Under the pieces are notes generated by a model. The model worked only from the letters and a program-made list of their open reading frames with translations. It did no database searches and was not told where the DNA came from. Made by a program: the position numbers and the translations under genes. Positions 1 through 64,000 of a stretch of 64,000 nucleotides of DNA are shown one piece after another. This stretch comes from a virus, in IMG/VR virus record IMGVR_UViG_3300027709_000056, positions 1 to 64,000 of that record; one strand, given 5' to 3'. The stretch's first letter is position 1, and each line of letters opens with the position of its first letter.

Positions 1-3000
1 TCTTTCCGCCATTTTCTGCAAGGTAACCAACGTGTCCATAATATGTAAAGACCGAAACAAGTTCTACTCTACCTAAGTTAGTACACCATATAGAAATACC
101 ATGATTCATAATTTGCGTAAAGTCGTTTGCAACAAAAGAATCATAACCACCTGCGTGTAAATCACCATCAATTTTTAATCCAACACATTTGTCACCAATT
201 GTAGTAACGTTTTGAATGTATGGAGATTTTAAATGAATCCATGCTTCAGAGTCATTTGGTCCCCAACCTGGATCTAGTGATACACAAGCACCTGCTGATG
301 GACGTTTAGTTCCATAAGTGTTTGTAATTCCGTTAGTATCATATGTAAAGTCGCTTACAGTTTTACTTTCTGTTGCAGTAATTGTAACCTTTTGACTTAC
401 TCCGCCACTAATATAAGTGTGTACAAACGCTGACTTGTCCATTCCAAAAGCATAAGTGTTAGCATCAATAACGCGATACACTTTAAATATTCCTGTTGAA
501 TTACTTGGATCTGGATAAACTTTATTTGTTGTTGATCCACCGTAGTTACAAGAAACTGTTATGCTTGAAAGTTTTACAAAGTCACCTTCAGCTAATCCGT
601 GTACTGCTGATGTAACTGTTGAATATCCAGTAGTATTATCGTAAGTAAAGTTAGTAATATCTGTTGAGCCACCTGAATTAGCAACTCCAGTTTTATCAAT
701 TGTTCCACCATTTACATAATTATGAACTATGTCACTTGGTGGTAGGAAGAATGTTAAACTGTTTCCATCTTCTACGCTTGTTACAGGAAAGATTCCTGAG
801 TATGGCATTTGTGGATAAACTTTAGTTCCTGAATCACATGATATTACTATGTCATACAGTTTAATAGCATCAGTGGCACTTAATGTATGAGTAGCACAAG
901 TAATTGTAGCAATTCCTGTACCTTCATTATATACAAAGTTTGAAATTGCATGATTTGTTGATGAACCTACATCAACTACAGTTCCACCACTAACGTAAGT
1001 GTGTGCAATTGAGCTTGTTCCGAGATTAACTGTTATAGTTGTGGCATCTGGAGCCGAAGCAACTATAAACGCTGTAAGAGTACTTGTAACTGGATAAACT
1101 TTAGATCCATAACTACAATTTACATTAAGACTGGCTATTGTAATAAAGTCGCCTTTCTTTCTACCATGCGTATTATCTGTTGTAATTTTAGCTCTAGGAA
1201 AATGTCCGCTTAAACCTCTTAATGTTTGGTTACGTATTCCTGTTGCGTTTTGACAATAATACATATCTTCAGTAATACAACCTAAGTGTGAGTTAGCTGT
1301 CCATCTTGCATATAGATTTGATCTATAGTTTCCGTAGTTTTCTAAGTCATACATAAGTGCATCAAGATTATGTTTCATATCATTTAAACATTGTTCTTCG
1401 CCTGCTGTATTAATAGTTGCTGAATAATCTAAAGTATGATTTGCTTTTAAGTATTCAACAACTTCTTCAGCAATATAATCTAAGTTTTCAAGTATTCTTA
1501 ATCTTGCATCAACATAACCTTGAGTTGTATCTCTACCACTCTTACCTGTTGTTTCTGGAGCAACCCCAATTCCAAATACTTTCCAATTAATTGTATCGTA
1601 CATATTTTGGAGTAATGCTTGAGCTTGTGTTCCTGCCGCCGCTGAACCTACTGGTAATGCTGTGTCTTGTGTTTTAGTATTACCTGCGGCAATAGTTGCA
1701 ACATCCATTGTAAAGTTTGCGCCGCCACCGCCACCTAAGTTAGCATCTGTGATTGTAATTGTGTCGTTAACTAAATTACCTGATCCACCTGTAGCAACTG
1801 TAACACTTGTAACAGCACCACCGGCACCAACTACAATATTAAATGTTCCTACTGTACCTGATCCACCTGATGTTCCTGTTACACCTGTGTATGTTCCTAA
1901 TGTTCTACTAGCATCTGCACCACTAAAGGTATCCATTGTCATATGGGCACCTGCTGGTGTTTTTGTAATTGAAGTATTAAGAATAATATTATCAATGATA
2001 GTTTTAATATGAGCTATACCATACATTGATAATTTTATGTGTGTCGGAGTAGTTATCGCATCAACTGCCTTTAAAGCATTAATTTCTGTCGAACGTAATT
2101 CATCACCAATAACTGCACAACCTTCTGGAACAATCATTGGTAAAACTTCTTTGTATATTCCTGTTTTTACAAACAGCGTATCATAGGCGTGTTGTGCCGC
2201 AGGAACATTTACAGTTGATCCTGCCGTAATTGCGTCAGTAATTATTTTTGCTAGTGCTTGAACTCTTGCATAATATCCTGCTTCAGTATTTTGTGTTCCA
2301 TCAATTTTTTGTATAACTTGTAATCCACCTGCAATACCATTTGTTGTTTGATAATTTATTGCCGGAGCCAAGTTTCTAAGAGTGGTATCAATTATTGATA
2401 CCATGTAATTAATTACATCAACTGTTTGTGTTGTTTGTCCTGTAATATAACTTGTACCTGCACTTGAAAAGAATGATTTAGCACTTTCTACAGTACGAAC
2501 ATTACCACCATGTGTAAGATCCCAAATAAATGCATCAATAATTTGTCCCATGTCACGTCTACATTTTGCCGCGTCATGTGTATAACCTGTACTAAAAGGT
2601 GCTGAGTTGTTTGCTATTTTCCAAGCAACATATTGTATACCAGCTTCTTCACTAATAAATGCTTTATTGCGTTTTAATAAACTTGTACCTTCTGGATTTC
2701 TTGGACCTTTTCTAATTTCGTTTAAACCATATCTAACTGAATGCCAAGGTTTATCTAGTGTTGTACCGCTTAATGGTGCTGGACCTTCTTCGCCACCTGG
2801 AGCAACATAATAAACATGATCAACTGCACCAAAGTATGCCCATTCCGGAGCATCACCTGCCGCATTAACTTTTAATACTTGTCCTGGAGTACCAATTGGT
2901 AATCTTACAGGACCTGATCCACCGTAGTAAACTAAATCACCAGCAGTAGTTAAGTTTCCTGATTCAACACCACCTGATAATAATTTCCAGTTAGTGCCTG

Positions 3001-4564
3001 ATACATCTTGATCTGGTCTATTTTGTAAAGTAACTTGATCAGCTGTATGCTCTAATATACATAGATATGAGTTAGTTCCTGCAATACCTCTTACAGCATC
3101 ACCTTTATCATAGTCTGTTCCATTAGCCCAAGCATCGCGCCAATTAATTCCTTCGTTAAGTTGTTCCCAGTAAGTTAAGTTAGGTGGTCTGTTACCTGTT
3201 GTATTTGCTTTAGCAAGATACGTAAAGCCACCAAGTCTAATAACGTCACCAACTTTATAAGCTGTAGCGTTATTATAGTCGCCTTGTAAACTAAATCCTG
3301 TTGTAAATAAATCCCAGTCACTTGCATTACCAAACGGAACTACGTTACTATTATTTGTTTTTGAAATGTAAGAGTAACCACCGTAGGTTACAAAGTCGCC
3401 TGGTTGATAATTTGTTGCTGAAGACCAACTGTCTTCGAATTCTAAACCTGGAACAAATGTATACCATTGTGTAACTGCTTGAACTGTTGCGGCATTAAAT
3501 GTTAATGTTGCACCCGATCCACCAATTTGTGTATTAGGAATCGAAATTACATCAGTTGCTGAGTGTCCAGTACCGCCATGAACTATTGTAACTGTACAAG
3601 CGCCTACAGAGTCAACAGCAACATTAAATCTTGTTGTTGCCATGTCACCTGAACCAGCTGATGTTCCTGTTACATCATTATAAGTTCCTTCTATTCTTAA
3701 TACGTCTGCTACACTAATTGTATCAACAGTTGTTATACTACCAGTTGCTGTTATATCAGCGGCCAAGTTCGTTGTTGATGTGTGCCAATCATTACAAATC
3801 CAAAGACTGCCACCATACTTAACAACATCATTAACTTTATATCTTGTTGTTCCTGCGTGAACTGATTTATATTCTATACCTTTATGTAAGTAATCCCATT
3901 TAGTTTGGTCTGCTTCTAAACCTTCTGCTAGTGTTGCCCCGGAAATGTGATGTTCATTACAAATATAAAGCTGTCCGCCGTATTTTACTTCATCGTATTT
4001 TTTATATTTTGTATTAATTGCCCAGTCAGTTTTCCATTCTTGACCTTTTGCAAAAATATCCCATTTGTCAATGTCAGCATCTAAACCGTCTATATCTGTA
4101 GTGTTTGTTGATGCTGATGTATGTGGTGCTGTACATAAGTAAAGTCCGCCACCATACTTAACAATGTCGTTAATTTTATAAACAGTATTAAGTGTCCATA
4201 AATTTTTCCAGTCAAAGCCTTCAGCAAAAAGATCCCATTTTGCTTGATCTGTTTCTAATTTTCCTGCTGGTGTTTCTGATGTATGTCCTGTGTTACAAAT
4301 ATAAAGATATCCGCCGTATTTTACAATGTCATTAACTTTGTAAACTTGGCCTGATACCCAATCATTTTGCCATTCAGTACCATCTGAAAATTTCTGCCAT
4401 TTAGTTGATGCGTCTGTATAAAATTGAGCTGAAGATGTGTGCCCTGATATACAAATATATGTACGTCCACCGCTACGAACGATGTCGTCTTTATAGTAAA
4501 CAGTACCTGTAACCCAAGCACCCTTCCATACAAATCTTATTCTACCTAGTTTAAATTCAGCCAT
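1..4564 (-). CDS. Large tail-fibre/virion surface protein, partial (C-terminus beyond left edge)
   Basis: Reading the minus strand from an ATG at 4564 gives an open frame of 1521 codons that continues past base 1; I translated it by eye and met no stop. It starts MAEFKLGRIRFVWKGAW. The first ~480 residues hold eight copies of a ~40-residue module of the form W...Y..GD.V.YGG..Y.C...HTS, resembling small aromatic carbohydrate-binding modules. A beta-helix-like region follows. The end visible in the window (GTKRPSAGACVSLDPGWGP... VSVFTYYGHVGYL) aligns closely with the middle of the downstream 1766-residue protein, so the two are paralogues. An AGGAAG ribosome site precedes the ATG and a late promoter box lies 27 bases upstream. 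Role inferred: adhesin or fibre that contacts host surface glycans. Virion location is family-level inference. Confidence 0.8.
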   Translation of the reverse strand, partial: MAEFKLGRIRFVWKGAWVTGTVYYKDDIVRSGGRTYICISGHTSSAQFYTDASTKWQKFSDGTEWQNDWVSGQVYKVNDIVKYGGYLYICNTGHTSETPAGKLETDQAKWDLFAEGFDWKNLWTLNTVYKINDIVKYGGGLYLCTAPHTSASTNTTDIDGLDADIDKWDIFAKGQEWKTDWAINTKYKKYDEVKYGGQLYICNEHHISGATLAEGLEADQTKWDYLHKGIEYKSVHAGTTRYKVNDVVKYGGSLWICNDWHTSTTNLAADITATGSITTVDTISVADVLRIEGTYNDVTGTSAGSGDMATTRFNVAVDSVGACTVTIVHGGTGHSATDVISIPNTQIGGSGATLTFNAATVQAVTQWYTFVPGLEFEDSWSSATNYQPGDFVTYGGYSYISKTNNSNVVPFGNASDWDLFTTGFSLQGDYNNATAYKVGDVIRLGGFTYLAKANTTGNRPPNLTYWEQLNEGINWRDAWANGTDYDKGDAVRGIAGTNSYLCILEHTADQVTLQNRPDQDVSGTNWKLLSGGVESGNLTTAGDLVYYGGSGPVRLPIGTPGQVLKVNAAGDAPEWAYFGAVDHVYYVAPGGEEGPAPLSGTTLDKPWHSVRYGLNEIRKGPRNPEGTSLLKRNKAFISEEAGIQYVAWKIANNSAPFSTGYTHDAAKCRRDMGQIIDAFIWDLTHGGNVRTVESAKSFFSSAGTSYITGQTTQTVDVINYMVSIIDTTLRNLAPAINYQTTNGIAGGLQVIQKIDGTQNTEAGYYARVQALAKIITDAITAGSTVNVPAAQHAYDTLFVKTGIYKEVLPMIVPEGCAVIGDELRSTEINALKAVDAITTPTHIKLSMYGIAHIKTIIDNIILNTSITKTPAGAHMTMDTFSGADASRTLGTYTGVTGTSGGSGTVGTFNIVVGAGGAVTSVTVATGGSGNLVNDTITITDANLGGGGGANFTMDVATIAAGNTKTQDTALPVGSAAAGTQAQALLQNMYDTINWKVFGIGVAPETTGKSGRDTTQGYVDARLRILENLDYIAEEVVEYLKANHTLDYSATINTAGEEQCLNDMKHNLDALMYDLENYGNYRSNLYARWTANSHLGCITEDMYYCQNATGIRNQTLRGLSGHFPRAKITTDNTHGRKKGDFITIASLNVNCSYGSKVYPVTSTLTAFIVASAPDATTITVNLGTSSIAHTYVSGGTVVDVGSSTNHAISNFVYNEGTGIATITCATHTLSATDAIKLYDIVISCDSGTKVYPQMPYSGIFPVTSVEDGNSLTFFLPPSDIVHNYVNGGTIDKTGVANSGGSTDITNFTYDNTTGYSTVTSAVHGLAEGDFVKLSSITVSCNYGGSTTNKVYPDPSNSTGIFKVYRVIDANTYAFGMDKSAFVHTYISGGVSQKVTITATESKTVSDFTYDTNGITNTYGTKRPSAGACVSLDPGWGPNDSEAWIHLKSPYIQNVTTIGDKCVGLKIDGDLHAGGYDSFVANDFTQIMNHGISIWCTNLGRVELVSVFTYYGHVGYLAENGGK

Positions 4565-4591
4565 TTGTTCTTCCTAAATGCATATTGTTAG

Positions 4592-4599
4592 TATTTATC
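4592..4599 (-). promoter_or_regulatory. T4-type late promoter (GATAAATA)
   Basis: Minus-strand octamer GATAAATA followed by C, one base away from the T4 late consensus TATAAATA, 27 bases upstream of the ATG at 4564. Expected start of RNA is about 6 bases downstream of the box, leaving a short leader with AGGAAG. Confidence 0.75.
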
Positions 4600-4612
4600 A
4601 TTGGTTTCATAT

Positions 4613-7600
4613 TTAATTTCCAATACCCTCGTTAGCAATCGCATCGTAATATCCTTCGGGGTCTTCATATAGTTCTTGGTTAGCTAACATACCTGCTGAT
4701 ATACCATTAGCAAAAAATGCCTGTGCTAATGGAACTCCGCTTATGCCACCTGTAAATTTCATAAGTACTGGAATATCAATAGCTAATCCAGCCGTATTCC
4801 CAATTTGATTTAGATTATGCAATTTAATAGTACCTGCTAAAACGGCGTTAGCGGCTACATTTGAACCACCTCCGCTAATTCTACTTGTTATGTAAGATGC
4901 AACTGCTCTTTGTGTTGGTACAATGTTATTTGAATTTGCAACAAATGTTATTTCTTTTGAAAATTCTCTAATAACTGCTTGTGTACCACCTACAATAATA
5001 GCACCTAAACGTAATTCTGATAATCCTTGTAAGTCAAACTGTGAAGCATTAATTGTTACAATACCCGTGCTTTGTTCAACTTTAAATAGTTCACCAACTC
5101 TAAAGTTACCGTCTTGGTCAGTTGATGTATAAAATACCCGTCCTCCACTAAATTCCATAGTTTCATTTTGCTGTTCTGGTGGGTAAACTGATGAATATCC
5201 TTCTTTATATAAATCAGGATAATTTGAAGTAGTAGTTGTACCAGTACCAACATCTAAGAAATCGTGTCCAGTTAATCTAACCTGACTATAATTTTGTCTA
5301 ATAATCATATCTTCTTCATTTACTGGTGATTCTTGAATTCCCATAGTTGGTGCAAGAGAAATTTTTGCAACAATATTTGGTGCAACTCCACTTAATGTTT
5401 CTACAGAACCAACTTTATAAATTACATCATTAATACTTGCAAATGTTAAGTTGTCACCTGGTCCTGGTAATAAAGTTAAATCTTTAACAATAAAATGTAA
5501 ACCAGTTTGGAACTGATCAGCAAAGCCGTCTCCAGTAATTGTAACAGCATTAAATTTCGTATAACCACCACCTCTATTTTTAAAGGAAGGTTGTGCTAGA
5601 CATCCGTTATTAACTCTTACATCTATTGTTACGTCTTCTGTTTTTTGTGTATCATAAACATATACAGTTGGAGGTGTATCTTTAATATATCCACTGCCGG
5701 GTTCTGTTATTAAGAATTTGTCAATTCTACCTGTATCAATATTTGCTCTCATTTTTGCTACAGCACCAAATCTTATATTCTGATAGTTTGGTCCTGCTGA
5801 AGTACTAACTAATCCCCAGCCTGGGCCAGACTCTGTTGTATAACCTCTAACGTTTGTATGATATGTATCACTTGGTAAATCAGTTTGCTCTTCCCATACA
5901 TGACCACCTTCACCAGTTACTATATCTCCGCCATCTCTCACAGCAAGAAATACTCCGTCTTGGTAATCAATATACCACGCTGTAGTAGTTAATGAAGTTG
6001 ATGGAGTTTCTGATTCATACCATACTGAACTAGTTGCGCCAGTTGAAAAATCTGTAAAGCTAAAGAAGAACGTTGATGATAATCCAAACGTTGCACTTGT
6101 AGTTGATGTTCCATCACTAATCATTGTAGTTGAAGGATCTAAATCTCCACCTACTGAAAATGTTCCATTTGGCATACAAGCGGCTACAAATTTATTGTTA
6201 CCCCAAGTAAACCCTGTAACGTCATACGTTGATGGACAAACATTATTTCCTGCTACCCAAGTTGCTCCGTTATCAACACTTTGCATACAAGTACCATTAG
6301 CTCTAACTATCATCCACTTACCATTACCGTAAGCAATCCATTTAAATCCTACAGCACCGCCAGTAGCTATACCTGTCCAAGTTGTTCCATCTGTTGTAGT
6401 TTTTTGTACTGTTGCAGAATCATCTGCAATTGCAATCACTGTATGACTTGTAGAATTGTGTGGTCCTTCACAAATATCAATATAGTTTGCTGATGTTATA
6501 GTATATGGTGCTGATGCCCATGCTGTTCCTGCCGTTGACAAGTTTACTTTTGCACCATTACCTAAAGAGATATAATATTTTAATTTACCTTTACATTTTA
6601 ATACACAATTTGGAGTAATCCAACTACCATCAGTTGTCGCTGTACTCCAACTAGAACCTGTTAAGTTTGAATAAACTGCATTTTCACTAGTACTAGGAAA
6701 CGCTACTAAAGTACTTCCGTGTCCAGATGTACATTTAAACGTTGGTGCAGTTAGTCCAGTATTAAGTTCAGTAACTGAATACCCAGGACTAGCAACTTTA
6801 ACTCTTGGTTCAATTCTATAAGTTGTTGTTCCGTCTAATACAGTTGCTATTGTCCAACCTGGAACAATATGATCCCAACCACGTTTTCCATCACTTTCTC
6901 TAATTACGTTAATAAGTTTTGTTCCAGGATAATACTCATCTACAATAGCGTATTGTCCTCTACCTTTACCTTGTTCTAAATAAATTCTTTGTCCTTCAGT
7001 TACAGTTGCAACTCTAAACGTTACATTAGGTACGCCGCCAACATTACCAAGGTTAACATTAGAAACTGTAATTGTATCTCCAACTCTGTGACTGTGACTT
7101 CCGTCTAATGGTGTAATTGAACTTATTCCACCACCACCATCAACAACAATTTGAAATGCTTGTTGTGGAATATATCCACGACCGTTTGTGGTTGCTGGAA
7201 CAATATTATATGTTCCTTCTGGTCTACTTGGATCAGCCGCCGAAATAGTATCAAATGTTAAGAAAGCTCTTCCGGCATATTCTGCCGCAGTATTAATATC
7301 TGATTGAGCAATAGTAATTGAAATAGTTGTACCACTTTGTGCAGAATTTCTTATTCCACTTGTATGTCCTCTACCACCAGGTAAACTTGAATCACCTGGA
7401 TCTAATAATCTAATTTCACTAATACTACCATTTCTTACATCGGTATATGTGTTATCAACAGCAACATCTAATCCTGAGCCAGTTATATTGTGTTGTGCAT
7501 TAATATAATCTTGTCCTGTATGTGTATATCCTATAGCAAAAATATTATCTGCATTATTGTAAACTTCAGGAGCAGTTGCTTGATAATATTGATTGTGTGC

Positions 7601-9913
7601 TTTTGAAGTTATAGGTGTTTCAGTTGCAAGTACTCCAATAGCTACTGCTCCATATTTTCCGTATGAACAGTTTCCATTAGTACCTCTAATTTTTCCACCA
7701 TCCGTACATAAGTAACCTATGTGGCAATAATATGTAAAGACTGAAACAAGCTCTGCTCTAGCATCTGCTGAAAGCCATACACTAATACCATCATCAAGAA
7801 AGTTTGTCATATCGTTAGCAAGAACTGTTTTCATTCCGCCGTTATGTAATGAACCATCTAGTCTTAATCCAGTAACTCCAGCACCAAATGAACTTATATT
7901 TTTTACATAAGGTGATCGTTCTTTAATCCATACTGTTTCATCAGTCGGCCCTGCACCAGGATCAAATGCTATGTATGATCCGCCTTGTGGTCTTTGCGTT
8001 CCATAAACATCATTTGCGGTTAACGTTCCAGTTTTACCTTGCATTGTTAAACCTCTAATACCTGTTGCATCTCTAAGCCAAAACATATCAGAACCTTCAT
8101 AACCTGCCGCTGGTCTAACTTGTACAGAACGTCTACCATCACCATGAAGTGTTATACCTTTTGGAACTTGAATAGGTAGAATTTCGTCGTATTGTCCTGT
8201 AGAAATATAAATTGTACCTGGTGCTCTGTTTGGCTCGTCAGCAAAAATAAATTGACAAGCATACTTAATTGTTTTAAATGGAGCACTAAGACTTAATCCA
8301 CTTCCTACACTATCTTTGCCTGATGTGGAAACGTAATATGTTTTTCCTACTTCACCAAACATTTCCCAACTAGCTTCATTAACACCACCAACATCAACAG
8401 TTTTTAATGTTGCTCCTGGAGTACTAATTGGTAGTCTAACTGTATCTGTACCATCATGAGTTCTTAAGTCACCTTTATATTGTAGAACGTTAGTATCAAA
8501 TCCTGCAATATGTTTTTCCCAATAACTATTTGTTACATCTAAGTCAGGTGTAACAAGTGTTGAATCATCACTTTCGTGTCTTTGTTTACAAACCCATGCA
8601 GTACTTTTATGTACAACAATATCACCTAAACAATAAACTGTTCCTGTTGTTCCGATCCATTCACCTCTATAAGAATCTCCAGTTAATACTAATTGCCAAT
8701 ACATTATTACGCTATTCGGATCAGTACTTTCTCCTGGATCATAATAAGAACGATGTTCTGGATCTAATGAATCAGGTTCTATTCCAGTATTATCTCTAAC
8801 TGCAATATAAATCCAACCACGCCGTCTAACAATATCACCTGTTCTATAGGCAAGAGTGATATCCCACTCTGTCTTCATATTCCAACCGGTAGTTAATAAT
8901 TCCCAATCGTATAATCCTTGTAAACTTTCTCCGTCATAAAACACACCTGTAACACTTGGAGGTGAACTACTATTAATTTTCATTGCGGTATAAGTATATC
9001 CGCCGTAGCTAACTATATCACCTGGTTGGTATGTAACAGTACTATCCCATAATGCTTCGTAGCCTAATCCAGGCATCCATATATCAAAATTTGCTTCAAG
9101 AAATGCATTTGTCGATGTGTGTTCGCCTTTACAACGCCATAGTGTTGGACCATATTTTACAATATCTCCTACTTTATAACGTGTACCACTTGAATCGTCG
9201 GAGCTCTGCCATGTTCCTTTGTAGTCAACACCATCAATTACTTTTTCCCACTTTGCTTGATCTTCTTCTAAACCTAAAATGTATGTTCCTGCAGACGAGT
9301 GTCCTATTACACAACGATAAACAATACCACCGTAACGAATAACATCGTCTTTTCTATATCTTGTAGAAATTGTCCAATCTTTTTCCCAAGCGTCTCCACG
9401 CCATTTAATTTTCCATTTTGTTTGATCTGTTTCTAAACCACCGAGTGTAGTTGAAGAAGTATGTTCTTCTATACATTGATAAACATAACCACCATAACGA
9501 ATAACATCATCAATTGTATAACTTGTTAATGGTTGCCATTCGTTACGCCAGTTTGGTGTTTTATAATATGCAATAAGTTTAGCTTCGTCACCACTAATAC
9601 TAGTTGCGCCTGAAACGTGTTCAGTTAAAACTCTATAAATTACTGATCCATACTTTAATAAATCATTTCTTACATATCTTGTACTTGCTAACCAATCACC
9701 ACGCCATGTATAACCTTCGGTGTGTAGTAACCATCTAGCTTTTGGAGAATAAGTTAAATCTGTTGTAAAATCTGCGGAGTCGGAAGTATGACCGATCATA
9801 CAAAGATAAGTATTACCGCCTACACGAATTACATCATCCTTGACATAAACCGTAGAGCCAGTCCAATAGTCTCTCCATGTATATCTTATTCTTGCAATAT
9901 TAAATTCAGCCAT
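4613..9913 (-). CDS. Giant tail-fibre/adhesin protein, 1766 aa
   Basis: Multi-domain virion protein. Residues 1 to ~470 hold eight W...Y..GD.VRYGG..Y.C..HTS modules, like carbohydrate-binding CBM5/12-type motifs. Residues ~530-800 resemble a right-handed beta-helix (YYVSTSGKDSVGSG start, APFKTIKYACQFI). Residues ~1130-1330 contain BNR/photosystem-stability-like blades (TTTDGTTWTG, SVDNGATWVAG). A GSGY...PPTVYVYD repeat occurs near 1430. The C-terminal ~250 residues (DGNFRVGELFKVEQSTG, then LSELRLGAIIVGG) match the C-terminal domain typical of fibre proteins in marine T4-like phages. It is co-directional with the next gene upstream (9915-10307), one base apart, so it belongs to that transcription unit. 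Probable function is host-surface recognition; specific receptor unknown. Confidence 0.85.
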   Translation of the reverse strand: MAEFNIARIRYTWRDYWTGSTVYVKDDVIRVGGNTYLCMIGHTSDSADFTTDLTYSPKARWLLHTEGYTWRGDWLASTRYVRNDLLKYGSVIYRVLTEHVSGATSISGDEAKLIAYYKTPNWRNEWQPLTSYTIDDVIRYGGYVYQCIEEHTSSTTLGGLETDQTKWKIKWRGDAWEKDWTISTRYRKDDVIRYGGIVYRCVIGHSSAGTYILGLEEDQAKWEKVIDGVDYKGTWQSSDDSSGTRYKVGDIVKYGPTLWRCKGEHTSTNAFLEANFDIWMPGLGYEALWDSTVTYQPGDIVSYGGYTYTAMKINSSSPPSVTGVFYDGESLQGLYDWELLTTGWNMKTEWDITLAYRTGDIVRRRGWIYIAVRDNTGIEPDSLDPEHRSYYDPGESTDPNSVIMYWQLVLTGDSYRGEWIGTTGTVYCLGDIVVHKSTAWVCKQRHESDDSTLVTPDLDVTNSYWEKHIAGFDTNVLQYKGDLRTHDGTDTVRLPISTPGATLKTVDVGGVNEASWEMFGEVGKTYYVSTSGKDSVGSGLSLSAPFKTIKYACQFIFADEPNRAPGTIYISTGQYDEILPIQVPKGITLHGDGRRSVQVRPAAGYEGSDMFWLRDATGIRGLTMQGKTGTLTANDVYGTQRPQGGSYIAFDPGAGPTDETVWIKERSPYVKNISSFGAGVTGLRLDGSLHNGGMKTVLANDMTNFLDDGISVWLSADARAELVSVFTYYCHIGYLCTDGGKIRGTNGNCSYGKYGAVAIGVLATETPITSKAHNQYYQATAPEVYNNADNIFAIGYTHTGQDYINAQHNITGSGLDVAVDNTYTDVRNGSISEIRLLDPGDSSLPGGRGHTSGIRNSAQSGTTISITIAQSDINTAAEYAGRAFLTFDTISAADPSRPEGTYNIVPATTNGRGYIPQQAFQIVVDGGGGISSITPLDGSHSHRVGDTITVSNVNLGNVGGVPNVTFRVATVTEGQRIYLEQGKGRGQYAIVDEYYPGTKLINVIRESDGKRGWDHIVPGWTIATVLDGTTTYRIEPRVKVASPGYSVTELNTGLTAPTFKCTSGHGSTLVAFPSTSENAVYSNLTGSSWSTATTDGSWITPNCVLKCKGKLKYYISLGNGAKVNLSTAGTAWASAPYTITSANYIDICEGPHNSTSHTVIAIADDSATVQKTTTDGTTWTGIATGGAVGFKWIAYGNGKWMIVRANGTCMQSVDNGATWVAGNNVCPSTYDVTGFTWGNNKFVAACMPNGTFSVGGDLDPSTTMISDGTSTTSATFGLSSTFFFSFTDFSTGATSSVWYESETPSTSLTTTAWYIDYQDGVFLAVRDGGDIVTGEGGHVWEEQTDLPSDTYHTNVRGYTTESGPGWGLVSTSAGPNYQNIRFGAVAKMRANIDTGRIDKFLITEPGSGYIKDTPPTVYVYDTQKTEDVTIDVRVNNGCLAQPSFKNRGGGYTKFNAVTITGDGFADQFQTGLHFIVKDLTLLPGPGDNLTFASINDVIYKVGSVETLSGVAPNIVAKISLAPTMGIQESPVNEEDMIIRQNYSQVRLTGHDFLDVGTGTTTTSNYPDLYKEGYSSVYPPEQQNETMEFSGGRVFYTSTDQDGNFRVGELFKVEQSTGIVTINASQFDLQGLSELRLGAIIVGGTQAVIREFSKEITFVANSNNIVPTQRAVASYITSRISGGGSNVAANAVLAGTIKLHNLNQIGNTAGLAIDIPVLMKFTGGISGVPLAQAFFANGISAGMLANQELYEDPEGYYDAIANEGIGN

Positions 9914-9914
9914 C

Positions 9915-10307
9915 TTAGTATCCTGTTATAAACTCTTCGCCCTTAAATTCATCTGAAGTTCCTGTTGCATAAGTGTATGGTGTATTAATTCTTAAAACAA
10001 ATTCACCTTCAGCATTTACAAAATAGTAAATATTTTTATCATCCCAACGCATTTGTTCAAAGTTTAAATTTTCATAAACTAAAACATGGTTTGGATTTCG
10101 TCCCTCAAAGAAGTCAGCACCATCTTGGAAATCAGGAAAGTTATCGCTGGTTCCGCCTGGTTTATTAACTTGTATATTGTCTGTTGGAGATGCTACATCA
10201 ATTTTAGATATAAACAATTGTCCATCATCATCTCTACGCATAGCATAAAAATAACGTTCACCTGTTTGTCTTGATAAAGGTTCTGAACCTACGTAACTAA
10301 AACTCAT
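9915..10307 (-). CDS. Conserved small structural protein, 130 aa
   Basis: Starts MSFSYVGSEPLSRQTGERYF and reads as a compact soluble protein rich in aromatic and acidic residues, with no signal peptide or membrane segment. It overlaps the upstream gene by one base (ends ATAATG style), indicating translational coupling, and stops one base before the 1766-aa fibre gene. I recognise the sequence type from fibre clusters of marine T4-like phages but know of no assigned function; an accessory fibre or adaptor role is inferred only from position. Confidence 0.75.
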   Translation of the reverse strand: MSFSYVGSEPLSRQTGERYFYAMRRDDDGQLFISKIDVASPTDNIQVNKPGGTSDNFPDFQDGADFFEGRNPNHVLVYENLNFEQMRWDDKNIYYFVNAEGEFVLRINTPYTYATGTSDEFKGEEFITGY

Positions 10308-10636
10308 TATACAATCTCCACAAAACTAAAGATAACGTCAACTGCGTCATCTTGGTCTGCCTGAACATATAAAATATTATCTCCCGGCATAATTAATTTT
10401 TCACCGCCATTAATTGCTCGCAAACTTGCATTCGGGGCAATCATAACATCTTTAACATAATATCCTGTAACACTAGTATCATCTTTAATTGTAATACTAA
10501 CTCGTGTATTTCCATCTAATAGATTAGCAATACTTAAACCAATTCCTGTACATTTAGACGCAGTCGGTACATTGAAAATTTCAACCGGTTGCGTTCCTAC
10601 GTTTTTTACTACTTTATTTTTAAAAAATGTTGCCAT
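10307..10636 (-). CDS. Small beta-rich virion protein, 109 aa (paralogue of 14456-14788)
   Basis: MATFFKNKVVKNVGTQPVEIFNVP start. The pattern of short beta-strands, central SITIKDDTSVTGYYVKDVMI and the segment GEKLIMPGDNILYVQADQDD correspond to KVVAVSNSPHNLALTLSYLDV and GGETFTFDSEKIILEAGDKV in the 110-aa protein at 14456-14788, so I treat them as paralogues. It lies 5 bases after the 492-aa fibre gene and overlaps the next gene by one base. Likely a small virion surface or fibre-attachment protein; function not established. Confidence 0.75.
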   Translation of the reverse strand: MATFFKNKVVKNVGTQPVEIFNVPTASKCTGIGLSIANLLDGNTRVSITIKDDTSVTGYYVKDVMIAPNASLRAINGGEKLIMPGDNILYVQADQDDAVDVIFSFVEIV

Positions 10637-10641
10637 CTATA

Positions 10642-12120
10642 TTATCCTAAACTTAATACAATTTCTAATGCTATATTTTCAGCATCTGTTGTTGATACAG
10701 AACCAGATGTTCCTGCAACTGATTCCCAACTTGTACCATTATAAATCTCTAACCTACCATCTGTAGTGTTCCAACGTGTCATTCCTAATGGAGGACTTGG
10801 ATGCCTTTGTATCGAAGTTCCTACAGGAAGTACTACTCCGTCAGTTCCTACAATTTCTACATAACCAGTGCCTGTACTAGTAAATCTAGTAGCCGCACCG
10901 CTTACTGTGTTATTTATTTCACTTCCACTGATCTTAATATTGTCAATATTAACTCCACCTGTACCGTTTGGTAGCAAGTTTAAATCTGTGTTTAAAGTAG
11001 TTGTACTAATAGTATTACCATCAATTTGAATGTCATCTATTTTAAGTTTTGATACATTAAATTCAGTTGCTGTAATACTTGCAATTTCACTGCCTGCTGA
11101 ATAAAATCTAATAGTATCATCATTAGCACCTGGTGTTAATTCTGCTGTAATATACGTATCAGCATCTAAATCAAATACACCTGTTAATACAATCCAGTTA
11201 CCGTCATATCCTTCAAACCTACCTGTAGTTGTGTTATAACGTATCATACCTACTGCTGGTACAGAAGGTCTTTGAGCTGTTGTTCCAGAAGGAATTCTAA
11301 CACTTCCTGTAGAGTTAATATCAACAATTCCACTACCTGGAGTCATTGTAATATCACTAGATGCTGTTTGTATTTGATTACTTTTTATAATAAAATCATC
11401 AATAATAATAGCACCCGAACCATTAGTACGTAATTCTAGGTTTGCGTTTGAAACTGTATTTTCAACAACTCCAGCGTCGATTTTAATATCATCAATATAT
11501 GCACTAGCAGTATGTAAATTATTCCAACGTTTTCCAGCAGTTCCTAAATTGTATTTTGCTGTTTCTGCCGGTTTAATATCACTAGTAATTCCAGCTACAA
11601 TATTAATAGTATCAGTAGCTTCATCACCTAGTTGTACATTTCCACCTACAGTAATATCACCATCTGCTGTAACATTTCCTGTAACGTCTAAATTACCAGT
11701 AATATTAGTATTTGCTTGAATATCAACTTCACCTGTTCCGTTAGGTATAATGTCAATATTTGCATTTGATACAGTCGTAGAAATTACGTTAGTATCAAAT
11801 CTTAAATCATCTATTTCGAAAGTTTTTAATGCAACAACTTTGTCTGTGCCGACAGTTGTGAGGTTTAATACGTTACCAACAGTATGAATTGTATTACCAG
11901 AAATTCTTACATCTCCGATAAATGCTGTTCCTGTTGTAACTAAATCAGTTGATCTTGTAGTTCCGTTGACGTCTAGTACGTATTGAGGAGTTGCGGTTTT
12001 GATACCGATTCTGCTGTTATTAACATCCAGATAAAGTAAATCCGTCTCAAAAGCTAAATCCACACCGTTCCTGATGAGGTTTGCCTTCAGTAGCGGACCT
12101 GATATACGACCTACAGCCAC
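10642..12120 (-). CDS. Fibre-like structural protein, 492 aa, NISG repeat type
   Basis: Starts MAVGRISGPLLKANLIRNGVD. The body is a series of degenerate beta repeats with motifs DDIKIDAGVVENTVSNANLEL and NGTGEVDI, typical of trimeric phage fibre shafts. Twice it carries a module GT.AQRPS.P..GMIRYNTTTGRFEGYDGNW (near 290 and 440), also found in the 480- and 167-aa neighbours. It is a clear paralogue of the 480-aa product at 12263-13705 (same ARISGPLL N-terminus, same repeat order). A ~118-base leader with a strong hairpin precedes it. Fibre or whisker role is inferred. Confidence 0.85.
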   Translation of the reverse strand: MAVGRISGPLLKANLIRNGVDLAFETDLLYLDVNNSRIGIKTATPQYVLDVNGTTRSTDLVTTGTAFIGDVRISGNTIHTVGNVLNLTTVGTDKVVALKTFEIDDLRFDTNVISTTVSNANIDIIPNGTGEVDIQANTNITGNLDVTGNVTADGDITVGGNVQLGDEATDTINIVAGITSDIKPAETAKYNLGTAGKRWNNLHTASAYIDDIKIDAGVVENTVSNANLELRTNGSGAIIIDDFIIKSNQIQTASSDITMTPGSGIVDINSTGSVRIPSGTTAQRPSVPAVGMIRYNTTTGRFEGYDGNWIVLTGVFDLDADTYITAELTPGANDDTIRFYSAGSEIASITATEFNVSKLKIDDIQIDGNTISTTTLNTDLNLLPNGTGGVNIDNIKISGSEINNTVSGAATRFTSTGTGYVEIVGTDGVVLPVGTSIQRHPSPPLGMTRWNTTDGRLEIYNGTSWESVAGTSGSVSTTDAENIALEIVLSLG

Positions 12121-12190
12121 TTTGCTCTCCTAATACGGGGATCCTGTCCCTCTAACCTAGATATCATTGCCGGTTAACCACAGTATGTCC

Positions 12191-12236
12191 CATAGTACAT
12201 AAAAGGTTTCTCTCCTTTTATTGGTCTTGTACTATG
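12191..12236 (-). promoter_or_regulatory. 5'-terminal mRNA hairpin in late leader
   Basis: Perfect 8-bp outer stem (12191-12198 with 12229-12236, CATAGTAC/GTACTATG) stacked on a perfect 8-bp inner stem (12199-12206 with 12214-12221, ATAAAAGG/CCTTTTAT), 7-base loop and one 7-base bulge. The late promoter at 12244-12251 would start RNA about 2 bases before the stem, placing it at the extreme 5' end of the message. Such 5' stems commonly protect phage mRNAs from decay; that function is inference. Confidence 0.7.
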
Positions 12237-12243
12237 ACAATAG

Positions 12244-12251
12244 TATTTATC
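12244..12251 (-). promoter_or_regulatory. T4-type late promoter (GATAAATA)
   Basis: Minus-strand GATAAATACTATTG box between the 480-aa and 492-aa fibre genes; drives 10642-12120 and downstream genes. Confidence 0.75.
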
Positions 12252-12262
12252 GTTTTTGGAAA

Positions 12263-13705
12263 TTATGCGAGTGCAATGGTGTATATATTAACTAGTTCTT
12301 CCATGTACTGTTCAGTAATACCACCGCCAATACCTGCGATGTTGGCCCAGTCAGAACCGTCGAAAGTTTCCATATAAGCCAAGCCAGTGTTATAACGTGT
12401 TTGTCCTATAATACCTGCTGGACGTTGTGCAGTTGATCCTGCAGGAATAACAATTCCATAGTGTGTATCAAAATGAACGTATCCAGTATTACCTGTTTTA
12501 GAAATTTGAAATGCTGATTGTATTGAGTTGTGAATAGTATTTGTATCAAACTCAAAGTTAGCTATATTAACAGTTCCAGTTGCAGTTAAATTAAAATCAG
12601 CATTTGTTGTTGCAGAAGAAATAGTATTTCCATCTATCTCTACAGTATTTTGTGATATCAGTTTATTAGTTACGAGTGAATCACTAGATAGTGTTGTATT
12701 TGTAGCACCACCAGTAACAAAGCTAAAATCATTACCAGCATTTGCTAGTACATAAGTTTGTCTATTTTCACTCCATATACCTCTTAATGGCGTATATGCA
12801 GTTGAAAATAATTCAAAGAAATTAGTAGTTGTATTGTACCTAACATCGCGATTTAAGTTGGTTCTTTGTGCTTCTGTACCATCTGGTACTTTTAGTGCCC
12901 TTGTAGAATTTAATGAAATACTTTCACCACCTGGTGTAATTTGTAAATCACCAACAGATATAATATTATGTCCATTAAGTGTTATGTCATCTATAATAAT
13001 GCTTCCAGTACCGTTAGCTCTAATTATTAAGTTATTATTAAGTGTTGAAGTTGTTATGTAATCATTGTCTATTTCAATGTCACCTATAACTGCTTTAGCT
13101 GTGTTTATATTATTCCATACATTAGTTGTACTTCCTAAACTATGCAATCCTGCTGTAGTATTTGGAACTAAATCTTGTGTAAAATCAAGGAAGTCAAAAT
13201 CAATAGTATCTGTTGGTTCGTCACCTAAATTAATTGTACCGCCAACAGATATGTTTCCTGGAATAGTTATATTTCCAGTTGCATCAACGTTACCTTGAAT
13301 TTTTGTAGTAGGAAAATTAACAATACCTGTTCCGTTAGGATCTAGTACAATATTAGAATTATTTTTACTTCCAATATAATTATCATTAAATGTTAAGTTG
13401 TCAGTACCTAATTCGTCTGCGTGAATAATTCCGTCTTGGGAATCTAAAATAATATCACCAGTAATAGACGTAATACCTGTTGTGTCAATTTTTATATTTC
13501 CACTAGTAAGTCTATCAGCATAGTAATCGTTAGCACGATGTTGTCCTACAAGGTTTAATTCTGCATTAGGGGAAGCTGTTCTAATACCAATTTTACCTGT
13601 TAAATGACCTACATATAATAGATCATTATCGAAGGCTAAATTAGCTTGAGTTCTTTTTAGATTTGCCGCTAGTAGCGGACCTGAGATTCTTGCAACTTGT
13701 GCCAT
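12263..13705 (-). CDS. Fibre-like structural protein, 480 aa, paralogue of 10642-12120
   Basis: Starts MAQVARISGPLLAANLKRTQAN, matching the 492-aa protein start MAVGRISGPLLKANLIRNGVD. Repeats of the type GDIEIDNDYITTSTLNNNL and NGTGSIIIDD, GIV..PTTKIQGNVDATGNI indicate a beta-structured fibre shaft. Modules G..AQRPAGIIGQTRYNTGLAYMETFDGSDW and G.EAQRTNLNRDVRYNTT correspond to those in its paralogues. It has its own late promoter and a 19-base leader. The pair probably arose by tandem duplication followed by divergence; function as fibre or fibre adaptor is inferred. Confidence 0.85.
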   Translation of the reverse strand: MAQVARISGPLLAANLKRTQANLAFDNDLLYVGHLTGKIGIRTASPNAELNLVGQHRANDYYADRLTSGNIKIDTTGITSITGDIILDSQDGIIHADELGTDNLTFNDNYIGSKNNSNIVLDPNGTGIVNFPTTKIQGNVDATGNITIPGNISVGGTINLGDEPTDTIDFDFLDFTQDLVPNTTAGLHSLGSTTNVWNNINTAKAVIGDIEIDNDYITTSTLNNNLIIRANGTGSIIIDDITLNGHNIISVGDLQITPGGESISLNSTRALKVPDGTEAQRTNLNRDVRYNTTTNFFELFSTAYTPLRGIWSENRQTYVLANAGNDFSFVTGGATNTTLSSDSLVTNKLISQNTVEIDGNTISSATTNADFNLTATGTVNIANFEFDTNTIHNSIQSAFQISKTGNTGYVHFDTHYGIVIPAGSTAQRPAGIIGQTRYNTGLAYMETFDGSDWANIAGIGGGITEQYMEELVNIYTIALA

Positions 13706-13723
13706 ATAACTTCCCTCTACTTG

Positions 13724-13731
13724 TATTTATC
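13724..13731 (-). promoter_or_regulatory. T4-type late promoter (GATAAATA)
   Basis: Minus-strand CGATAAATACAAGTAGAGG: late box 19 bases upstream of the ATG at 13705, followed by a GAGGGAAG ribosome site. Confidence 0.8.
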
Positions 13732-13739
13732 GGAAGTTA

Positions 13740-13943
13740 TTAAGTCCAGGGTCTGCCTGTTACAAGTCCACCTGAGTTTGCATTGTTGGTAAGTGTATTA
13801 TCTGCTTTATATACAGTAGGTAATTGAGACAAGTTAAGAGTATCACGTCTTCCGCTTGCCGCTCGGTTTGTTTTTGCTAAGGCTAATTTAGCCTCTTGTC
13901 TAAGTTTTTTATTTGCTAGTGTTGAAATACCATTTGCGGCCAT
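13740..13943 (-). CDS. Small conserved protein, 67 aa
   Basis: MAANGISTLANKKLRQEAKLAL start, basic N-terminal helix (KKLRQEAKLALAKTNRAA) then a proline/asparagine-rich tail ending TGRPWT. No membrane segment. It follows the 167-aa gene by 9 bases and is preceded by AGGAGAAG. I recognise this type of small protein from fibre clusters of marine T4-like phages, but its function is unknown. The product could be a small virion or assembly protein. Confidence 0.7.
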   Translation of the reverse strand: MAANGISTLANKKLRQEAKLALAKTNRAASGRRDTLNLSQLPTVYKADNTLTNNANSGGLVTGRPWT

Positions 13944-13952
13944 TAACTTCTC

Positions 13953-14456
13953 CTACTTGTCAAAGTTATGTATAACTGTTACTGGTTTACCAGTTGGAAC
14001 TGGTGTACCAAATACTACGTACCAACCTGCGGCGTATGTTGGTGGGTTTTGTTCTAGTACATAGTTTGTAGTTGCTAGTTGAAATACGTTTTCAATAAGA
14101 ACTATAATATTTTGTGCCGCGGCTGGACTTGGATTATAAGTATCGCCGTTAACTAATGGGCCAAATTTTGTTTCAACATCATCGCCGTTTCCTAATGCTT
14201 GTTGAACAATACTTGCTGGTTCAAACCGTCTAACAGGTGCCCATGAACCATCTTGAAAAGATTCAAAAACATTTGAATCAATATTATAACGAAAATGTCC
14301 GTTTGCCGCAGTTGTTAATCTTTGTGCGTCTGTACCTTTTGGTACCATCATCATGTCTGTGCTATCTAATACAATTTGTCCGTTAATATCTCTACGGATA
14401 TCTTTATTGCCGTAAATACCACGATTAAGTGTGGACTGTTGTCTAAGATAACGCAT
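13953..14456 (-). CDS. Fibre-cluster structural protein, 167 aa
   Basis: Begins MRYLRQQSTLNRGIYGNKDI. Residues ~38-75 (PKGTDAQRLTTAANGHFRYN, then FESFQDGSW) are the same AQR...RYN...F..GSW module seen in the 480- and 492-aa fibre proteins. The C-terminal half (from NGDDVETKFGPL) resembles the short beta domain that phage fibres use as an interaction unit. Its start overlaps the stop of the 110-aa gene by one base, suggesting coupled translation. Likely a short fibre or tip-associated protein; not identified further. Confidence 0.75.
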   Translation of the reverse strand: MRYLRQQSTLNRGIYGNKDIRRDINGQIVLDSTDMMMVPKGTDAQRLTTAANGHFRYNIDSNVFESFQDGSWAPVRRFEPASIVQQALGNGDDVETKFGPLVNGDTYNPSPAAAQNIIVLIENVFQLATTNYVLEQNPPTYAAGWYVVFGTPVPTGKPVTVIHNFDK

Positions 14457-14788
14457 TACACATCCAAGTAACTAAGAGTTAGAGCTAAATTGTGTGGAGA
14501 ATTAGAAACTGCTACAACTTTATCTCCAGCTTCTAAAATAATCTTTTCAGAATCAAATGTAAATGTTTCGCCGCCTGGAACTGGTAGTTCCATCACTACC
14601 TTGTTTTTATCAGCTTTTGCTTCTGTATCTTTTATAAAGTGTAGATCAAATGATGAATCATTTGTTCCAGCACTATTATATCCTGCTATATTAGTCACCA
14701 TAATAGTTGTAACAGCATATGATTTTCCTGCTGGAACTTCTACAATTACTGCGTCAGTTCCTGATAAAAGTGATTGTGCTAGTGCCAT
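14456..14788 (-). CDS. Small beta-rich virion protein, 110 aa (paralogue of 10307-10636)
   Basis: MALAQSLLSGTDAVIVEVPAG start. Similar length and strand pattern to the 109-aa protein at 10307-10636, with a shared central segment ending in ...GDKVVAVSNSPHNLALTLSYL versus GDNILYVQADQDDAVDVIFSF. Both genes lie immediately next to fibre genes. A capping or attachment function is possible but unproven. Confidence 0.75.
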   Translation of the reverse strand: MALAQSLLSGTDAVIVEVPAGKSYAVTTIMVTNIAGYNSAGTNDSSFDLHFIKDTEAKADKNKVVMELPVPGGETFTFDSEKIILEAGDKVVAVSNSPHNLALTLSYLDV

Positions 14789-14800
14789 TTTTTCCTATCC

Positions 14801-15757
14801 TTAAAAGATCATACTTAAAAGTAATGATCTGTTTTTGCTTAAAATTTCGTCTCTAACGTTATTACTATTTACATAAAATAGTCCAGTTTTGCCTGCTCCC
14901 GGATCCTTAACATATAGCTTTAAACCTTCTGTTGGTGCCGCTGGATCTACTGTAGCATCATCTGGACTTGGTGTTGCTTTAATATGTAATTGGTCATCAA
15001 TAACAACTGATCCTGTTCCTGGTGCTGATAATGTTAAATCAGCTGAACTAATTGTTGTTTCAATTGTACTATTATAAATTCTTAAATCGTGAAATTCTGT
15101 TCTGTTATTATAAAATGTAGAAGTTATAGTTCCGTTAATATCTACTTCTGCTCTTTCTACATCTACTGTATCGATAACTCTAACTACAGTATTATTATCT
15201 AGTATTCTACTAACTTCTAAGTTAGCTGTTTTATCGTCAACTACCTCAACAACTTTTTTAAGGTTAGGTATATGATCATCGTCTACAACTTGAGTTTCAT
15301 AATTGTTAGTACCACTAACATCAATTACACCTGTACCAGAATTAATTAAATTTAGGTCACCGCCGCCTGTACTAATAGCTCTTACTTCTAATCCAATGTT
15401 ATTTCCGCTTTCATCTTTTAAAACAAAAGCACCTGTCTTTGTTGTTTGAGAAACTGGATCATTCCAAGAAATATTTTCATTAAAAAGAAATTGTACATCT
15501 GCTAAACTACCGCGTTCAATTCTAATTCCTGCTTCGCTGTTTTTTGTAACACCTGCTCCTGTTTCATCTGAGTTAAGAACAATAATATTATCTTTAATGT
15601 TTAAATCAGTTGAACTAACATTTGTTGTCGTACCCGTAATAACAAGATCACCTGTAACTCTAACTTGACCTATATTATTGCCTGTGTCAAGAGTTATAAC
15701 TCCGTCGTCGACTACTTTAATTGTGTAATTTCCGCTTGTATTAATGTGTTTTGACAT
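14801..15757 (-). CDS. Fibre-like structural protein, 318 aa
   Basis: Starts MSKHINTSGNYTIKVVDDGV. Segment TGDLVITGTTTNVSSTDLNI followed by KDNIIVLNSDETGAGVT is a widespread phage-fibre motif and is echoed near the right edge of the window (VGGTSLFVETTNLRVQDKNI). Repeats such as STIETTISSADLTLSAPGTG and SVVIDDQLHIK match the shaft repeats of the 480/492-aa proteins. Ends just upstream of the 110-aa gene with a 12-base gap. Virion fibre component by similarity of architecture. Confidence 0.8.
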   Translation of the reverse strand: MSKHINTSGNYTIKVVDDGVITLDTGNNIGQVRVTGDLVITGTTTNVSSTDLNIKDNIIVLNSDETGAGVTKNSEAGIRIERGSLADVQFLFNENISWNDPVSQTTKTGAFVLKDESGNNIGLEVRAISTGGGDLNLINSGTGVIDVSGTNNYETQVVDDDHIPNLKKVVEVVDDKTANLEVSRILDNNTVVRVIDTVDVERAEVDINGTITSTFYNNRTEFHDLRIYNSTIETTISSADLTLSAPGTGSVVIDDQLHIKATPSPDDATVDPAAPTEGLKLYVKDPGAGKTGLFYVNSNNVRDEILSKNRSLLLSMIF

Positions 15758-15762
15758 AGTTG

Positions 15763-16146
15763 TTATTGCCCATCTACTGTTACGGTGTTTGTGATTCCGT
15801 CATCTTCACCACCTGCATCACTGCCGCCGATTATCATTTTTCCTCTTGTAGTACCTTCATATTGACAGTTGTTATTAAAAATTTTAGTAACTTGTACAAC
15901 TGTCGAATCATCTAGGACACCATCAATTGACATCTCTCCAGCAACTAATGTTCCAGCCGCTTTATTTACTAATAATAAAATCTCTGTATATGTACCATCT
16001 GACACTCTAAATTTATTTCCAGAACGTTGCGATACAATCCAAGCCTTATTAGAAGCTTCTGATCCTTTGTCGGTAAAAAAATGGCGTGTTACCTGGAGTT
16101 TTCCGTTTCCTTCTCCAAAATGTCTACTGTTAACTGGTCTTCCCAT
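15763..16146 (-). CDS. Small structural protein, 127 aa, MGRP family (paralogue of 16246-16716)
   Basis: Starts MGRPVNSRHFGEGNGKLQVT; the paralogue starts MGRPINKRYFADLVAGPTAG. Both share ...I..Q.GS..F.V.DG, then AGEMSI, then VTKI in the same order. Short beta-rich proteins of this family sit near gp23 in marine T4-like phages. A head-decoration or other abundant virion role is an attractive inference because both follow strong terminator-late promoter units, but nothing in the sequence proves it. Confidence 0.75.
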   Translation of the reverse strand: MGRPVNSRHFGEGNGKLQVTRHFFTDKGSEASNKAWIVSQRSGNKFRVSDGTYTEILLLVNKAAGTLVAGEMSIDGVLDDSTVVQVTKIFNNNCQYEGTTRGKMIIGGSDAGGEDDGITNTVTVDGQ

Positions 16147-16168
16147 TTTTTACTCCTGCTTATGTTAG

Positions 16169-16176
16169 TATTTATC
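16169..16176 (-). promoter_or_regulatory. T4-type late promoter (GATAAATA)
   Basis: Minus-strand CTGATAAATACTAAC, 23 bases upstream of the ATG at 16146, followed by AGGAG. It abuts the U-tract of the terminator at 16187-16210, so one unit ends where the next begins. Confidence 0.8.
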
Positions 16177-16186
16177 AGAAAAGAGA

Positions 16187-16210
16187 AAGCCCGAACCGAG
16201 GTCCGGGCTT
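16187..16210 (-). terminator. Intrinsic terminator after 16246-16716
   Basis: 7-bp stem AAGCCCG/CGGGCTT with a 10-base loop; on the minus strand the hairpin is followed by TTTCTCTTTTC. Lies 36 bases after the stop of the 156-aa gene. Confidence 0.85.
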
Positions 16211-16245
16211 CCATTACTAGTTAATTCAATCCTAAAAACTAGTTA

Positions 16246-16716
16246 TTATGCATCATCTGTAAAGTCGTCGTCATCAGTGCCTGCGGCAGTATCGTCGTCG
16301 CCTGCTTCTTCCATACGTCCGATGCCAGCCGCTGGTGTTCCTGCGCCTGTTAATACCCATTCTACAGCATCACCATCAAGGGCGTTAGATCCAGAAGCAC
16401 TTGGTGCCGCTAGTACTACCTTACGTCCTGTAATTTTTGATACTCCATAAGTTTCTGCATCGCTACCTTTTACAGAAATTGTCATTTCACCAGCTGATAA
16501 AGCCGCTGGTAAGATGCCAGTTTTTAATGTACACGTAACTTCAACATCAGGAGTACCAGTTTCAGCAACGATGAATCTTTTAGATCCTTTTTGCCTAACA
16601 ATGTGTCCTTCTTTTACTGCCGTTCCGTTATGAAAATTTACTTTAATTTCACTATCACCTGCTGTTGGTCCAGCAACTAAATCTGCGAAATACCTTTTGT
16701 TTATTGGTCTTCCCAT
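16246..16716 (-). CDS. Structural protein, 156 aa, MGRP family with acidic tail
   Basis: Starts MGRPINKRYFADLV, preceded by AAAAGGAGAAAAC. Residues 1-130 form the MGRP-family fold shared with the 127-aa paralogue; the last ~25 residues are strongly acidic (EEAGDDDTAAGTDDDDFTDD). The gene is a single-cistron unit with its own late promoter ~80 bases upstream and its own terminator, an arrangement usual for an abundant product. Its position beside gp23 suggests a capsid-associated (decoration) protein; inference only. Confidence 0.8.
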   Translation of the reverse strand: MGRPINKRYFADLVAGPTAGDSEIKVNFHNGTAVKEGHIVRQKGSKRFIVAETGTPDVEVTCTLKTGILPAALSAGEMTISVKGSDAETYGVSKITGRKVVLAAPSASGSNALDGDAVEWVLTGAGTPAAGIGRMEEAGDDDTAAGTDDDDFTDDA

Positions 16717-16795
16717 TTGTTTTCTCCTTTTAAACGTTCTAAGTCTACGGGGTTATGTCCCCATAAAACGCAAAATCGCGTCCTTATTACTCGTA

Positions 16796-16803
16796 TATTT
16801 ATC
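16796..16803 (-). promoter_or_regulatory. T4-type late promoter (GATAAATA)
   Basis: Minus-strand TTGATAAATATACGAG directly after the U-tract of the terminator at 16811-16844; serves the 156-aa MGRP gene with a leader of about 75 bases that contains a small GGGG/CCCC hairpin (around 16749-16762). Confidence 0.8.
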
Positions 16804-16810
16804 AAGAGAA

Positions 16811-16844
16811 AGCCCAGAACAGCGTTTAATAGCCATTCTGGGCT
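16811..16844 (-). terminator. Intrinsic terminator of the ncRNA unit
   Basis: 9-bp stem AGCCCAGAA/TTCTGGGCT with a 16-base loop, followed on the minus strand by TTCTCTTG. No protein gene lies between this terminator and the gp23 terminator upstream, so it appears to end a non-coding transcript. Confidence 0.8.
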
Positions 16845-17077
16845 CGACTCATTAAATTTATAGTGGAAAAGGTAGGACTTGGTTACACCTACAATCCCGC
16901 CTCACAGATACCTATCTATTGTTGCGGAAAACCTGCACCCGACTGGTAAGTCGATTTGGATAAGCGCCTTTCAGCTACCCACCCTGGGTACCACCCCTGT
17001 ACAGTCAAGTTCGCCCCTCTGGTAAGAAGCTCTTCCTTGCACAATTCCTACTTAAACAGAGCTACCGTCTAAGTATT
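16811..17077 (-). ncRNA. Candidate structured phage ncRNA between gp23 and the MGRP gene
   Basis: About 265 bases with no plausible gene, clearly richer in G and C than its surroundings. It is bounded by a host-like promoter (17084-17111) and an intrinsic terminator (16811-16844). A long-range stem joins 17042-17053 to 16872-16881 (GTAGGAATTG with CAAGTCCTAC, one mismatch). Inside are hairpins TCGACT-TACC-AGTCGG, ATAGAT-AGGT-ATCTGT and AGGAA-GAGC-TTCTT. Each extends by a G-U pair only if read on the minus strand (C-A mismatches on plus), supporting that strand. It lacks the GTTCRA T-arm of tRNA or tmRNA and the conserved motifs of RNase P RNA. Family not recognised. Confidence 0.65.
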
Positions 17078-17083
17078 ATATGT

Positions 17084-17111
17084 ATAATAACATCTTATAT
17101 GATAAAGTCAA
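17084..17111 (-). promoter_or_regulatory. Host-like (sigma70-type) promoter for the ncRNA
   Basis: Minus strand: TTGACT (17106-17111), 16-base spacer, TATTAT (17084-17089); a second TATAAT lies at 17075-17080. The -35 with its flank, TTGACTTTAT, is identical to that of the gp55 promoter at 35852-35880. Not a late-type box, so this RNA is probably made before or independently of late transcription. Confidence 0.65.
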
Positions 17112-17161
17112 GTCTTTTTTTTAATTTTCTGTGGATAAATTTATCCAAAATAGAAAAGAAA

Positions 17162-17179
17162 GGGCGACCTAAGCCGCCC
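17162..17179 (-). terminator. Intrinsic terminator after gp23
   Basis: Minus strand GGGCGG-CTTAGG-TCGCCC hairpin followed by TTTCTTTTCTATTTT. It lies 32 bases past the gp23 stop and separates the capsid gene from the ncRNA promoter. Confidence 0.85.
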
Positions 17180-17210
17180 CTTCCTAATCGCTTTGTAAAA
17201 TCTCTTAAAA

Positions 17211-18386
17211 TTAAGAGAATGTTACGTTTGTTACAGCTACTCTTCCTAAGTAGTCAGCCGCATTACCAAGAGATGATGCTGTGTTGTTTAACTCAACATA
17301 ACCGTATCTTGACATGAAACTTACTACTGGTTCGAAAGATGCTGGATCCAACACAACACCGCTTGACATCAATGGGATGTATGGGCAGTAAAATGCTGGT
17401 GCATCTGACTCTGAAGTACCTTTGTAACCAACAAGCACATCACTTGCCGCAACGCCTGTATCAGCCGCATATGAATCAACATATACTTTCATTGCACCAT
17501 TTAGTGTTCCTACAAATTTAGTATTTGTTGGAGCTTCAAAAGTGCCTTCAGTTGTTCTTGCGAACGCTGAAGTTGTTGCTGATTGTAGTACAGTTAGTGC
17601 GTGTGGTGAAACCACAGCCCAGTTACCTGCGCCACGACGTGTGCGTTGAGCAATAGTATTTGCAACACGGTTGACCATTACAGCCAAAGCCGCGTGTTCG
17701 TCACCGACGAATGTTGCAGTACCTGATACGCCAGTTTGACTATAAGTCAACTGAGCCGCACCTGCTAATGCACGTAAAGAAGCAAGAACTTCTTGATCAA
17801 TTTCAGCAGTAATTTCTTGGGCTAATGCCGCCATAATTTCTGCTTCGATGTCAATTCCTTGCTGTGCTTGAGCATCTTGAGCCGCTTCAAAAGTCCAGCG
17901 AGCTGATAGCTTTCTGGTTTTTGCTTCGACTGTTTGCTTTAAGATCTGGATACTTAATTTGTTTCCAGGCAATCCTTCTAGTCCCGCTGTAGCGGCACCG
18001 GCTGGAGTTGCATCAGCGGCGTTACCTGAATAAGCCGCGGCAATCTTAAATGGTGAAAGTGCTTCTTCACCGACTTCATTACCATCAGATGCTGATGCAT
18101 AACGAACTCTTAATGTGTGGATTTGACCCACTGGACCTGTCATAGGCTGTACCCCAACTAATTCGTTGGCGATAACGGTTGGCATAACACGTCGTATTAC
18201 TGGTAGGATAACTCTGTTAAGAGTTGCAACATTACCGGCAGACGTAGCGCCTGCTCCTGCAGTCTCATTCAACCACTTGCGTGTGTTTTCAAGAGTACTT
18301 GCCATTACTGCTTTTTTGTTGCCTTGAAGGCCTTCTAAAAGAGCGGTTTTGGTATCCTGCCAGCGATTTTCTAGTAGTTCTGACAT
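17211..18386 (-). CDS. 23: Major capsid protein gp23
   Basis: T4 gp23-type HK97-fold capsid protein that builds the head hexamers. Recognised from its N-terminal half (TLENTRKWLNETAGAG, then PVIRRVMPTVIANELVGVQP and MTGPVGQIHTLRVRY) and its C-terminal VSFMSRYGYVELNN region. At 391 aa it is shorter than T4 gp23 (521 aa), mostly by lacking insertion domain sequence. An L-x-E site (LNE at 39-41; also LLE at 16-18) could be the gp21 processing site. Preceded by AAGGAGAAAAC and by gp22, as in T4; followed by a strong terminator. No gp24 vertex homologue is visible in this window. Confidence 0.95.
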   Translation of the reverse strand: MSELLENRWQDTKTALLEGLQGNKKAVMASTLENTRKWLNETAGAGATSAGNVATLNRVILPVIRRVMPTVIANELVGVQPMTGPVGQIHTLRVRYASASDGNEVGEEALSPFKIAAAYSGNAADATPAGAATAGLEGLPGNKLSIQILKQTVEAKTRKLSARWTFEAAQDAQAQQGIDIEAEIMAALAQEITAEIDQEVLASLRALAGAAQLTYSQTGVSGTATFVGDEHAALAVMVNRVANTIAQRTRRGAGNWAVVSPHALTVLQSATTSAFARTTEGTFEAPTNTKFVGTLNGAMKVYVDSYAADTGVAASDVLVGYKGTSESDAPAFYCPYIPLMSSGVVLDPASFEPVVSFMSRYGYVELNNTASSLGNAADYLGRVAVTNVTFS

Positions 18387-18396
18387 TGTTTTCTCC

Positions 18397-19503
18397 TTAA
18401 TTCAATCCTGCAAGTCTACGAATATCAACAATATTACTTGTCGCTTCGGAGCTTACACTACTAACGTTAGATTCTTCTTTATTGCCTGTAATTGCTTTTG
18501 CCTCTTGTTCCGTTAATGTCGCCTTTTTCTTCTCTGGAGTCTTCCCGTCTAATACTGCCGGTATGTACTTGTTAAATTGTTTTGACAATTTATCAGTTTG
18601 TACACTTTCCAGTAAGTCATTCATAATCTCACGCTGATCTTTGCTCAATGGAGCAGTTAGTTCAGCAATGACGTCTTTTCTCTTAGTCGCATCATTGATC
18701 TTAGTGATCTCTGCATCTTTCTCTGCGATAACTTTTGCTTTTGCGTCATCAGATGCTTTAACTTCTGCAAATTGCTTATCTTTAAGATCAACAACTTTCA
18801 TTAGTTTAGCAGTTTCTGATTTTTCATTCAAATAACTGTTATTGTATTCGTTTGCAAATGTTTCGAAGATTTTGCGACCAAAGTCATTTTTACGTGCTGA
18901 GTCGATATCTTCTTTAAGTTGGCTAATTTCTTTTGTAAGACCTTTTCCAACAACATCGGATACCAATTTAGCACTCTTCTCAACAAATGTTGATTTAACT
19001 TTGTTAAGATGTTTCTTAGCTTCACGTACAAGTTTTACCTTAGTTTCAGCCAAGTCTTTCTTATCTTCGTGGAACTCTGCAATTTCTTTTGCCAAAGCTT
19101 CTACAACAAATTCCTCAAGTTTGCCAAACTTATCTGACATAACTTTTTGGTCTTCGTGTAATTCAGTTACTTCTTTTTTCAACGATTCTAATACAAACTG
19201 TTTTAACAATCCTGCGTTTTCACGCATAGCAACAACATATTTTGCTCTTGCTTCTGCTAATTGTTTACGATCATCAGTAAATTCGGAAATTTCTTCCGCT
19301 AATTTATCGCTAACCATAGAGTCGATTGCTTCAACCATTTGTGCTTTGTCGTGTTCATATTTAGAAGCGAACTCCTCTCGAAGTTCAGCAGTGACTTCTA
19401 ATTTCGTTTCCGAAATTTTCTTGTCCCATGCTTCTTGAATTTCAGCTCTGATCTCTTCAGAAATTACATTGTTTTCAAAGAGTGATTTCAGTGCGTCCAA
19501 CAT
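18397..19503 (-). CDS. 22: Prohead scaffold core protein gp22
   Basis: 368-aa, highly charged and almost entirely alpha-helical, with coiled-coil repeats of the form L.E.I.EF.EDKK.L.E (three to four copies between residues 70 and 200). This is the size and character of the internal scaffold around which the T4-like head assembles and which gp21 later degrades. The C-terminus contains ADLTAPLS-like and LSKQFNKYIPAVLDGK segments typical of marine T4-like gp22. It lies between gp21 and gp23 exactly as in T4, with AAGGAGAATAT before its ATG. Confidence 0.9.
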   Translation of the reverse strand: MLDALKSLFENNVISEEIRAEIQEAWDKKISETKLEVTAELREEFASKYEHDKAQMVEAIDSMVSDKLAEEISEFTDDRKQLAEARAKYVVAMRENAGLLKQFVLESLKKEVTELHEDQKVMSDKFGKLEEFVVEALAKEIAEFHEDKKDLAETKVKLVREAKKHLNKVKSTFVEKSAKLVSDVVGKGLTKEISQLKEDIDSARKNDFGRKIFETFANEYNNSYLNEKSETAKLMKVVDLKDKQFAEVKASDDAKAKVIAEKDAEITKINDATKRKDVIAELTAPLSKDQREIMNDLLESVQTDKLSKQFNKYIPAVLDGKTPEKKKATLTEQEAKAITGNKEESNVSSVSSEATSNIVDIRRLAGLN

Positions 19504-19516
19504 TATATTCTCCTTA

Positions 19517-20167
19517 TTACTGGAGCCCCTTGATTATATTAATCAAGGAATTCTTTAAATATCCTTGCGCCTTTGTGTCGCCTTCTAGCTCACGTGCCAA
19601 GTTCATAGCCTTATACCCCCCACGAGTATTTAATAAATGCTCGTATATTGGGGTTGGGTATGCCCCTGGAGCACTGGGTTGAGCAACTACATCCACCGTT
19701 ATGATTTCATAGTCACTTACTTGTCCGGATCCGTCTTCTGTGACGTTTCCGCTACCACGTGATGAAACGCCTAGTTTGACTCCGCTTTCCAGCATTGTCG
19801 AAACTAGTTGTCCCATCGGCGTAGGTAATACTTTAAGTTTCCCGTAACCGTTTGGTCCATCCATCCACATTTCTGTGATCATATGGCTTACACGGTCTAA
19901 GTTAATGTTAAGTCCCTCAGGATGATCAACTTCGCCTAGAACTGAATATCCACCAGTTATTTGGTCGTTGAGTGTGTTGACAGCCCTACCAATCTCAGTA
20001 ACAGGGTAAACTCGTTGATTAGCGTTTTTCACCCCACCTTGAATGCAAATTCCTTTAAGATAAAGGTCTTTGCCGCCTTTGTCGTTCTCGGTAGTCTCTA
20101 TGACCATTTTAGCCTGGTCGAATGTCAAGTTCTCACGTAAATTGAGCAACACTTTGTTCCTTATCAT
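19517..20167 (-). CDS. 21: Prohead maturation protease gp21
   Basis: 216-aa serine protease of the herpesvirus assemblin/T4 gp21 clan, which cleaves scaffold and capsid precursors at (I/L)xE sites. Visible catalytic elements: His82 in LGEVDHPEG and Ser135/136 in GVSSRGSG, the standard His-Ser spacing. Early motif YLKGICIQGGVKNANQRVYP is the conserved substrate-side loop. Its ATG overlaps the stop of the gp67/68-like gene by one base (TAATG), so the two are coupled. Located directly upstream of gp22, as in T4. Confidence 0.95.
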   Translation of the reverse strand: MIRNKVLLNLRENLTFDQAKMVIETTENDKGGKDLYLKGICIQGGVKNANQRVYPVTEIGRAVNTLNDQITGGYSVLGEVDHPEGLNINLDRVSHMITEMWMDGPNGYGKLKVLPTPMGQLVSTMLESGVKLGVSSRGSGNVTEDGSGQVSDYEIITVDVVAQPSAPGAYPTPIYEHLLNTRGGYKAMNLARELEGDTKAQGYLKNSLINIIKGLQ

Positions 20168-21204
20168 TACGAACCGATTACTGAATCAGTATTCGTTCCG
20201 CCTTCTTCGCCTTTTCCCTTTTTCTCGGTACCGTGGCCTTTTGAATCAGATTTTAATGACTTAGAAGCTTTTCCACCTGGAACATTTACGTTACCAGCTG
20301 AATCTTCTTTAGCGTCGTTGCTAGTTAGTCCAGAATTTGAACCACCACCTTCGCCACCAGTTGCGATATTTTTAGCTTCGCCACCCATGTCATTTTTACT
20401 TGCTACTGTAGACTTTGTATTAGTACCACCTGTTTCACCAGCACCTTTTGTTTCAGCGCCGTGTCCAGCTGTTACTTTAGTTACATACTCTCTCATTAGC
20501 TCAGTCTGATCTTTAGGAGCTTCTGCTTTCGCTTCTTTCCCTTCAAATCTAGGCTGTTCTGCTTCAAGATCGGAAGGAGCATCAACTGCCTCTTCCTCTG
20601 CATCGTCGTCGCCATCGTCGTCTCCGCCTTCGTCGTCTGCAGGAATTTCTGCATCGTCGCCAGCATCGTCGCCGTCGCCGTCATTGTCGCCCATCATGGC
20701 ATCAAATTCAGCTTTAAGGTCGTCTAGTGCATCTTCCAAGTCAACTACACGGTCTTCAAGATCTTCATCGTCGCCCGCATCGTCGCCTTCTTCATCACCT
20801 ACTTCATCACCGGTTTCAATATCACCGATCATAGCATCTGCTGGGTCTCCGCCCATATCAGGTGCTTCTGTAGGAACCTCTTCTACTGGCGTGATGTCAA
20901 CAAGTTCTTCTTTAACTTCTTTTTCATCTTCGTCAGCTTTTTCGTCAGCTTTTTCGTCGACTTCTTTGTCGCCTTCATCAGCTTTTTCGTCTGATTTTTC
21001 GTCGACTTTTTCGTCTTCTTTAGCTTCTTTTTCATCCGATTTCGCTTCGTCTACTTCGACTTCCGGCGTATCATCGTCTAAAAGTTTTTCATAAATGTTT
21101 CTGGATTTTTCGACAACTATTTCGTGAAATAGTTCTTCCGCACCAGCACGGTCTTCTGCAATGAGCTTTTCTAACATTTGCTCAAATTTGTTCTTGTCGG
21201 CCAT
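20167..21204 (-). CDS. Acidic prohead core protein, gp67/gp68-like
   Basis: 345 aa. Residues 1-45 (EQMLEKLIAEDRAGAEELF, then HEIVVEKSRNIYEKLLDDD) match the conserved N-terminus of prohead core proteins placed upstream of gp21 in marine T4-like phages. The rest is of low complexity: runs of DEKADEKVDE between 50 and 100, then Asp/Gly-rich sequence, and a Gly/Ser/Thr-rich tail. No enzyme motif. Position between portal and protease corresponds to T4 genes 67/68, which form part of the internal core. Assignment to 67 versus 68 cannot be made. Confidence 0.75.
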   Translation of the reverse strand: MADKNKFEQMLEKLIAEDRAGAEELFHEIVVEKSRNIYEKLLDDDTPEVEVDEAKSDEKEAKEDEKVDEKSDEKADEGDKEVDEKADEKADEDEKEVKEELVDITPVEEVPTEAPDMGGDPADAMIGDIETGDEVGDEEGDDAGDDEDLEDRVVDLEDALDDLKAEFDAMMGDNDGDGDDAGDDAEIPADDEGGDDDGDDDAEEEAVDAPSDLEAEQPRFEGKEAKAEAPKDQTELMREYVTKVTAGHGAETKGAGETGGTNTKSTVASKNDMGGEAKNIATGGEGGGSNSGLTSNDAKEDSAGNVNVPGGKASKSLKSDSKGHGTEKKGKGEEGGTNTDSVIGS

Positions 21205-21249
21205 TGGATTCTCCTCCTGTTGTTTAGATAGTGTAAGGCTGTCGTATAG

Positions 21250-21257
21250 TATTTACT
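21250..21257 (-). promoter_or_regulatory. Possible variant late promoter (AGTAAATA)
   Basis: Minus-strand CAGTAAATACTATACG, 46 bases upstream of the ATG at 21204. Two differences from TATAAATA, but the flank TAAATACTAT matches the stronger boxes in this window. Confidence 0.45.
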
Positions 21258-21313
21258 GTTTTTGAAGAAAACTACGTGGTTATCGGCCGAAAATGAGCCG
21301 TTTTACATTAAGA

Positions 21314-21910
21314 TTATAGAATCTTGAAATGATCTATAAATTTCTCAACGGTCATATGGTTTAAGTTACCCCAAACCTTTAAATTGTCTGGCAAGAAAGA
21401 ATTTTCACTTGCTACTCTTATATATCTCTTATGAGGATTTTTTTGGATTACGATACCTGTTTGTCGTGCCCAGTTACCGTGATATGTTGCTGAAGCAGAA
21501 GAAGGTTTATAATTTTTTGTATCTGCATATAAATTGTTAACTTTACCTTCAGTACCTTCGTAATCAAAACCTAAAATATAGATATCCTGATTATTATGAT
21601 CTTCTTGACTAGCTAAATTTAATGCTGTAGGGCCAGTACTCCAACCTAAACTAGGGTCAAAGTAATTAAACTTATTATAATCTTTATATGCTCTATTAGG
21701 ATTTGTCCATACTTCATGAGTAAGTTGCCATCCAACATGATTAATTTCAGTAACCATTTTAGTATCAACAGCTACTAGATAGTCAGGGTCAAACTCTCTA
21801 TATAAAGCATTACAGCCGTATATTGTACCGAGTGGTTTTAATTTATGGAGATTAATGGGTTTTCGACTTTTGCCGTTTCCAATAACAAATGCCAGACCGG
21901 ATCTGGACAT
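21314..21910 (-). CDS. Unidentified enzyme-like protein, 198 aa, in the prohead cluster
   Basis: Starts MSRSGLAFVIGNGKSRKPIN. The glycine-rich GNGKSR at residues 11-16 followed by GTIYGCNALYREFDPDYLVAVD resembles the nucleotide-binding half of MptE-like/DUF115-like and sialyltransferase-like proteins (GNG.SR ... CN ... D.L...D). Central YILGFDYEG and a second N/D-rich loop fit the same fold. I cannot assign a reaction. It lies between the 82-aa gene and the gp67/68-like gene, an unusual place for an enzyme; genes of this type do occur there in marine T4-like phages. A capsid- or glycan-modifying role is speculation. Confidence 0.7.
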   Translation of the reverse strand: MSRSGLAFVIGNGKSRKPINLHKLKPLGTIYGCNALYREFDPDYLVAVDTKMVTEINHVGWQLTHEVWTNPNRAYKDYNKFNYFDPSLGWSTGPTALNLASQEDHNNQDIYILGFDYEGTEGKVNNLYADTKNYKPSSASATYHGNWARQTGIVIQKNPHKRYIRVASENSFLPDNLKVWGNLNHMTVEKFIDHFKIL

Positions 21911-21914
21911 TGTG

Positions 21915-22163
21915 TTAAACTGCTTCTTCGGCGTTAGCCGCTAATCCGTACATTTGGCGTACGAAGTGCAACTCTTTTTCCTGCTCTTCTTTGTGTAGTT
22001 CTGCCGCTTTACGAGTTTTATTAATTTGACGCAGAGTTAATCGTGTTTTACGAGTGTCGTCTCGTTGAACAATAGACTCATCATCAACAGGATCATATTC
22101 TTTATTATCCACGGGTTCTAAAGTTTCTTTATCGAAGTAAAATATTTCTCGTAGCGTTGTCAT
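21915..22163 (-). CDS. Small charged protein after portal, 82 aa (gp67-like position)
   Basis: MTTLREIFYFDKETLEPVDN start; acidic first half, then a basic segment (TRKTRLTLRQINKTRKAAEL) and a helical KEEQEKELHFVRQMYGLAAN. Length and charge resemble T4 gp67 (80 aa), which also follows gp20, but I see no decisive motif. No Shine-Dalgarno sequence precedes the ATG: the bases are CATAAATACTAATATG, where the late box ends 5 bases from the start codon. The message from that promoter would be leaderless; readthrough from gp20 could also couple translation (stop 8 bases upstream). Confidence 0.7.
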   Translation of the reverse strand: MTTLREIFYFDKETLEPVDNKEYDPVDDESIVQRDDTRKTRLTLRQINKTRKAAELHKEEQEKELHFVRQMYGLAANAEEAV

Positions 22164-22168
22164 ATTAG

Positions 22169-22176
22169 TATTTATG
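22169..22176 (-). promoter_or_regulatory. T4-type late promoter (CATAAATA) overlapping the gp20 stop codon
   Basis: Minus-strand GCATAAATACTAATATG; the TAA of the box is also the gp20 stop (22172-22174). Expected RNA start falls on or next to the ATG at 22163. Confidence 0.65.
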
Positions 22177-23923
22177 CGGGAGGGGGTGTGCCACCGCCTG
22201 GTGCTCCACCGCCTGGTGCTCCTCCTGTTGCTGTATCTGGTGGGGGTGCCGCTCCGCCATCTACTGGAGGTACATCAGCTTCAAGATCTTCATCTTCCAT
22301 ACCGCCCATGTCAGCGCCTATACCTGCACCACTAATTCCAGCAGTTCTCATTTCACCTGCCGCGTCAGTTGGTATTGGTGTTAGTTGTTCGTCGTTTTCT
22401 TCTTTCCATAAACGTTCGTTTTCAGCAAGTTCTTCTTCTGTCATTCCTAAGAAACGTTTTAATGCAAATCTATTTGAAATATAAGGAATAGCACTCATTT
22501 GTGTATACGTTGGTACACGAGCATTGTCAAGTTCACTTTGTCTATAACTTGCAAAGTTTTGTGGTGGTTGCATTTTAAGGTCAAACATAGCTGTATCAAT
22601 GTTAACACCTTTTTCTAAAAGATAACGTTTGAATTCTTGATTAAAATTTTCTGTAATTAAATTTTGTAAACGTTCACAATAATTATTAAAACGTAACTCT
22701 TGAATATATGCTGTACCAACTCTACCGTCTTGGTAGTTGCTTTGTCCATCATCTGGACCTGTTGGTAAGTATGAACTTGGAATACGTAAACCACGTACAA
22801 GTTTATTAGTGAAATATTTTAAGTCATCTATCTCACCCAAGTTGGTGCCACCCGGTAGTGTCTCAACTTTAGACCCTCTACCTTCTGCAGTCTGTGGAAA
22901 GAAATAATCTTCATTGATTGATAATGGATTATACGCACTATCAATAACGTTCTGACCTCCTCCCGTCTGGCTTGGAATCCTTCTTTGGTGGATGTCAGTC
23001 TTAACTCTTTCAACAAATTGCATAGCCAAGTGGCTCGGCATATTACCCACATCAACGTAAAATACTCTACGTTCTGGAGCTCTTTGTACTCTATAAATTA
23101 TAATTGCGTCTTCTAGTAATTCTTTTTGTTTGTAAACTTTAAAAATACTTTCTAGTAATGAATTACCAAATGGAAAGTTATTATCTAATCCTTCTGATAA
23201 ACTAAGGTGTACAACATTTTCAGCATTGATTGTAGTTTCTTTTACATCTTTTTGAAACCTGCCTCCACTCATTTGTTGATTAGGAGCACCAACCATACCA
23301 CGTACTCCACCTTGTAAGTATCCATCACCACCACCAGTAACATTACCTGTTGTTTGGTATGGAGTTGTAGCAACCATTTCTCTAAAGTTTAAGTTTACAT
23401 CTCTAATAACATATTGTTCAGGATGTTTACCTTCTGATTCGTTTACAATTATACGTGCCACTTTTGCAGGATCAACATGAAACCATTTTTTAGTTTCAGG
23501 ATCTCTAATAAAAAATGCATCGCCATATTTGAAAACGTTACGAATGATTCTAAACATTCGTGTTTCAAAATTTTCTAATTTAGTCCATTGTTGTAAGTAT
23601 TGTTGGAGTACTGTAATTTCTGAGTTAGTTGCTTTTTGTTTAAAGTCCATTTGAAATGGAGTATTGTTTTGTCTATTTTTTTGCGTACAAAATTCTGCAA
23701 GAATATCTAAAGCGGCATTTACTTCAGAGTCCATATCCATAGTATTATATTGTCCATATCGTTCAATACGATTTGGAGAGCCAACATATACATCTGGAAG
23801 ATAAGAACTATAGTTTGCTTGTGCTGGACCCAATCCAGTATTACCAGGACCTGCTAAAGGACTATATGCCCCTTCGCCTCCTACTTTTACTGTTGCTGGT
23901 GTAAAATATCGTTTCCAACTCAT
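22172..23923 (-). CDS. 20: Portal vertex protein gp20
   Basis: 583 aa. Forms the dodecameric ring through which DNA is packaged and to which the tail attaches. Recognised by the T4-like segments DMDSEVNAALDILAEFCTQK, FKYGDAFFIRDPETKKWFH, IYRVQRAPERRVFYVDVGNM and LKYFTNKLVRGLRIPSSYLP. T4 gp20 is 524 aa; this one has a proline/glycine-rich C-terminal tail (GGAAPPPDTATGGAPGGG) of ~60 residues. The gene lies 7 bases downstream of the tape-measure-like gene, whereas in T4 gp19 (tube) precedes gp20. Confidence 0.95.
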   Translation of the reverse strand: MSWKRYFTPATVKVGGEGAYSPLAGPGNTGLGPAQANYSSYLPDVYVGSPNRIERYGQYNTMDMDSEVNAALDILAEFCTQKNRQNNTPFQMDFKQKATNSEITVLQQYLQQWTKLENFETRMFRIIRNVFKYGDAFFIRDPETKKWFHVDPAKVARIIVNESEGKHPEQYVIRDVNLNFREMVATTPYQTTGNVTGGGDGYLQGGVRGMVGAPNQQMSGGRFQKDVKETTINAENVVHLSLSEGLDNNFPFGNSLLESIFKVYKQKELLEDAIIIYRVQRAPERRVFYVDVGNMPSHLAMQFVERVKTDIHQRRIPSQTGGGQNVIDSAYNPLSINEDYFFPQTAEGRGSKVETLPGGTNLGEIDDLKYFTNKLVRGLRIPSSYLPTGPDDGQSNYQDGRVGTAYIQELRFNNYCERLQNLITENFNQEFKRYLLEKGVNIDTAMFDLKMQPPQNFASYRQSELDNARVPTYTQMSAIPYISNRFALKRFLGMTEEELAENERLWKEENDEQLTPIPTDAAGEMRTAGISGAGIGADMGGMEDEDLEADVPPVDGGAAPPPDTATGGAPGGGAPGGGTPPPA

Positions 23924-23930
23924 TATTTTT

Positions 23931-26681
23931 TTAACCTACGTTATCTTCAACTGCTTCTTTTGTAGCTACTCTTGTTCTGTTTCCTGAAACTGTAGCATCT
24001 AGCAATTGAGTTAATGTATTATTTACCATGACTAGTTGTTCTGACGAGCCCTTGCTGGCTCCTCCAATTGCTGTAACGGCTGTAGTAAAACTACCCTGCA
24101 TATCAGCTGTTAGCTTATTACCTTGTTCACTATACCTTACCATAGCGGCTGTTAATTCATCAACAGCTTCGGCTACGTTTTTAATATTAGTATCATCCAT
24201 TACTTCAATAAAATTAGCTATACCTTCCATTGCACCACCAACAGCAACAAGTCCGTTAGCATCAATGTCTCCAAAAACTTTTAGATTATCAGCCATTTCT
24301 TTCATTTGGCCGCCACTATCGCCTTTACCACTTATCCAACTTGAAAATACTTTTCCTACTGATTCCATTACGCCGTCACCTGTAAATGCGGCCATACCTT
24401 TTTGCAAGGCTACCATTGCTGGTCCAATATTTGCTATTTCATTGGCTTTAATACCTTCAAATTCTTTAATGCCGTCTGCTAGTTTTTTAAATGAACCATC
24501 GTTTATAAAATTAGCAACAAACCCAGCTTTAGCAAGGGTTAGTATGCTATCAGTAAGAGGAGTCATTGCATTACCAACTTCTGATAATTTTTCTGTATTC
24601 ATGTCAGAAAATAATTCTATGTCTTCTCGTAATGATGTAACAGCTTCGGCAATTTTTTCTACCATATAACCTACACCGGCACCAGCCGCGCCAATACTTA
24701 AAAATGCCGCACCAATTAATAATAATCCTGGTGAAGCCGCAACACCGGCAACGCCCATGGCAATAACAGCGGCAGTAACAAGTCCTAATCCCCAACCTAA
24801 TGTTTCCATACTTGGTAGATAATCTAAAATTCCGCTAAACATTTCTCCAAGTAAACCTTTATTACTTTCTCCGTCATTTTTTGCCGCGGCTTGAACTTCA
24901 GCCACAGAAGTTTGAAAGTCAGCTTCAATTTGGTTACGCATCTCTGAAAATTTCTGTATATTCGCGGCACTATCTTGTTCATTGGCTGATAAGGCGTCCC
25001 ATTCTGCCTGTACTGCCGCCAGACGAGCATCTCTAGATTTTGCCAAGTCTGCTTCTGTTTTCTCTGGCCCTCCGCCAAATATTGCAGTCTTTAATGGTTG
25101 CCATAAATATTTGTCAAGCATTTCAGAGATACTTAAAGTTTTAAAATCTTCTATTAAGGTATCTAACCATATTCCCATATCTATCAATGCTAGATCAAAT
25201 CCGGAACCTTCTATCCAATCAGTAAGGTATCCAATAGCATCACCAAGTTTTTCAAATACACCTGTGTCAACTAGCTTATTCATAATTTGAGATCTAACAT
25301 TTTCGATAGCACGTTCAAAATCTAATAAGGCCGCTTCGTTTGTTTCTTTACGTTTTCTTAATGCTTCTTGTTGTTCCCATAGAGCTTGGTTGGCTCCTTC
25401 ACCGTATCCTTTTAATTTTTGTAGTTCAAGTGCCGCTTGTAAAATAGGATCATTCAATGCACCCATTGTACCAATAAGGTGTGCATTTTTCTTAACATAT
25501 TCATCAGCTTTTTCCGCCGCACCATTAATCTTCGCATTAAATTCATCCTGGGTCATCTTACCAGTTTTTAACGCCAACGCCCAGTCGGCAACTTCACCGT
25601 TTGTTATCATCATTAATGACTTACCAAAATCAGTAACTGGTACACCACCTGTTGCTATAATATCTGTAACTGCACTACCAATATCTTTATTAGCCGCATT
25701 AAGCTGAGCTAATGTAGATTTAATTCTAAGTGCGGATTCTTCATCTAATGTTGAATAAAATGCTTGTAATCTTGGATCCGCTGTACCAGCCTGCAACGCT
25801 TCAGCGGCTTGCTTCCTTGTCATACCTGTAACTTTTGCTAATCGATCTAATTCTTGAATATAGTTTGCTGTACCTTTAGCAAGATCTCTTGAATCCATTC
25901 TATCAAGTCTACCTTGAATTCTTTGTAGTTCAATAAAGTCAGCAGTCATATCACCATACTCTTCAAGTGTAATACCTAAAGCAGTAAAGTCTTTAGCAAG
26001 TGGTTTTATTTCTTTTAATACCTCAGTATACATTTTTGCACCGCCTGCCGCACTACCAAATGCTAGTGTAAGTTTTTGCGAGTGTTCTGTAAGTAATCCT
26101 GAGTATAAATCTATGTTCATACCTGCTTTAGCGGCTGAGCTATAAACATCAAACATTGAAGTACCTAAAGTTATACCTGAATCAGCCATACTTCTAAAAA
26201 CATCAACATTTTTATCGACGATACCCATGAGCATATCCAGGGCACCACCGAGTAAACCTCCAACTAATGGAATTGTTTTAGCTAATCCTGATAAGTGTGA
26301 TGAGAAATCGCTTAATCTAGTTCCACCTGCAACTAGTTCCATACCCATGTCAGCTATTTTTTCGACTACATTACCTATTGCATTCCACATCATAGAACCC
26401 AATGAACTTAGACCTGCCGCTAATTCTTTTATAACTCCTGCCGCGGCTCTTACTGCTAAAGAATGTTCTTTTGTCTTTGATGTATCTTCTTCTGTGGCCT
26501 TAGTGCCTTTTTTGGTAGCTTTAGTGTCGGCTGTAGTAGCCGCATCATGCAATTTTTGGAGTTTTCCAGAGTCTCCACCACCTTTACTAAAGTTTTGGAG
26601 TAATTTTAAAAGGGTAGCTTCAGAGGCGGCATTACTAGTAACACCATCCATTCCTGCTCCACGATATACGACTTCTACCAT
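23931..26681 (-). CDS. Tape-measure-like tail protein, 916 aa
   Basis: Long, mostly helical protein with the signature of tape-measure proteins: Ala/Gly-rich helices, coiled-coil segments, and a hydrophobic membrane-like stretch at ~630-680 (GWGLGLVTAAVIAMGVAGVA, then LLLIGAAFLSIGAAGAGVGY). T4 gp29 is 590 aa and is not recognisable by eye here, so this is assigned by size, composition and context: it is divergently adjacent to the gp26/gp51 frameshift pair, the place where tail-assembly chaperones usually precede the tape measure. It has a late promoter (26734-26741) but no clear Shine-Dalgarno sequence before the ATG. If correct, length sets tail length. Confidence 0.65.
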   Translation of the reverse strand: MVEVVYRGAGMDGVTSNAASEATLLKLLQNFSKGGGDSGKLQKLHDAATTADTKATKKGTKATEEDTSKTKEHSLAVRAAAGVIKELAAGLSSLGSMMWNAIGNVVEKIADMGMELVAGGTRLSDFSSHLSGLAKTIPLVGGLLGGALDMLMGIVDKNVDVFRSMADSGITLGTSMFDVYSSAAKAGMNIDLYSGLLTEHSQKLTLAFGSAAGGAKMYTEVLKEIKPLAKDFTALGITLEEYGDMTADFIELQRIQGRLDRMDSRDLAKGTANYIQELDRLAKVTGMTRKQAAEALQAGTADPRLQAFYSTLDEESALRIKSTLAQLNAANKDIGSAVTDIIATGGVPVTDFGKSLMMITNGEVADWALALKTGKMTQDEFNAKINGAAEKADEYVKKNAHLIGTMGALNDPILQAALELQKLKGYGEGANQALWEQQEALRKRKETNEAALLDFERAIENVRSQIMNKLVDTGVFEKLGDAIGYLTDWIEGSGFDLALIDMGIWLDTLIEDFKTLSISEMLDKYLWQPLKTAIFGGGPEKTEADLAKSRDARLAAVQAEWDALSANEQDSAANIQKFSEMRNQIEADFQTSVAEVQAAAKNDGESNKGLLGEMFSGILDYLPSMETLGWGLGLVTAAVIAMGVAGVAASPGLLLIGAAFLSIGAAGAGVGYMVEKIAEAVTSLREDIELFSDMNTEKLSEVGNAMTPLTDSILTLAKAGFVANFINDGSFKKLADGIKEFEGIKANEIANIGPAMVALQKGMAAFTGDGVMESVGKVFSSWISGKGDSGGQMKEMADNLKVFGDIDANGLVAVGGAMEGIANFIEVMDDTNIKNVAEAVDELTAAMVRYSEQGNKLTADMQGSFTTAVTAIGGASKGSSEQLVMVNNTLTQLLDATVSGNRTRVATKEAVEDNVG

Positions 26682-26707
26682 AATTAAAACCCAAGTTAAT
26701 AGTTCAT

Positions 26708-26715
26708 CATAAATA
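26708..26715 (+). promoter_or_regulatory. T4-type late promoter (CATAAATA), rightward
   Basis: TCATAAATATTTG, 38 bases upstream of the gp26 ATG at 26753. RNA start expected near 26721. It lies to the left of, and faces, the minus-strand box at 26734-26741. Confidence 0.7.
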
Positions 26716-26733
26716 TTTGTATGAACTTTAATA

Positions 26734-26741
26734 TATTTATC
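26734..26741 (-). promoter_or_regulatory. T4-type late promoter (GATAAATA), leftward
   Basis: Minus-strand GGATAAATATATTAAAG, 53 bases upstream of the tape-measure ATG at 26681. RNA start expected near 26728, so the two divergent transcripts overlap at their 5' ends. Confidence 0.7.
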
Positions 26742-26752
26742 CGGAGAAAAAC

Positions 26753-27670
26753 ATGGTAGATCAAAAAGCGCCGGGAAACATTCCTATGGGGCAAATAACT
26801 CCTAATGTTAATCCTGGAAAGGTAAAGACGCCTAATCCCTTAGAAAAATACTTTAGGCAACCTAAATTATATGTAGAATTACCTAGCCACGGAAATTGGT
26901 ATCCAGAAGGAGATATTGATTTAAACGCAACAGGCGAACTTGCAGTATATCCTATGACAGCTAGAGATGAAGTAACATTTAAAACACCAGATGCATTGTT
27001 AAATGGACAATCAACTGTTGATGTTATTAAAAGTTGTTGCCCGGGAATTAAAGATCCATGGCAATTACCTACTATTGATTTAGATTCTGTATTAGTTGCT
27101 ATTAGAATGGCAACGTATGGAGAAAAATTAGAAATTAAATCTGAGCAACCAGTAACTAAAGACGAAAAAAGATTCGACGTAGACTTAAGAATGATTCTTG
27201 ACAAGTTTGGTCAAGCAGATTACAAAAGTTTAGTAGAACACGAAGATGTAAAAATAACAATACGTCCTCAAAATTATCGTGAGTTTACACGAACTGCGAT
27301 GAAGACGTTTGAAGAACAACGTATATATCAGACAATTAATAATTCTGAGTTAAGTGATGATCAAAAACTAGAGCGGTTTAATGAGTCGTTTTCTAAATTA
27401 ACAGCAATTACTCTTGATATTGTAAAAAATTGTATAGTATCAATCCAAGCTGGTGATAACGTTGTTAGTGATAGAAATCATATTGATGAGTTTATTGATA
27501 AAGCTGATAAGAATTTTTATACAGCAATTACTGATCATGTTTCAGAACAACGTAAACAGTTTCAACTTGAACCAATCAAGGTACAATCCACAGAGGAAGA
27601 GATAGGACGAGGAGCTCCAGAGACTTATTCAGTTCCAATAGTCTTTGATCAATCAGCTTTTTTCGGTTAA
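26753..27670 (+). CDS. 26: gp26-type baseplate hub/tail assembly protein, 305 aa
   Basis: MVDQKAPGNIPMGQITPN start with GGAGAAAAAC before it. The core FRQPKLYVELPSHGNWYPEG, YPMTARDEVTFKTPDALLNG and DLDSVLVAIRMATYGEKLEI is the family annotated as T4 gp26 baseplate hub subunit in marine T4-like phages. Zero-frame translation ends at 27670, just after TTTTTTC. A -1 shift there continues translation into the gp51-like frame to give a 380-residue fusion (303 + 77 codons). Such gene pairs next to a tape-measure gene function as tail-assembly chaperones in other tailed phages; that role for gp26 here is inference. Confidence 0.85.
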   Translation: MVDQKAPGNIPMGQITPNVNPGKVKTPNPLEKYFRQPKLYVELPSHGNWYPEGDIDLNATGELAVYPMTARDEVTFKTPDALLNGQSTVDVIKSCCPGIKDPWQLPTIDLDSVLVAIRMATYGEKLEIKSEQPVTKDEKRFDVDLRMILDKFGQADYKSLVEHEDVKITIRPQNYREFTRTAMKTFEEQRIYQTINNSELSDDQKLERFNESFSKLTAITLDIVKNCIVSIQAGDNVVSDRNHIDEFIDKADKNFYTAITDHVSEQRKQFQLEPIKVQSTEEEIGRGAPETYSVPIVFDQSAFFG

Positions 27671-27894
27671 GGATTTCAGCACTACCTCTTGAGGAAATCC
27701 TAAGACTTGTTGCAGACATTGATAACGAGGTAAAAAACTTTAAATTTCATTTAAGCCAGATGTGTTGGTATATGCGTGGAGGTGTTACGCTAGATGAAAT
27801 GTGGGCAACGTCTCATGAAGACCGTGAATGTATGTCTAAAGTTATCAAAGAAAATATGGAAACTACTAAAAAGACTGGAAGAGATTTCTTTTAA
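27649..27894 (+). CDS. gp51-like extension, expressed by -1 frameshift from gp26
   Basis: The -1 frame is open from 27649 to the TAA at 27892-27894 and encodes FRLRISALPLEEILRLVADI, DNEVKNFKFHLSQMCWYMRG and GVTLDEMWATSHEDRECMSK. This resembles the small gp51-labelled product that follows gp26 in marine T4-like phages. The conserved part begins before any ATG (the first in-frame ATG is inside it, at the CQMCW region), so an independent start would lose about a third of it. The 5' part overlaps gp26 by 22 bases. Translation is therefore expected as the C-terminus of a gp26 fusion. It ends 4 bases into the convergent 789-aa gene. Confidence 0.7.
   Translation, partial: SISFFRLRISALPLEEILRLVADIDNEVKNFKFHLSQMCWYMRGGVTLDEMWATSHEDRECMSKVIKENMETTKKTGRDFF
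27658..27701 (+). promoter_or_regulatory. Programmed -1 ribosomal frameshift signal
   Basis: Heptamer T TTT TTC (27658-27664) in gp26 phase, a canonical X XXY YYZ site; zero-frame stop two codons later (27668-27670). A 5-base spacer leads to an 8-bp stem, AGGATTTC (27670-27677) with GAAATCCT (27694-27701), 16-base loop. All three elements of a -1 signal are present in the correct order and spacing. Confidence 0.75.
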
Positions 27895-30260
27895 TTCATG
27901 TAATCAGCGGTCTGCTGTTTTACTAATTGATCACGTGCTATATGTTGTACACCGGCGTCAGAAAGATCAGACGCTAGTTGTGGTAAATTTGCTTCACCAC
28001 CTGCTCCACCACCTGTACCTGCTCCACCACCTTGTAATTGTGATTTAACTTCTCCACCAACACCTGCTTTTGTAATTGCGTTTGCTAGATTGCTTACAGT
28101 TTTATCTGTGCCTGCTGTTGGTGTTGCTGTTGGTGTTGTTGGTGTTGCTGTTGGTTTAGCTGTTGGTGTTGCTGTCGGTGTTGTTGGTGTTGCTGTTGGT
28201 TCTGCACCTGGTTCTGCTCCTGGAGTATCTGATGGAACTGCTTCTGCATCTTCTGGCTCCGTAGCATTAGAAGTTAATTGTTTTCCTACATCTCTTTTTG
28301 CTACTCTACCAGTTTTATCATTAACCCATTGTCCACCTTTCCAAGTGTAAGGATCTCCGTCGGGACCATCTGCTTTAGTTCCTTTTTCAAGTTTGTTTGC
28401 TGTTTGTTGTGAAGCCTTTGCACCAGGTGTTTCTTCAGCATCAGCACCTGGTTGTTTTTCTGTTGGTTCTTCACCTGGTGTTGCTGTTGGTTCTGCACCT
28501 GCTTCTGGTTCTGCACCTGCTTCTGGTTCTGCATCAGTAGTTGTCTTTGTTACTGGTAAATCAACTTTAGCACCTGTTCCAATTGCCGCTATATCATCAT
28601 TACTTAATCCTGCATTAGCTAATACATTAACAACAGATCCTGTATCTGTTGGTGAGCCCATTTTTTTCCAATCTTTAGTAAGTTTGTTAGCTGTAACTTT
28701 ATTTCCTACATCTTTCATACCTTGTTTAACACCAGAAGCGGCACTTGAAGCGGCTCCTGCCACGGCTTTACCTGCCGATGTTGCCGCGCCTTTGGCGGCT
28801 GAGCCAACTTTACTTGCAACATTACCTAAGCCTCTTTTTGCTTTAGCGGCTAGTGTGTTAGGATTATCTAATGGTAATTCTTGTTGTGCACCTTTTTGCT
28901 TACTAGGATCTGCATACTTAGGATCATCCATCCATAAGTTATCAGGACCAACCTCTGCTAATTTATCACGTAAGTAATCTTTATAATCAATTGCTTCTGC
29001 TGGTTCTTCTAAAGGAAGTTCCATTTGTTCTGGTTCTTTTTTAGGTGGTTTAGCCTTAATAGCTTCTTTCTCAAAATCGTTTGCTTGTTGTGTTGCACCT
29101 TGAATTACTGCGGCCGCACCAGGTATCTTTTCTGTGGCACTATCAACGAATGCTTCTAAATTATCTACTTGTCCAACTAGCTCTTCTAATTGAACACTAG
29201 TTAATCCAGTTTCTTTTGCGTGTCTTAGAGCGTCTATTGCCGCTCTCATTGTATCTTGACTATCACTTGCTTGAACTGTTCCTAAGAAGTCATGTAATTT
29301 TGCAGTTGCACCAAGTGCCTGTTCAGAAAAACTACCGCTGGCATCTTTTGCGGCCGATACTGCATCTGATAATGTTTGATACTGTTGAATTTCATCACCT
29401 GTCATAATAACATTGAAGTCGTAAAAATAATTATTAATACTTCCTGACATTGATAGTTGAGTGTAACCATCATTTAGTGTATTAACTACATCACCGTATT
29501 CAGCTGTTACATCTGCTACAGCATCAACGACGTTGGCATTTTCAAGTGATTTGGCCGTTGCATCAATTGCCGCCATTCCATTTGCTTCAATATTATCAAC
29601 AACAGCATCGCCAATGGCATTAAATGCCATACCTGCAAGAGCACCAACTGCCGCTGTTTTAGCCGCTTTACCTGCCGCTGTCGAAAGTTTTTCACCTTGT
29701 AATAAATCTTTACTTGAACGTAATAAGAAACCTACTGCCGCACCGCCAACTGGTCCTCCAGCAAACGCCGCCGCGGCTGTAAGTATAGCTACTGCTAAAC
29801 TTGCCTTGCCGGGATTTTCTTTTGCCCAGTCGCTAACTGCTTTAACACCTTGAACAATTTTTCCATCACTGGTTCCAATTTTCTTTTTTAGCTCTTCAAA
29901 CTTTGCATCCATGTTTTTAACAGGACCAGTATTTTGTGCCATCTTACCAAGCTCGTTAATTTTTGCGTTAACGGCTTTCATGACATCGACAGGAAGTTTT
30001 GCTACCTGGCCTGCTTTACCTAATGCAGTTTTATTTGAACCTGAAGCCATTGCATGGTCTTCAGCGCCTTTGAATATTGTTTGGATTTGATCTGTTGTAA
30101 GTTCTGCTTCAAACACTTTTGTAAGCTGTTCCATTAATGGCCATAGCTCACGTTCAGCTTTGCCAAGATAGATACGTTGGCTTTCTGTAAGTGTATCCCA
30201 ACCTTCAGTTAATATGTGTTGGGTTTTTAAATTGTAGGCAAAGACTTCTTGCAGTTTCAT
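27891..30260 (-). CDS. Large candidate internal/virion protein, 789 aa
   Basis: N-terminus MKLQEVFAYNLKTQHILTE|G fits the T4 capsid-targeting sequence pattern (MK..QEF..., ending IxE or LxE for gp21). Residues ~155-182 form a hydrophobic Ala-rich segment (ASLAVAILTAAAAFAGGPVG). The middle is helical. Residues ~560-770 are low-complexity linkers: EPEAGAEPEAGAEP and Thr-Pro runs (TPTATPTTPTATPTAK). I recognise the type from marine T4-like phages but not a function. The C-terminus overlaps the end of the gp51-like frame by 4 bases. It could be an ejected or head-internal protein; the alternative is a second, degenerate tape-measure-like protein. Confidence 0.75.
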   Translation of the reverse strand: MKLQEVFAYNLKTQHILTEGWDTLTESQRIYLGKAERELWPLMEQLTKVFEAELTTDQIQTIFKGAEDHAMASGSNKTALGKAGQVAKLPVDVMKAVNAKINELGKMAQNTGPVKNMDAKFEELKKKIGTSDGKIVQGVKAVSDWAKENPGKASLAVAILTAAAAFAGGPVGGAAVGFLLRSSKDLLQGEKLSTAAGKAAKTAAVGALAGMAFNAIGDAVVDNIEANGMAAIDATAKSLENANVVDAVADVTAEYGDVVNTLNDGYTQLSMSGSINNYFYDFNVIMTGDEIQQYQTLSDAVSAAKDASGSFSEQALGATAKLHDFLGTVQASDSQDTMRAAIDALRHAKETGLTSVQLEELVGQVDNLEAFVDSATEKIPGAAAVIQGATQQANDFEKEAIKAKPPKKEPEQMELPLEEPAEAIDYKDYLRDKLAEVGPDNLWMDDPKYADPSKQKGAQQELPLDNPNTLAAKAKRGLGNVASKVGSAAKGAATSAGKAVAGAASSAASGVKQGMKDVGNKVTANKLTKDWKKMGSPTDTGSVVNVLANAGLSNDDIAAIGTGAKVDLPVTKTTTDAEPEAGAEPEAGAEPTATPGEEPTEKQPGADAEETPGAKASQQTANKLEKGTKADGPDGDPYTWKGGQWVNDKTGRVAKRDVGKQLTSNATEPEDAEAVPSDTPGAEPGAEPTATPTTPTATPTAKPTATPTTPTATPTAGTDKTVSNLANAITKAGVGGEVKSQLQGGGAGTGGGAGGEANLPQLASDLSDAGVQHIARDQLVKQQTADYMN
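28115..28200. repeat. Short tandem repeat encoding Thr-Pro linker
   Basis: Plus-strand GTTGGTGTTGCT-type units, ~6-12 bases, repeated about seven times with few variants; encodes TPTATPT on the minus strand inside the 789-aa gene. Such repeats can change in copy number. Confidence 0.75.
28490..28533. repeat. Tandem 18-base repeat encoding EPEAGA
   Basis: GGTTCTGCACCTGCTTCT occurs twice in tandem plus a partial third copy; on the minus strand it encodes AEPEAGAEPEAGAEP in the 789-aa protein. Confidence 0.75.
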
Positions 30261-30270
30261 TTTGCTTATC

Positions 30271-30867
30271 CTATAGCAACTTAACTAGTTCTTGTTTTTG
30301 TTGCGGGTTTAACGCATCAATTTGTTTTTGTAGTTTAGGTGGAATTTTACCTCCGCCTGCTTTAGCGCCAGCACCTGCTGTTGGTGTTACTCCTGGTCCG
30401 CCACTTGCTCTAGGTGTTTCAGGTGCACCTGCTTGTGCTCCAAATTTTTGTCCTAAAGGTTGCTCTGGTTCTGGTTCTGCACCTACTGCCGCTTGGCCAG
30501 CCGCACCTTTAAAAGTATCTTGTGCCGCACCTTGTAATATATCGTCTACTTGTTTCTTACCTAAAACGCCAGACAAGTTATTCAATCTACCTGTTGGCAT
30601 TTTTTGTGTAGCCATAAAGTCTTTCAGTTGATCTGCTGTAGGCTTTTTAGGATCGCCACCTGTTTGACCCATATATGCTCTGAATGCCTGGTATAGTTCT
30701 TTAGCTCTTGAGTTGGCGTCTAATTTGCCTTGTAATCCAGCTTGGGTACCTTTCATGCCGACAGCGCCAGCTATTTTTGCCCCAGCCTTCTTGGCTAAAT
30801 TACCAATAATACCACCACCAGGAGCTTCGTTAACGTCTGATTCGCTTATAATTTGATGTACTTTCAT
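30271..30867 (-). CDS. Candidate capsid-targeted internal protein, 198 aa
   Basis: Starts MKVHQIISESDVNEAPGGG. The first nine residues (MKVHQIISE) are like T4 internal proteins' capsid-targeting leader (MKTYQEFIAE), ending in ISE, a gp21-type I-x-E cleavage site. After it comes a glycine/alanine-rich helix (GGIIGNLAKKAGAKIAGAVG), a helical domain at ~60-110 (YQAFRAYMGQTGGDPKKP, VDDILQGAAQDTFKGAAG) and a Pro/Gly-rich tail. It is upstream of the 789-aa gene, which has a similar leader, and has a weak late box. Packaged and possibly ejected with DNA: inference from the leader. Function otherwise unknown. Confidence 0.75.
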   Translation of the reverse strand: MKVHQIISESDVNEAPGGGIIGNLAKKAGAKIAGAVGMKGTQAGLQGKLDANSRAKELYQAFRAYMGQTGGDPKKPTADQLKDFMATQKMPTGRLNNLSGVLGKKQVDDILQGAAQDTFKGAAGQAAVGAEPEPEQPLGQKFGAQAGAPETPRASGGPGVTPTAGAGAKAGGGKIPPKLQKQIDALNPQQKQELVKLL

Positions 30868-30889
30868 AGTTACACTCCCTGTTCAATTA

Positions 30890-30897
30890 TATTTAGC
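30890..30897 (-). promoter_or_regulatory. Possible late promoter (GCTAAATA)
   Basis: Minus-strand TAGCTAAATATAATTG, 23 bases before the ATG at 30867. Differs from TATAAATA at the first three bases only in part (GC for TA). Confidence 0.5.
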
Positions 30898-30918
30898 TAT
30901 AATCCTTAGACATACACC

Positions 30919-30926
30919 ATTAAATA
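30919..30926 (+). promoter_or_regulatory. Possible late promoter (ATTAAATA) at a leaderless start
   Basis: CCATTAAATAATCTTATG: the box ends 5 bases before the ATG at 30932; no Shine-Dalgarno sequence upstream. Confidence 0.5.
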
Positions 30927-30931
30927 ATCTT

Positions 30932-31129
30932 ATGCCTCGAACTGTATATAGGGTTATAGAGAAGGTTACTCAGAAACAAGAGTTAATGGATTGTTCTAGT
31001 GAAGCGGAAGCGTTTGAAGTAATGGGACAATTAGTTGAAGCTAATCCTGAGTCACAATATACTATAGAAGAAGTTGTAGTATATGATAAAGAAGCCTTTC
31101 GTTACGGACGTGATCCGGAACTGCATTAA
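30932..31129 (+). CDS. Small conserved hypothetical protein, 65 aa
   Basis: MPRTVYRVIEKVTQKQELMD start; alternating strands and a helix (SEAEAFEVMGQLVEANPESQ), acidic overall. Single-gene unit with an apparent late box abutting the ATG and an intrinsic terminator starting at the stop codon. Its ATG has no ribosome-binding site. Function unknown; similar short proteins occur in marine T4-like phages. Confidence 0.65.
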   Translation: MPRTVYRVIEKVTQKQELMDCSSEAEAFEVMGQLVEANPESQYTIEEVVVYDKEAFRYGRDPELH

Positions 31130-31154
31130 GATCAACTGCGTTGATCTGTGTTTT
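31129..31154 (+). terminator. Intrinsic terminator after the 65-aa gene
   Basis: 7-bp stem AGATCAA/TTGATCT with a 5-base loop followed by GTGTTTT; starts at the last base of the stop codon. Confidence 0.75.
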
Positions 31155-31527
31155 CGCTATCGCTCTAACACATTATTCTTTCAACTGTTTGATTAAGTGC
31201 TTTAGCACTTTTGCATCATGTAGATAGTTGAGCCATACTTCGCCCGTACCCGGACGAAGCATTTAATAGCCATCATGTGAGATGAGCGTACCATCTTGAT
31301 AAAGAAGATTGCATAATGCACGGAGGCGGTAACCCGACATCCTCCTACTTCAGCCTTCGCATAGTTACGGACAGTATTAATCCCTATCAAGCGGGATTTT
31401 CTACCGTGCTGGTTGCTTTTTACTCAGAGCCAGCATCTTTTAGACCTAAAGTTAGTCTAGCCTTGCAACGCACCAGAGTCTAAGTGTCATAATGTACACC
31501 TTCAAGGTGGGTCGAGCTATCCCGACC
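31147..31527 (-). ncRNA. Candidate large structured ncRNA, about 380 bases
   Basis: No convincing gene lies between 31130 and 31548. The stretch is packed with hairpins, read on the minus strand in order: GGTCGG-GATAGC-TCGACC (31510-31527), CACCT/AGGTG, TAGACT/GGTCTA (31441-31459), TGCTGG/CCAGCA (31407-31435), AATCCC/GGGATT (31379-31398), GGAGG..CGG-GTTA-CCG-CCTCC (31322-31345), TCATC/GATGG, CTTCGTCCG-GGTA-CGGGCGAAG (31238-31259) and AAGTGC-TAAA-GCACTT (31195-31210). Four stems gain a G-U pair on the minus strand that would be C-A on plus; one favours plus. The region is GC-richer than neighbours. No T-arm, RNase P or tmRNA motifs seen. Ends are uncertain and no clear own promoter was found; it may be cut from the gp55-gp46 transcript. 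Confidence 0.6.
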
Positions 31528-31548
31528 AAACAATGTTGCTATATTTTA

Positions 31549-31971
31549 TTATTTGCCTTTAAGAGCTTCTTTAAGAACCTTAGATCCGCCTACTCGTACA
31601 TTAATAATACCGTTATAGTATTCGTCAGTCTCTAGAACTCTGCGTTCAAACTGTTCTCTTGCCTCTAGATAACTTGTTACGCCTTTACTTGGACAGTAAT
31701 GTAGTATTTCTCTTGTGAATTTGTTTTTTCCTAGCTTTTCAACATCTTCTAGCAACCAGTCACTGGACCCCCAATAGTCTCTCCAGTCACTTTCTACTGT
31801 ACTTCTTCTTTTGTTTATCCTACCCTTGAGTGGTGGCCTAGTCTTTCTGAATCTAGCTAGTTTTTTACCGACGTATTTGCGTTTGTTGGTTGTATTTGTA
31901 ATAAGGTACACAAATCCAACACAATCCTTCGGTAATTCTTTAATGATTTTTCCTAGGTAAGTCCACTCCAT
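31549..31971 (-). CDS. GIY-YIG family endonuclease, 140 aa
   Basis: Single-domain GIY-YIG nuclease: GFVYLI (19-24) and KYVGKK (32-37) supply the two signature strands, Arg39/Arg41 are candidates for the catalytic arginine, and Glu103 in SYLEAREQFE is the likely metal ligand. The family cleaves DNA as homing, repair or recombination nuclease. No DNA-binding domain is fused. It is co-directional with gp47/gp46 and sits between them and the structured RNA. The ATG is preceded by TTAAGTATCTAC with no Shine-Dalgarno site. Homing versus phage-housekeeping role cannot be decided. Confidence 0.85.
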   Translation of the reverse strand: MEWTYLGKIIKELPKDCVGFVYLITNTTNKRKYVGKKLARFRKTRPPLKGRINKRRSTVESDWRDYWGSSDWLLEDVEKLGKNKFTREILHYCPSKGVTSYLEAREQFERRVLETDEYYNGIINVRVGGSKVLKEALKGK

Positions 31972-31989
31972 GTAGATACTTAACTAAGA

Positions 31990-32196
31990 TTATAATTCAG
32001 CCTTCCGTTTCTGGTGGAAGTCAGTATGTGCGTCCATGATTTCTACTCTACGTGCAGAGCATAAGCGTCTTATTTCACTTAACCATCGCCTAGCGGCACG
32101 TTTTGTACTTTCGCTTTTACGTTTTTCAAAGTTTTCGTTAGCCTTAAAGTATTCTAGGTATGCTTTTGTTAGTAAATCGTGTGTATCATCTGTCAT
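31990..32196 (-). CDS. Small basic helical protein after gp46, 68 aa
   Basis: MTDDTHDLLTKAYLEYFKAN start, then a strongly basic helix (KRKSESTKRAARRWLSEIRR). Its ATG overlaps the gp46 stop by 4 bases (32193-32196), so translation is coupled. Small basic proteins of this type follow gp46 in marine T4-like phages; nucleic-acid binding is plausible from charge but unproven. Confidence 0.7.
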   Translation of the reverse strand: MTDDTHDLLTKAYLEYFKANENFEKRKSESTKRAARRWLSEIRRLCSARRVEIMDAHTDFHQKRKAEL

Positions 32197-33965
32197 TGCA
32201 TAATCTCTACATCATTATCATAAGAAGTGAAACCGTTTTCTTTAATAACTTTTAATACGTTAGTTACTCTACCCATCAATTCATCTTTATGTGAAATAAG
32301 ATAGATGTTTTTATTACGCTCTCTACCCATTTTCTTTAGAATGCTTAATGCTGATTCAACACCAGCTGTATCCATACCACTATCTATTAGCTCATCAACA
32401 AACAATAAGTTAACGTGTTGATATAAACTTTCCCAAACATCTCTAAATGAAAAACTTAATCCTAGGATTAATCTATTACGTTCACCTCTTGATAAGTTAT
32501 CAAAGTCTAAGTCTTGACCAAGTTGTGTAATTTCCACATTTAAGTCATTTAAGAATTTAACAGAGTGTGGTAAGCCAACTCTATCAAGATAGAAAGTAAG
32601 TCTATTATTTAAATAGTTAAGATTTTGATCAATAATTTTCTTTCTTATGAAACTATCTTTATTAGTTAATAGTTTATATAAAAATTCTTGGTGTTCTTTT
32701 TCAGAGTTTAACGCATTAATAGTGTCCCAATTAACTTCTTGTAATGCTGTATGTTTTAAATCATCAATTTGTTCTTGGTAAGGATCAGTTTCTTCTTCTT
32801 TTTCAGTTAATACCTTTTTCAAGTTTTCAACATTACCTCTATGTTCATAGGCTTCTTTAGCTGTTTCATAAAATGTATTAGGCTTTCTACTTATATCACC
32901 AATGCTTTCTAATTTCTTTTGTACTTTTTCTTGCTTCTCAGCAATTTCAATCATATATGTATGTGCATCACCATAGTCTGCTTGAATTGAGTTTTTCATT
33001 TCTTCAAGTTTATCGGTATGTAATTCTTGACCACAAGCATAACATATTGCGTGTTCGAGGTTATCAAGATCAGCACCTACCTTTTGTACGTTTTTATCTG
33101 CTTGTTCTAATGCACGTTCAACAGTTGCTAATTCTTTTGTAAGGTTCTTATGATGCTTATTAAGATCAGTCCATTCAGATAGTCTTTCGTGATCTTCTAA
33201 TTCACTGTCAATATCTAATTGTTCTAGTTCACGAATTCCTTTTTGCAGTTTAACACAAGTCTCTTTATTTTGTGCTATCCAAGCCTTACGTCTACTTTGT
33301 AGTTTCTCAATATTTTCTTTAATCTTTTCATTACTATCTTGAACCGCAGTTAGTCTTGCATTCTCGTGAGTAGTTTTATCTCTATTAATACGTATTTGCT
33401 CACGTAACAAGTCTGCTTTTTCAGATAGTATAGTAATACCTAATAGTTGTTCTATAATAGCACGTTGATCGTTGTTCTTCATTGCTAAGAACGGTAGTGT
33501 ATATGTGTTTAAAGCGAGTATATGCTTAAACATATCATGGCTCATACCTAGTAATGTATTAATATCTTGTTGTGTTTTACGAGAATCGCCTTGACTTTCG
33601 TCAGTTATTTCCTGATCTTCATTATTAATAGAAAATTTTAGTAAATTAGGCTTTCTGCCCCTTTCAATGTGGTATCTTTCTCCATTTTTTTCAAAACTTA
33701 AAGTAACTAACATACCTTTGTTGTTAGTTTTGTTTACTAAATTGTCACGTCTAATGTTTGTAAGAGCCATTCCATACAATGCATAACTTAACGCATTGAT
33801 TATTGTTGTTTTACCAGTACCATTACGTGATCCAGCATCATCACCACCTTGATCTAAGTTTTCACCAAGTACAAGTGTTAACTGATCTCTATTAAAGTTA
33901 ATTGCTTGTGTAGTATTACCCACACTCATGAAGTTTTTAACAGTTAGGTCTTGTATTTTAATCAC
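32193..33965 (-). CDS. 46: Recombination exonuclease subunit gp46 (SbcC/Rad50-like ATPase)
   Basis: 590 aa. With gp47 it forms the nuclease that resects DNA ends for T4-type recombination-dependent replication and host-DNA breakdown. Walker A GSRNGTGKTT at 45-54, long central coiled coil with a Rad50 zinc hook CYAC near 305-310, ABC signature LSRGERNRL near 490 and Walker B LLFVDELID near 520. Length is close to T4 gp46 (560 aa). Its ATG overlaps the gp47 3' end by 8 bases, indicating coupled synthesis. Driven by the host-like promoter upstream of gp55. Confidence 0.95.
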   Translation of the reverse strand: MIKIQDLTVKNFMSVGNTTQAINFNRDQLTLVLGENLDQGGDDAGSRNGTGKTTIINALSYALYGMALTNIRRDNLVNKTNNKGMLVTLSFEKNGERYHIERGRKPNLLKFSINNEDQEITDESQGDSRKTQQDINTLLGMSHDMFKHILALNTYTLPFLAMKNNDQRAIIEQLLGITILSEKADLLREQIRINRDKTTHENARLTAVQDSNEKIKENIEKLQSRRKAWIAQNKETCVKLQKGIRELEQLDIDSELEDHERLSEWTDLNKHHKNLTKELATVERALEQADKNVQKVGADLDNLEHAICYACGQELHTDKLEEMKNSIQADYGDAHTYMIEIAEKQEKVQKKLESIGDISRKPNTFYETAKEAYEHRGNVENLKKVLTEKEEETDPYQEQIDDLKHTALQEVNWDTINALNSEKEHQEFLYKLLTNKDSFIRKKIIDQNLNYLNNRLTFYLDRVGLPHSVKFLNDLNVEITQLGQDLDFDNLSRGERNRLILGLSFSFRDVWESLYQHVNLLFVDELIDSGMDTAGVESALSILKKMGRERNKNIYLISHKDELMGRVTNVLKVIKENGFTSYDNDVEIMQ

Positions 33966-34977
33966 GATCTTCTCCTAACTTGTTATAAATGTCAAGTAGT
34001 TTTGTCTTATCATAATTATCAGACTCAATAGCTTGAATTTCTTTAGCAACAATTTGGTCAACACTTTCGAATTTTGTAATATCAATGTCAGTATTAATCT
34101 CTTCGTCTTTATTATTTGGTATAAGTGTAATCTCTCTACACTCATATTCATTAATAAATGTTTCTTTAATGAAACTTGCTTCTTCATATGATATAGGTAA
34201 GTCTAATGTAACTCGCAAATACATCTTTGGTTTAAGTAATGTATCTTTTTCATCTAATAAGCGTGATAATTTAACTGTACGATACTTGGGACAATTCCAC
34301 CAGTTAAGATATTCAGGAGCGCCGCCGTGCTCTAATATCATCATACCGCGTTCATCGTCCCAAGCATCAGCATAGTTATGAGGTAATGCATTACCTATAT
34401 AATTAATACAGCCTTTAACTTGTCTTTTATGGAAGTGTCCAGAGAACACATACTCTTGATTTTTAAAATGATCAGGTTGGAGCTCACCTGTGTCAGGCAT
34501 TTGTACCATAGCGTTCATATAAAACGTTGGAAGTTCAAAGTGACCAAATACATATTTGCTTTTAATCTTCGGAATCTGTTTCCATTCGTCGCCCACAAGC
34601 CAAGGTATTAAAGTAGTATCACCTTTTGTTGTAATTTTGTTGATAATAGTAATGCCAGGAATGTGTTTTCCAAACTCTACAGAATGAATATCACGTTTGT
34701 CTTTATAATATAGGTCATGATTGCCAGGAAAGAAGTAAAAGTTTTTAAATGCTTTACCAAGTTTTTCCAAACTTCGTAAAGTAGCGTCCATGGTAGTAAT
34801 ATTTAGACTGTTTCTATTGTGATGCCAGTCACCCATAAAGATACCGGTTTCACAATTATGCTTTTTAGCTTGGTCAATATACCAATCTATAAATTCTTCA
34901 CAGTCGTCATTGTGTACTTTACTGTTTGATTTTAATCCAAAGTGTATATCCGTAAAGACGGCGGCCTTTTTAAACAT
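33958..34977 (-). CDS. 47: Recombination exonuclease subunit gp47 (SbcD/Mre11-like)
   Basis: 339 aa metallophosphoesterase nuclease, the size of T4 gp47. Metal-binding motifs in order: DIH (10-12), GDWHHN (49-54), GNHD (85-88), GHF (145-147) and GHFHKR (180-185). These are the five Mre11 phosphoesterase motifs. Partner gp46 follows with an 8-base overlap; gp55 precedes with no gap (stop and start adjoin at 34977/34978). Confidence 0.95.
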   Translation of the reverse strand: MFKKAAVFTDIHFGLKSNSKVHNDDCEEFIDWYIDQAKKHNCETGIFMGDWHHNRNSLNITTMDATLRSLEKLGKAFKNFYFFPGNHDLYYKDKRDIHSVEFGKHIPGITIINKITTKGDTTLIPWLVGDEWKQIPKIKSKYVFGHFELPTFYMNAMVQMPDTGELQPDHFKNQEYVFSGHFHKRQVKGCINYIGNALPHNYADAWDDERGMMILEHGGAPEYLNWWNCPKYRTVKLSRLLDEKDTLLKPKMYLRVTLDLPISYEEASFIKETFINEYECREITLIPNNKDEEINTDIDITKFESVDQIVAKEIQAIESDNYDKTKLLDIYNKLGEDRD

Positions 34978-35829
34978 TTACTTTTCTTTTACCTTTTTTT
35001 CTGCAGGTTTCCAGTTTTTATTATGTTCTTTCATTTCACGTTCCCACGCTCCTTGATTTTGTCGAGTAAATGATGGGTTCATATGATTCATTTCTAAAAT
35101 ATCGTCCCTAATGTTTTGATTGCGTTTTTCAATGTTAATAATTCTAACAAATGAGTTTGTAACTGCGGCAGTATAGTATGCAAATGGATTGTTTGATTTA
35201 GATTCGTCAAATTGTAAGCCTATTTGTGCAAGTTGTAAAATTGCTTGACCTTTCATTTCGTCATTATACGTATATCCTCTAACATTGCCTCGAGTTGCAT
35301 ATCGCTCACATAGTTTCATCCACATCATTGCAAGTTTTTCAGTTGCTTGTCCACAACCTTTATCATAATAGCCGTTTTCCATACCTCCAACCCAATGGCT
35401 TTTGCCAACGCATACTAATTCACCTTCGTCGTTAAACTTATAATGTTGAAATGGTGGGAAGTTTAGCTTTTCTTTAGTATCAGCTATAGTTTTTGGCTTA
35501 CGTTTACGCCCTTTATCGTCGGGTATATGATCAAACATCATTATTCTAAAAATAACGTCTGTTTTGTTTATTTTTTTATAATCAATTTCGCAGTCTGCTT
35601 GTTTTACTTTTTCACCGTTAGCTTTACGTTCTTCATAGTCTTTTTGACCTAAACGTTTGGCTTTATTCCGCTTTGCTTCAGCGGTTGTGCGTATATTAAT
35701 CTTATCTAAACTTGGTAAGATTATATCGAATTGGTTAAATGTATCTTCTGTGTAACTTGTAAATGTGTTTTTTGATTTGTGGATCTCCGCTAAAAGATCT
35801 CGATTGTTCAAATAATTCACCTTTCTCAT
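34978..35829 (-). CDS. 55: Late-transcription sigma factor gp55
   Basis: Directs host RNA polymerase to late promoters (TATAAATA). The diagnostic region is YATRGNVRGYTYNDEMKGQA, then ESKSNNPFAYYTAAVTNSFV, matching T4 gp55's ...GYTYKDEMI..., ...NPNKSKNPFAYFT.... Product about 283 aa, longer than T4's 185, with an N-terminal extension. Start: an ATG at 35841 (MENLMRK) is possible, but GGAG sits 6 bases before the ATG at 35829 (MRKVNYL), and the predicted RNA start (~35845) would leave the upstream ATG only ~4 bases from the 5' end. I therefore choose 35829. Followed directly by gp47. Confidence 0.9.
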   Translation of the reverse strand: MRKVNYLNNRDLLAEIHKSKNTFTSYTEDTFNQFDIILPSLDKINIRTTAEAKRNKAKRLGQKDYEERKANGEKVKQADCEIDYKKINKTDVIFRIMMFDHIPDDKGRKRKPKTIADTKEKLNFPPFQHYKFNDEGELVCVGKSHWVGGMENGYYDKGCGQATEKLAMMWMKLCERYATRGNVRGYTYNDEMKGQAILQLAQIGLQFDESKSNNPFAYYTAAVTNSFVRIINIEKRNQNIRDDILEMNHMNPSFTRQNQGAWEREMKEHNKNWKPAEKKVKEK

Positions 35830-35851
35830 TAAATTCTCCATGTAAGCTCTT

Positions 35852-35880
35852 ATTATAAACTATGTACTTAATAAAGTCAA
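35852..35880 (-). promoter_or_regulatory. Host-like (sigma70) promoter for gp55-gp47-gp46
   Basis: Minus strand: TTGACT (35875-35880), 17-base spacer, TATAAT (35852-35857), 11 of 12 bases of the sigma70 consensus at ideal spacing. RNA start near 35845. It abuts the late box of the opposite strand (35880-35887). Confidence 0.85.
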
Positions 35881-35887
35881 CTAAATA
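35880..35887 (+). promoter_or_regulatory. T4-type late promoter (ACTAAATA) for tail genes
   Basis: ACTAAATACTTGTAGGAG: TAAATA is intact, first two bases vary. Followed by AGGAG (35893-35897) and the ATG at 35907. Lies across the -35 region of the opposing gp55 promoter. Confidence 0.6.
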
Positions 35888-35906
35888 CTTGTAGGAGTAT
35901 AACCAA

Positions 35907-36848
35907 ATGGCGGCATCAGACGAAAATTTTATAGATCGATTGGCATCAAATGCTAGGTCAACTGTTGGTGGTATAGTCAATTCAGCAAGACAAGGTTTTG
36001 CACCACTTTTAGAAAATGGTCCAGCGGCAGGAGTTGGTAAGTTAATTCGAACCAATGCTTCAGACCAATTACCGAACATAATTAAAAATGAAAAGAACCC
36101 TGCAAGAAATGGTGTCGAACAGGCTCGATTTCCAGAAGCAACTGAAAAAGATTGGCGTGTTAAATTAAGTATTCCCAATATTGAACCTTTTAGAACAGAC
36201 TCGCACATTTTACAGCCGTTACGTGCGACTAACGGTTTAGTTTTTCCGTATACTCCTACGGTATTAATTTCTCATAGTGCCAGCTATAATGCATTACAGC
36301 CTACACATAGTAATTATCCGTTCCAAGTGTACTCACAATCACAAGTGGACCAGTTAGTTATTACAGGCGACTTTTTTGTACAAAATGGATTAGAAGCCCA
36401 ATATTGGGTTGCGGCGTTGCATTATTTAAGAAGTGTAACAAAAATGTTTTATGGTGGTACAACCGAAACGCAAGGAGCACCACCGCCAGTAGTTTTCTTA
36501 GACGGGTATGGAGATTATATTTTTGATCATGTACCAGTTGTTATAACTACGTTTACAATTGATATGCCAGACTCAGTTGACTATATTGCAACTGAAGTTA
36601 ATGCTGGTTCAGGTACACATTTTAATTCTGTTAAAAGAGATCCAACAGATAATGTAGCACCAGAAGCCGCGGCAAATCAATTCTATGGTGATGCTCAAAC
36701 TAATCCAAAACATCATAGTTGGGCACCGTCACAAAGTATGGTAGCTATAACTTGTCAACCGCTTTACAGCAGAACGCAAGTTGAAAAATTCAGTCTTGAG
36801 AACTTTGTTAACGGCGCATACATTGGTAATAAATCAGGATTTATTTAA
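35907..36848 (+). CDS. Baseplate/tail-tube initiation protein, gp48/gp54-type candidate, 313 aa
   Basis: MAASDENFIDRLASNARSTV start, then a glycine-rich helix. The core RVKLSIPNIEPF, GLVFPYTPTVLISHSASYN, YWVAALHYLRSVTKMFYGG and FLDGYGDYIFDHVPVVITTF is a beta-structured domain common to marine T4-like phages. Two short strands with an aromatic-rich sheet are in keeping with tube-like folds of gp48/gp54. The position (first gene of the tail unit, directly before gp53) favours a tube cap or initiator at the baseplate. I cannot exclude another baseplate role. It overlaps gp53 by one base. Confidence 0.6.
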   Translation: MAASDENFIDRLASNARSTVGGIVNSARQGFAPLLENGPAAGVGKLIRTNASDQLPNIIKNEKNPARNGVEQARFPEATEKDWRVKLSIPNIEPFRTDSHILQPLRATNGLVFPYTPTVLISHSASYNALQPTHSNYPFQVYSQSQVDQLVITGDFFVQNGLEAQYWVAALHYLRSVTKMFYGGTTETQGAPPPVVFLDGYGDYIFDHVPVVITTFTIDMPDSVDYIATEVNAGSGTHFNSVKRDPTDNVAPEAAANQFYGDAQTNPKHHSWAPSQSMVAITCQPLYSRTQVEKFSLENFVNGAYIGNKSGFI

Positions 36849-37150
36849 TGCCAGCATATTCATCATCAAGCCCTTGGTATACTACAGGATATTCTAATAC
36901 CGGAGACACATTAGGTTATTTTAGAATTAGACCTGTTCCCGCATCACCAGATGATCAACCTTATACAATTGATCCTCAATATAATCATAGACCAGATCTT
37001 CTTGCATACGATTTATATGGTAGTCCGAAACTTTGGTGGATATTTACTCAACGTAATATGGACATACTTGAAGATCCAATATATGATTTTGAATCAGGAG
37101 TTGAAATTTTAGTTTTAAATGCAAGTGCCGTAAAAGATCTATTAGGATAA
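36848..37150 (+). CDS. 53: Baseplate wedge protein gp53
   Basis: 100 aa. Recognised by the typical sequence IDPQYNHRPDLLAYDLYGSP followed by KLWWIFTQRNMDILEDPIYDF, and the LysM-like end, as in gp53 wedges (contractile tail 'LysM' family). It is shorter than T4 gp53 (196 aa). Located between the gp48-type gene and the large hub-like gene. ATG overlaps the previous stop by one base. Confidence 0.9.
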   Translation: MPAYSSSSPWYTTGYSNTGDTLGYFRIRPVPASPDDQPYTIDPQYNHRPDLLAYDLYGSPKLWWIFTQRNMDILEDPIYDFESGVEILVLNASAVKDLLG

Positions 37151-37154
37151 AAAT

Positions 37155-40001
37155 ATGTTATTCAATATACTTCCAGAAACTTTAAAAAAAACAAGTTTGG
37201 CCGCTACGATCGATAAAGCCAAAGAAGCAATAGTGACTGGTGGTGCAACAGTTAGCCAAGAAGCAGAAAATTTAGTAGCTAATTTTGAAAGTTCACAGGC
37301 GGGTGGTGCATTGGTTGATCAGTTTGACGACTTTAGTAATAGAGCTACTGATTTTGTTAAAAGCGACCAATTTAGTGAAGCTACTGATATAGTTGCTAAC
37401 AAATTACATTCTGTTGCCGGCGAAGTTACAAGTAAACTTAATAGTGCTGGTAATGTTATTAATGAAATTACAGGCGGCGGCCAAAAAGATGCCTCAGATG
37501 CAGTAAAAAGTTTTTTAGATTCGAAACAAGGTCAAAAAATAACCAAAGAAGTCCAAATTATCGGTCAGCAAGTTGGTCAAGAAATTAGAAATTTTAAAAA
37601 AGGTATAAAAAAAGAGTTACCTAGTCTTCAGCCAAACGTATTAGAAAATTTTGTTAGTTCTAATTACGTAATTTCATTAGGTGTATTATCAAATAGAGAA
37701 TTAGAAAGACCTAATGACACATATTATAAAAATGGCGAACCTGAAACAATGATTATTAAATCAGGTGGTGGTTCACAAAGTTTAGGTTCGAAAAAAGTAA
37801 TGACTTCTTTTGAAAGAGCCGCAAAAGGTCCACCTAGTGAAATCAAAAACGAAAACAGAGTTGAATTTTTTATAGAAGATTTACAGATAGAGTCAGTTAT
37901 TACACCTAATGCAAGTACACGTATGGCTACTATTAATAAGTTTAGTTTTAAAGTTCTAGAGCCATATAGTATGGGACAATTTTTAGAAGCTCTTGCAATT
38001 GGGGCTCGTCGAGCAGGCCATCAAAATTATATTGGTGCACCATTTATTTTAATGCTAGACTGGGTAGGACATCTTGAAAACGGCCAAACAGCTAGATTAG
38101 GTGATTTTGATTATAGACCATCCAATGGGCCTGTTGGCAAACATAGAAAACGTTTTTTGCCTTTAAAATTACTTAAATCAGGAATGCGTGTAAATGCTGG
38201 TGGATCAGAATATGAAATAAATGCTGTTGCCTTTAATGACATGGCACTTTCTGATGTTGTTCAACAAATTCCAGGTGATATAGAAATAGAAGGTGATACT
38301 GTAGCTAAAGTATTACAAACAGGTGTTAATAGTTTAACAACTAAAATTAATGAAGTTTTATTAAAGCGTGATGCTGATAATAAATTTAAGTTTGCAGATG
38401 AATATGTAATTTTATTCCCTACAAAACTAGGAAGTGAAGATGAATTTGATGAAGGTAACGATGAAGGTGCAATAAAAGATTTAGGAACAATTAAAGCCGT
38501 AGAAGAAGCACGTAAACAATATAATCTAAACCCTAATGGTACAAACGAAGAACAATTAAACAAAGCATTAGAAGCCAACCAAATGGATTTCGAAGCCTGG
38601 ACTAAAAAGAATTTAGGTATATCAGTAACAAGAGACAAAAAACATGAGTCGTTTAAAGATTCATTACAAGAAGATGCTAATATTAATAAGATAGGAAAAT
38701 CAGAAGTTCAATTTTCATTCTTACAAGGTGGTAATACTAAAAATTTACCTGATGGATTTGTATATGATGAAAAGAAAGAAGTATATGTATTAAGAAATAT
38801 GCAAATTCCTAAAAATGGTCGAGCTTTTAGATTTACAAAAAATACTAAAATTAATAATATTATTGAAGAAATAGTTATTCAAAGTAACTATGGTAGACAG
38901 CTTAGAGAAGCGGCTAGTAAAGACGGCACTAAGGAATGGTTTAAAATTGAAACACAAACATATAATATACCTGTTTATGAAGTAGAAGCTACAAAAGGTC
39001 GTTTTCCGAAGCTATATGTTTTTAGAGTTGTACCATATCATAAGCATTCTGGAGTTTGGACATCACCAACAGCTACAGCTAAAGGTGTTAAAGAAATAAA
39101 AAAGAGAGTTGTTAAAAATTATGAGTATATTTACACAGGTGAAAATAAAGATGTTATTGACTTTGATTTAAATTTTGAATATAGATTTATAACTCAAGTA
39201 TCTGCAGATCATGGTGCTACAACAAAAGATAGACAAAACCCTGGACAATTTGCTACAACACATGAAGCAAATTTAATTAGACGAGAACAATCTATTGCAG
39301 AAGGCGAACATCAAAATAAAACTCAAGTATTCGGCCCTCACCTACCAGTTAAAGAAGAAGAAAAAATAAAAACAGGTTGGAAGTCTCTTAGAGAAATGCC
39401 TTTAGTTAATATATCTAAATCAGGAATACGAGCTGTTCCTGCCGGCGAAGCAGACCAGATAGCTAGAGATTTTCATGAAGCTACTGTTAATCATAATGTT
39501 GATTTAATGAGAGCTAATTTAGAAATATGGGGAGACCCGTATTTTATATCTGATAGTGGAATGGGAAACTATAACAGTAAAGGTAATTTCGAAGAATATG
39601 TTGATGAACATGGAATGATGCATTGGCAAAACAAATCCATTTATATTAATTTAAATTTTAGAACACCATTTGATTATGATAAAGACGGCCGCCTGGCTTT
39701 TCCAACAGTTGGTGGAAAAAGATTAGAACACTTTAGTGGTCTTTATCAGCCAATTAGAGTTACATCTAATTTTAGTAAAGGAAGTTTTAGACAAACATTA
39801 ACACTTCTAAGAATGAATAATCAGACTGGTAAACCAAATGCAACTGATGAGACTCCAGTCCATCCTAATCCACATAAAAATACAAATAATCAGACTGGAG
39901 TGGTTGGATTAGCAGGGAATTCTGTACCTCCGTCTAGAAGAGGTTTCACTGGTAATAATGCCAGTTTAGCTGGCGGCGCCGACAACAGGCGGGTGGGCTA
40001 A
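37155..40001 (+). CDS. Large baseplate hub-like protein, 948 aa (gp27-type candidate)
   Basis: Helical N-terminus to ~160 (ATIDKAKEAIVTGGATVSQE...), then a beta domain with RVEFFIEDLQIESVITPNAS, FSFKVLEPYSMGQFLEALAI and APFILMLDWVGHLENG, reminiscent of the hub modules of gp27/VgrG in contractile systems. A coiled segment and charged insertion follow (~400-540), then a second beta domain to ~900 (YEYIYTGENKDVIDFDLNFEYR) and a disordered Asn/Pro-rich tail. T4 gp27 is 391 aa, so this is far larger. It lies directly before gp5, the expected hub partner, with a one-base overlap. The hub role is inferred from context; no enzymatic motif is visible. Confidence 0.6.
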   Translation: MLFNILPETLKKTSLAATIDKAKEAIVTGGATVSQEAENLVANFESSQAGGALVDQFDDFSNRATDFVKSDQFSEATDIVANKLHSVAGEVTSKLNSAGNVINEITGGGQKDASDAVKSFLDSKQGQKITKEVQIIGQQVGQEIRNFKKGIKKELPSLQPNVLENFVSSNYVISLGVLSNRELERPNDTYYKNGEPETMIIKSGGGSQSLGSKKVMTSFERAAKGPPSEIKNENRVEFFIEDLQIESVITPNASTRMATINKFSFKVLEPYSMGQFLEALAIGARRAGHQNYIGAPFILMLDWVGHLENGQTARLGDFDYRPSNGPVGKHRKRFLPLKLLKSGMRVNAGGSEYEINAVAFNDMALSDVVQQIPGDIEIEGDTVAKVLQTGVNSLTTKINEVLLKRDADNKFKFADEYVILFPTKLGSEDEFDEGNDEGAIKDLGTIKAVEEARKQYNLNPNGTNEEQLNKALEANQMDFEAWTKKNLGISVTRDKKHESFKDSLQEDANINKIGKSEVQFSFLQGGNTKNLPDGFVYDEKKEVYVLRNMQIPKNGRAFRFTKNTKINNIIEEIVIQSNYGRQLREAASKDGTKEWFKIETQTYNIPVYEVEATKGRFPKLYVFRVVPYHKHSGVWTSPTATAKGVKEIKKRVVKNYEYIYTGENKDVIDFDLNFEYRFITQVSADHGATTKDRQNPGQFATTHEANLIRREQSIAEGEHQNKTQVFGPHLPVKEEEKIKTGWKSLREMPLVNISKSGIRAVPAGEADQIARDFHEATVNHNVDLMRANLEIWGDPYFISDSGMGNYNSKGNFEEYVDEHGMMHWQNKSIYINLNFRTPFDYDKDGRLAFPTVGGKRLEHFSGLYQPIRVTSNFSKGSFRQTLTLLRMNNQTGKPNATDETPVHPNPHKNTNNQTGVVGLAGNSVPPSRRGFTGNNASLAGGADNRRVG

Positions 40002-41569
40002 TGTCAAAACGAATAGAAGGAATCACAAGAGATAAACAAACCGAAGCACCGGCTAATGGGCCGTTCTTGGCTAAAGTTATCAGTCATGTTGATTCAAAGT
40101 TTATGGGGAATCTTACTGTACAGTTATTAAAACAAACTGCTACTGGTAATCAAGATTCAGCATCAGGACAGGTTTTTGCCGCAAAATATTTGTCACCCTT
40201 TGGAGGACAAACACCAATTTGGTCAGCATCAAAAAATGACACGTATAGAGATAGTCAACAAAGTTATGGTATGTGGATGGTTCCACCTGATCCAGGAACA
40301 CTTGTATTAGTAATATTTGCAGAAGGTAATATTAATGAGTGTTTTTGGATAGGTTGTATTCAAGATGAGTATATGAACTTTGCTACACCAGGAATCGCGG
40401 CAACTACGTATACAACTGATGGCACACCAGAAGAGTTAAAAGGTAAAAAACTTCCTGTAGCTGAATATAATAAAGCACTAGAAACCGCACAAGGGCAAGA
40501 CCCAACACAATTTTTAAAACCGTATCAAAAAGAATTTACAGATAGTTTAGTAACACAAGGATTATTAGAAGATGAAACTAGGGGTATAACAACTTCTAGT
40601 GCTAGACGTGAAGTTCCTAGTACAGTATTTGGTATTAGTACTCCAGGACCTTTAGATAAAAGAGTCGGAGCACCAAAAGGTAAAGTTGGAACTACAGATG
40701 CTCAAGCTCTTGTGCATAGAAGTAGACTTGGTGGATCATCATTTGTAATGGATGATGGTAATGATAAACTTTTAAGAAAAAATCCTGCAACTATGGCTCC
40801 ACCAGAATATGCAAATGTTATGCTTAATGAAACTAATGGTAATAGAACATTGCCACATAATGAATTAGTTAGATTAAGAACTAGAACAGGCCATCAAGTA
40901 TTATTACATAATACAGAAGATTTAATTTATATTGCTAATGCAAAAGGTAGTGCTTGGGTTGAGTTAACAGCAGACGGAAAAATAGACATTTATGCAAAAG
41001 ATAGTATGAGTGTGCATACTGAAAATGACTTTAATTTAACAGCAGATAGAGATATTACAATGGAAGCTGGTGCAAATATATCAATAAAAGCAAGTGGATC
41101 TTATCTTAGTACTGAAGATCCTAAACTTATTAAGGGTAGAATACAAATAGAATCAGCGGCAAATACTAAAATGTATGTTGGTGGAAATCATTGGGTTACT
41201 ACGCTAGGAAATTATGAAGCTAAAACTAATGGTGAAACTAAAATTACATCGGGTGGACAATCACATATTAAGTCGGGCGGTAATCATATAGAAACTGCTC
41301 CACAAATTCATATGAATGGTCCAGCGGCATCGGCCGCACAGATAGTTACACCTCTCAGTAAGCATATTTTACCAGGTACGCCAACAGGTAGTTTATTAGG
41401 TACTATAGGACAAAGAGCACCTATGCATGAACCGTGGTCGCATCATGAGAATTTAGATCCAACAAAATTTAAAATCGCGTTAACAGATAGAGACAATATA
41501 CTAACAGTAATTACACCTGAGGTTGTTCCTCCAACGCCTGACCCATTTAAGAAGGAAGGGATAAAATAG
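40001..41569 (+). CDS. 5: Baseplate hub spike protein gp5, OB-fold and beta-helix
   Basis: 522 aa. Residues ~20-130 form the gp5/VgrG OB domain (NGPFLAKVISHVDSKFMGNL, GMWMVPPDPGTLVLVIFAEG, ECFWIGCIQDEYMNF). Residues ~310-440 have the repetitive strands KIDIYAKDSMSVHTENDFNL and ITMEAGANISIKASGS of the triple beta-helix needle. The T4 gp5 lysozyme domain is absent: residues 130-270 are Pro/Gln/Gly-rich and contain no lysozyme motif. The protein therefore forms the spike without cell-wall hydrolysis, as is usual in marine T4-like phages. Confidence 0.9.
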   Translation: MSKRIEGITRDKQTEAPANGPFLAKVISHVDSKFMGNLTVQLLKQTATGNQDSASGQVFAAKYLSPFGGQTPIWSASKNDTYRDSQQSYGMWMVPPDPGTLVLVIFAEGNINECFWIGCIQDEYMNFATPGIAATTYTTDGTPEELKGKKLPVAEYNKALETAQGQDPTQFLKPYQKEFTDSLVTQGLLEDETRGITTSSARREVPSTVFGISTPGPLDKRVGAPKGKVGTTDAQALVHRSRLGGSSFVMDDGNDKLLRKNPATMAPPEYANVMLNETNGNRTLPHNELVRLRTRTGHQVLLHNTEDLIYIANAKGSAWVELTADGKIDIYAKDSMSVHTENDFNLTADRDITMEAGANISIKASGSYLSTEDPKLIKGRIQIESAANTKMYVGGNHWVTTLGNYEAKTNGETKITSGGQSHIKSGGNHIETAPQIHMNGPAASAAQIVTPLSKHILPGTPTGSLLGTIGQRAPMHEPWSHHENLDPTKFKIALTDRDNILTVITPEVVPPTPDPFKKEGIK

Positions 41570-41571
41570 AG

Positions 41572-41579
41572 GTTAAATA
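41572..41579 (+). promoter_or_regulatory. Possible late promoter (GTTAAATA), near-leaderless
   Basis: GAGGTTAAATATACATTATG: the box ends 6 bases before the gp25 ATG. The only ribosome-site-like sequence (GAGG) lies upstream of the box and would be absent from this transcript. Confidence 0.5.
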
Positions 41580-41585
41580 TACATT

Positions 41586-42029
41586 ATGAGCGTTTCAAAT
41601 AGAGAATTATACAAACAAATAGTAGTAGAGACTGGTAAGAAAGCACCTTCTCCTGTTAAGAGTAGAGCGTATCGAGGGTTGAGTACTGTTGACCCTGCTA
41701 ACAATAGTCATATACTATATGATATTCAATTAATTAAACAAGATATTATAAATCATTTCCATATACGCCAAGGAGAGAAGTTAGAAAATCCAGAGTTTGG
41801 AACTATTATTTGGGACGCCATATATGAGCCTTTAACAGAGGGATTAAAAGAAACAATTGCAACTAATGTTACAGATATTGTTAATTCAGATCCACGGGTA
41901 GTAGCAGAGAGTATTCTTATTGATTCATATGAAAGTGGAATTATAATTGATTGTACATTAACGTATCTACCGTACAATATTTCGGAGCAAATGAGATTAA
42001 AATTTGATGAGGGTGCGATACCATCTTAG
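41586..42029 (+). CDS. 25: Baseplate wedge protein gp25
   Basis: 147 aa, small sheath-lysozyme-like (gp25/GPW) fold of contractile injection systems. Signature: IKQDIINHFHIRQGEKLENP then EFGTIIWDAIYEPLTEG, with the IDCTLTYLPYNISEQM end strand. T4 gp25 is 132 aa. Sits between gp5 and gp6, as in many T4-like phages. Readthrough from gp5 and its own late box both could supply mRNA. Confidence 0.95.
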   Translation: MSVSNRELYKQIVVETGKKAPSPVKSRAYRGLSTVDPANNSHILYDIQLIKQDIINHFHIRQGEKLENPEFGTIIWDAIYEPLTEGLKETIATNVTDIVNSDPRVVAESILIDSYESGIIIDCTLTYLPYNISEQMRLKFDEGAIPS

Positions 42030-42061
42030 GTGGATAATTAAGTATGCATTTAATGAAATCA

Positions 42062-42069
42062 AATAAATA
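42062..42069 (+). promoter_or_regulatory. T4-type late promoter (AATAAATA)
   Basis: TCAAATAAATATAATTAATAGG, 20 bases before the gp6 ATG at 42089, followed by AGGGAAAG. One base from TATAAATA. Confidence 0.65.
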
Positions 42070-42088
42070 TAATTAATAGGGAAAGATA

Positions 42089-45000
42089 ATGTCAGTAACC
42101 AATAGACAAAATAGATTACTTCTTTCAGAGGATTGGAAACGAGTATATCAAAGTTTTAGAAACGCAGATTTCAAGTCTTATGACTTCGATAGTTTACGCC
42201 GTACGATGATTGCGTATATAAGGGAAAATTATCCTGAAGATTTTAATGATTATATTGACTCTAGTGAATATCTAGCTTTAGTCGATCTTATTGCATTTTT
42301 AGGACAAAATATTGCTTACCGTATTGATCTTAATTCTAGGGAAAATTTTCTTGAATTAGCTGAACGCAGAGATTCAGTATTACGTTTAGCACGACTATTA
42401 TCATATAATCCAAAGCGTAATCAAACAGCTAATGGACTAATAAAATTTGATGCTGTTTCTACATCAGAAGAAGTAGTAGACTCTAATGGTACTAATTTAG
42501 CTAATCAAACAATTGTATGGAATGACCCGGCTAATCCAGACTGGAAAGAACAGTTTGAAAAAGTTCTTAATGCGGCATTGCCAATTAATTCTATTGTTGG
42601 AAAACCAGTTAAAAAAGATATTGTAGAAGGTATAATAACACATCAATATAGATATAAATCAAGTAATACTGATGTTCCTGTTTATAGTTTTGCTAAAAAC
42701 ATAGATGGAAGAAATATACAGTTTCAAATAGTTTCAACAGATGTTACTGATGGAGTTATATCTGAAGAAGCACCGTTACCAGGTAACAGTTTAGCATTTT
42801 TATATAGAGATGATGGACGAGGGCCTGGAAGTAGTAATACAGGTTATTTTTGTCATTTCCGTCAAGGAACAATCGACCAAGGCGGCTTTACAGTTGATGC
42901 ACCAAGTACTAATCAATCAATTGCTGTTGACGCCACTAATGTTAATAATACAGATGTTTGGCTTTATAAATTAAATTCAATTGGAGCAGAATCAGAATTG
43001 TGGACTAAAGTTGATGCAGTTGAAGGTAATAATATTGTTTATAATAGTGTACGTAAAAAGATTAGAAATGTTTATGGTGTACTTACTAAAGCACAAGATA
43101 AAATTAATTTAATTTTTTCAGATGGTACGTTTGGAAATTTACCTAAAGGTGATTTTAGAGTTTATTATAGAACAAGTATTAATCAAGCGTACAATATTGT
43201 TCCTGAAGATATGACAGCTATTGGAGTATCAATACCTTATACTTCTGCTGTTGGAAATCAAGAAACACTTAACTTAACACTAGCATTAAAATATACTGTA
43301 GACAATAGTAGCACTTCAGAAACTAATGTAAGTATTCGTGAAAATGCACCAGCTACGTACTATACGCAAAATAGAATGGTTACTGGAGAAGATTATCAAG
43401 TTTCACCATTAGGTATTAGTCAAGAAATTATTAAAGTTAAAAGTGTTAATAGAGCGTCTAGCGGTATTTCACGTTACTTTGATTTACTAGATAGTACAGG
43501 AAAATATTCAAGCACAAATTTATTTGGTAATGATGGTGTATTATATAAAGAAACATTAACCAAATATAAAAATTTTACGTTTGTAACAAAAATTGATATT
43601 GAAGGAACAATAGTAAACACTATTGAGCCTATATTAGCCGAAAAACAATTATTAAATTATTACTTAACACATTTTCCTAAAACAATCGTTTCAGATTTAG
43701 GAGCTCTTTGGGTTCAAACAACAACAGGTACTAATTTAACAACTGGACATTTTGAAGATTCAGATGGAACAAAATATCAAGTAGGTACTTATACAGGTAG
43801 TGCTTTAAGATTTATTGAACCAGGTACATTAATAAAATTTACAGCACCGGCTGGATATCATTTTATGAAAGATGGTACACTAATGACTGGTGCCGCTGAT
43901 CATGTTGATGCACTTGAGTATAAGTGGGTAAAAGTTATTAGTGTTGTTGGCGACGGAACTGCCGATAATGCTGATGGATCAGGACCGATTATACTTAATG
44001 ATGTAATTCCTGCAACGGCTGTATTAAATGAAGTTGTACCAAAGTTTTCTAAGTCAATAGAGTCAGCTGTACAAACACAAATTATTGATCAAATTTACGC
44101 AACTAAAACATTTGGTTTACGTTACGACATTAATTTAAGACAATGGCGTGTAATTTCTGAAAACAATTTAAGCATTCTAGGAGATTTTAGTACAGGTAAA
44201 ACAGGAGATACTACTAATCAACAATTAGATGCAAGTTGGTTATTACTATTTGAAACTGACGGTGAAAAGTATACAATTACATATCGTTCTTTAAGGTATA
44301 TTTTTGAAAGTGCCGCAGAGATTAGATTCTATTTTGATAGTAGCGATAAAGTATTCGACAATAAAACAGGACAAATTATTAAAGATAAAATTTCAGTCTT
44401 ATCTATTAACTTAAAGCCTGATTTACTTACGCCATTTAATGGTAACCATGATTGGGAAATTAGTGATGCATACCGTGATGCTGATGGATATGTTGATAGT
44501 AAAAAAATTGAAATTAGTTTTTATGATGATGATGAAGACGGAGTAGTAGACGATCCAGAAACATTTATTAAAGTAGTTAATGAAACAACTAATCCATTAA
44601 CGAAATACATTTTTCAAAAGAAATATATTACTACTGATGGAACAGAAGATTATAGTTTTGTAAGTACTGAAGAAGAAAGTATTTTAACAAAACAAAATGA
44701 AAGTTCAATAGGAGCATTAAGTCAGTATACTGCTGGACAAGTATTCTATCTAGCTACAGAAGACGTATTTAAAAAGTATACAGATGGAGCACTAGCATTA
44801 ACAACTGACTATAAATCATATGTCGGAAGAAGCGGACTTAAATTTCAATATATTCATGCGGCAGATGATGATAACAGAATTGATCCTAGTAGCAGTAATA
44901 TTATTGATACGTACCTATTAACAAAACAGTATGATAATTCGTTTAGAGAATATTTAGATGGTACACTAACTTCAAAACCGTTGCCGCCAAGTAGTGATAA

Positions 45001-45550
45001 CTTGTATAATAATTATGGTTCAGAAATTAACAAAATTAAGTCAATTAGTGACGAAGTCATTTACCATCCTGTAAAATATAAAGTTTTATTTGGAGCAACT
45101 GCTGACCTTGATTTACAAGCTACTTTTAAAATAGTTAAGAATCCTGATCAAGTTGTTAATACTAATGCACTTAAGGCATCTGTTATTTCATCAATTAATC
45201 AATTTTTTGCTTTAGATAATTGGGATTTTGGAGATACATTTTACTTCTCAGAGTTGAGTACTTATATTATGGCTACCGTTGCACCAGATTTAGTAACAAT
45301 TGTAATTGTTCCTAATCAAGAGTTGCAAGGGTTTGGTAGTTTATTTGAAGTTAAGTCTGAATCAGATGAAATTTTTATTAGTGGTGCAACAGTTGACAAT
45401 ATTGAAGTTATAGATTCTGTTACAGCAAGTAGACTTAAAGCATCTGGTAAAGTTTTAACAGTTGCATCTAGCACAAATGCAGGTCTGCAAAGTGCTGGGA
45501 CATATACATCGGGTACTATTACATCAAGCTCTGGGGGGACTAAAATCTAA
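42089..45550 (+). CDS. 6: Baseplate wedge protein gp6, enlarged (1153 aa)
   Basis: Residues 1-130 carry the conserved gp6/J family start: DFDSLRRTMIAYIRENYPED, DSSEYLALVDLIAFLGQNIA, YRIDLNSRENFLELAERRDS and LLSYNPKRNQTANG. The conserved C-terminal part is FALDNWDFGDTFYFSELSTYI. Forms the inner wedge ring that closes around the hub and triggers sheath contraction. T4 gp6 is 660 aa; ~500 additional residues lie mainly between ~600 and 1000. It overlaps the giant gene by one base. Confidence 0.9.
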   Translation: MSVTNRQNRLLLSEDWKRVYQSFRNADFKSYDFDSLRRTMIAYIRENYPEDFNDYIDSSEYLALVDLIAFLGQNIAYRIDLNSRENFLELAERRDSVLRLARLLSYNPKRNQTANGLIKFDAVSTSEEVVDSNGTNLANQTIVWNDPANPDWKEQFEKVLNAALPINSIVGKPVKKDIVEGIITHQYRYKSSNTDVPVYSFAKNIDGRNIQFQIVSTDVTDGVISEEAPLPGNSLAFLYRDDGRGPGSSNTGYFCHFRQGTIDQGGFTVDAPSTNQSIAVDATNVNNTDVWLYKLNSIGAESELWTKVDAVEGNNIVYNSVRKKIRNVYGVLTKAQDKINLIFSDGTFGNLPKGDFRVYYRTSINQAYNIVPEDMTAIGVSIPYTSAVGNQETLNLTLALKYTVDNSSTSETNVSIRENAPATYYTQNRMVTGEDYQVSPLGISQEIIKVKSVNRASSGISRYFDLLDSTGKYSSTNLFGNDGVLYKETLTKYKNFTFVTKIDIEGTIVNTIEPILAEKQLLNYYLTHFPKTIVSDLGALWVQTTTGTNLTTGHFEDSDGTKYQVGTYTGSALRFIEPGTLIKFTAPAGYHFMKDGTLMTGAADHVDALEYKWVKVISVVGDGTADNADGSGPIILNDVIPATAVLNEVVPKFSKSIESAVQTQIIDQIYATKTFGLRYDINLRQWRVISENNLSILGDFSTGKTGDTTNQQLDASWLLLFETDGEKYTITYRSLRYIFESAAEIRFYFDSSDKVFDNKTGQIIKDKISVLSINLKPDLLTPFNGNHDWEISDAYRDADGYVDSKKIEISFYDDDEDGVVDDPETFIKVVNETTNPLTKYIFQKKYITTDGTEDYSFVSTEEESILTKQNESSIGALSQYTAGQVFYLATEDVFKKYTDGALALTTDYKSYVGRSGLKFQYIHAADDDNRIDPSSSNIIDTYLLTKQYDNSFREYLDGTLTSKPLPPSSDNLYNNYGSEINKIKSISDEVIYHPVKYKVLFGATADLDLQATFKIVKNPDQVVNTNALKASVISSINQFFALDNWDFGDTFYFSELSTYIMATVAPDLVTIVIVPNQELQGFGSLFEVKSESDEIFISGATVDNIEVIDSVTASRLKASGKVLTVASSTNAGLQSAGTYTSGTITSSSGGTKI

Positions 45551-48500
45551 TGCCATTTACTGATGACCAGCATGAGTATCCACTTCCAGGGTCAGGTAAA
45601 AAACCCCCAAAAAGAGAAAGTGCTGAATTACTTCCAAGATATTTTAGAACTCAACATAATAAGAAGTTTCTAAATGCAACTTTAGATCAACTAAACCAAC
45701 CAGGTGTAGCTGAAAAATTAAGTGGATATTTCGGACGTCGTACGGCTAAAGCATATGAAGCCGGCGATACTTATATTGCTGAAAATAATAGTGATAGAGA
45801 AAATTATCAATTAGAACCAGCCGCAGTAATTAAAGATGATTTAAATAATGTAACTTTTTATAAAGATTATTTAGATTATATTAATCAGACAAGAGCATTT
45901 GGCGGTACAGTTGATAACCATGATAAATTAAATAGCCAAGAATATTATGCTTGGAATCCTAATATTGATTGGGATAAATTTACTAACTTTAGAGAATATT
46001 ACTGGTTACCAGGAGGCCCAATTGGTATTGGTATTGTTGGTCAAGCCGATAATATTATAAGCACTTATAAAGTAACTAAAAAAGATAACTTAGATAACAA
46101 TGGTTATGTTTTTACTCCAGACGGATTAACACAAAATCCAACATTAAAATTATATAGAGGGCAAACCTACATCTTTGAAATTGATGCATTAGGAATGCCA
46201 CTAACTTTTAGAACTGCACGTTCATTAGATCCTAGTTTATTATATTCTAAAGGATTAGATGATAGTACTCAGACTGTTGATGTAGGAACAATTACTTGGA
46301 CTATTGATAATTCAGCACCTGATACATTATATTATGTAAACGGAAATGATATTAATGCAAGTGGATTAATTCAAATTGCAGATGCAATTGAAAATTCTTC
46401 AATTGATGTAGAAAACGAAATCGTTGGTAAAAAGACTTATACAATGACAAATGGTTATTCATTGTCTAATGGTATGAAAGTTTACTTCCAAGGGAATGTA
46501 ACACCAACAAAGTATGCTACAGGTGAATGGTATGTTGAAGGTGTAGGAAATGAAATTAAATTAGTTCACGAAAAAGATTTAGAAATTCCTGCTACGTATT
46601 CAACAAATAAACCTGTACCATTTGATACTGAAGGATTTGATAGACTGCCTTATAGTAATGCTAATAGTTTTGCAGGCGTTAAAGATTATCTTGTAATTAA
46701 TAGAGCATCTAGAAGTAGAAGTCCATGGACAAGGTATAACAGATGGTTTCATAGAGATGTTATTGAAACAGTTGCAACTATTAACGGCACACCAACAGAA
46801 ATAGATCAAGATTATAGAGCAAAACGTCCTATTATAGAATTTGAAGCAGGATTAAAGTTATATAATTTTGGTACTAGTGCTAAAGATGATATTGATTTAC
46901 TTGATACATTTACTAAAGATGTTTTTTCAGATATAGAAGGAGCAACAGGATATAATATTGATGGTTTAGATATTGTTGATAATATGAGAATATTATTTAC
47001 TGCTGATCCAGATAGTAGAGTAAAAGGAAAAATTTTTAAAGTAAAGTTTATTACACATAACCTTGTAAGACAAATTAGTCTTATTGAAGAAACAGATACA
47101 AATCCAATCGAAAATGAAACAGTATTAGTTAGAAATGGTGAAACTTATAAAGGTAAAATGTGGTTTTATAATGGCACCGATTGGAAAGCAGGTCAAGATA
47201 AAACTATTATAAATCAGACACCGTTATTTGAATTATATGATAGTGTAGGATATAGTTTTGCAAATAACACTTATTATGCGGCATCAACATTTAAAGGAAA
47301 TAAAGTTTTTAGTTATAAAGTTGGTGCAGGAACTGTCAATGATGCAGAGTTAGGATTTTCTTTAAGTTATAGAGCACTAGAAAACACTGGTGATATTTTA
47401 TTTGATTTTAATTTGTTAAGTGACAATTTTGCATACCAAAAAGACAATGCAGTTTTAACAAAAAATACAGATATAGGATTGTTACGAGTTTATACTGCTA
47501 TTAATACATTTACATATACTTCAGGATGGATTAAAGCGAAAGCTAATAGTCGTCAACACGTTATAAGACAGTATGTTGTAACTACAAAATTTAATGATTT
47601 TGCTATTGATGTTTATGACCGTAGTGGTGACCTAAATGATCTATGGGACAGAGTTTATGTTAATAATGTAAGACAATATAACGGAGTAGATTATGTACTT
47701 AATAGAATTAATGGTACAGCCTTTGTTACTTTTGTAAAAAAATTAAAAGAAGATGATGTATTATTAATTAAAACTAATAGTGCTACAAAGAAAAACGTTA
47801 ATGGCTATTATGAAATGCCATTAAATTTAGAAAGAAATCCATTAAACAACAATGTTCTTACTTTTACTTTGGGTGAAGTAACAGATCACGTACAAAGTAT
47901 GACTGAATATCGTGATGATACTACTGGGACATTTCCTGGTAATACTAATTTAAGAGATTTAGGAGATCTTGCTCCATATGGTAGACGATTTGTTCAACAT
48001 AGTGGGCCAATAAATCTTGCATTGTTCAGTATAACAGATCAAGAATCAAATATTATTCATGCAATTAGACACGCTAGTAAAGAATACGGAAAGTTTAGAC
48101 GTTTATTTCTTCAGGAAGCAAACCAATTAGGATTTGATGGAGAAACAAAAGAACACTTTGACCGTGTAATGAAGAAAGTTGTTAGAAGTAAAACAAATGA
48201 TATGCCATATTACTTTAGTGATATGATTGGTATAGGAACGTCTACTAAAACAACGCATACAGTTGAAGATATAGATACAGTATTTTATGCCCTAGCACAA
48301 GATTTTGGTTTATCAGACTTATCATCAAGAGCAGTTTATGTTTATAAAAACGGAGTTCAACTTGTTCATGGTGTAGATTATTATTTTCCTGAAGAAGATC
48401 AACCAGGGTTTGTTGCTATTACTGGAACTAAAGTTATAGGCGATGTACTTGATGTTTATGAATATGAAACAAGTGATGGAAGTTATATTCCACCAACACC

Positions 48501-51500
48501 GAGTAAGTTAGGATTATATCCTGCATATAAACCATATAAATTTCTTGATGATACGTATCAAGTACCTACAGAAGTTATTCAAGGACATGATGGTAATATT
48601 TTTGTTTGCTATGGCGATTTTAGAGATGACTTATTATTAGAATTAGAAAAAAGAATTTATAATAATATAAAATGTGCATATGATAAAACAATTATTGACA
48701 TTCATGAGTTCGTTGGTGGTGAATCAAGAGATACAGGATTTACTAAATGGCAACGAGACAGAGCATTAATTACTGATTTTACAGCATGGTTATCTAATGT
48801 TGGTGATTTAGATTATAGTGATTATGGTTTTTATCAAAGAACAAATAGTTTTACATTTAACTATGGTAGTATGACATCTCCAAAAGGTGCTAAATTACCT
48901 GGTTACTGGCGAGGCATTTATAAAGAAGCATACGATACTGATCGCCCACATACACATCCTTGGGAAACATTAGGATATACACTTGAGCCGACATGGTGGA
49001 AAACTGTATACGGTCCAGCGCCTTATACAAGTGAAAATAAAATTTTATGGCAAGACATTGAAGATGGAGTAATTAGAGAACCTGGTAAATCATTAACATA
49101 TCTTCCTGCTTATGCTAGAAAAGATATTACAAAACATATTCCAGTTGATGATGTTGGAAAATTATTAAGTCCACTAGATAGTAACTATGCTAAAAATTAT
49201 GTTCTTGCATTAACAGAAGGTCCTTTTGAGTTTGGAGATGAAGCTCCAACAGAAACTGCTTGGCGTAGAAGTAGTGAGTATCCGTTTGCATTTATTGTAA
49301 GTTGGATTCTTAATCAACCAAGTAAAATTGTAGGACTAGGGTTTGATAGATCACGAATTATTAGAAACCCAGCTAAAGAAATTGTATATAGTGAGACTAG
49401 TAAAAGACTTAGATTAAAAGATTTAGTTTTTCCGAATACACATATGGATACAGTTAGGGTTAGTACATCCGGACTTGTTAATTACATTTTTGATTATATT
49501 GGTTCACGAACATTAGTATCTTATGATGCTTATAAGAAAAATTTAACAACATTAACTAATCAACTAGGATTTAAAGTTGCAGGGTTTACAAATAAAGCTA
49601 AATTTAAATTATTGTTAGATAGTAGAACTCCATATAATGAAGGGAATGTTTTTGTTCCTGATGAAAACTATAAAGTATTTTTAAATTCAAGTTCTGTTGT
49701 TGATTTAGTAAGTTATAGTGGAGTTATTATTGAAAAACAACCTGCAGGATTTATTGTAAAAGGATATGATAAAGCTAATCCTTACTTTAAGTATTTTGCG
49801 GTACGTGAAAGAGCAAATGATCCAGTTGAAAGAGTTGGTGGAGTTACTGATAGTTTTGTTATATGGAAATCAAACCAAACGTATGTTGAAGGACAAACTG
49901 TAGAATTTACTAACGAATATTATAGAGTTAAAGAAGGGCATATTAGTACTGGTGATTTTAATTCTAGCTTTTTTGCAAAATTAGTTGAATTACCAATATC
50001 AGGCGGAGTGTCAGCATATTTTAGACGCGAGTTTGATACTGAACCACCGTTTATTAATAGTACATTAGAATTATCATATGGACATTTATTTAGAACTGTT
50101 CAGGAAGTGGTTGATTTCTTATTAGGTTATGGAGCATGGCTAGAGTGGAAAGGCTTTGATTTTAATTGGTTTAATAAAGATATTAATTCAGTTGAAAACT
50201 GGACTTTAAGTGCTAAAGAATTTTTATTCTGGACTACACAAAACTGGAATGCAGATAGTGTTATAACATTAAGTCCTGCCGCTAACAAATTTAAGTTTAG
50301 AAAAGACTTTTATGTATCAGATAATATCTTTGATAGTTTTTATGATTATACACTCTTGAAAGCAGATGGTAAAAAATTATTACCTGAATTTGTTAATGTT
50401 TATAGAAGTGTTAATAATGAATTCCAAATAACAACTAAAAATAGTGCTGACGGAGTATATGCAGTTAAATTACCGCTAATACAAAAGGAGCACGTTGTTC
50501 TATTAGATAATCATACAGTTTTTAATGATATTGTTTATGATTTAGAACCAGGATATAGACAAGAAAGAATTAAAGTTTTAGGTTACAGAACAGATGACTG
50601 GACTGGTAATTTAAATATTCCTGGATTTATATATGATAATGCTATCTGTACTGATTGGATACAATATCAAGATTATGCTATTGGTGATACTGTACGTTAC
50701 AAAGAATTTTATTATGTTGCTAAAATAAAAATACCTGGGACTGAAAGTTTCGAAGCTGAAAACTGGGTACGCTTAGACGAAAAACCAACGTCCGAACTAA
50801 TTCCTAATTTAGATTATAAAGCAAAACAATTTAAAGATTTTTATGATTTAGATACTGATAACTTTGATACAGAACAACAAAGGATGTCACAGCATCTTAT
50901 TGGATATCAAAAAAGAAATTACCTTTCAAACATTATCAATGATGATGTTAGTCAGTATAAATTTTATCAAGGATTTATTCAAGATAAAGGTACACAAAAT
51001 AGTTTAACAAAATTATTCGATGCTTTAAGTAATGCAGATAAAGATAGTATTGAGTTTTATGAAGAATGGGGTATTAAATTAGGCCAATATGGATCAGCAG
51101 AAGCGTTTGACGAAATTGAATTTAAATTAGATGAAGCAAAATTTAAGTTAAGTCCGCAACCATTAGAGTTAGTTGATACTATTTTAGGAACAGAAACCGA
51201 TTTAATTTATAGACAAAGACCATTTGAAGTTTATCTTAAACCTAATAATTATGATCATAAGCCGTTTCCAACGAAATATAAAGCAACGGATTATATACCA
51301 ACAGCAGGCTTTGTTAATGAAAGTGATGTTAAGTTAACAGTTGCTACCTATGATGATATTTTAACTCAAGATATTAAAACTTTAAATGTTGGTGATTACG
51401 TATGGGCCGGGACACGAGGAACAACTTGGGATGTTGTCAAATATATTAGTACAACTGATAGAGTTACAGCTATAACTTCAGACACTGATGCTGGTACAAC

Positions 51501-54500
51501 TACAATAAAACTTAATACACAAGCTAGATATGAAGCAAATGAAATTATAGGTATTCTTGATGTAACTGATGCTGAGAAATTTTTTAAAGTTAAAAGTGTA
51601 TCATTAGATACTGTTATTTGTTATGCAAATGGTACTACAGAAGATGTAGAGGTAGCAACGGGATTTGTTACAACATTTACTTCTTCAAGAGTTGCTAGTT
51701 TAACTGAAGCAAATACTAAAGCTATTAATAGTTCATTAAAAGTAGGTGAATTATTTTGGATTGACGATGATGATTCAAGTCGTTGGATTGTCTTAGAAAA
51801 TAAACCTGCTTTTACTTCACATTCGTTAGTTACTAATCCTGAGTCAGGAATAGATCATGAATTTGGTAAAGTTATTGCGTCAGATGATAGAAATACTATT
51901 TTAATTGCATCAGCTCCAGGACTAGAAAAAGTTTATGTATTTTTACGAACTACTGAAGGTACGCCTTATGCACTAGCACAAGAGATTGATGCACCAACAG
52001 GACTTTATACAGGTAATGGAAAATTTGGTAGTAGTGTTGCATTAACTGATGACGGTGAGCATTTAGTTATTGGTGTGCCTGAAGCTAGTAATATAAAGAC
52101 AAAATTTAAAGGTAACTTTGATACTGCAACGTCTTATGTTGCGGGAGAACTTGTTAAGCATCTTGAAACATTCTGGGAAGCTCAATGGCCTGTTGCACCA
52201 GCAACTGGGGCATTAACATTTCCTAGTTTTGCTTCAACTTCTAAAATACAAGAATCTCATTATGATGCAGGAGCCAATTCGTATCCTACTATAGTGTTTG
52301 CTATAAGAGGTGATTATAATTTAGATGTTACAACAGATCATATATTAGTTAGAGCACCAACCAGTCAATATAATGGATCTGCACCTAATGATAAATTAGT
52401 TCTTAATTGGAATGAATTTTCACAAAATTATCCAACAGGAATTTTACCATGGGGATCAACAGGTCCTGGTGTAGCGGCATTTGAAGGAAGCAAAATTATT
52501 GCGGCTAAGATTGATGCTGTTTTATATGTTGACAACTTAATACGTGTTCCTAATGTTGGAGATTCACTTTCATCATCAGCGGCACTAGGAGAAGTAGCAT
52601 ACATTCGAATTGAAAATGTTAGTCAAGCAATAATTTATATGAAAGATGTTAGTGGACAGTTTTCTGCTACTGACGAAATTTTCTTAAATGCAGTAAGTTG
52701 CGGAACTTATACATTAATTCAACCAGAAGGCGGAGCAAGTACATTTGCTGGCTGGTGGAAGATAGATGGATTTACACCGTTTACTACAACACTTACTTCA
52801 GCACAAAATATTCAAACACCAAACTTTGTGCTCCAAGATTTTATATTACAATCTGAATCACGTTCACCTGTTGTATTTGGTAACACAATGGATGACGTTC
52901 GTGCATTAAGTTTAATTACTGATCCAACCAGAGGTGGTCGTTTAGGTCATTTAAGTTATTATGATAAAAATGGATTACCTAATTTAAGTGAACTTTGGTT
53001 TATAAGAGCTCCTAAAGTTTTTACAGATCCAGCTAATCCAACAGACCCATTAAATATTTGGGTTAATACTATTAGAGGTGGTGTTGAACCTATCTCAGTA
53101 TTTGACCCAGCAACGCTAGGTTTAACATTTAGTTACTTGAACGATACAACACATACAATTCATGACTTATGGTCAGGCTTTATTGATGTAACATTTACAA
53201 ACTTTGATGGTTTTGGGAATCCTTATATTCCACAAGAAGGTGATACTGTTATTGATGATACTACAGGCGCTGAAGCTGAAGTATCATATTTGCAAGAACA
53301 ATTATTAACGTGTAGATTATATTTAAAAAGTAGAGTAGGAACATTTAGGTTCGGAGTTAATAATGGTGAAACTAGTACCATTAGTATTAAAGATGCTATT
53401 AGCCTTGGTGTTAATAGACTATCGGGGAGATTAGATCATGCGGATATGGATAGTGCGACTACAGGTGAAATGGTTGTTGTTAAAAACACGGATTCAACTC
53501 AGTTTCCGGTTACTTCGTCGACTTTTCAAAACGAGTTAGAAGTACATTTTTATTCCAGCAGTACAGTTAGCGGAATTGCTCAAACACCGAGTTATCCTAC
53601 ACCACTGAATAAAGATTGGTTACAATATTATAATATTCCAGCTCATACTGAGGGTGTAGCAGGTTCGTATACTAATGAAGGAATGTATCTAGCTTATGCA
53701 AAAACAGATTCAAGAGAGTATTCATTAAATTATGGTTACATAATACCAGACAGAGGTAATAACAAGTATGTAGGAAAGCAATTAGAATTTGCAACAGATA
53801 ATAAGTTACATTATCTTTATGTTAGTACAGGAGACCTTAATACAGTAGGTAATGCTGGTAGAATTTATTTTGTTAAACATGGTACTGACGCTGATGCAAA
53901 TGAATATAGTTATGCATTAGGTAAGGACAAATATTATAAAGGAACATTTAGTAACAGTCAAACATACTTTGAAAATGATATAGTTTTATATACAAGTAAG
54001 TTTTATCAAAGTAAAACTAATTTAGCGGCTGGAGCCTTTCAGACATCTTTGTGGACAGAATTATCCACGCATATAGATTATGTAGGACATATTCCTAATG
54101 ATTCTGGTTTAACAGTTGATGGCGAAAATATTGCAGATCAAAGTACAATAAAGAATTTTGCTCAACCGTTTGCTGAAAGTAAAGACGGAAGTGTTTTAGT
54201 TGTTGTAGCAGAATATACTGATACTAATCCTAAAATTTTAATTTATAGATTAAACAACGGTCATTATGAATTTAGTCAAGTTATTGTAACACCTAATGCA
54301 GATATAGGATTTGGTCAAGCAATTGCAGTTTCAGATGATGGAACATTAGTTGCAGTCGGAGCCCCATTACAAGATGAGGTTAACGATAACAATGGTGCTG
54401 TTTATGTTTACAGACTAGTTTCTGGTAGCTTTATATGGTCACAAACACTTTATAGTCCGGAAGATGATGTAGCAGAAAGATTTGGGGCATCATTAGACTT

Positions 54501-57500
54501 TGATAAAAATAATTTAATTGTATCATCTAGAGGTGGCGACCTTATTTCAACTACAACATTTGATGCTAATACTGTAGTTGCTACTACACTTGATAATAAT
54601 CTTACTCAGTTTAAAACAGCAAACGAAGATAGTGGACAAGTTCTTGTATTCCAAAGATTTAATAATACATTAATTTATAGCGAAAGATTTGTTTATAATA
54701 ATCCTGCAACTCGTAGGTTTGGTGAAAATTTATTATTCAGAGATAATCATGTTTATGTTTCAATGCCTGAATTAACAATATCAACAACTGATAACGAGAT
54801 GGGCACTATACTTGACTTTAGACGTGATAGAGTTACACTATCATGGACTACTTTACGTACACCTATTGATCAAATTGATATAGAAAAATATAGAGGTGTG
54901 TTTATTTACGACACAAGAGATAATTCGTTAACTAAACAAATAGATTATATTGATCCTATCCAAGGAAAGATTGCTGGTACGGCTGAAGAAGAATTATCAT
55001 ATAAAACACCATATGACCCAGCAGTTTATACAACTGGAGAAGCTCCAGCTGTGGTTGATTCTGGAGGATACTGGGGTGAAAAATATGTTGGAAAACTTTG
55101 GTGGGATTTAAGTACTATAAAATTTCATAATCCTTACCAAGGCGACATAATTTATCAAACTGCTAACTGGGGTCGTTTATTTACAGGCGCAAGTGCTGAT
55201 ATTTACGAGTGGGTTGAAACTACACTTAAACCTTCAGAGTGGTTAGAACAAGCAGATACAGAAGAAGGATTAACTAAAGGAATTAGTGGAACACCTAAAT
55301 ATGATGATAATACTTTAGTGACAGGAAGAGTATTTGATAAACAAGGACAGTCTTTTTCTAACAAGTATTACTACTGGATTAAAAATAGAAAAATTATTCC
55401 AGGAATAATAGATAGAAAAACTAGTGCATATGATGTTGCACAATTAATTGCAGATCCACAAGCACAAGGATATCAATTTATAGCACCACTTTCAAACAAT
55501 AGATTTGCTTTGTATAATTGTGCAAATTTACTTTCAGGAGATAATTCTGCAATTAACTTCCGTTATTGGAATATTGAAACACCAACAAATATCCATAATG
55601 AATATCAAATTTTAAGTGATGGCTTGGGTACAAGTAGACCTAAACAGGAATTAGAACGTAAATGGTTTGATAGTTTAATTGGTTGGGATACAAAAATGAG
55701 ATCTGTTCCAGATCATGCATTAAGTGTAAAACAACGATATGGTATTTTAAATCGTCCAAGACAAAGTATGTTTGTTAATAGACTTGAAGGTGTTAAACAA
55801 TTTGTTGAACGAGTTAATTTAGTTTTTAAGCAAAACATAATTATTGATGAATATGATATTAGTAAATTTAATTTAGTTGATCCATTACCTACATTAAATT
55901 CTGGAACGTATGATGCAGTTGTTGATACGTATGCTGAAATAGTTTATGTTGGTACGGCTAAAGTTGAACAAGCTATCTTAACGCCAACTTGGGTTAATGG
56001 TAAGTTAACAGATGTAAAAATTACTAATCCTGGGCGTGGATATAAAGTACCACCTACATATGACTTTGCTAATATTGGTAATGGTAGTGGTGCTGTTATA
56101 ACTTTAACAATTGATACTTTAGGAAAAATTACTTCAGCAGTTATTAAATATGAAGGTAAAGATTATCCAAGTACTACTTCTATTGAAGTTAGAAAGTTTA
56201 GCACACTTATTAAAACAGACGAAACAGTCCAAAATAAATGGGCTATTTACGGATATAATGCAACTTCAAAAACGTGGGAAAGAACTGCAAGTCAAAGTTA
56301 TAATGTACCTAAGTTTTGGTCTTATGCTAATTGGTATGCTATGGGGTATACTCAGTTTACAGATGTTGATTATCTAATAGACGAAAGTTATCAATTAACA
56401 GCTTTAGATGATAGTATTGGTGATATAATTAAAATTAAAACAGTTGGTTCAGGTGGTTGGTTACTATTAGAGAAAACATCTGATGCGCCTGCTGTAGATT
56501 ATACTACTAATTATAAAACAATTGGTAGAGCAAACGGAACCCTTGAATTATCTTCAAAGTTATATAATTATCCAGCTTCACATATTGGTTATGATGCTTT
56601 AAGTTATGATACTAGTGATTATGATAATCAACCAGTACATGAACTTAGATTAATATTACAAGCACTACGTGATGATATTTTAATAGATGATCTTGCAGTA
56701 GAATATAATAAGTTATTCTTTTCAAGTGTACGTTATGCATTTTCAGAACAAAAATATGTTGACTGGGCATTTAAAACAAGCTTCATGAAAGCAAAACATA
56801 ACATAGGAGATCTTAAACAAAAAATTACTTTCCAAAACGATAATCTTTCTAGTTATGAAGATTTTGTAGCAGAAGCAAAACCGTATAAAACAAAAATTAG
56901 AGAATACTTAACTTCGTATACAAAAACAGATCCTACAAATTCGTCAGTAACTGATTTCGATTTACCACCAGCTTATAATGTACAAGATGGTAAAATTGTT
57001 CCGTCTGCTTTAAAAATAAAAGACGATGCAGTATATGGAGTAGATCCAGGGTTAGTAACTTATCCAAATAAACATTGGAAAGAAAATTTAGGATATGACG
57101 TTGTAGAAATACAAATTAAAGATGGTGGAACAGGATATCTTGAGGTTCCAGTAATTACATTTAGTGGCGGTGGCGGAACAGGAGCCAAAGCTAGAGCATA
57201 TATTGGTACCGGTGGAAAAATTACTGCAATTATGATGACAAATGTTGGGTCAGGATACTTATCTGCACCAACAGTTATTATTAATGGTACACAATCAGAT
57301 GATGGTAAGGAAGCAAGTGTTTCAGCTAAACTAGGCAATGGAAAAGTTCGTAATAGTCATATTATATCAAAGTATGATAGAGTTACAGGAACATTTTTAA
57401 TTACAACATTAACAGAAACACAAAACTTTACAGGTAATGCAAGTGAAATTAATTTTGATTTAACATGGCCAATGGACTTAAGGCCTTCACAAATTGAAGT

Positions 57501-60270
57501 TACAGTTGCAAACATTGAATCATTAAACAGTGAGTACACATACTCTAATGTTGCAGATGAAACTAAGACTTATACAAGATATAAAGGTCGTATAACATTT
57601 ACTAATCCGCCAGCTAATAATGCCGCTATTGTGGTCAAGTATAGTAAATCAATTAATATGCTTCAAGCACAAGACCGTATTAGTTTATTTTATAAACCAA
57701 CAGACGGAATGCTAGGAAATGATATAGCACAATTAATGGATGGTATTGATTACGGTGGTGTAGAAGTTAGAAGTTTTGATTTTGGTGGAGGCGCAGGTTG
57801 GAGTTCAGAGCCTTGGTATACATCAACTTGGGATACGTATGATAATACGTATGAAGACGAAGTCTTTACATTAGATGGCAGTACAAATGTTTTTGCTCTT
57901 GCAAAACCATTAGAAGATGGCGTAATTTATAATGTTTATAAAAATGGTGTTAGAGTAGACGATCCAGAATATGATGGTAGTACTGTACCGGGTAATCCTA
58001 GTGCAGTTATGCAATCTATTACAGGTGATGGTACAACACAAACTGTTCAACTTAATGAAGAATTAATTCCAACAGTTGATGGCGATGTAATTATTATTAG
58101 AAAGTCTTCAAGCGATGGAAGTTTTATTCCAGATCCAGATGCATATGATACATTATTACAAGGTGGCGATATGGCATATACATCAGCAAGGGGTCTTGCA
58201 TCGGAAGAAATTGTTGTTGATGGTGATGGCTTTGTTACAGAATTAACATCAAAAGGTCCAGAAGAATTAATTCCAGGACAAGTTCTTGATACAGTTGATT
58301 TTAAAGTTTATGATAGATCTACAGATGGATCAAGTATTATTAGTAGTCATAATTATTTTGGGGATGGATCTAAAACTGCATTTCCTATTACTAACATACC
58401 AGCAAGTCAAACAGATTTATTTGTAAAAGTAAATGGAATAATTTTAGATGCTACTCAATATACTGTAAATTATCAAACTAAACAAGTTGTGATTACTAAC
58501 GCACCAGGACTTGACGAGCAAGTACACATTTCAACAATGTCAAACAATGGTGAAAAAATTATAGACTTTGATTCATTTGTTGGCGACGGTTCAACATCAC
58601 AGTTTGTTACGTCGGTTATTTATAAAACAGGATTGTCATATACATTAACAGTAGATGGCGAAACAGTACAAACTGATCTAGATGAAACCGATGCTACATA
58701 TGAAGTACCAGGTAGGGTTGTTTTTAAATTAGGAACTGTACCTAACTCTGATGCAGTAATTCAATATGTAATTTATGATAGTGTTAGTAAAGCATTTAGC
58801 CAACTATCAACAGAAGCATTTACTGGCAATGGAGTTGACGCATCATTCACATTAAGTCAAGTACCATTTACTAGTGAACCAACTAGTCATAACATTATAG
58901 TTAAATTAAATAATAAGATTTTAAGTGCAGGATATAATCAACAATTTACAGTTGTTGCAGGACGTGAATATCAATTAAGACAATGGCAAATTTCAACAGC
59001 AACTATTAGTTCTGAAAATGTGTATGTTTTCTTAAATGGTGTTCAGTTAGAAATAGGAATAGAATGGCGTTGGGACACATATAATGGAACAGCAGTATTA
59101 TTTGATACTACAGGAACCATAGGTGATAACTTAGAAGTGTTTGTACTTGATAGTGGAGATTATCAATTAGGATACTTTGATAGTGGAACATCTTTATTTG
59201 TTAAAACACCTAATAAAGTTTATTTAGATGTTGTTCCAGCTAATGGTGATATACTAACAATCTATCAATTTAGTAAGCATGATATTAGAAAAATTGAGAG
59301 AGAAGTATTTGATGTTGTAGCAAGAAATGACGTTACAGTTGGTACTGATGGTTATACAGAGTATCATCAATTAACTAAAGGAATAATTAGATTACGTGAA
59401 GAAGCCTTTGATGCTGAATATGTGTGGGTTACATTAAATCAAGACTTATTAACTCCAAGCATTGATTATTATGTTACAGATGATAAAAAACATATCAAAA
59501 TTGTAGTTGATATCGATCCTAATGATAAGATAGAAGTAATTCATTTTACTAATCCTATTATTGTTCCAAAATTTGGATTTAGAATTTTCAAAGATATGTT
59601 GAATAGAACACATTATAAACGACTTGGAGATGATAATAAATATACATTAGCAGAAGATTTACATTGGTATGATAGCAGAATTTATGTAACAAATTATGAT
59701 CGTTTACCTCTTCCTAACAAGGATAAAGGTATTCCAGGAATAATTTTTATAAACAGCGAACGTATTGAGTATTATTTGAAGGAAGGTGGAGCTATTAGGC
59801 AGTTACGTAGAGGCACGTTAGGTACAGGTATTGCAGAGTTACATAAAGCTGGATCAGAGTTAATTGATCAGAGCGGAACGCAAACAATACCATATACTGA
59901 TGAGACAAAAACGCAGGTATTTGAAGCAGATGGGTCTACAGCGGCTATTACAGTTGATTTTATTCCAAAAACTGTTAATGAATTTGAAGTATTTGTAGCA
60001 GGTAAGCGATTACGTAAAAATGCAATTAGTTCATTCGATGTAACGCTTAATTTAGATAGTCCTGAAGGAGATGTTACGTTACCACCTGAATTTAGTGTAG
60101 ATGGTACAACATCAACGGTGACATTATTAAATACACCAGCTATTAATAGTAAAATTATAGTGGTGAGAAAGCTCGGAAGAACTTGGACTGATCTAGGTAC
60201 TCCGTTGCATAGACAGGAAAACAACATAGGGCGTTTCTTAAGAAGCAAAGAGGTTGCGTTACCTAAATAA
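45550..60270 (+). CDS. Giant baseplate/tail protein in the gp7 position, 4906 aa
   Basis: The longest gene in the window (14.7 kb), translationally coupled to gp6. T4 gp7 has 1032 aa. Visible domains: conserved N-terminus (ESAELLPRYFRTQHNKKFLN); CBM-like Y..G..V......Y modules near 1442, 1707, 2192 and 2802; integrin-like FG-GAP propeller blades near 2099-2180 and 2867-3060 (FGSSVALTDDGEHLVIGVP, FGQAIAVSDDGTLVAVGAP) separated by ~680 residues; GSGY-PPTV repeats at ~3495, 3859 and 3900; F.GDGS..F..........V.VNG repeats between ~4150 and 4600; and a conserved C-terminus (HYKRLGDDNKYTLAEDLHWY). No catalytic motif. Likely outer wedge scaffold bearing host-binding elements; gp7 equivalence is positional inference. 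Confidence 0.8.
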   Translation: MPFTDDQHEYPLPGSGKKPPKRESAELLPRYFRTQHNKKFLNATLDQLNQPGVAEKLSGYFGRRTAKAYEAGDTYIAENNSDRENYQLEPAAVIKDDLNNVTFYKDYLDYINQTRAFGGTVDNHDKLNSQEYYAWNPNIDWDKFTNFREYYWLPGGPIGIGIVGQADNIISTYKVTKKDNLDNNGYVFTPDGLTQNPTLKLYRGQTYIFEIDALGMPLTFRTARSLDPSLLYSKGLDDSTQTVDVGTITWTIDNSAPDTLYYVNGNDINASGLIQIADAIENSSIDVENEIVGKKTYTMTNGYSLSNGMKVYFQGNVTPTKYATGEWYVEGVGNEIKLVHEKDLEIPATYSTNKPVPFDTEGFDRLPYSNANSFAGVKDYLVINRASRSRSPWTRYNRWFHRDVIETVATINGTPTEIDQDYRAKRPIIEFEAGLKLYNFGTSAKDDIDLLDTFTKDVFSDIEGATGYNIDGLDIVDNMRILFTADPDSRVKGKIFKVKFITHNLVRQISLIEETDTNPIENETVLVRNGETYKGKMWFYNGTDWKAGQDKTIINQTPLFELYDSVGYSFANNTYYAASTFKGNKVFSYKVGAGTVNDAELGFSLSYRALENTGDILFDFNLLSDNFAYQKDNAVLTKNTDIGLLRVYTAINTFTYTSGWIKAKANSRQHVIRQYVVTTKFNDFAIDVYDRSGDLNDLWDRVYVNNVRQYNGVDYVLNRINGTAFVTFVKKLKEDDVLLIKTNSATKKNVNGYYEMPLNLERNPLNNNVLTFTLGEVTDHVQSMTEYRDDTTGTFPGNTNLRDLGDLAPYGRRFVQHSGPINLALFSITDQESNIIHAIRHASKEYGKFRRLFLQEANQLGFDGETKEHFDRVMKKVVRSKTNDMPYYFSDMIGIGTSTKTTHTVEDIDTVFYALAQDFGLSDLSSRAVYVYKNGVQLVHGVDYYFPEEDQPGFVAITGTKVIGDVLDVYEYETSDGSYIPPTPSKLGLYPAYKPYKFLDDTYQVPTEVIQGHDGNIFVCYGDFRDDLLLELEKRIYNNIKCAYDKTIIDIHEFVGGESRDTGFTKWQRDRALITDFTAWLSNVGDLDYSDYGFYQRTNSFTFNYGSMTSPKGAKLPGYWRGIYKEAYDTDRPHTHPWETLGYTLEPTWWKTVYGPAPYTSENKILWQDIEDGVIREPGKSLTYLPAYARKDITKHIPVDDVGKLLSPLDSNYAKNYVLALTEGPFEFGDEAPTETAWRRSSEYPFAFIVSWILNQPSKIVGLGFDRSRIIRNPAKEIVYSETSKRLRLKDLVFPNTHMDTVRVSTSGLVNYIFDYIGSRTLVSYDAYKKNLTTLTNQLGFKVAGFTNKAKFKLLLDSRTPYNEGNVFVPDENYKVFLNSSSVVDLVSYSGVIIEKQPAGFIVKGYDKANPYFKYFAVRERANDPVERVGGVTDSFVIWKSNQTYVEGQTVEFTNEYYRVKEGHISTGDFNSSFFAKLVELPISGGVSAYFRREFDTEPPFINSTLELSYGHLFRTVQEVVDFLLGYGAWLEWKGFDFNWFNKDINSVENWTLSAKEFLFWTTQNWNADSVITLSPAANKFKFRKDFYVSDNIFDSFYDYTLLKADGKKLLPEFVNVYRSVNNEFQITTKNSADGVYAVKLPLIQKEHVVLLDNHTVFNDIVYDLEPGYRQERIKVLGYRTDDWTGNLNIPGFIYDNAICTDWIQYQDYAIGDTVRYKEFYYVAKIKIPGTESFEAENWVRLDEKPTSELIPNLDYKAKQFKDFYDLDTDNFDTEQQRMSQHLIGYQKRNYLSNIINDDVSQYKFYQGFIQDKGTQNSLTKLFDALSNADKDSIEFYEEWGIKLGQYGSAEAFDEIEFKLDEAKFKLSPQPLELVDTILGTETDLIYRQRPFEVYLKPNNYDHKPFPTKYKATDYIPTAGFVNESDVKLTVATYDDILTQDIKTLNVGDYVWAGTRGTTWDVVKYISTTDRVTAITSDTDAGTTTIKLNTQARYEANEIIGILDVTDAEKFFKVKSVSLDTVICYANGTTEDVEVATGFVTTFTSSRVASLTEANTKAINSSLKVGELFWIDDDDSSRWIVLENKPAFTSHSLVTNPESGIDHEFGKVIASDDRNTILIASAPGLEKVYVFLRTTEGTPYALAQEIDAPTGLYTGNGKFGSSVALTDDGEHLVIGVPEASNIKTKFKGNFDTATSYVAGELVKHLETFWEAQWPVAPATGALTFPSFASTSKIQESHYDAGANSYPTIVFAIRGDYNLDVTTDHILVRAPTSQYNGSAPNDKLVLNWNEFSQNYPTGILPWGSTGPGVAAFEGSKIIAAKIDAVLYVDNLIRVPNVGDSLSSSAALGEVAYIRIENVSQAIIYMKDVSGQFSATDEIFLNAVSCGTYTLIQPEGGASTFAGWWKIDGFTPFTTTLTSAQNIQTPNFVLQDFILQSESRSPVVFGNTMDDVRALSLITDPTRGGRLGHLSYYDKNGLPNLSELWFIRAPKVFTDPANPTDPLNIWVNTIRGGVEPISVFDPATLGLTFSYLNDTTHTIHDLWSGFIDVTFTNFDGFGNPYIPQEGDTVIDDTTGAEAEVSYLQEQLLTCRLYLKSRVGTFRFGVNNGETSTISIKDAISLGVNRLSGRLDHADMDSATTGEMVVVKNTDSTQFPVTSSTFQNELEVHFYSSSTVSGIAQTPSYPTPLNKDWLQYYNIPAHTEGVAGSYTNEGMYLAYAKTDSREYSLNYGYIIPDRGNNKYVGKQLEFATDNKLHYLYVSTGDLNTVGNAGRIYFVKHGTDADANEYSYALGKDKYYKGTFSNSQTYFENDIVLYTSKFYQSKTNLAAGAFQTSLWTELSTHIDYVGHIPNDSGLTVDGENIADQSTIKNFAQPFAESKDGSVLVVVAEYTDTNPKILIYRLNNGHYEFSQVIVTPNADIGFGQAIAVSDDGTLVAVGAPLQDEVNDNNGAVYVYRLVSGSFIWSQTLYSPEDDVAERFGASLDFDKNNLIVSSRGGDLISTTTFDANTVVATTLDNNLTQFKTANEDSGQVLVFQRFNNTLIYSERFVYNNPATRRFGENLLFRDNHVYVSMPELTISTTDNEMGTILDFRRDRVTLSWTTLRTPIDQIDIEKYRGVFIYDTRDNSLTKQIDYIDPIQGKIAGTAEEELSYKTPYDPAVYTTGEAPAVVDSGGYWGEKYVGKLWWDLSTIKFHNPYQGDIIYQTANWGRLFTGASADIYEWVETTLKPSEWLEQADTEEGLTKGISGTPKYDDNTLVTGRVFDKQGQSFSNKYYYWIKNRKIIPGIIDRKTSAYDVAQLIADPQAQGYQFIAPLSNNRFALYNCANLLSGDNSAINFRYWNIETPTNIHNEYQILSDGLGTSRPKQELERKWFDSLIGWDTKMRSVPDHALSVKQRYGILNRPRQSMFVNRLEGVKQFVERVNLVFKQNIIIDEYDISKFNLVDPLPTLNSGTYDAVVDTYAEIVYVGTAKVEQAILTPTWVNGKLTDVKITNPGRGYKVPPTYDFANIGNGSGAVITLTIDTLGKITSAVIKYEGKDYPSTTSIEVRKFSTLIKTDETVQNKWAIYGYNATSKTWERTASQSYNVPKFWSYANWYAMGYTQFTDVDYLIDESYQLTALDDSIGDIIKIKTVGSGGWLLLEKTSDAPAVDYTTNYKTIGRANGTLELSSKLYNYPASHIGYDALSYDTSDYDNQPVHELRLILQALRDDILIDDLAVEYNKLFFSSVRYAFSEQKYVDWAFKTSFMKAKHNIGDLKQKITFQNDNLSSYEDFVAEAKPYKTKIREYLTSYTKTDPTNSSVTDFDLPPAYNVQDGKIVPSALKIKDDAVYGVDPGLVTYPNKHWKENLGYDVVEIQIKDGGTGYLEVPVITFSGGGGTGAKARAYIGTGGKITAIMMTNVGSGYLSAPTVIINGTQSDDGKEASVSAKLGNGKVRNSHIISKYDRVTGTFLITTLTETQNFTGNASEINFDLTWPMDLRPSQIEVTVANIESLNSEYTYSNVADETKTYTRYKGRITFTNPPANNAAIVVKYSKSINMLQAQDRISLFYKPTDGMLGNDIAQLMDGIDYGGVEVRSFDFGGGAGWSSEPWYTSTWDTYDNTYEDEVFTLDGSTNVFALAKPLEDGVIYNVYKNGVRVDDPEYDGSTVPGNPSAVMQSITGDGTTQTVQLNEELIPTVDGDVIIIRKSSSDGSFIPDPDAYDTLLQGGDMAYTSARGLASEEIVVDGDGFVTELTSKGPEELIPGQVLDTVDFKVYDRSTDGSSIISSHNYFGDGSKTAFPITNIPASQTDLFVKVNGIILDATQYTVNYQTKQVVITNAPGLDEQVHISTMSNNGEKIIDFDSFVGDGSTSQFVTSVIYKTGLSYTLTVDGETVQTDLDETDATYEVPGRVVFKLGTVPNSDAVIQYVIYDSVSKAFSQLSTEAFTGNGVDASFTLSQVPFTSEPTSHNIIVKLNNKILSAGYNQQFTVVAGREYQLRQWQISTATISSENVYVFLNGVQLEIGIEWRWDTYNGTAVLFDTTGTIGDNLEVFVLDSGDYQLGYFDSGTSLFVKTPNKVYLDVVPANGDILTIYQFSKHDIRKIEREVFDVVARNDVTVGTDGYTEYHQLTKGIIRLREEAFDAEYVWVTLNQDLLTPSIDYYVTDDKKHIKIVVDIDPNDKIEVIHFTNPIIVPKFGFRIFKDMLNRTHYKRLGDDNKYTLAEDLHWYDSRIYVTNYDRLPLPNKDKGIPGIIFINSERIEYYLKEGGAIRQLRRGTLGTGIAELHKAGSELIDQSGTQTIPYTDETKTQVFEADGSTAAITVDFIPKTVNEFEVFVAGKRLRKNAISSFDVTLNLDSPEGDVTLPPEFSVDGTTSTVTLLNTPAINSKIIVVRKLGRTWTDLGTPLHRQENNIGRFLRSKEVALPK

Positions 60271-60273
60271 ATA
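60266..60273 (+). promoter_or_regulatory. T4-type late promoter (AATAAATA) overlapping the giant gene's stop
   Basis: CTAAATAAATACACTTGTAGG; the TAA stop of the giant gene (60268-60270) is inside the box. RNA would start near 60279, just before the AGGAT ribosome site and the ATG at 60292. Confidence 0.65.
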
Positions 60274-60291
60274 CACTTGTAGGATATTAAT

Positions 60292-60906
60292 ATGATAGAC
60301 AATTTTAAAGAACAAAACGGTGTACTCTTACAAGGATACATCAAGATTTTTAATCCAGAGACTGGTGAAATCTTCGTAGATAAGCGAAATGCAATACACT
60401 ACGAAAACATGAGTCTTGCATTAGCAGACAGTCTGGCAAACCAAGGCTATGGCTTTATTAATAGCATGGTATTTGGTAATGGTGGTACTTCTGTTGATCC
60501 TACTGGAATTATTACGTATTTGTCACCAAATTCAACGGGCACAAACGCTAGTTTATATAGTCAAACTTATACTAAAGTAATTGATGATAATTCAATTAAC
60601 AATACAGATCCTACACGAAATAAACTAGAAACTCGTCACGTTAGTGGTACAAATTATACAGATATTCTAGCAACTTGTTTACTAGACTATGGCGAACCTG
60701 GCGGACAAGATGCTATTGATAATGCAACAGGAAGTGACAGCCTTTACGTATTTGATGAGCTTGGACTTGTTAGTTATGCAACATCAGGAACAGGACGATT
60801 ACTAACACACGTAATTTTCCATCCAGTACAAAAGAGCTTGAACAGATTAGTTCAAATTGATTACACCGTAAGGGTGCAAAGTTTAACCGGCTTTAATGAG
60901 GCGTAA
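60292..60906 (+). CDS. Tail/baseplate-associated protein, 204 aa
   Basis: MIDNFKEQNGVLLQGYIKIF start, then FNPETGEIFVDKRNAIHYEN and NSMVFGNGGTSVDPTGIITY, a beta-rich protein of a type common between the giant tail gene and fibres in marine T4-like phages. No signal or enzymatic motif. Could be the wedge or fibre-attachment protein occupying the position of T4 gp8/gp9; not determinable by eye. It has its own late promoter. Spaced 4 bases from the next gene. Confidence 0.7.
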   Translation: MIDNFKEQNGVLLQGYIKIFNPETGEIFVDKRNAIHYENMSLALADSLANQGYGFINSMVFGNGGTSVDPTGIITYLSPNSTGTNASLYSQTYTKVIDDNSINNTDPTRNKLETRHVSGTNYTDILATCLLDYGEPGGQDAIDNATGSDSLYVFDELGLVSYATSGTGRLLTHVIFHPVQKSLNRLVQIDYTVRVQSLTGFNEA

Positions 60907-60910
60907 GTAA

Positions 60911-62938
60911 ATGGCATATATAGTATCACATACAGACCTTGCTAACAAAGGTACTATTACAGTTGAAGATAATACTATCAACCAAACTACAAGTTTGGAT
61001 ATTCCAGGACGTAATACTACTGCTTATGGTACAGCAATTGCTGATAACTTTTTACACTTACTAGAAAATTTTGCTTTTAATACATCACCAAGAAATCCTG
61101 TCGAAGGTCAACTATGGTATGATACTACTGTAGGCGCTGACCAATTAAAAATTTATGATGGTACAAACTGGATTTCTGCAAGTGGATTAAAAAAAGCAAC
61201 AAACGAACCTGCCGCAAATCAATCAGTAGTAGGTGACCTTTGGGTTGATACAGATAATCAACAACTTTATCTTTATACAGGATCAGGTTGGATTTTAGTC
61301 GGACCGACATTTAGTGATGGATTGTCAACTGGCGTAAAGCCAACAATTATTGTAGGAACAGATAATGTTTCTTATACAGTTTTACAAGTAGAAATAAAAG
61401 CAAAAGTAGCCGCAATTATTTCAGCAGATACATTTACTCCAAAAATTGTTATTACAGGATTTACTACAGTTAATCCAGGATATAATTTAAGTACAGCAGA
61501 CATTACAGGTGATGGTGCAGGAAAATATTATGGAGTTGCAGAAAAGGCAGAGAACTTAATTGTTGGAAGTCAAACAGTACCAGCATCTAGCTTTTTAAGA
61601 AATGATGTAACAAGTACAAGTTTATTTGCACTTAAAGTTAAAAATAATTCTGGTATTATTGTTGGAGCGGATAGTGCCATGTCAATTGGCGTTGAAGGCC
61701 AAGCAGGTATTATTGCCCACCAAACATCAGGATCTAATATTGATATAAGAGTTAATGATGCTGGCGAAATTAAAACAGTTATTAGAATTGATTCAGAAGC
61801 TAGAGTAGGTATTAATAATTTATCACCAGATCAAGCGTTAGATGTTACAGGTAATATTCAAACTAGTAATTTGTTACTAGTTGAAGGAACTACAGATTCG
61901 TCAACTATTAGTACAGGTAGTATTACAACTAAAGGTGGCGTAGGAATTGCTAAAAAATTATTTGTAGGTGGTGATAGTAATATTGCAGGACTACTTACAA
62001 CACAAAATATTATTCCAAACGTAACGAATGCACGTAATATAGGAACTGTAAATGAACAATGGCTAAACGTATATGCACAAAATTTTATAGGTAACTTAAC
62101 AGGAAATATCACAGGTACAGTTAGTGGACGTTCAGGCTCAGCAGATAAACTTGCGAGTCCAACAACATTCCAACTGACTGGAGATGTTTCAGCACCGTCG
62201 TTTAGTTTTGATGGACAAGACGAAAGTACTAAAACATTTACAACATCTATTGCAAATAGTTTTATTGCTAATAAAGACGAAAGTGCTACAACTCAAGTTG
62301 ATGATGAATTTTTAATTAATAGAGTAAGCGGAACTACTGGTGTATATAAAGTTAATAGAACTAACTTGTTTAGTGCTATGCCAACATATCCAATTGGGGC
62401 TATTACAATGTATGGCGGTTTAGTACCACCAAATGGTTGGTTAATGTGTGACGGTACTGAAATTCTAATTGCATTATATCAGAATTTATTTACTGCTATT
62501 CAATATAATTTTAAAGATATTACACTTGTTACAGCAGGGTCGTTTGCTTTACCAGATTTAAGAGGTAGATTTCCATTAGGTGCAGATAACATGGGCGGCG
62601 AAAGTGCTAATACAGTTACAAGTGCGGCGGCAGATAATATAGGAACACATAGCGGTCAACAAGACCAACAAGTTGCTGTTACAAATTTACCAGAACACGA
62701 ACATGATTTAAGAGGTGATAGTGGAGATCAATTTTATTCTTATAGAAAAGTTGCAGGCAATCCTAATGATTTAGGAAATATAGTATATGGTGCATTAGAA
62801 GGAGCAACTGGCGGTCAGGCTATGCCAACAAGTGGTGGAGTATTAACAGGACAAACATTAGGACAAGCAGTAGATATTATGAATCCATATATGACAATTA
62901 ATTATATCATATATGCAGGTGAGGCAGTAGAAAGCTAA
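60911..62938 (+). CDS. Tail collar fibre protein, 675 aa (gp10/gp12-type)
   Basis: N-terminal tandem modules (SPRNPVEGQLWYDTTVGADQ, then VVGDLWVDTDNQQLYLYTGS) shared with the next gene. Middle fibre repeats with NISG-like and AIDVTGNI segments. The C-terminus has the phage tail-collar domain: GAITMYGGLVPPNGWLMCDG, then LPDLRGRFPLGADNMGGES, with H.H near HEHDLRGDSGDQF. Collar domains form the trimer ends of short tail fibres (T4 gp12) and of several other fibres. It overlaps the next gene by one base. Confidence 0.85.
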   Translation: MAYIVSHTDLANKGTITVEDNTINQTTSLDIPGRNTTAYGTAIADNFLHLLENFAFNTSPRNPVEGQLWYDTTVGADQLKIYDGTNWISASGLKKATNEPAANQSVVGDLWVDTDNQQLYLYTGSGWILVGPTFSDGLSTGVKPTIIVGTDNVSYTVLQVEIKAKVAAIISADTFTPKIVITGFTTVNPGYNLSTADITGDGAGKYYGVAEKAENLIVGSQTVPASSFLRNDVTSTSLFALKVKNNSGIIVGADSAMSIGVEGQAGIIAHQTSGSNIDIRVNDAGEIKTVIRIDSEARVGINNLSPDQALDVTGNIQTSNLLLVEGTTDSSTISTGSITTKGGVGIAKKLFVGGDSNIAGLLTTQNIIPNVTNARNIGTVNEQWLNVYAQNFIGNLTGNITGTVSGRSGSADKLASPTTFQLTGDVSAPSFSFDGQDESTKTFTTSIANSFIANKDESATTQVDDEFLINRVSGTTGVYKVNRTNLFSAMPTYPIGAITMYGGLVPPNGWLMCDGTEILIALYQNLFTAIQYNFKDITLVTAGSFALPDLRGRFPLGADNMGGESANTVTSAAADNIGTHSGQQDQQVAVTNLPEHEHDLRGDSGDQFYSYRKVAGNPNDLGNIVYGALEGATGGQAMPTSGGVLTGQTLGQAVDIMNPYMTINYIIYAGEAVES

Positions 62939-64000
62939 TGAGTTATAAATTAAATAAAACAGACGGAAGTTTATTAGTTGATTTAGTTGACGGGCAGTTA
63001 GATACAACTACAACTGATATTTCTTTAATTGGAAAAAATTATACAGGGTTTGGTGAATCATTAAATGAAAATTTAATTAAAATGCTGGAGAATTTTTCTA
63101 AAGCATCTGCTCCTAGCAATCCTTTAATTGGTCAATTATGGTATGATACAACAACTCAACGAGTAAAAGTATATGACGGTGTTGGCTTTAGAACAAGTGG
63201 TGCACCGGCAGTAGACTCGCAACAACCAGCTACATTAGTTGCTGGCGATCTTTGGATTGATAGTTTAAATAATCAATTACATTTTTATGATGGTACTGAT
63301 TTAGAATTAGCAGGACCACTTTATACTAAAGCTCAAGGTAAAAGTGGATTTGAAGTTTCTACACTTATAGATACATTTAATAATAGTCAAATAGTAATGA
63401 AATATTTTGTTGCTGGTACTATAGTAGGTGTATGGAGTAATACAGAATTTATACCAGCAGTTGGATTTACAATTTCAGGAATAACTGGATCTATTAAAAA
63501 AGGATTCACACCAGTTAGTCTTGATGATTTTAGATGGCGTGGTATTGCCGATGAAGCTAGTGCATTAAGAACCTCAGGTGGCATTGTTAAATCAGCAGAG
63601 AAATTTTTACCTGCAGACGCCGACGCAACTACAACAGGTTCATTAACAGTACAAAATACCGGCGGACTTACAATTGGTCTAGCACAAAATAATATTTTAA
63701 AAGTAGTAGGTACATCTTTTGTTACTGAAAACCAGTTATCAAATCATGATTGGAAAGTTAGAGTTAGAAAGCCAACAGGATTTATTGATGCTCTTGTAGT
63801 TGATACATCAGAAGAGCATTTCGGAATTTTTAAATCAGACCCGCAACACGCACTTCATGTAGGCGGTGATATGAAAGTTGAAGGCGACTTTATAGTAGGT
63901 GGTACTTCACTTTTTGTAGAAACAACAAATTTAAGAGTGCAAGATAAGAATATTGAATTAGCAATAACAAGTGATAGTACTGTACTTGATAATGCTGGAG
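62938..64000 (+). CDS. Fibre protein, partial (runs off right edge), paralogue of the collar fibre N-terminus
   Basis: Starts MSYKLNKTDGSLLVDLVDGQ at the ATG that overlaps the previous stop (TAATG, 62936-62940). Tandem modules APSNPLIGQLWYDTTTQRVK and LVAGDLWIDSLNNQLHFYDG match those of the collar fibre. Near the edge is VGGTSLFVETTNLRVQDKNI, the same motif found in the minus-strand 318-aa fibre protein. Open through base 64000 (354 codons). Fibre or baseplate fibre protein; full length is unknown. Confidence 0.8.
   Translation, partial: MSYKLNKTDGSLLVDLVDGQLDTTTTDISLIGKNYTGFGESLNENLIKMLENFSKASAPSNPLIGQLWYDTTTQRVKVYDGVGFRTSGAPAVDSQQPATLVAGDLWIDSLNNQLHFYDGTDLELAGPLYTKAQGKSGFEVSTLIDTFNNSQIVMKYFVAGTIVGVWSNTEFIPAVGFTISGITGSIKKGFTPVSLDDFRWRGIADEASALRTSGGIVKSAEKFLPADADATTTGSLTVQNTGGLTIGLAQNNILKVVGTSFVTENQLSNHDWKVRVRKPTGFIDALVVDTSEEHFGIFKSDPQHALHVGGDMKVEGDFIVGGTSLFVETTNLRVQDKNIELAITSDSTVLDNAG

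Follow-up and report, generated by a model that had tools for sequence, protein, structure and literature searches.

What lies between the major capsid gene gp23 and the next late gene of a T4-like marine phage, where no protein-coding gene is apparent? The 64,000-nt stretch of viral DNA analysed here (the window; part of the 199,810-base IMG/VR virus record IMGVR_UViG_3300027709_000056) carries on its minus strand, in this order, the prohead protease gene, a 368-aa open reading frame (ORF) that occupies the place of the scaffold gene between prohead protease and gp23, gp23 itself, the interval in question and an ORF beginning MGRPINKRYF (the MGRP ORF). A first-pass annotation made from the letters alone had proposed that the interval encodes a structured non-coding RNA set between two late genes. 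The layout bears this out: the region that it delimited, 16811–17111, runs exactly from promoter to terminator, with gp23 upstream and the MGRP ORF, which has its own late promoter, downstream (Table 1). The locus thus raises the question of which RNA this is, and whether it controls the gene behind it or stands as a gene of its own.

A divergent member of the manA family

A covariance search with Infernal against Rfam 15 identified the window RNA as manA RNA (RF01745; 60.6 bits against a curated cut-off of 55.2; E = 5.6e-13), with a match that covers the model in full (positions 1–192). Core manA members score 155–195 bits, and the window RNA is a divergent member of this known family. It shares with the published motif its helices, its queried pseudoknot and its occurrence in T4-like marine phages (PMC2864571). 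However, the gp23 of the window phage points to a jumbo-type T4-like lineage, different from the cyanophages that carry core manA.

The manA RNA was described in 2010 by Weinberg et al. from marine metagenomes, cyanophages and two gamma-proteobacteria, and was labelled a cis-regulatory 5′UTR element and probable riboswitch, with a question mark against the pseudoknot (PMC2864571). A cyanophage paper of 2023 describes its regulatory role as still to be verified (PMC9964418). Since that description it has remained an orphan riboswitch candidate, and we found no report of a ligand in the open-licence PubMed Central literature.

Other identities were rejected. As the annotation had suggested, the RNA is not a tRNA, tmRNA or RNase P RNA: neither ARAGORN nor Rfam found a tRNA or tmRNA in the window, and RNase P RNA and the large ornate RNAs (GOLLD, ROOL and IMES) gave no Rfam match. 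A protein gene is ruled out because ORFs on either strand reach at most 48–52 aa, the sequence covaries as an RNA, and homologues show pair-preserving substitutions and indels that would shift the reading frame. In P-HM1, P-HM2, P-SSM4 and S-SSM5, annotated small hypothetical proteins (PHM1_121, PHM2_011, PSSM4_169.1 and SSSM5_127) overlap manA RNA (L445:1752–1928, L444:1856–1960, L451:1842–2015 and L453:1805–2011) and are probably spurious.

Table 1. Features of the manA locus in the window (positions of the 64,000-nt stretch)
Feature	Position	Strand	Evidence
gp23 (major capsid protein, 391 aa), upstream of the manA RNA	17211..18386	-	PHROG 138 major head protein, E 2.4e-100
gp23 intrinsic terminator, 13 bp, 4-base loop	17156..17185	-	Terminator scan
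Sigma70-type promoter TTGACT-16-TATTAT with TG before the -10 (extended -10)	17084..17111	-	Promoter scan, 10/12; conserved spacing in relatives
manA RNA (RF01745)	16862..17075	-	Full length, model 1-192, 60.6 bits; covariation
Pseudoknot strand 1, UGGUA within hairpin loop GGUGGUA	16989..16993	-	Loop-loop complementarity co-varies between clades, 0/2000 permutations
Pseudoknot strand 2, UACCA loop, partner of 16989-16993	16944..16948	-	Same covariation test of loop-loop complementarity
Intrinsic terminator behind the manA RNA: hairpin of 13 bp with an 8-base loop, tail UUCUCUU	16811..16844	-	Sequence; counterparts in 47/76 listed relatives
T4-type late promoter of the MGRP ORF, -10 box GATAAATA	16796..16803	-	Sequence; NATAAATA before freshwater-2 in 29/30 loci
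Freshwater-2 RNA-like leader (RF02980), ends at start codon	16714..16783	-	49.6 bits vs cut-off 49.9
Downstream late ORF MGRPINKRYF..., 156 aa	16246..16716	-	ORF list; cluster of 49 homologues

A covarying fold with a loop–loop pseudoknot

The structured strand is the minus strand. Its 301 nt fold at −102.6 kcal/mol (z = −4.1; 0 of 100 shuffles as stable), compared with only −71.4 kcal/mol (z = −1.6) for the plus strand. The annotation had pointed to stems that gain G–U pairs when read on the minus strand, and such pairs are indeed common there: the window forms 45 of the 47 family pairs, ten of them as G–U. Among 38 relatives of the window subfamily, two-sided changes occur at 35 of 48 predicted pairs. 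For the named 51-pair structure, 96.1% of cells are paired, 37 of the 51 pairs show two-sided changes, and the covariation score is 0.534 versus 0.173 when shuffled, a value reached in 0 of 500 shuffles; it collapses once partners are slid by one column. This family covariation rules out a chance fold. The RNA is therefore structured as the annotation said, but its picture of a long stem closing several hairpins has to be corrected, the core being a multi-helix fold with a loop–loop pseudoknot.

The pseudoknot joins the GGUGGUA loop to a second hairpin loop, and the two are complementary in register-shifted ways across clades (UGGUA/UACCA in the window, and GGUA/UACC, UGUC/GACA and GUG/CAC). 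Because the register differs between clades, a single-register count of the pseudoknot stands at 72%. Complementarity is 3.25 for a loop with its own partner versus 2.78 for permuted partners, and since own partners did better in all 2,000 permutations, the comparison supports the pseudoknot that the original description had marked as questionable. Many relatives also add to RF01745 as described an outer helix (AUAAGC/GCUUAU and co-varying versions) that joins the predicted 5′ end to the 3′ end of the RNA, and this helix too covaries (0 of 500 shuffles).

A host-type promoter aimed at the first helix

Loci were gathered from viral contigs by short core patterns, giving samples of at least 120 window-type and at least 70 Rfam-core-type loci; removal of near-duplicates left 63 Rfam-core loci and, once further gp23-neighbour loci had been added to the window type, 76 window-type loci, so that 139 were listed in total. 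Promoters and terminators were sought by consensus scans and judged by family-wide enrichment, with counts that kinship among the loci inflates.

Taken alone, the window promoter is at chance level (4 sites found, 3.8 expected); it is convincing because nearly all relatives hold the same promoter at the same distance. A sigma70 promoter is aimed at the first helix of the RNA in 132 of the 139 listed non-redundant marine-phage manA loci, against about 23 expected. Window-type loci carry a promoter scoring at least 9/12 within 90 nt upstream in 72 of the 76 listed, where dinucleotide shuffles would give 15.7; the score reaches 10 or more in 69 loci, and the extended −10 TG is present in 58. The −10 ends 40–42 nt before the core in 54 of these 72 loci and mostly 32–36 nt before it in the remainder. 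Rfam-core loci have a promoter in 60 of the 63 listed (7.5 expected), with the −10 ending 24 nt before the core in half, and the remaining three carry TTGACA and a TATAAA −10. An outer helix of at least six pairs is present in 41 loci, and in 25 of them the helix opens 6 nt downstream of the −10, with the predicted +1 as its first base. The first paired base is therefore the most probable transcription start; in the window promoter, the start is expected near 17077.

The annotation had also proposed a host-like promoter used by unmodified host polymerase, and conservation over the 139 listed loci supports this proposal for the predicted transcript. In cyanophage loci including L453:1733–1770 and L445:1746–1783, the manA −35 TTGACA falls within the loop of the hairpin that terminates the upstream gene (AAGAGGGTGCTTGACACCCTCTTTTTTTATGCTATAAT), so that terminator and promoter are fused.

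Termination and the question of attenuation

The generic terminator scan found the gp23 terminator, which would shield the RNA gene from capsid transcription, yet missed the one that the annotation had placed behind the RNA. The relatives bear out the latter: an intrinsic terminator lies within 110 nt in 47 of the 76 listed window-type loci (2.4 expected), 14–32 nt after the RNA core and in 44 of the 47 at 14–20 nt. In 35 of these 47 loci, a NATAAATA late promoter stands no more than 60 nt further on. The U-tract in the window is interrupted (UUCUCUU), so termination there may be partial. Whereas RF01745 is filed as a 5′UTR cis-regulator, for which no terminator should intervene, the terminator and the late promoter separate manA from the next gene in the window, and this member is a promoter–RNA–terminator unit.

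In 41 pairs of loci, the manA RNAs are 93–99% identical and the terminator hairpins unrelated. Complementarity between the 3′ part of manA and the terminator 5′ arm is −8.76 for own and −8.80 for swapped partners, and the window-type loci with a terminator give no signal of an attenuator with a shared antiterminator. Attenuation is thus unsupported, because terminators vary while the RNA stays the same. Among Rfam-core loci, a terminator was detected in only 9 of the 63 listed (1.6 expected). There manA often runs into another gene, which is gp32 in 13 loci, transaldolase in 5, a phosphomannomutase-like gene in 4 and thyX in 2, and many loci have the next gene within 15–80 nt, leader-like. In cyanophages where manA runs into gp32 or metabolic genes, the RNA may have a leader role.

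One copy per genome and varied surroundings

Each of 40 distinct positive records holds exactly one manA copy: the window's record, 15 records from the search among relatives (including Mosig), 12 cyanophage genomes and 12 more. Many viral contigs are fragments, so the main support for a single copy comes from 13 isolate or reference phage genomes.

The surroundings were surveyed with mechanical ORF calls. In the window's clade and in the cyanophages P-HM1, MED4-213, metaG-MbCM1, S-SSM5 and P-RSM4, manA directly follows gp23; elsewhere it lies before gp32 (P-HM2), at regA/purL (P-SSM2), after pstS (P-SSM3 and P-SSM4), in the nrdB/transaldolase region (P-RSM6 and P-TIM68), after ferredoxin (P-SSM7) or before rubrerythrin (Mosig). 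In P-HM2 the RNA maps to 4771–4969 of GU075905, and in P-SSM2 to 142837–143034 of AY939844. The next gene is oppositely oriented in P-TIM68, L240, L216 and L218. Relatives can do without manA at the gp23 site: 15 of 50 have it and 35, among them contigs of 150–215 kb, have none; six isolate gp23 relatives, four of them jumbo T4-likes, carry no manA. BLASTN of the window-type RNA against isolate phages found manA only in Pelagibacter phage Mosig. Scanning genome_contigs with the core 16-mer gave 75 hits, about the chance expectation, one of which passed the 3′-end filter and the Rfam check. This is a core-type manA on a Prochlorococcus single-cell genome contig (L404:2633–2820; QCLS01000003.1), which may be a phage genome sequenced along with the cell.

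Other RNA elements occur near manA. Glutamine riboswitch (glnA) motifs lie within a few hundred bases in several loci (L308:1194–1242 and 1707–1802, L263:312–360, and L232:1164–1210). Phage contigs L131, L216 and L218 hold alphaproteobacterial-type tmRNA genes nearby, which points to SAR11-like hosts, and in Mosig a tmRNA is annotated some 3 kb away from manA. As for the host of the window phage, psbA and alpha-type tmRNA are both absent from the 199,810-base record, and in a gp32 search the control genomes themselves gave no match.

A probable separate leader for the downstream late gene

The MGRP ORF has no match in Pfam or PHROG. The leader in front of it resembles freshwater-2 RNA (RF02980), with three hairpins and an end at the start codon, and is an element separate from manA RNA. 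Its score in the window falls 0.3 bits under the curated cut-off, and syntenic relatives reach up to 76.6 bits; 42 of 50 relatives have a match at E ≤ 0.001, which nearly always follows gp23. Freshwater-2 almost always stands between a T4-type late box and an MGRP ORF; the NATAAATA box lies 7–19 nt upstream of it in 29 of 30 loci (L098–L127). This makes freshwater-2 the probable 5′ leader of the late mRNA that comes after gp23, and in the window the mRNA of the late gene would begin after the manA terminator. We found no earlier report of a link between freshwater-2 and the T4-type late promoter in the open-licence PubMed Central literature.

The gap from gp23 to freshwater-2 (17211–16716 in the window; L001–L080) is a hypervariable slot. 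When empty it measures about 170 nt up to the MGRP start codon; when filled it carries manA, cargo genes (S-adenosylmethionine decarboxylase, for example) or both. At 16243–16182, a sub-threshold match to sar RNA (31.5 bits against a cut-off of 43) lies over the terminator hairpin after the MGRP ORF; being weak and overlapping that hairpin, it was set aside.

Discussion

We consider it fairly probable that the window RNA is a divergent, free-standing manA: a single-copy phage RNA gene that is made by host polymerase, terminated and most likely trans-acting. Its fold, pseudoknot, promoter, terminator, copy number and insulation are shown by comparative sequence analysis. In the mechanism that we propose, unmodified host RNA polymerase would start at the sigma70 extended −10 promoter, 7–8 nt before the first helix; the transcript, of about 265 nt, would adopt a compact, pseudoknotted fold in which a helix seals the 5′ end, and synthesis would stop at the intrinsic terminator. 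The capsid and MGRP genes would be transcribed separately, the latter from its late promoter with the freshwater-2 leader. The RNA would most likely act in trans by binding a protein or other cellular component in early to middle infection, a timing suggested by the host type of the promoter, and the gene behind it would not be its control target. Given the conserved junction and pseudoknot, binding to a protein or other specific partner would be likelier than plain antisense pairing.

A cis-acting riboswitch or attenuator, in which metabolite sensing sets read-through from the sigma70 promoter into the downstream gene, would suit the complex conserved fold, and Weinberg et al. rated manA as cis-regulatory and probably a switch (PMC2864571); cyanophage manA, moreover, often precedes gp32, transaldolase, the phosphomannomutase-like gene or thyX with no detected terminator. 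We nevertheless regard this reading as unlikely. Near-identical RNAs are followed by unrelated terminators with no co-adapted antiterminator, each genome has a single copy, and the downstream genes are functionally unrelated and sometimes oppositely oriented; in the window's clade, a late promoter past the terminator serves the downstream gene, which most relatives possess without manA.

The near-universal strong promoter, the sealed 5′ end and the many insertion sites in hypervariable slots could instead mark a mobile cassette of promoter and 5′-protecting leader, the RNA stabilizing or helping to process the mRNA behind it and the terminated copies having decayed or been repurposed. This is more doubtful still: a stabilizing leader requires no conserved pseudoknot, junction or terminator, and the terminated copies covary strongly, which argues that they have not decayed. 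That the interval is an untranscribed spacer, with promoter, terminator and fold present by chance, agrees with the promoter count within the window alone but is refuted by the family-wide covariation, promoter position and terminator enrichment, and we give it a negligible probability.

A free-standing manA RNA gene has familiar counterparts in general plan. Both tmRNA and 6S RNA are present in one copy per genome, with their own sigma70 promoter, their own terminator, a compact fold and no fixed neighbour gene. The manA RNA resembles them in copy number, promoter, terminator, compactness and freedom from any one neighbour, although it has no sequence or structural relationship to them and the window has no Rfam match to either. 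What appears to be new is a dedicated promoter at the first base of the fold across several T4-like lineages, together with a dedicated terminator in a large clade; we found neither in the open-licence PubMed Central literature, and earlier reports elsewhere are possible. Such a promoter and terminator contradict the cis-regulatory label for those manA members. The text of an infection-transcriptome study of Prochlorococcus MED4 with P-HM2 (PMC5082946) does not report the manA region.

For the family as a whole, we see an even chance that manA is generally not a riboswitch leader but a single-copy, autonomous, trans-acting RNA gene, driven by host-type promoters early in infection and shared by T4-like phages whose hosts are cyanobacteria, SAR11-type bacteria and other aquatic bacteria. 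P-HM2 and P-SSM2 are among the cultured phages with manA whose transcriptomes have been profiled, so existing reads allow a direct test of its role. Should manA prove to be an RNA gene of its own in phages that rank among the ocean's most abundant, the search would shift from ligands to partners.
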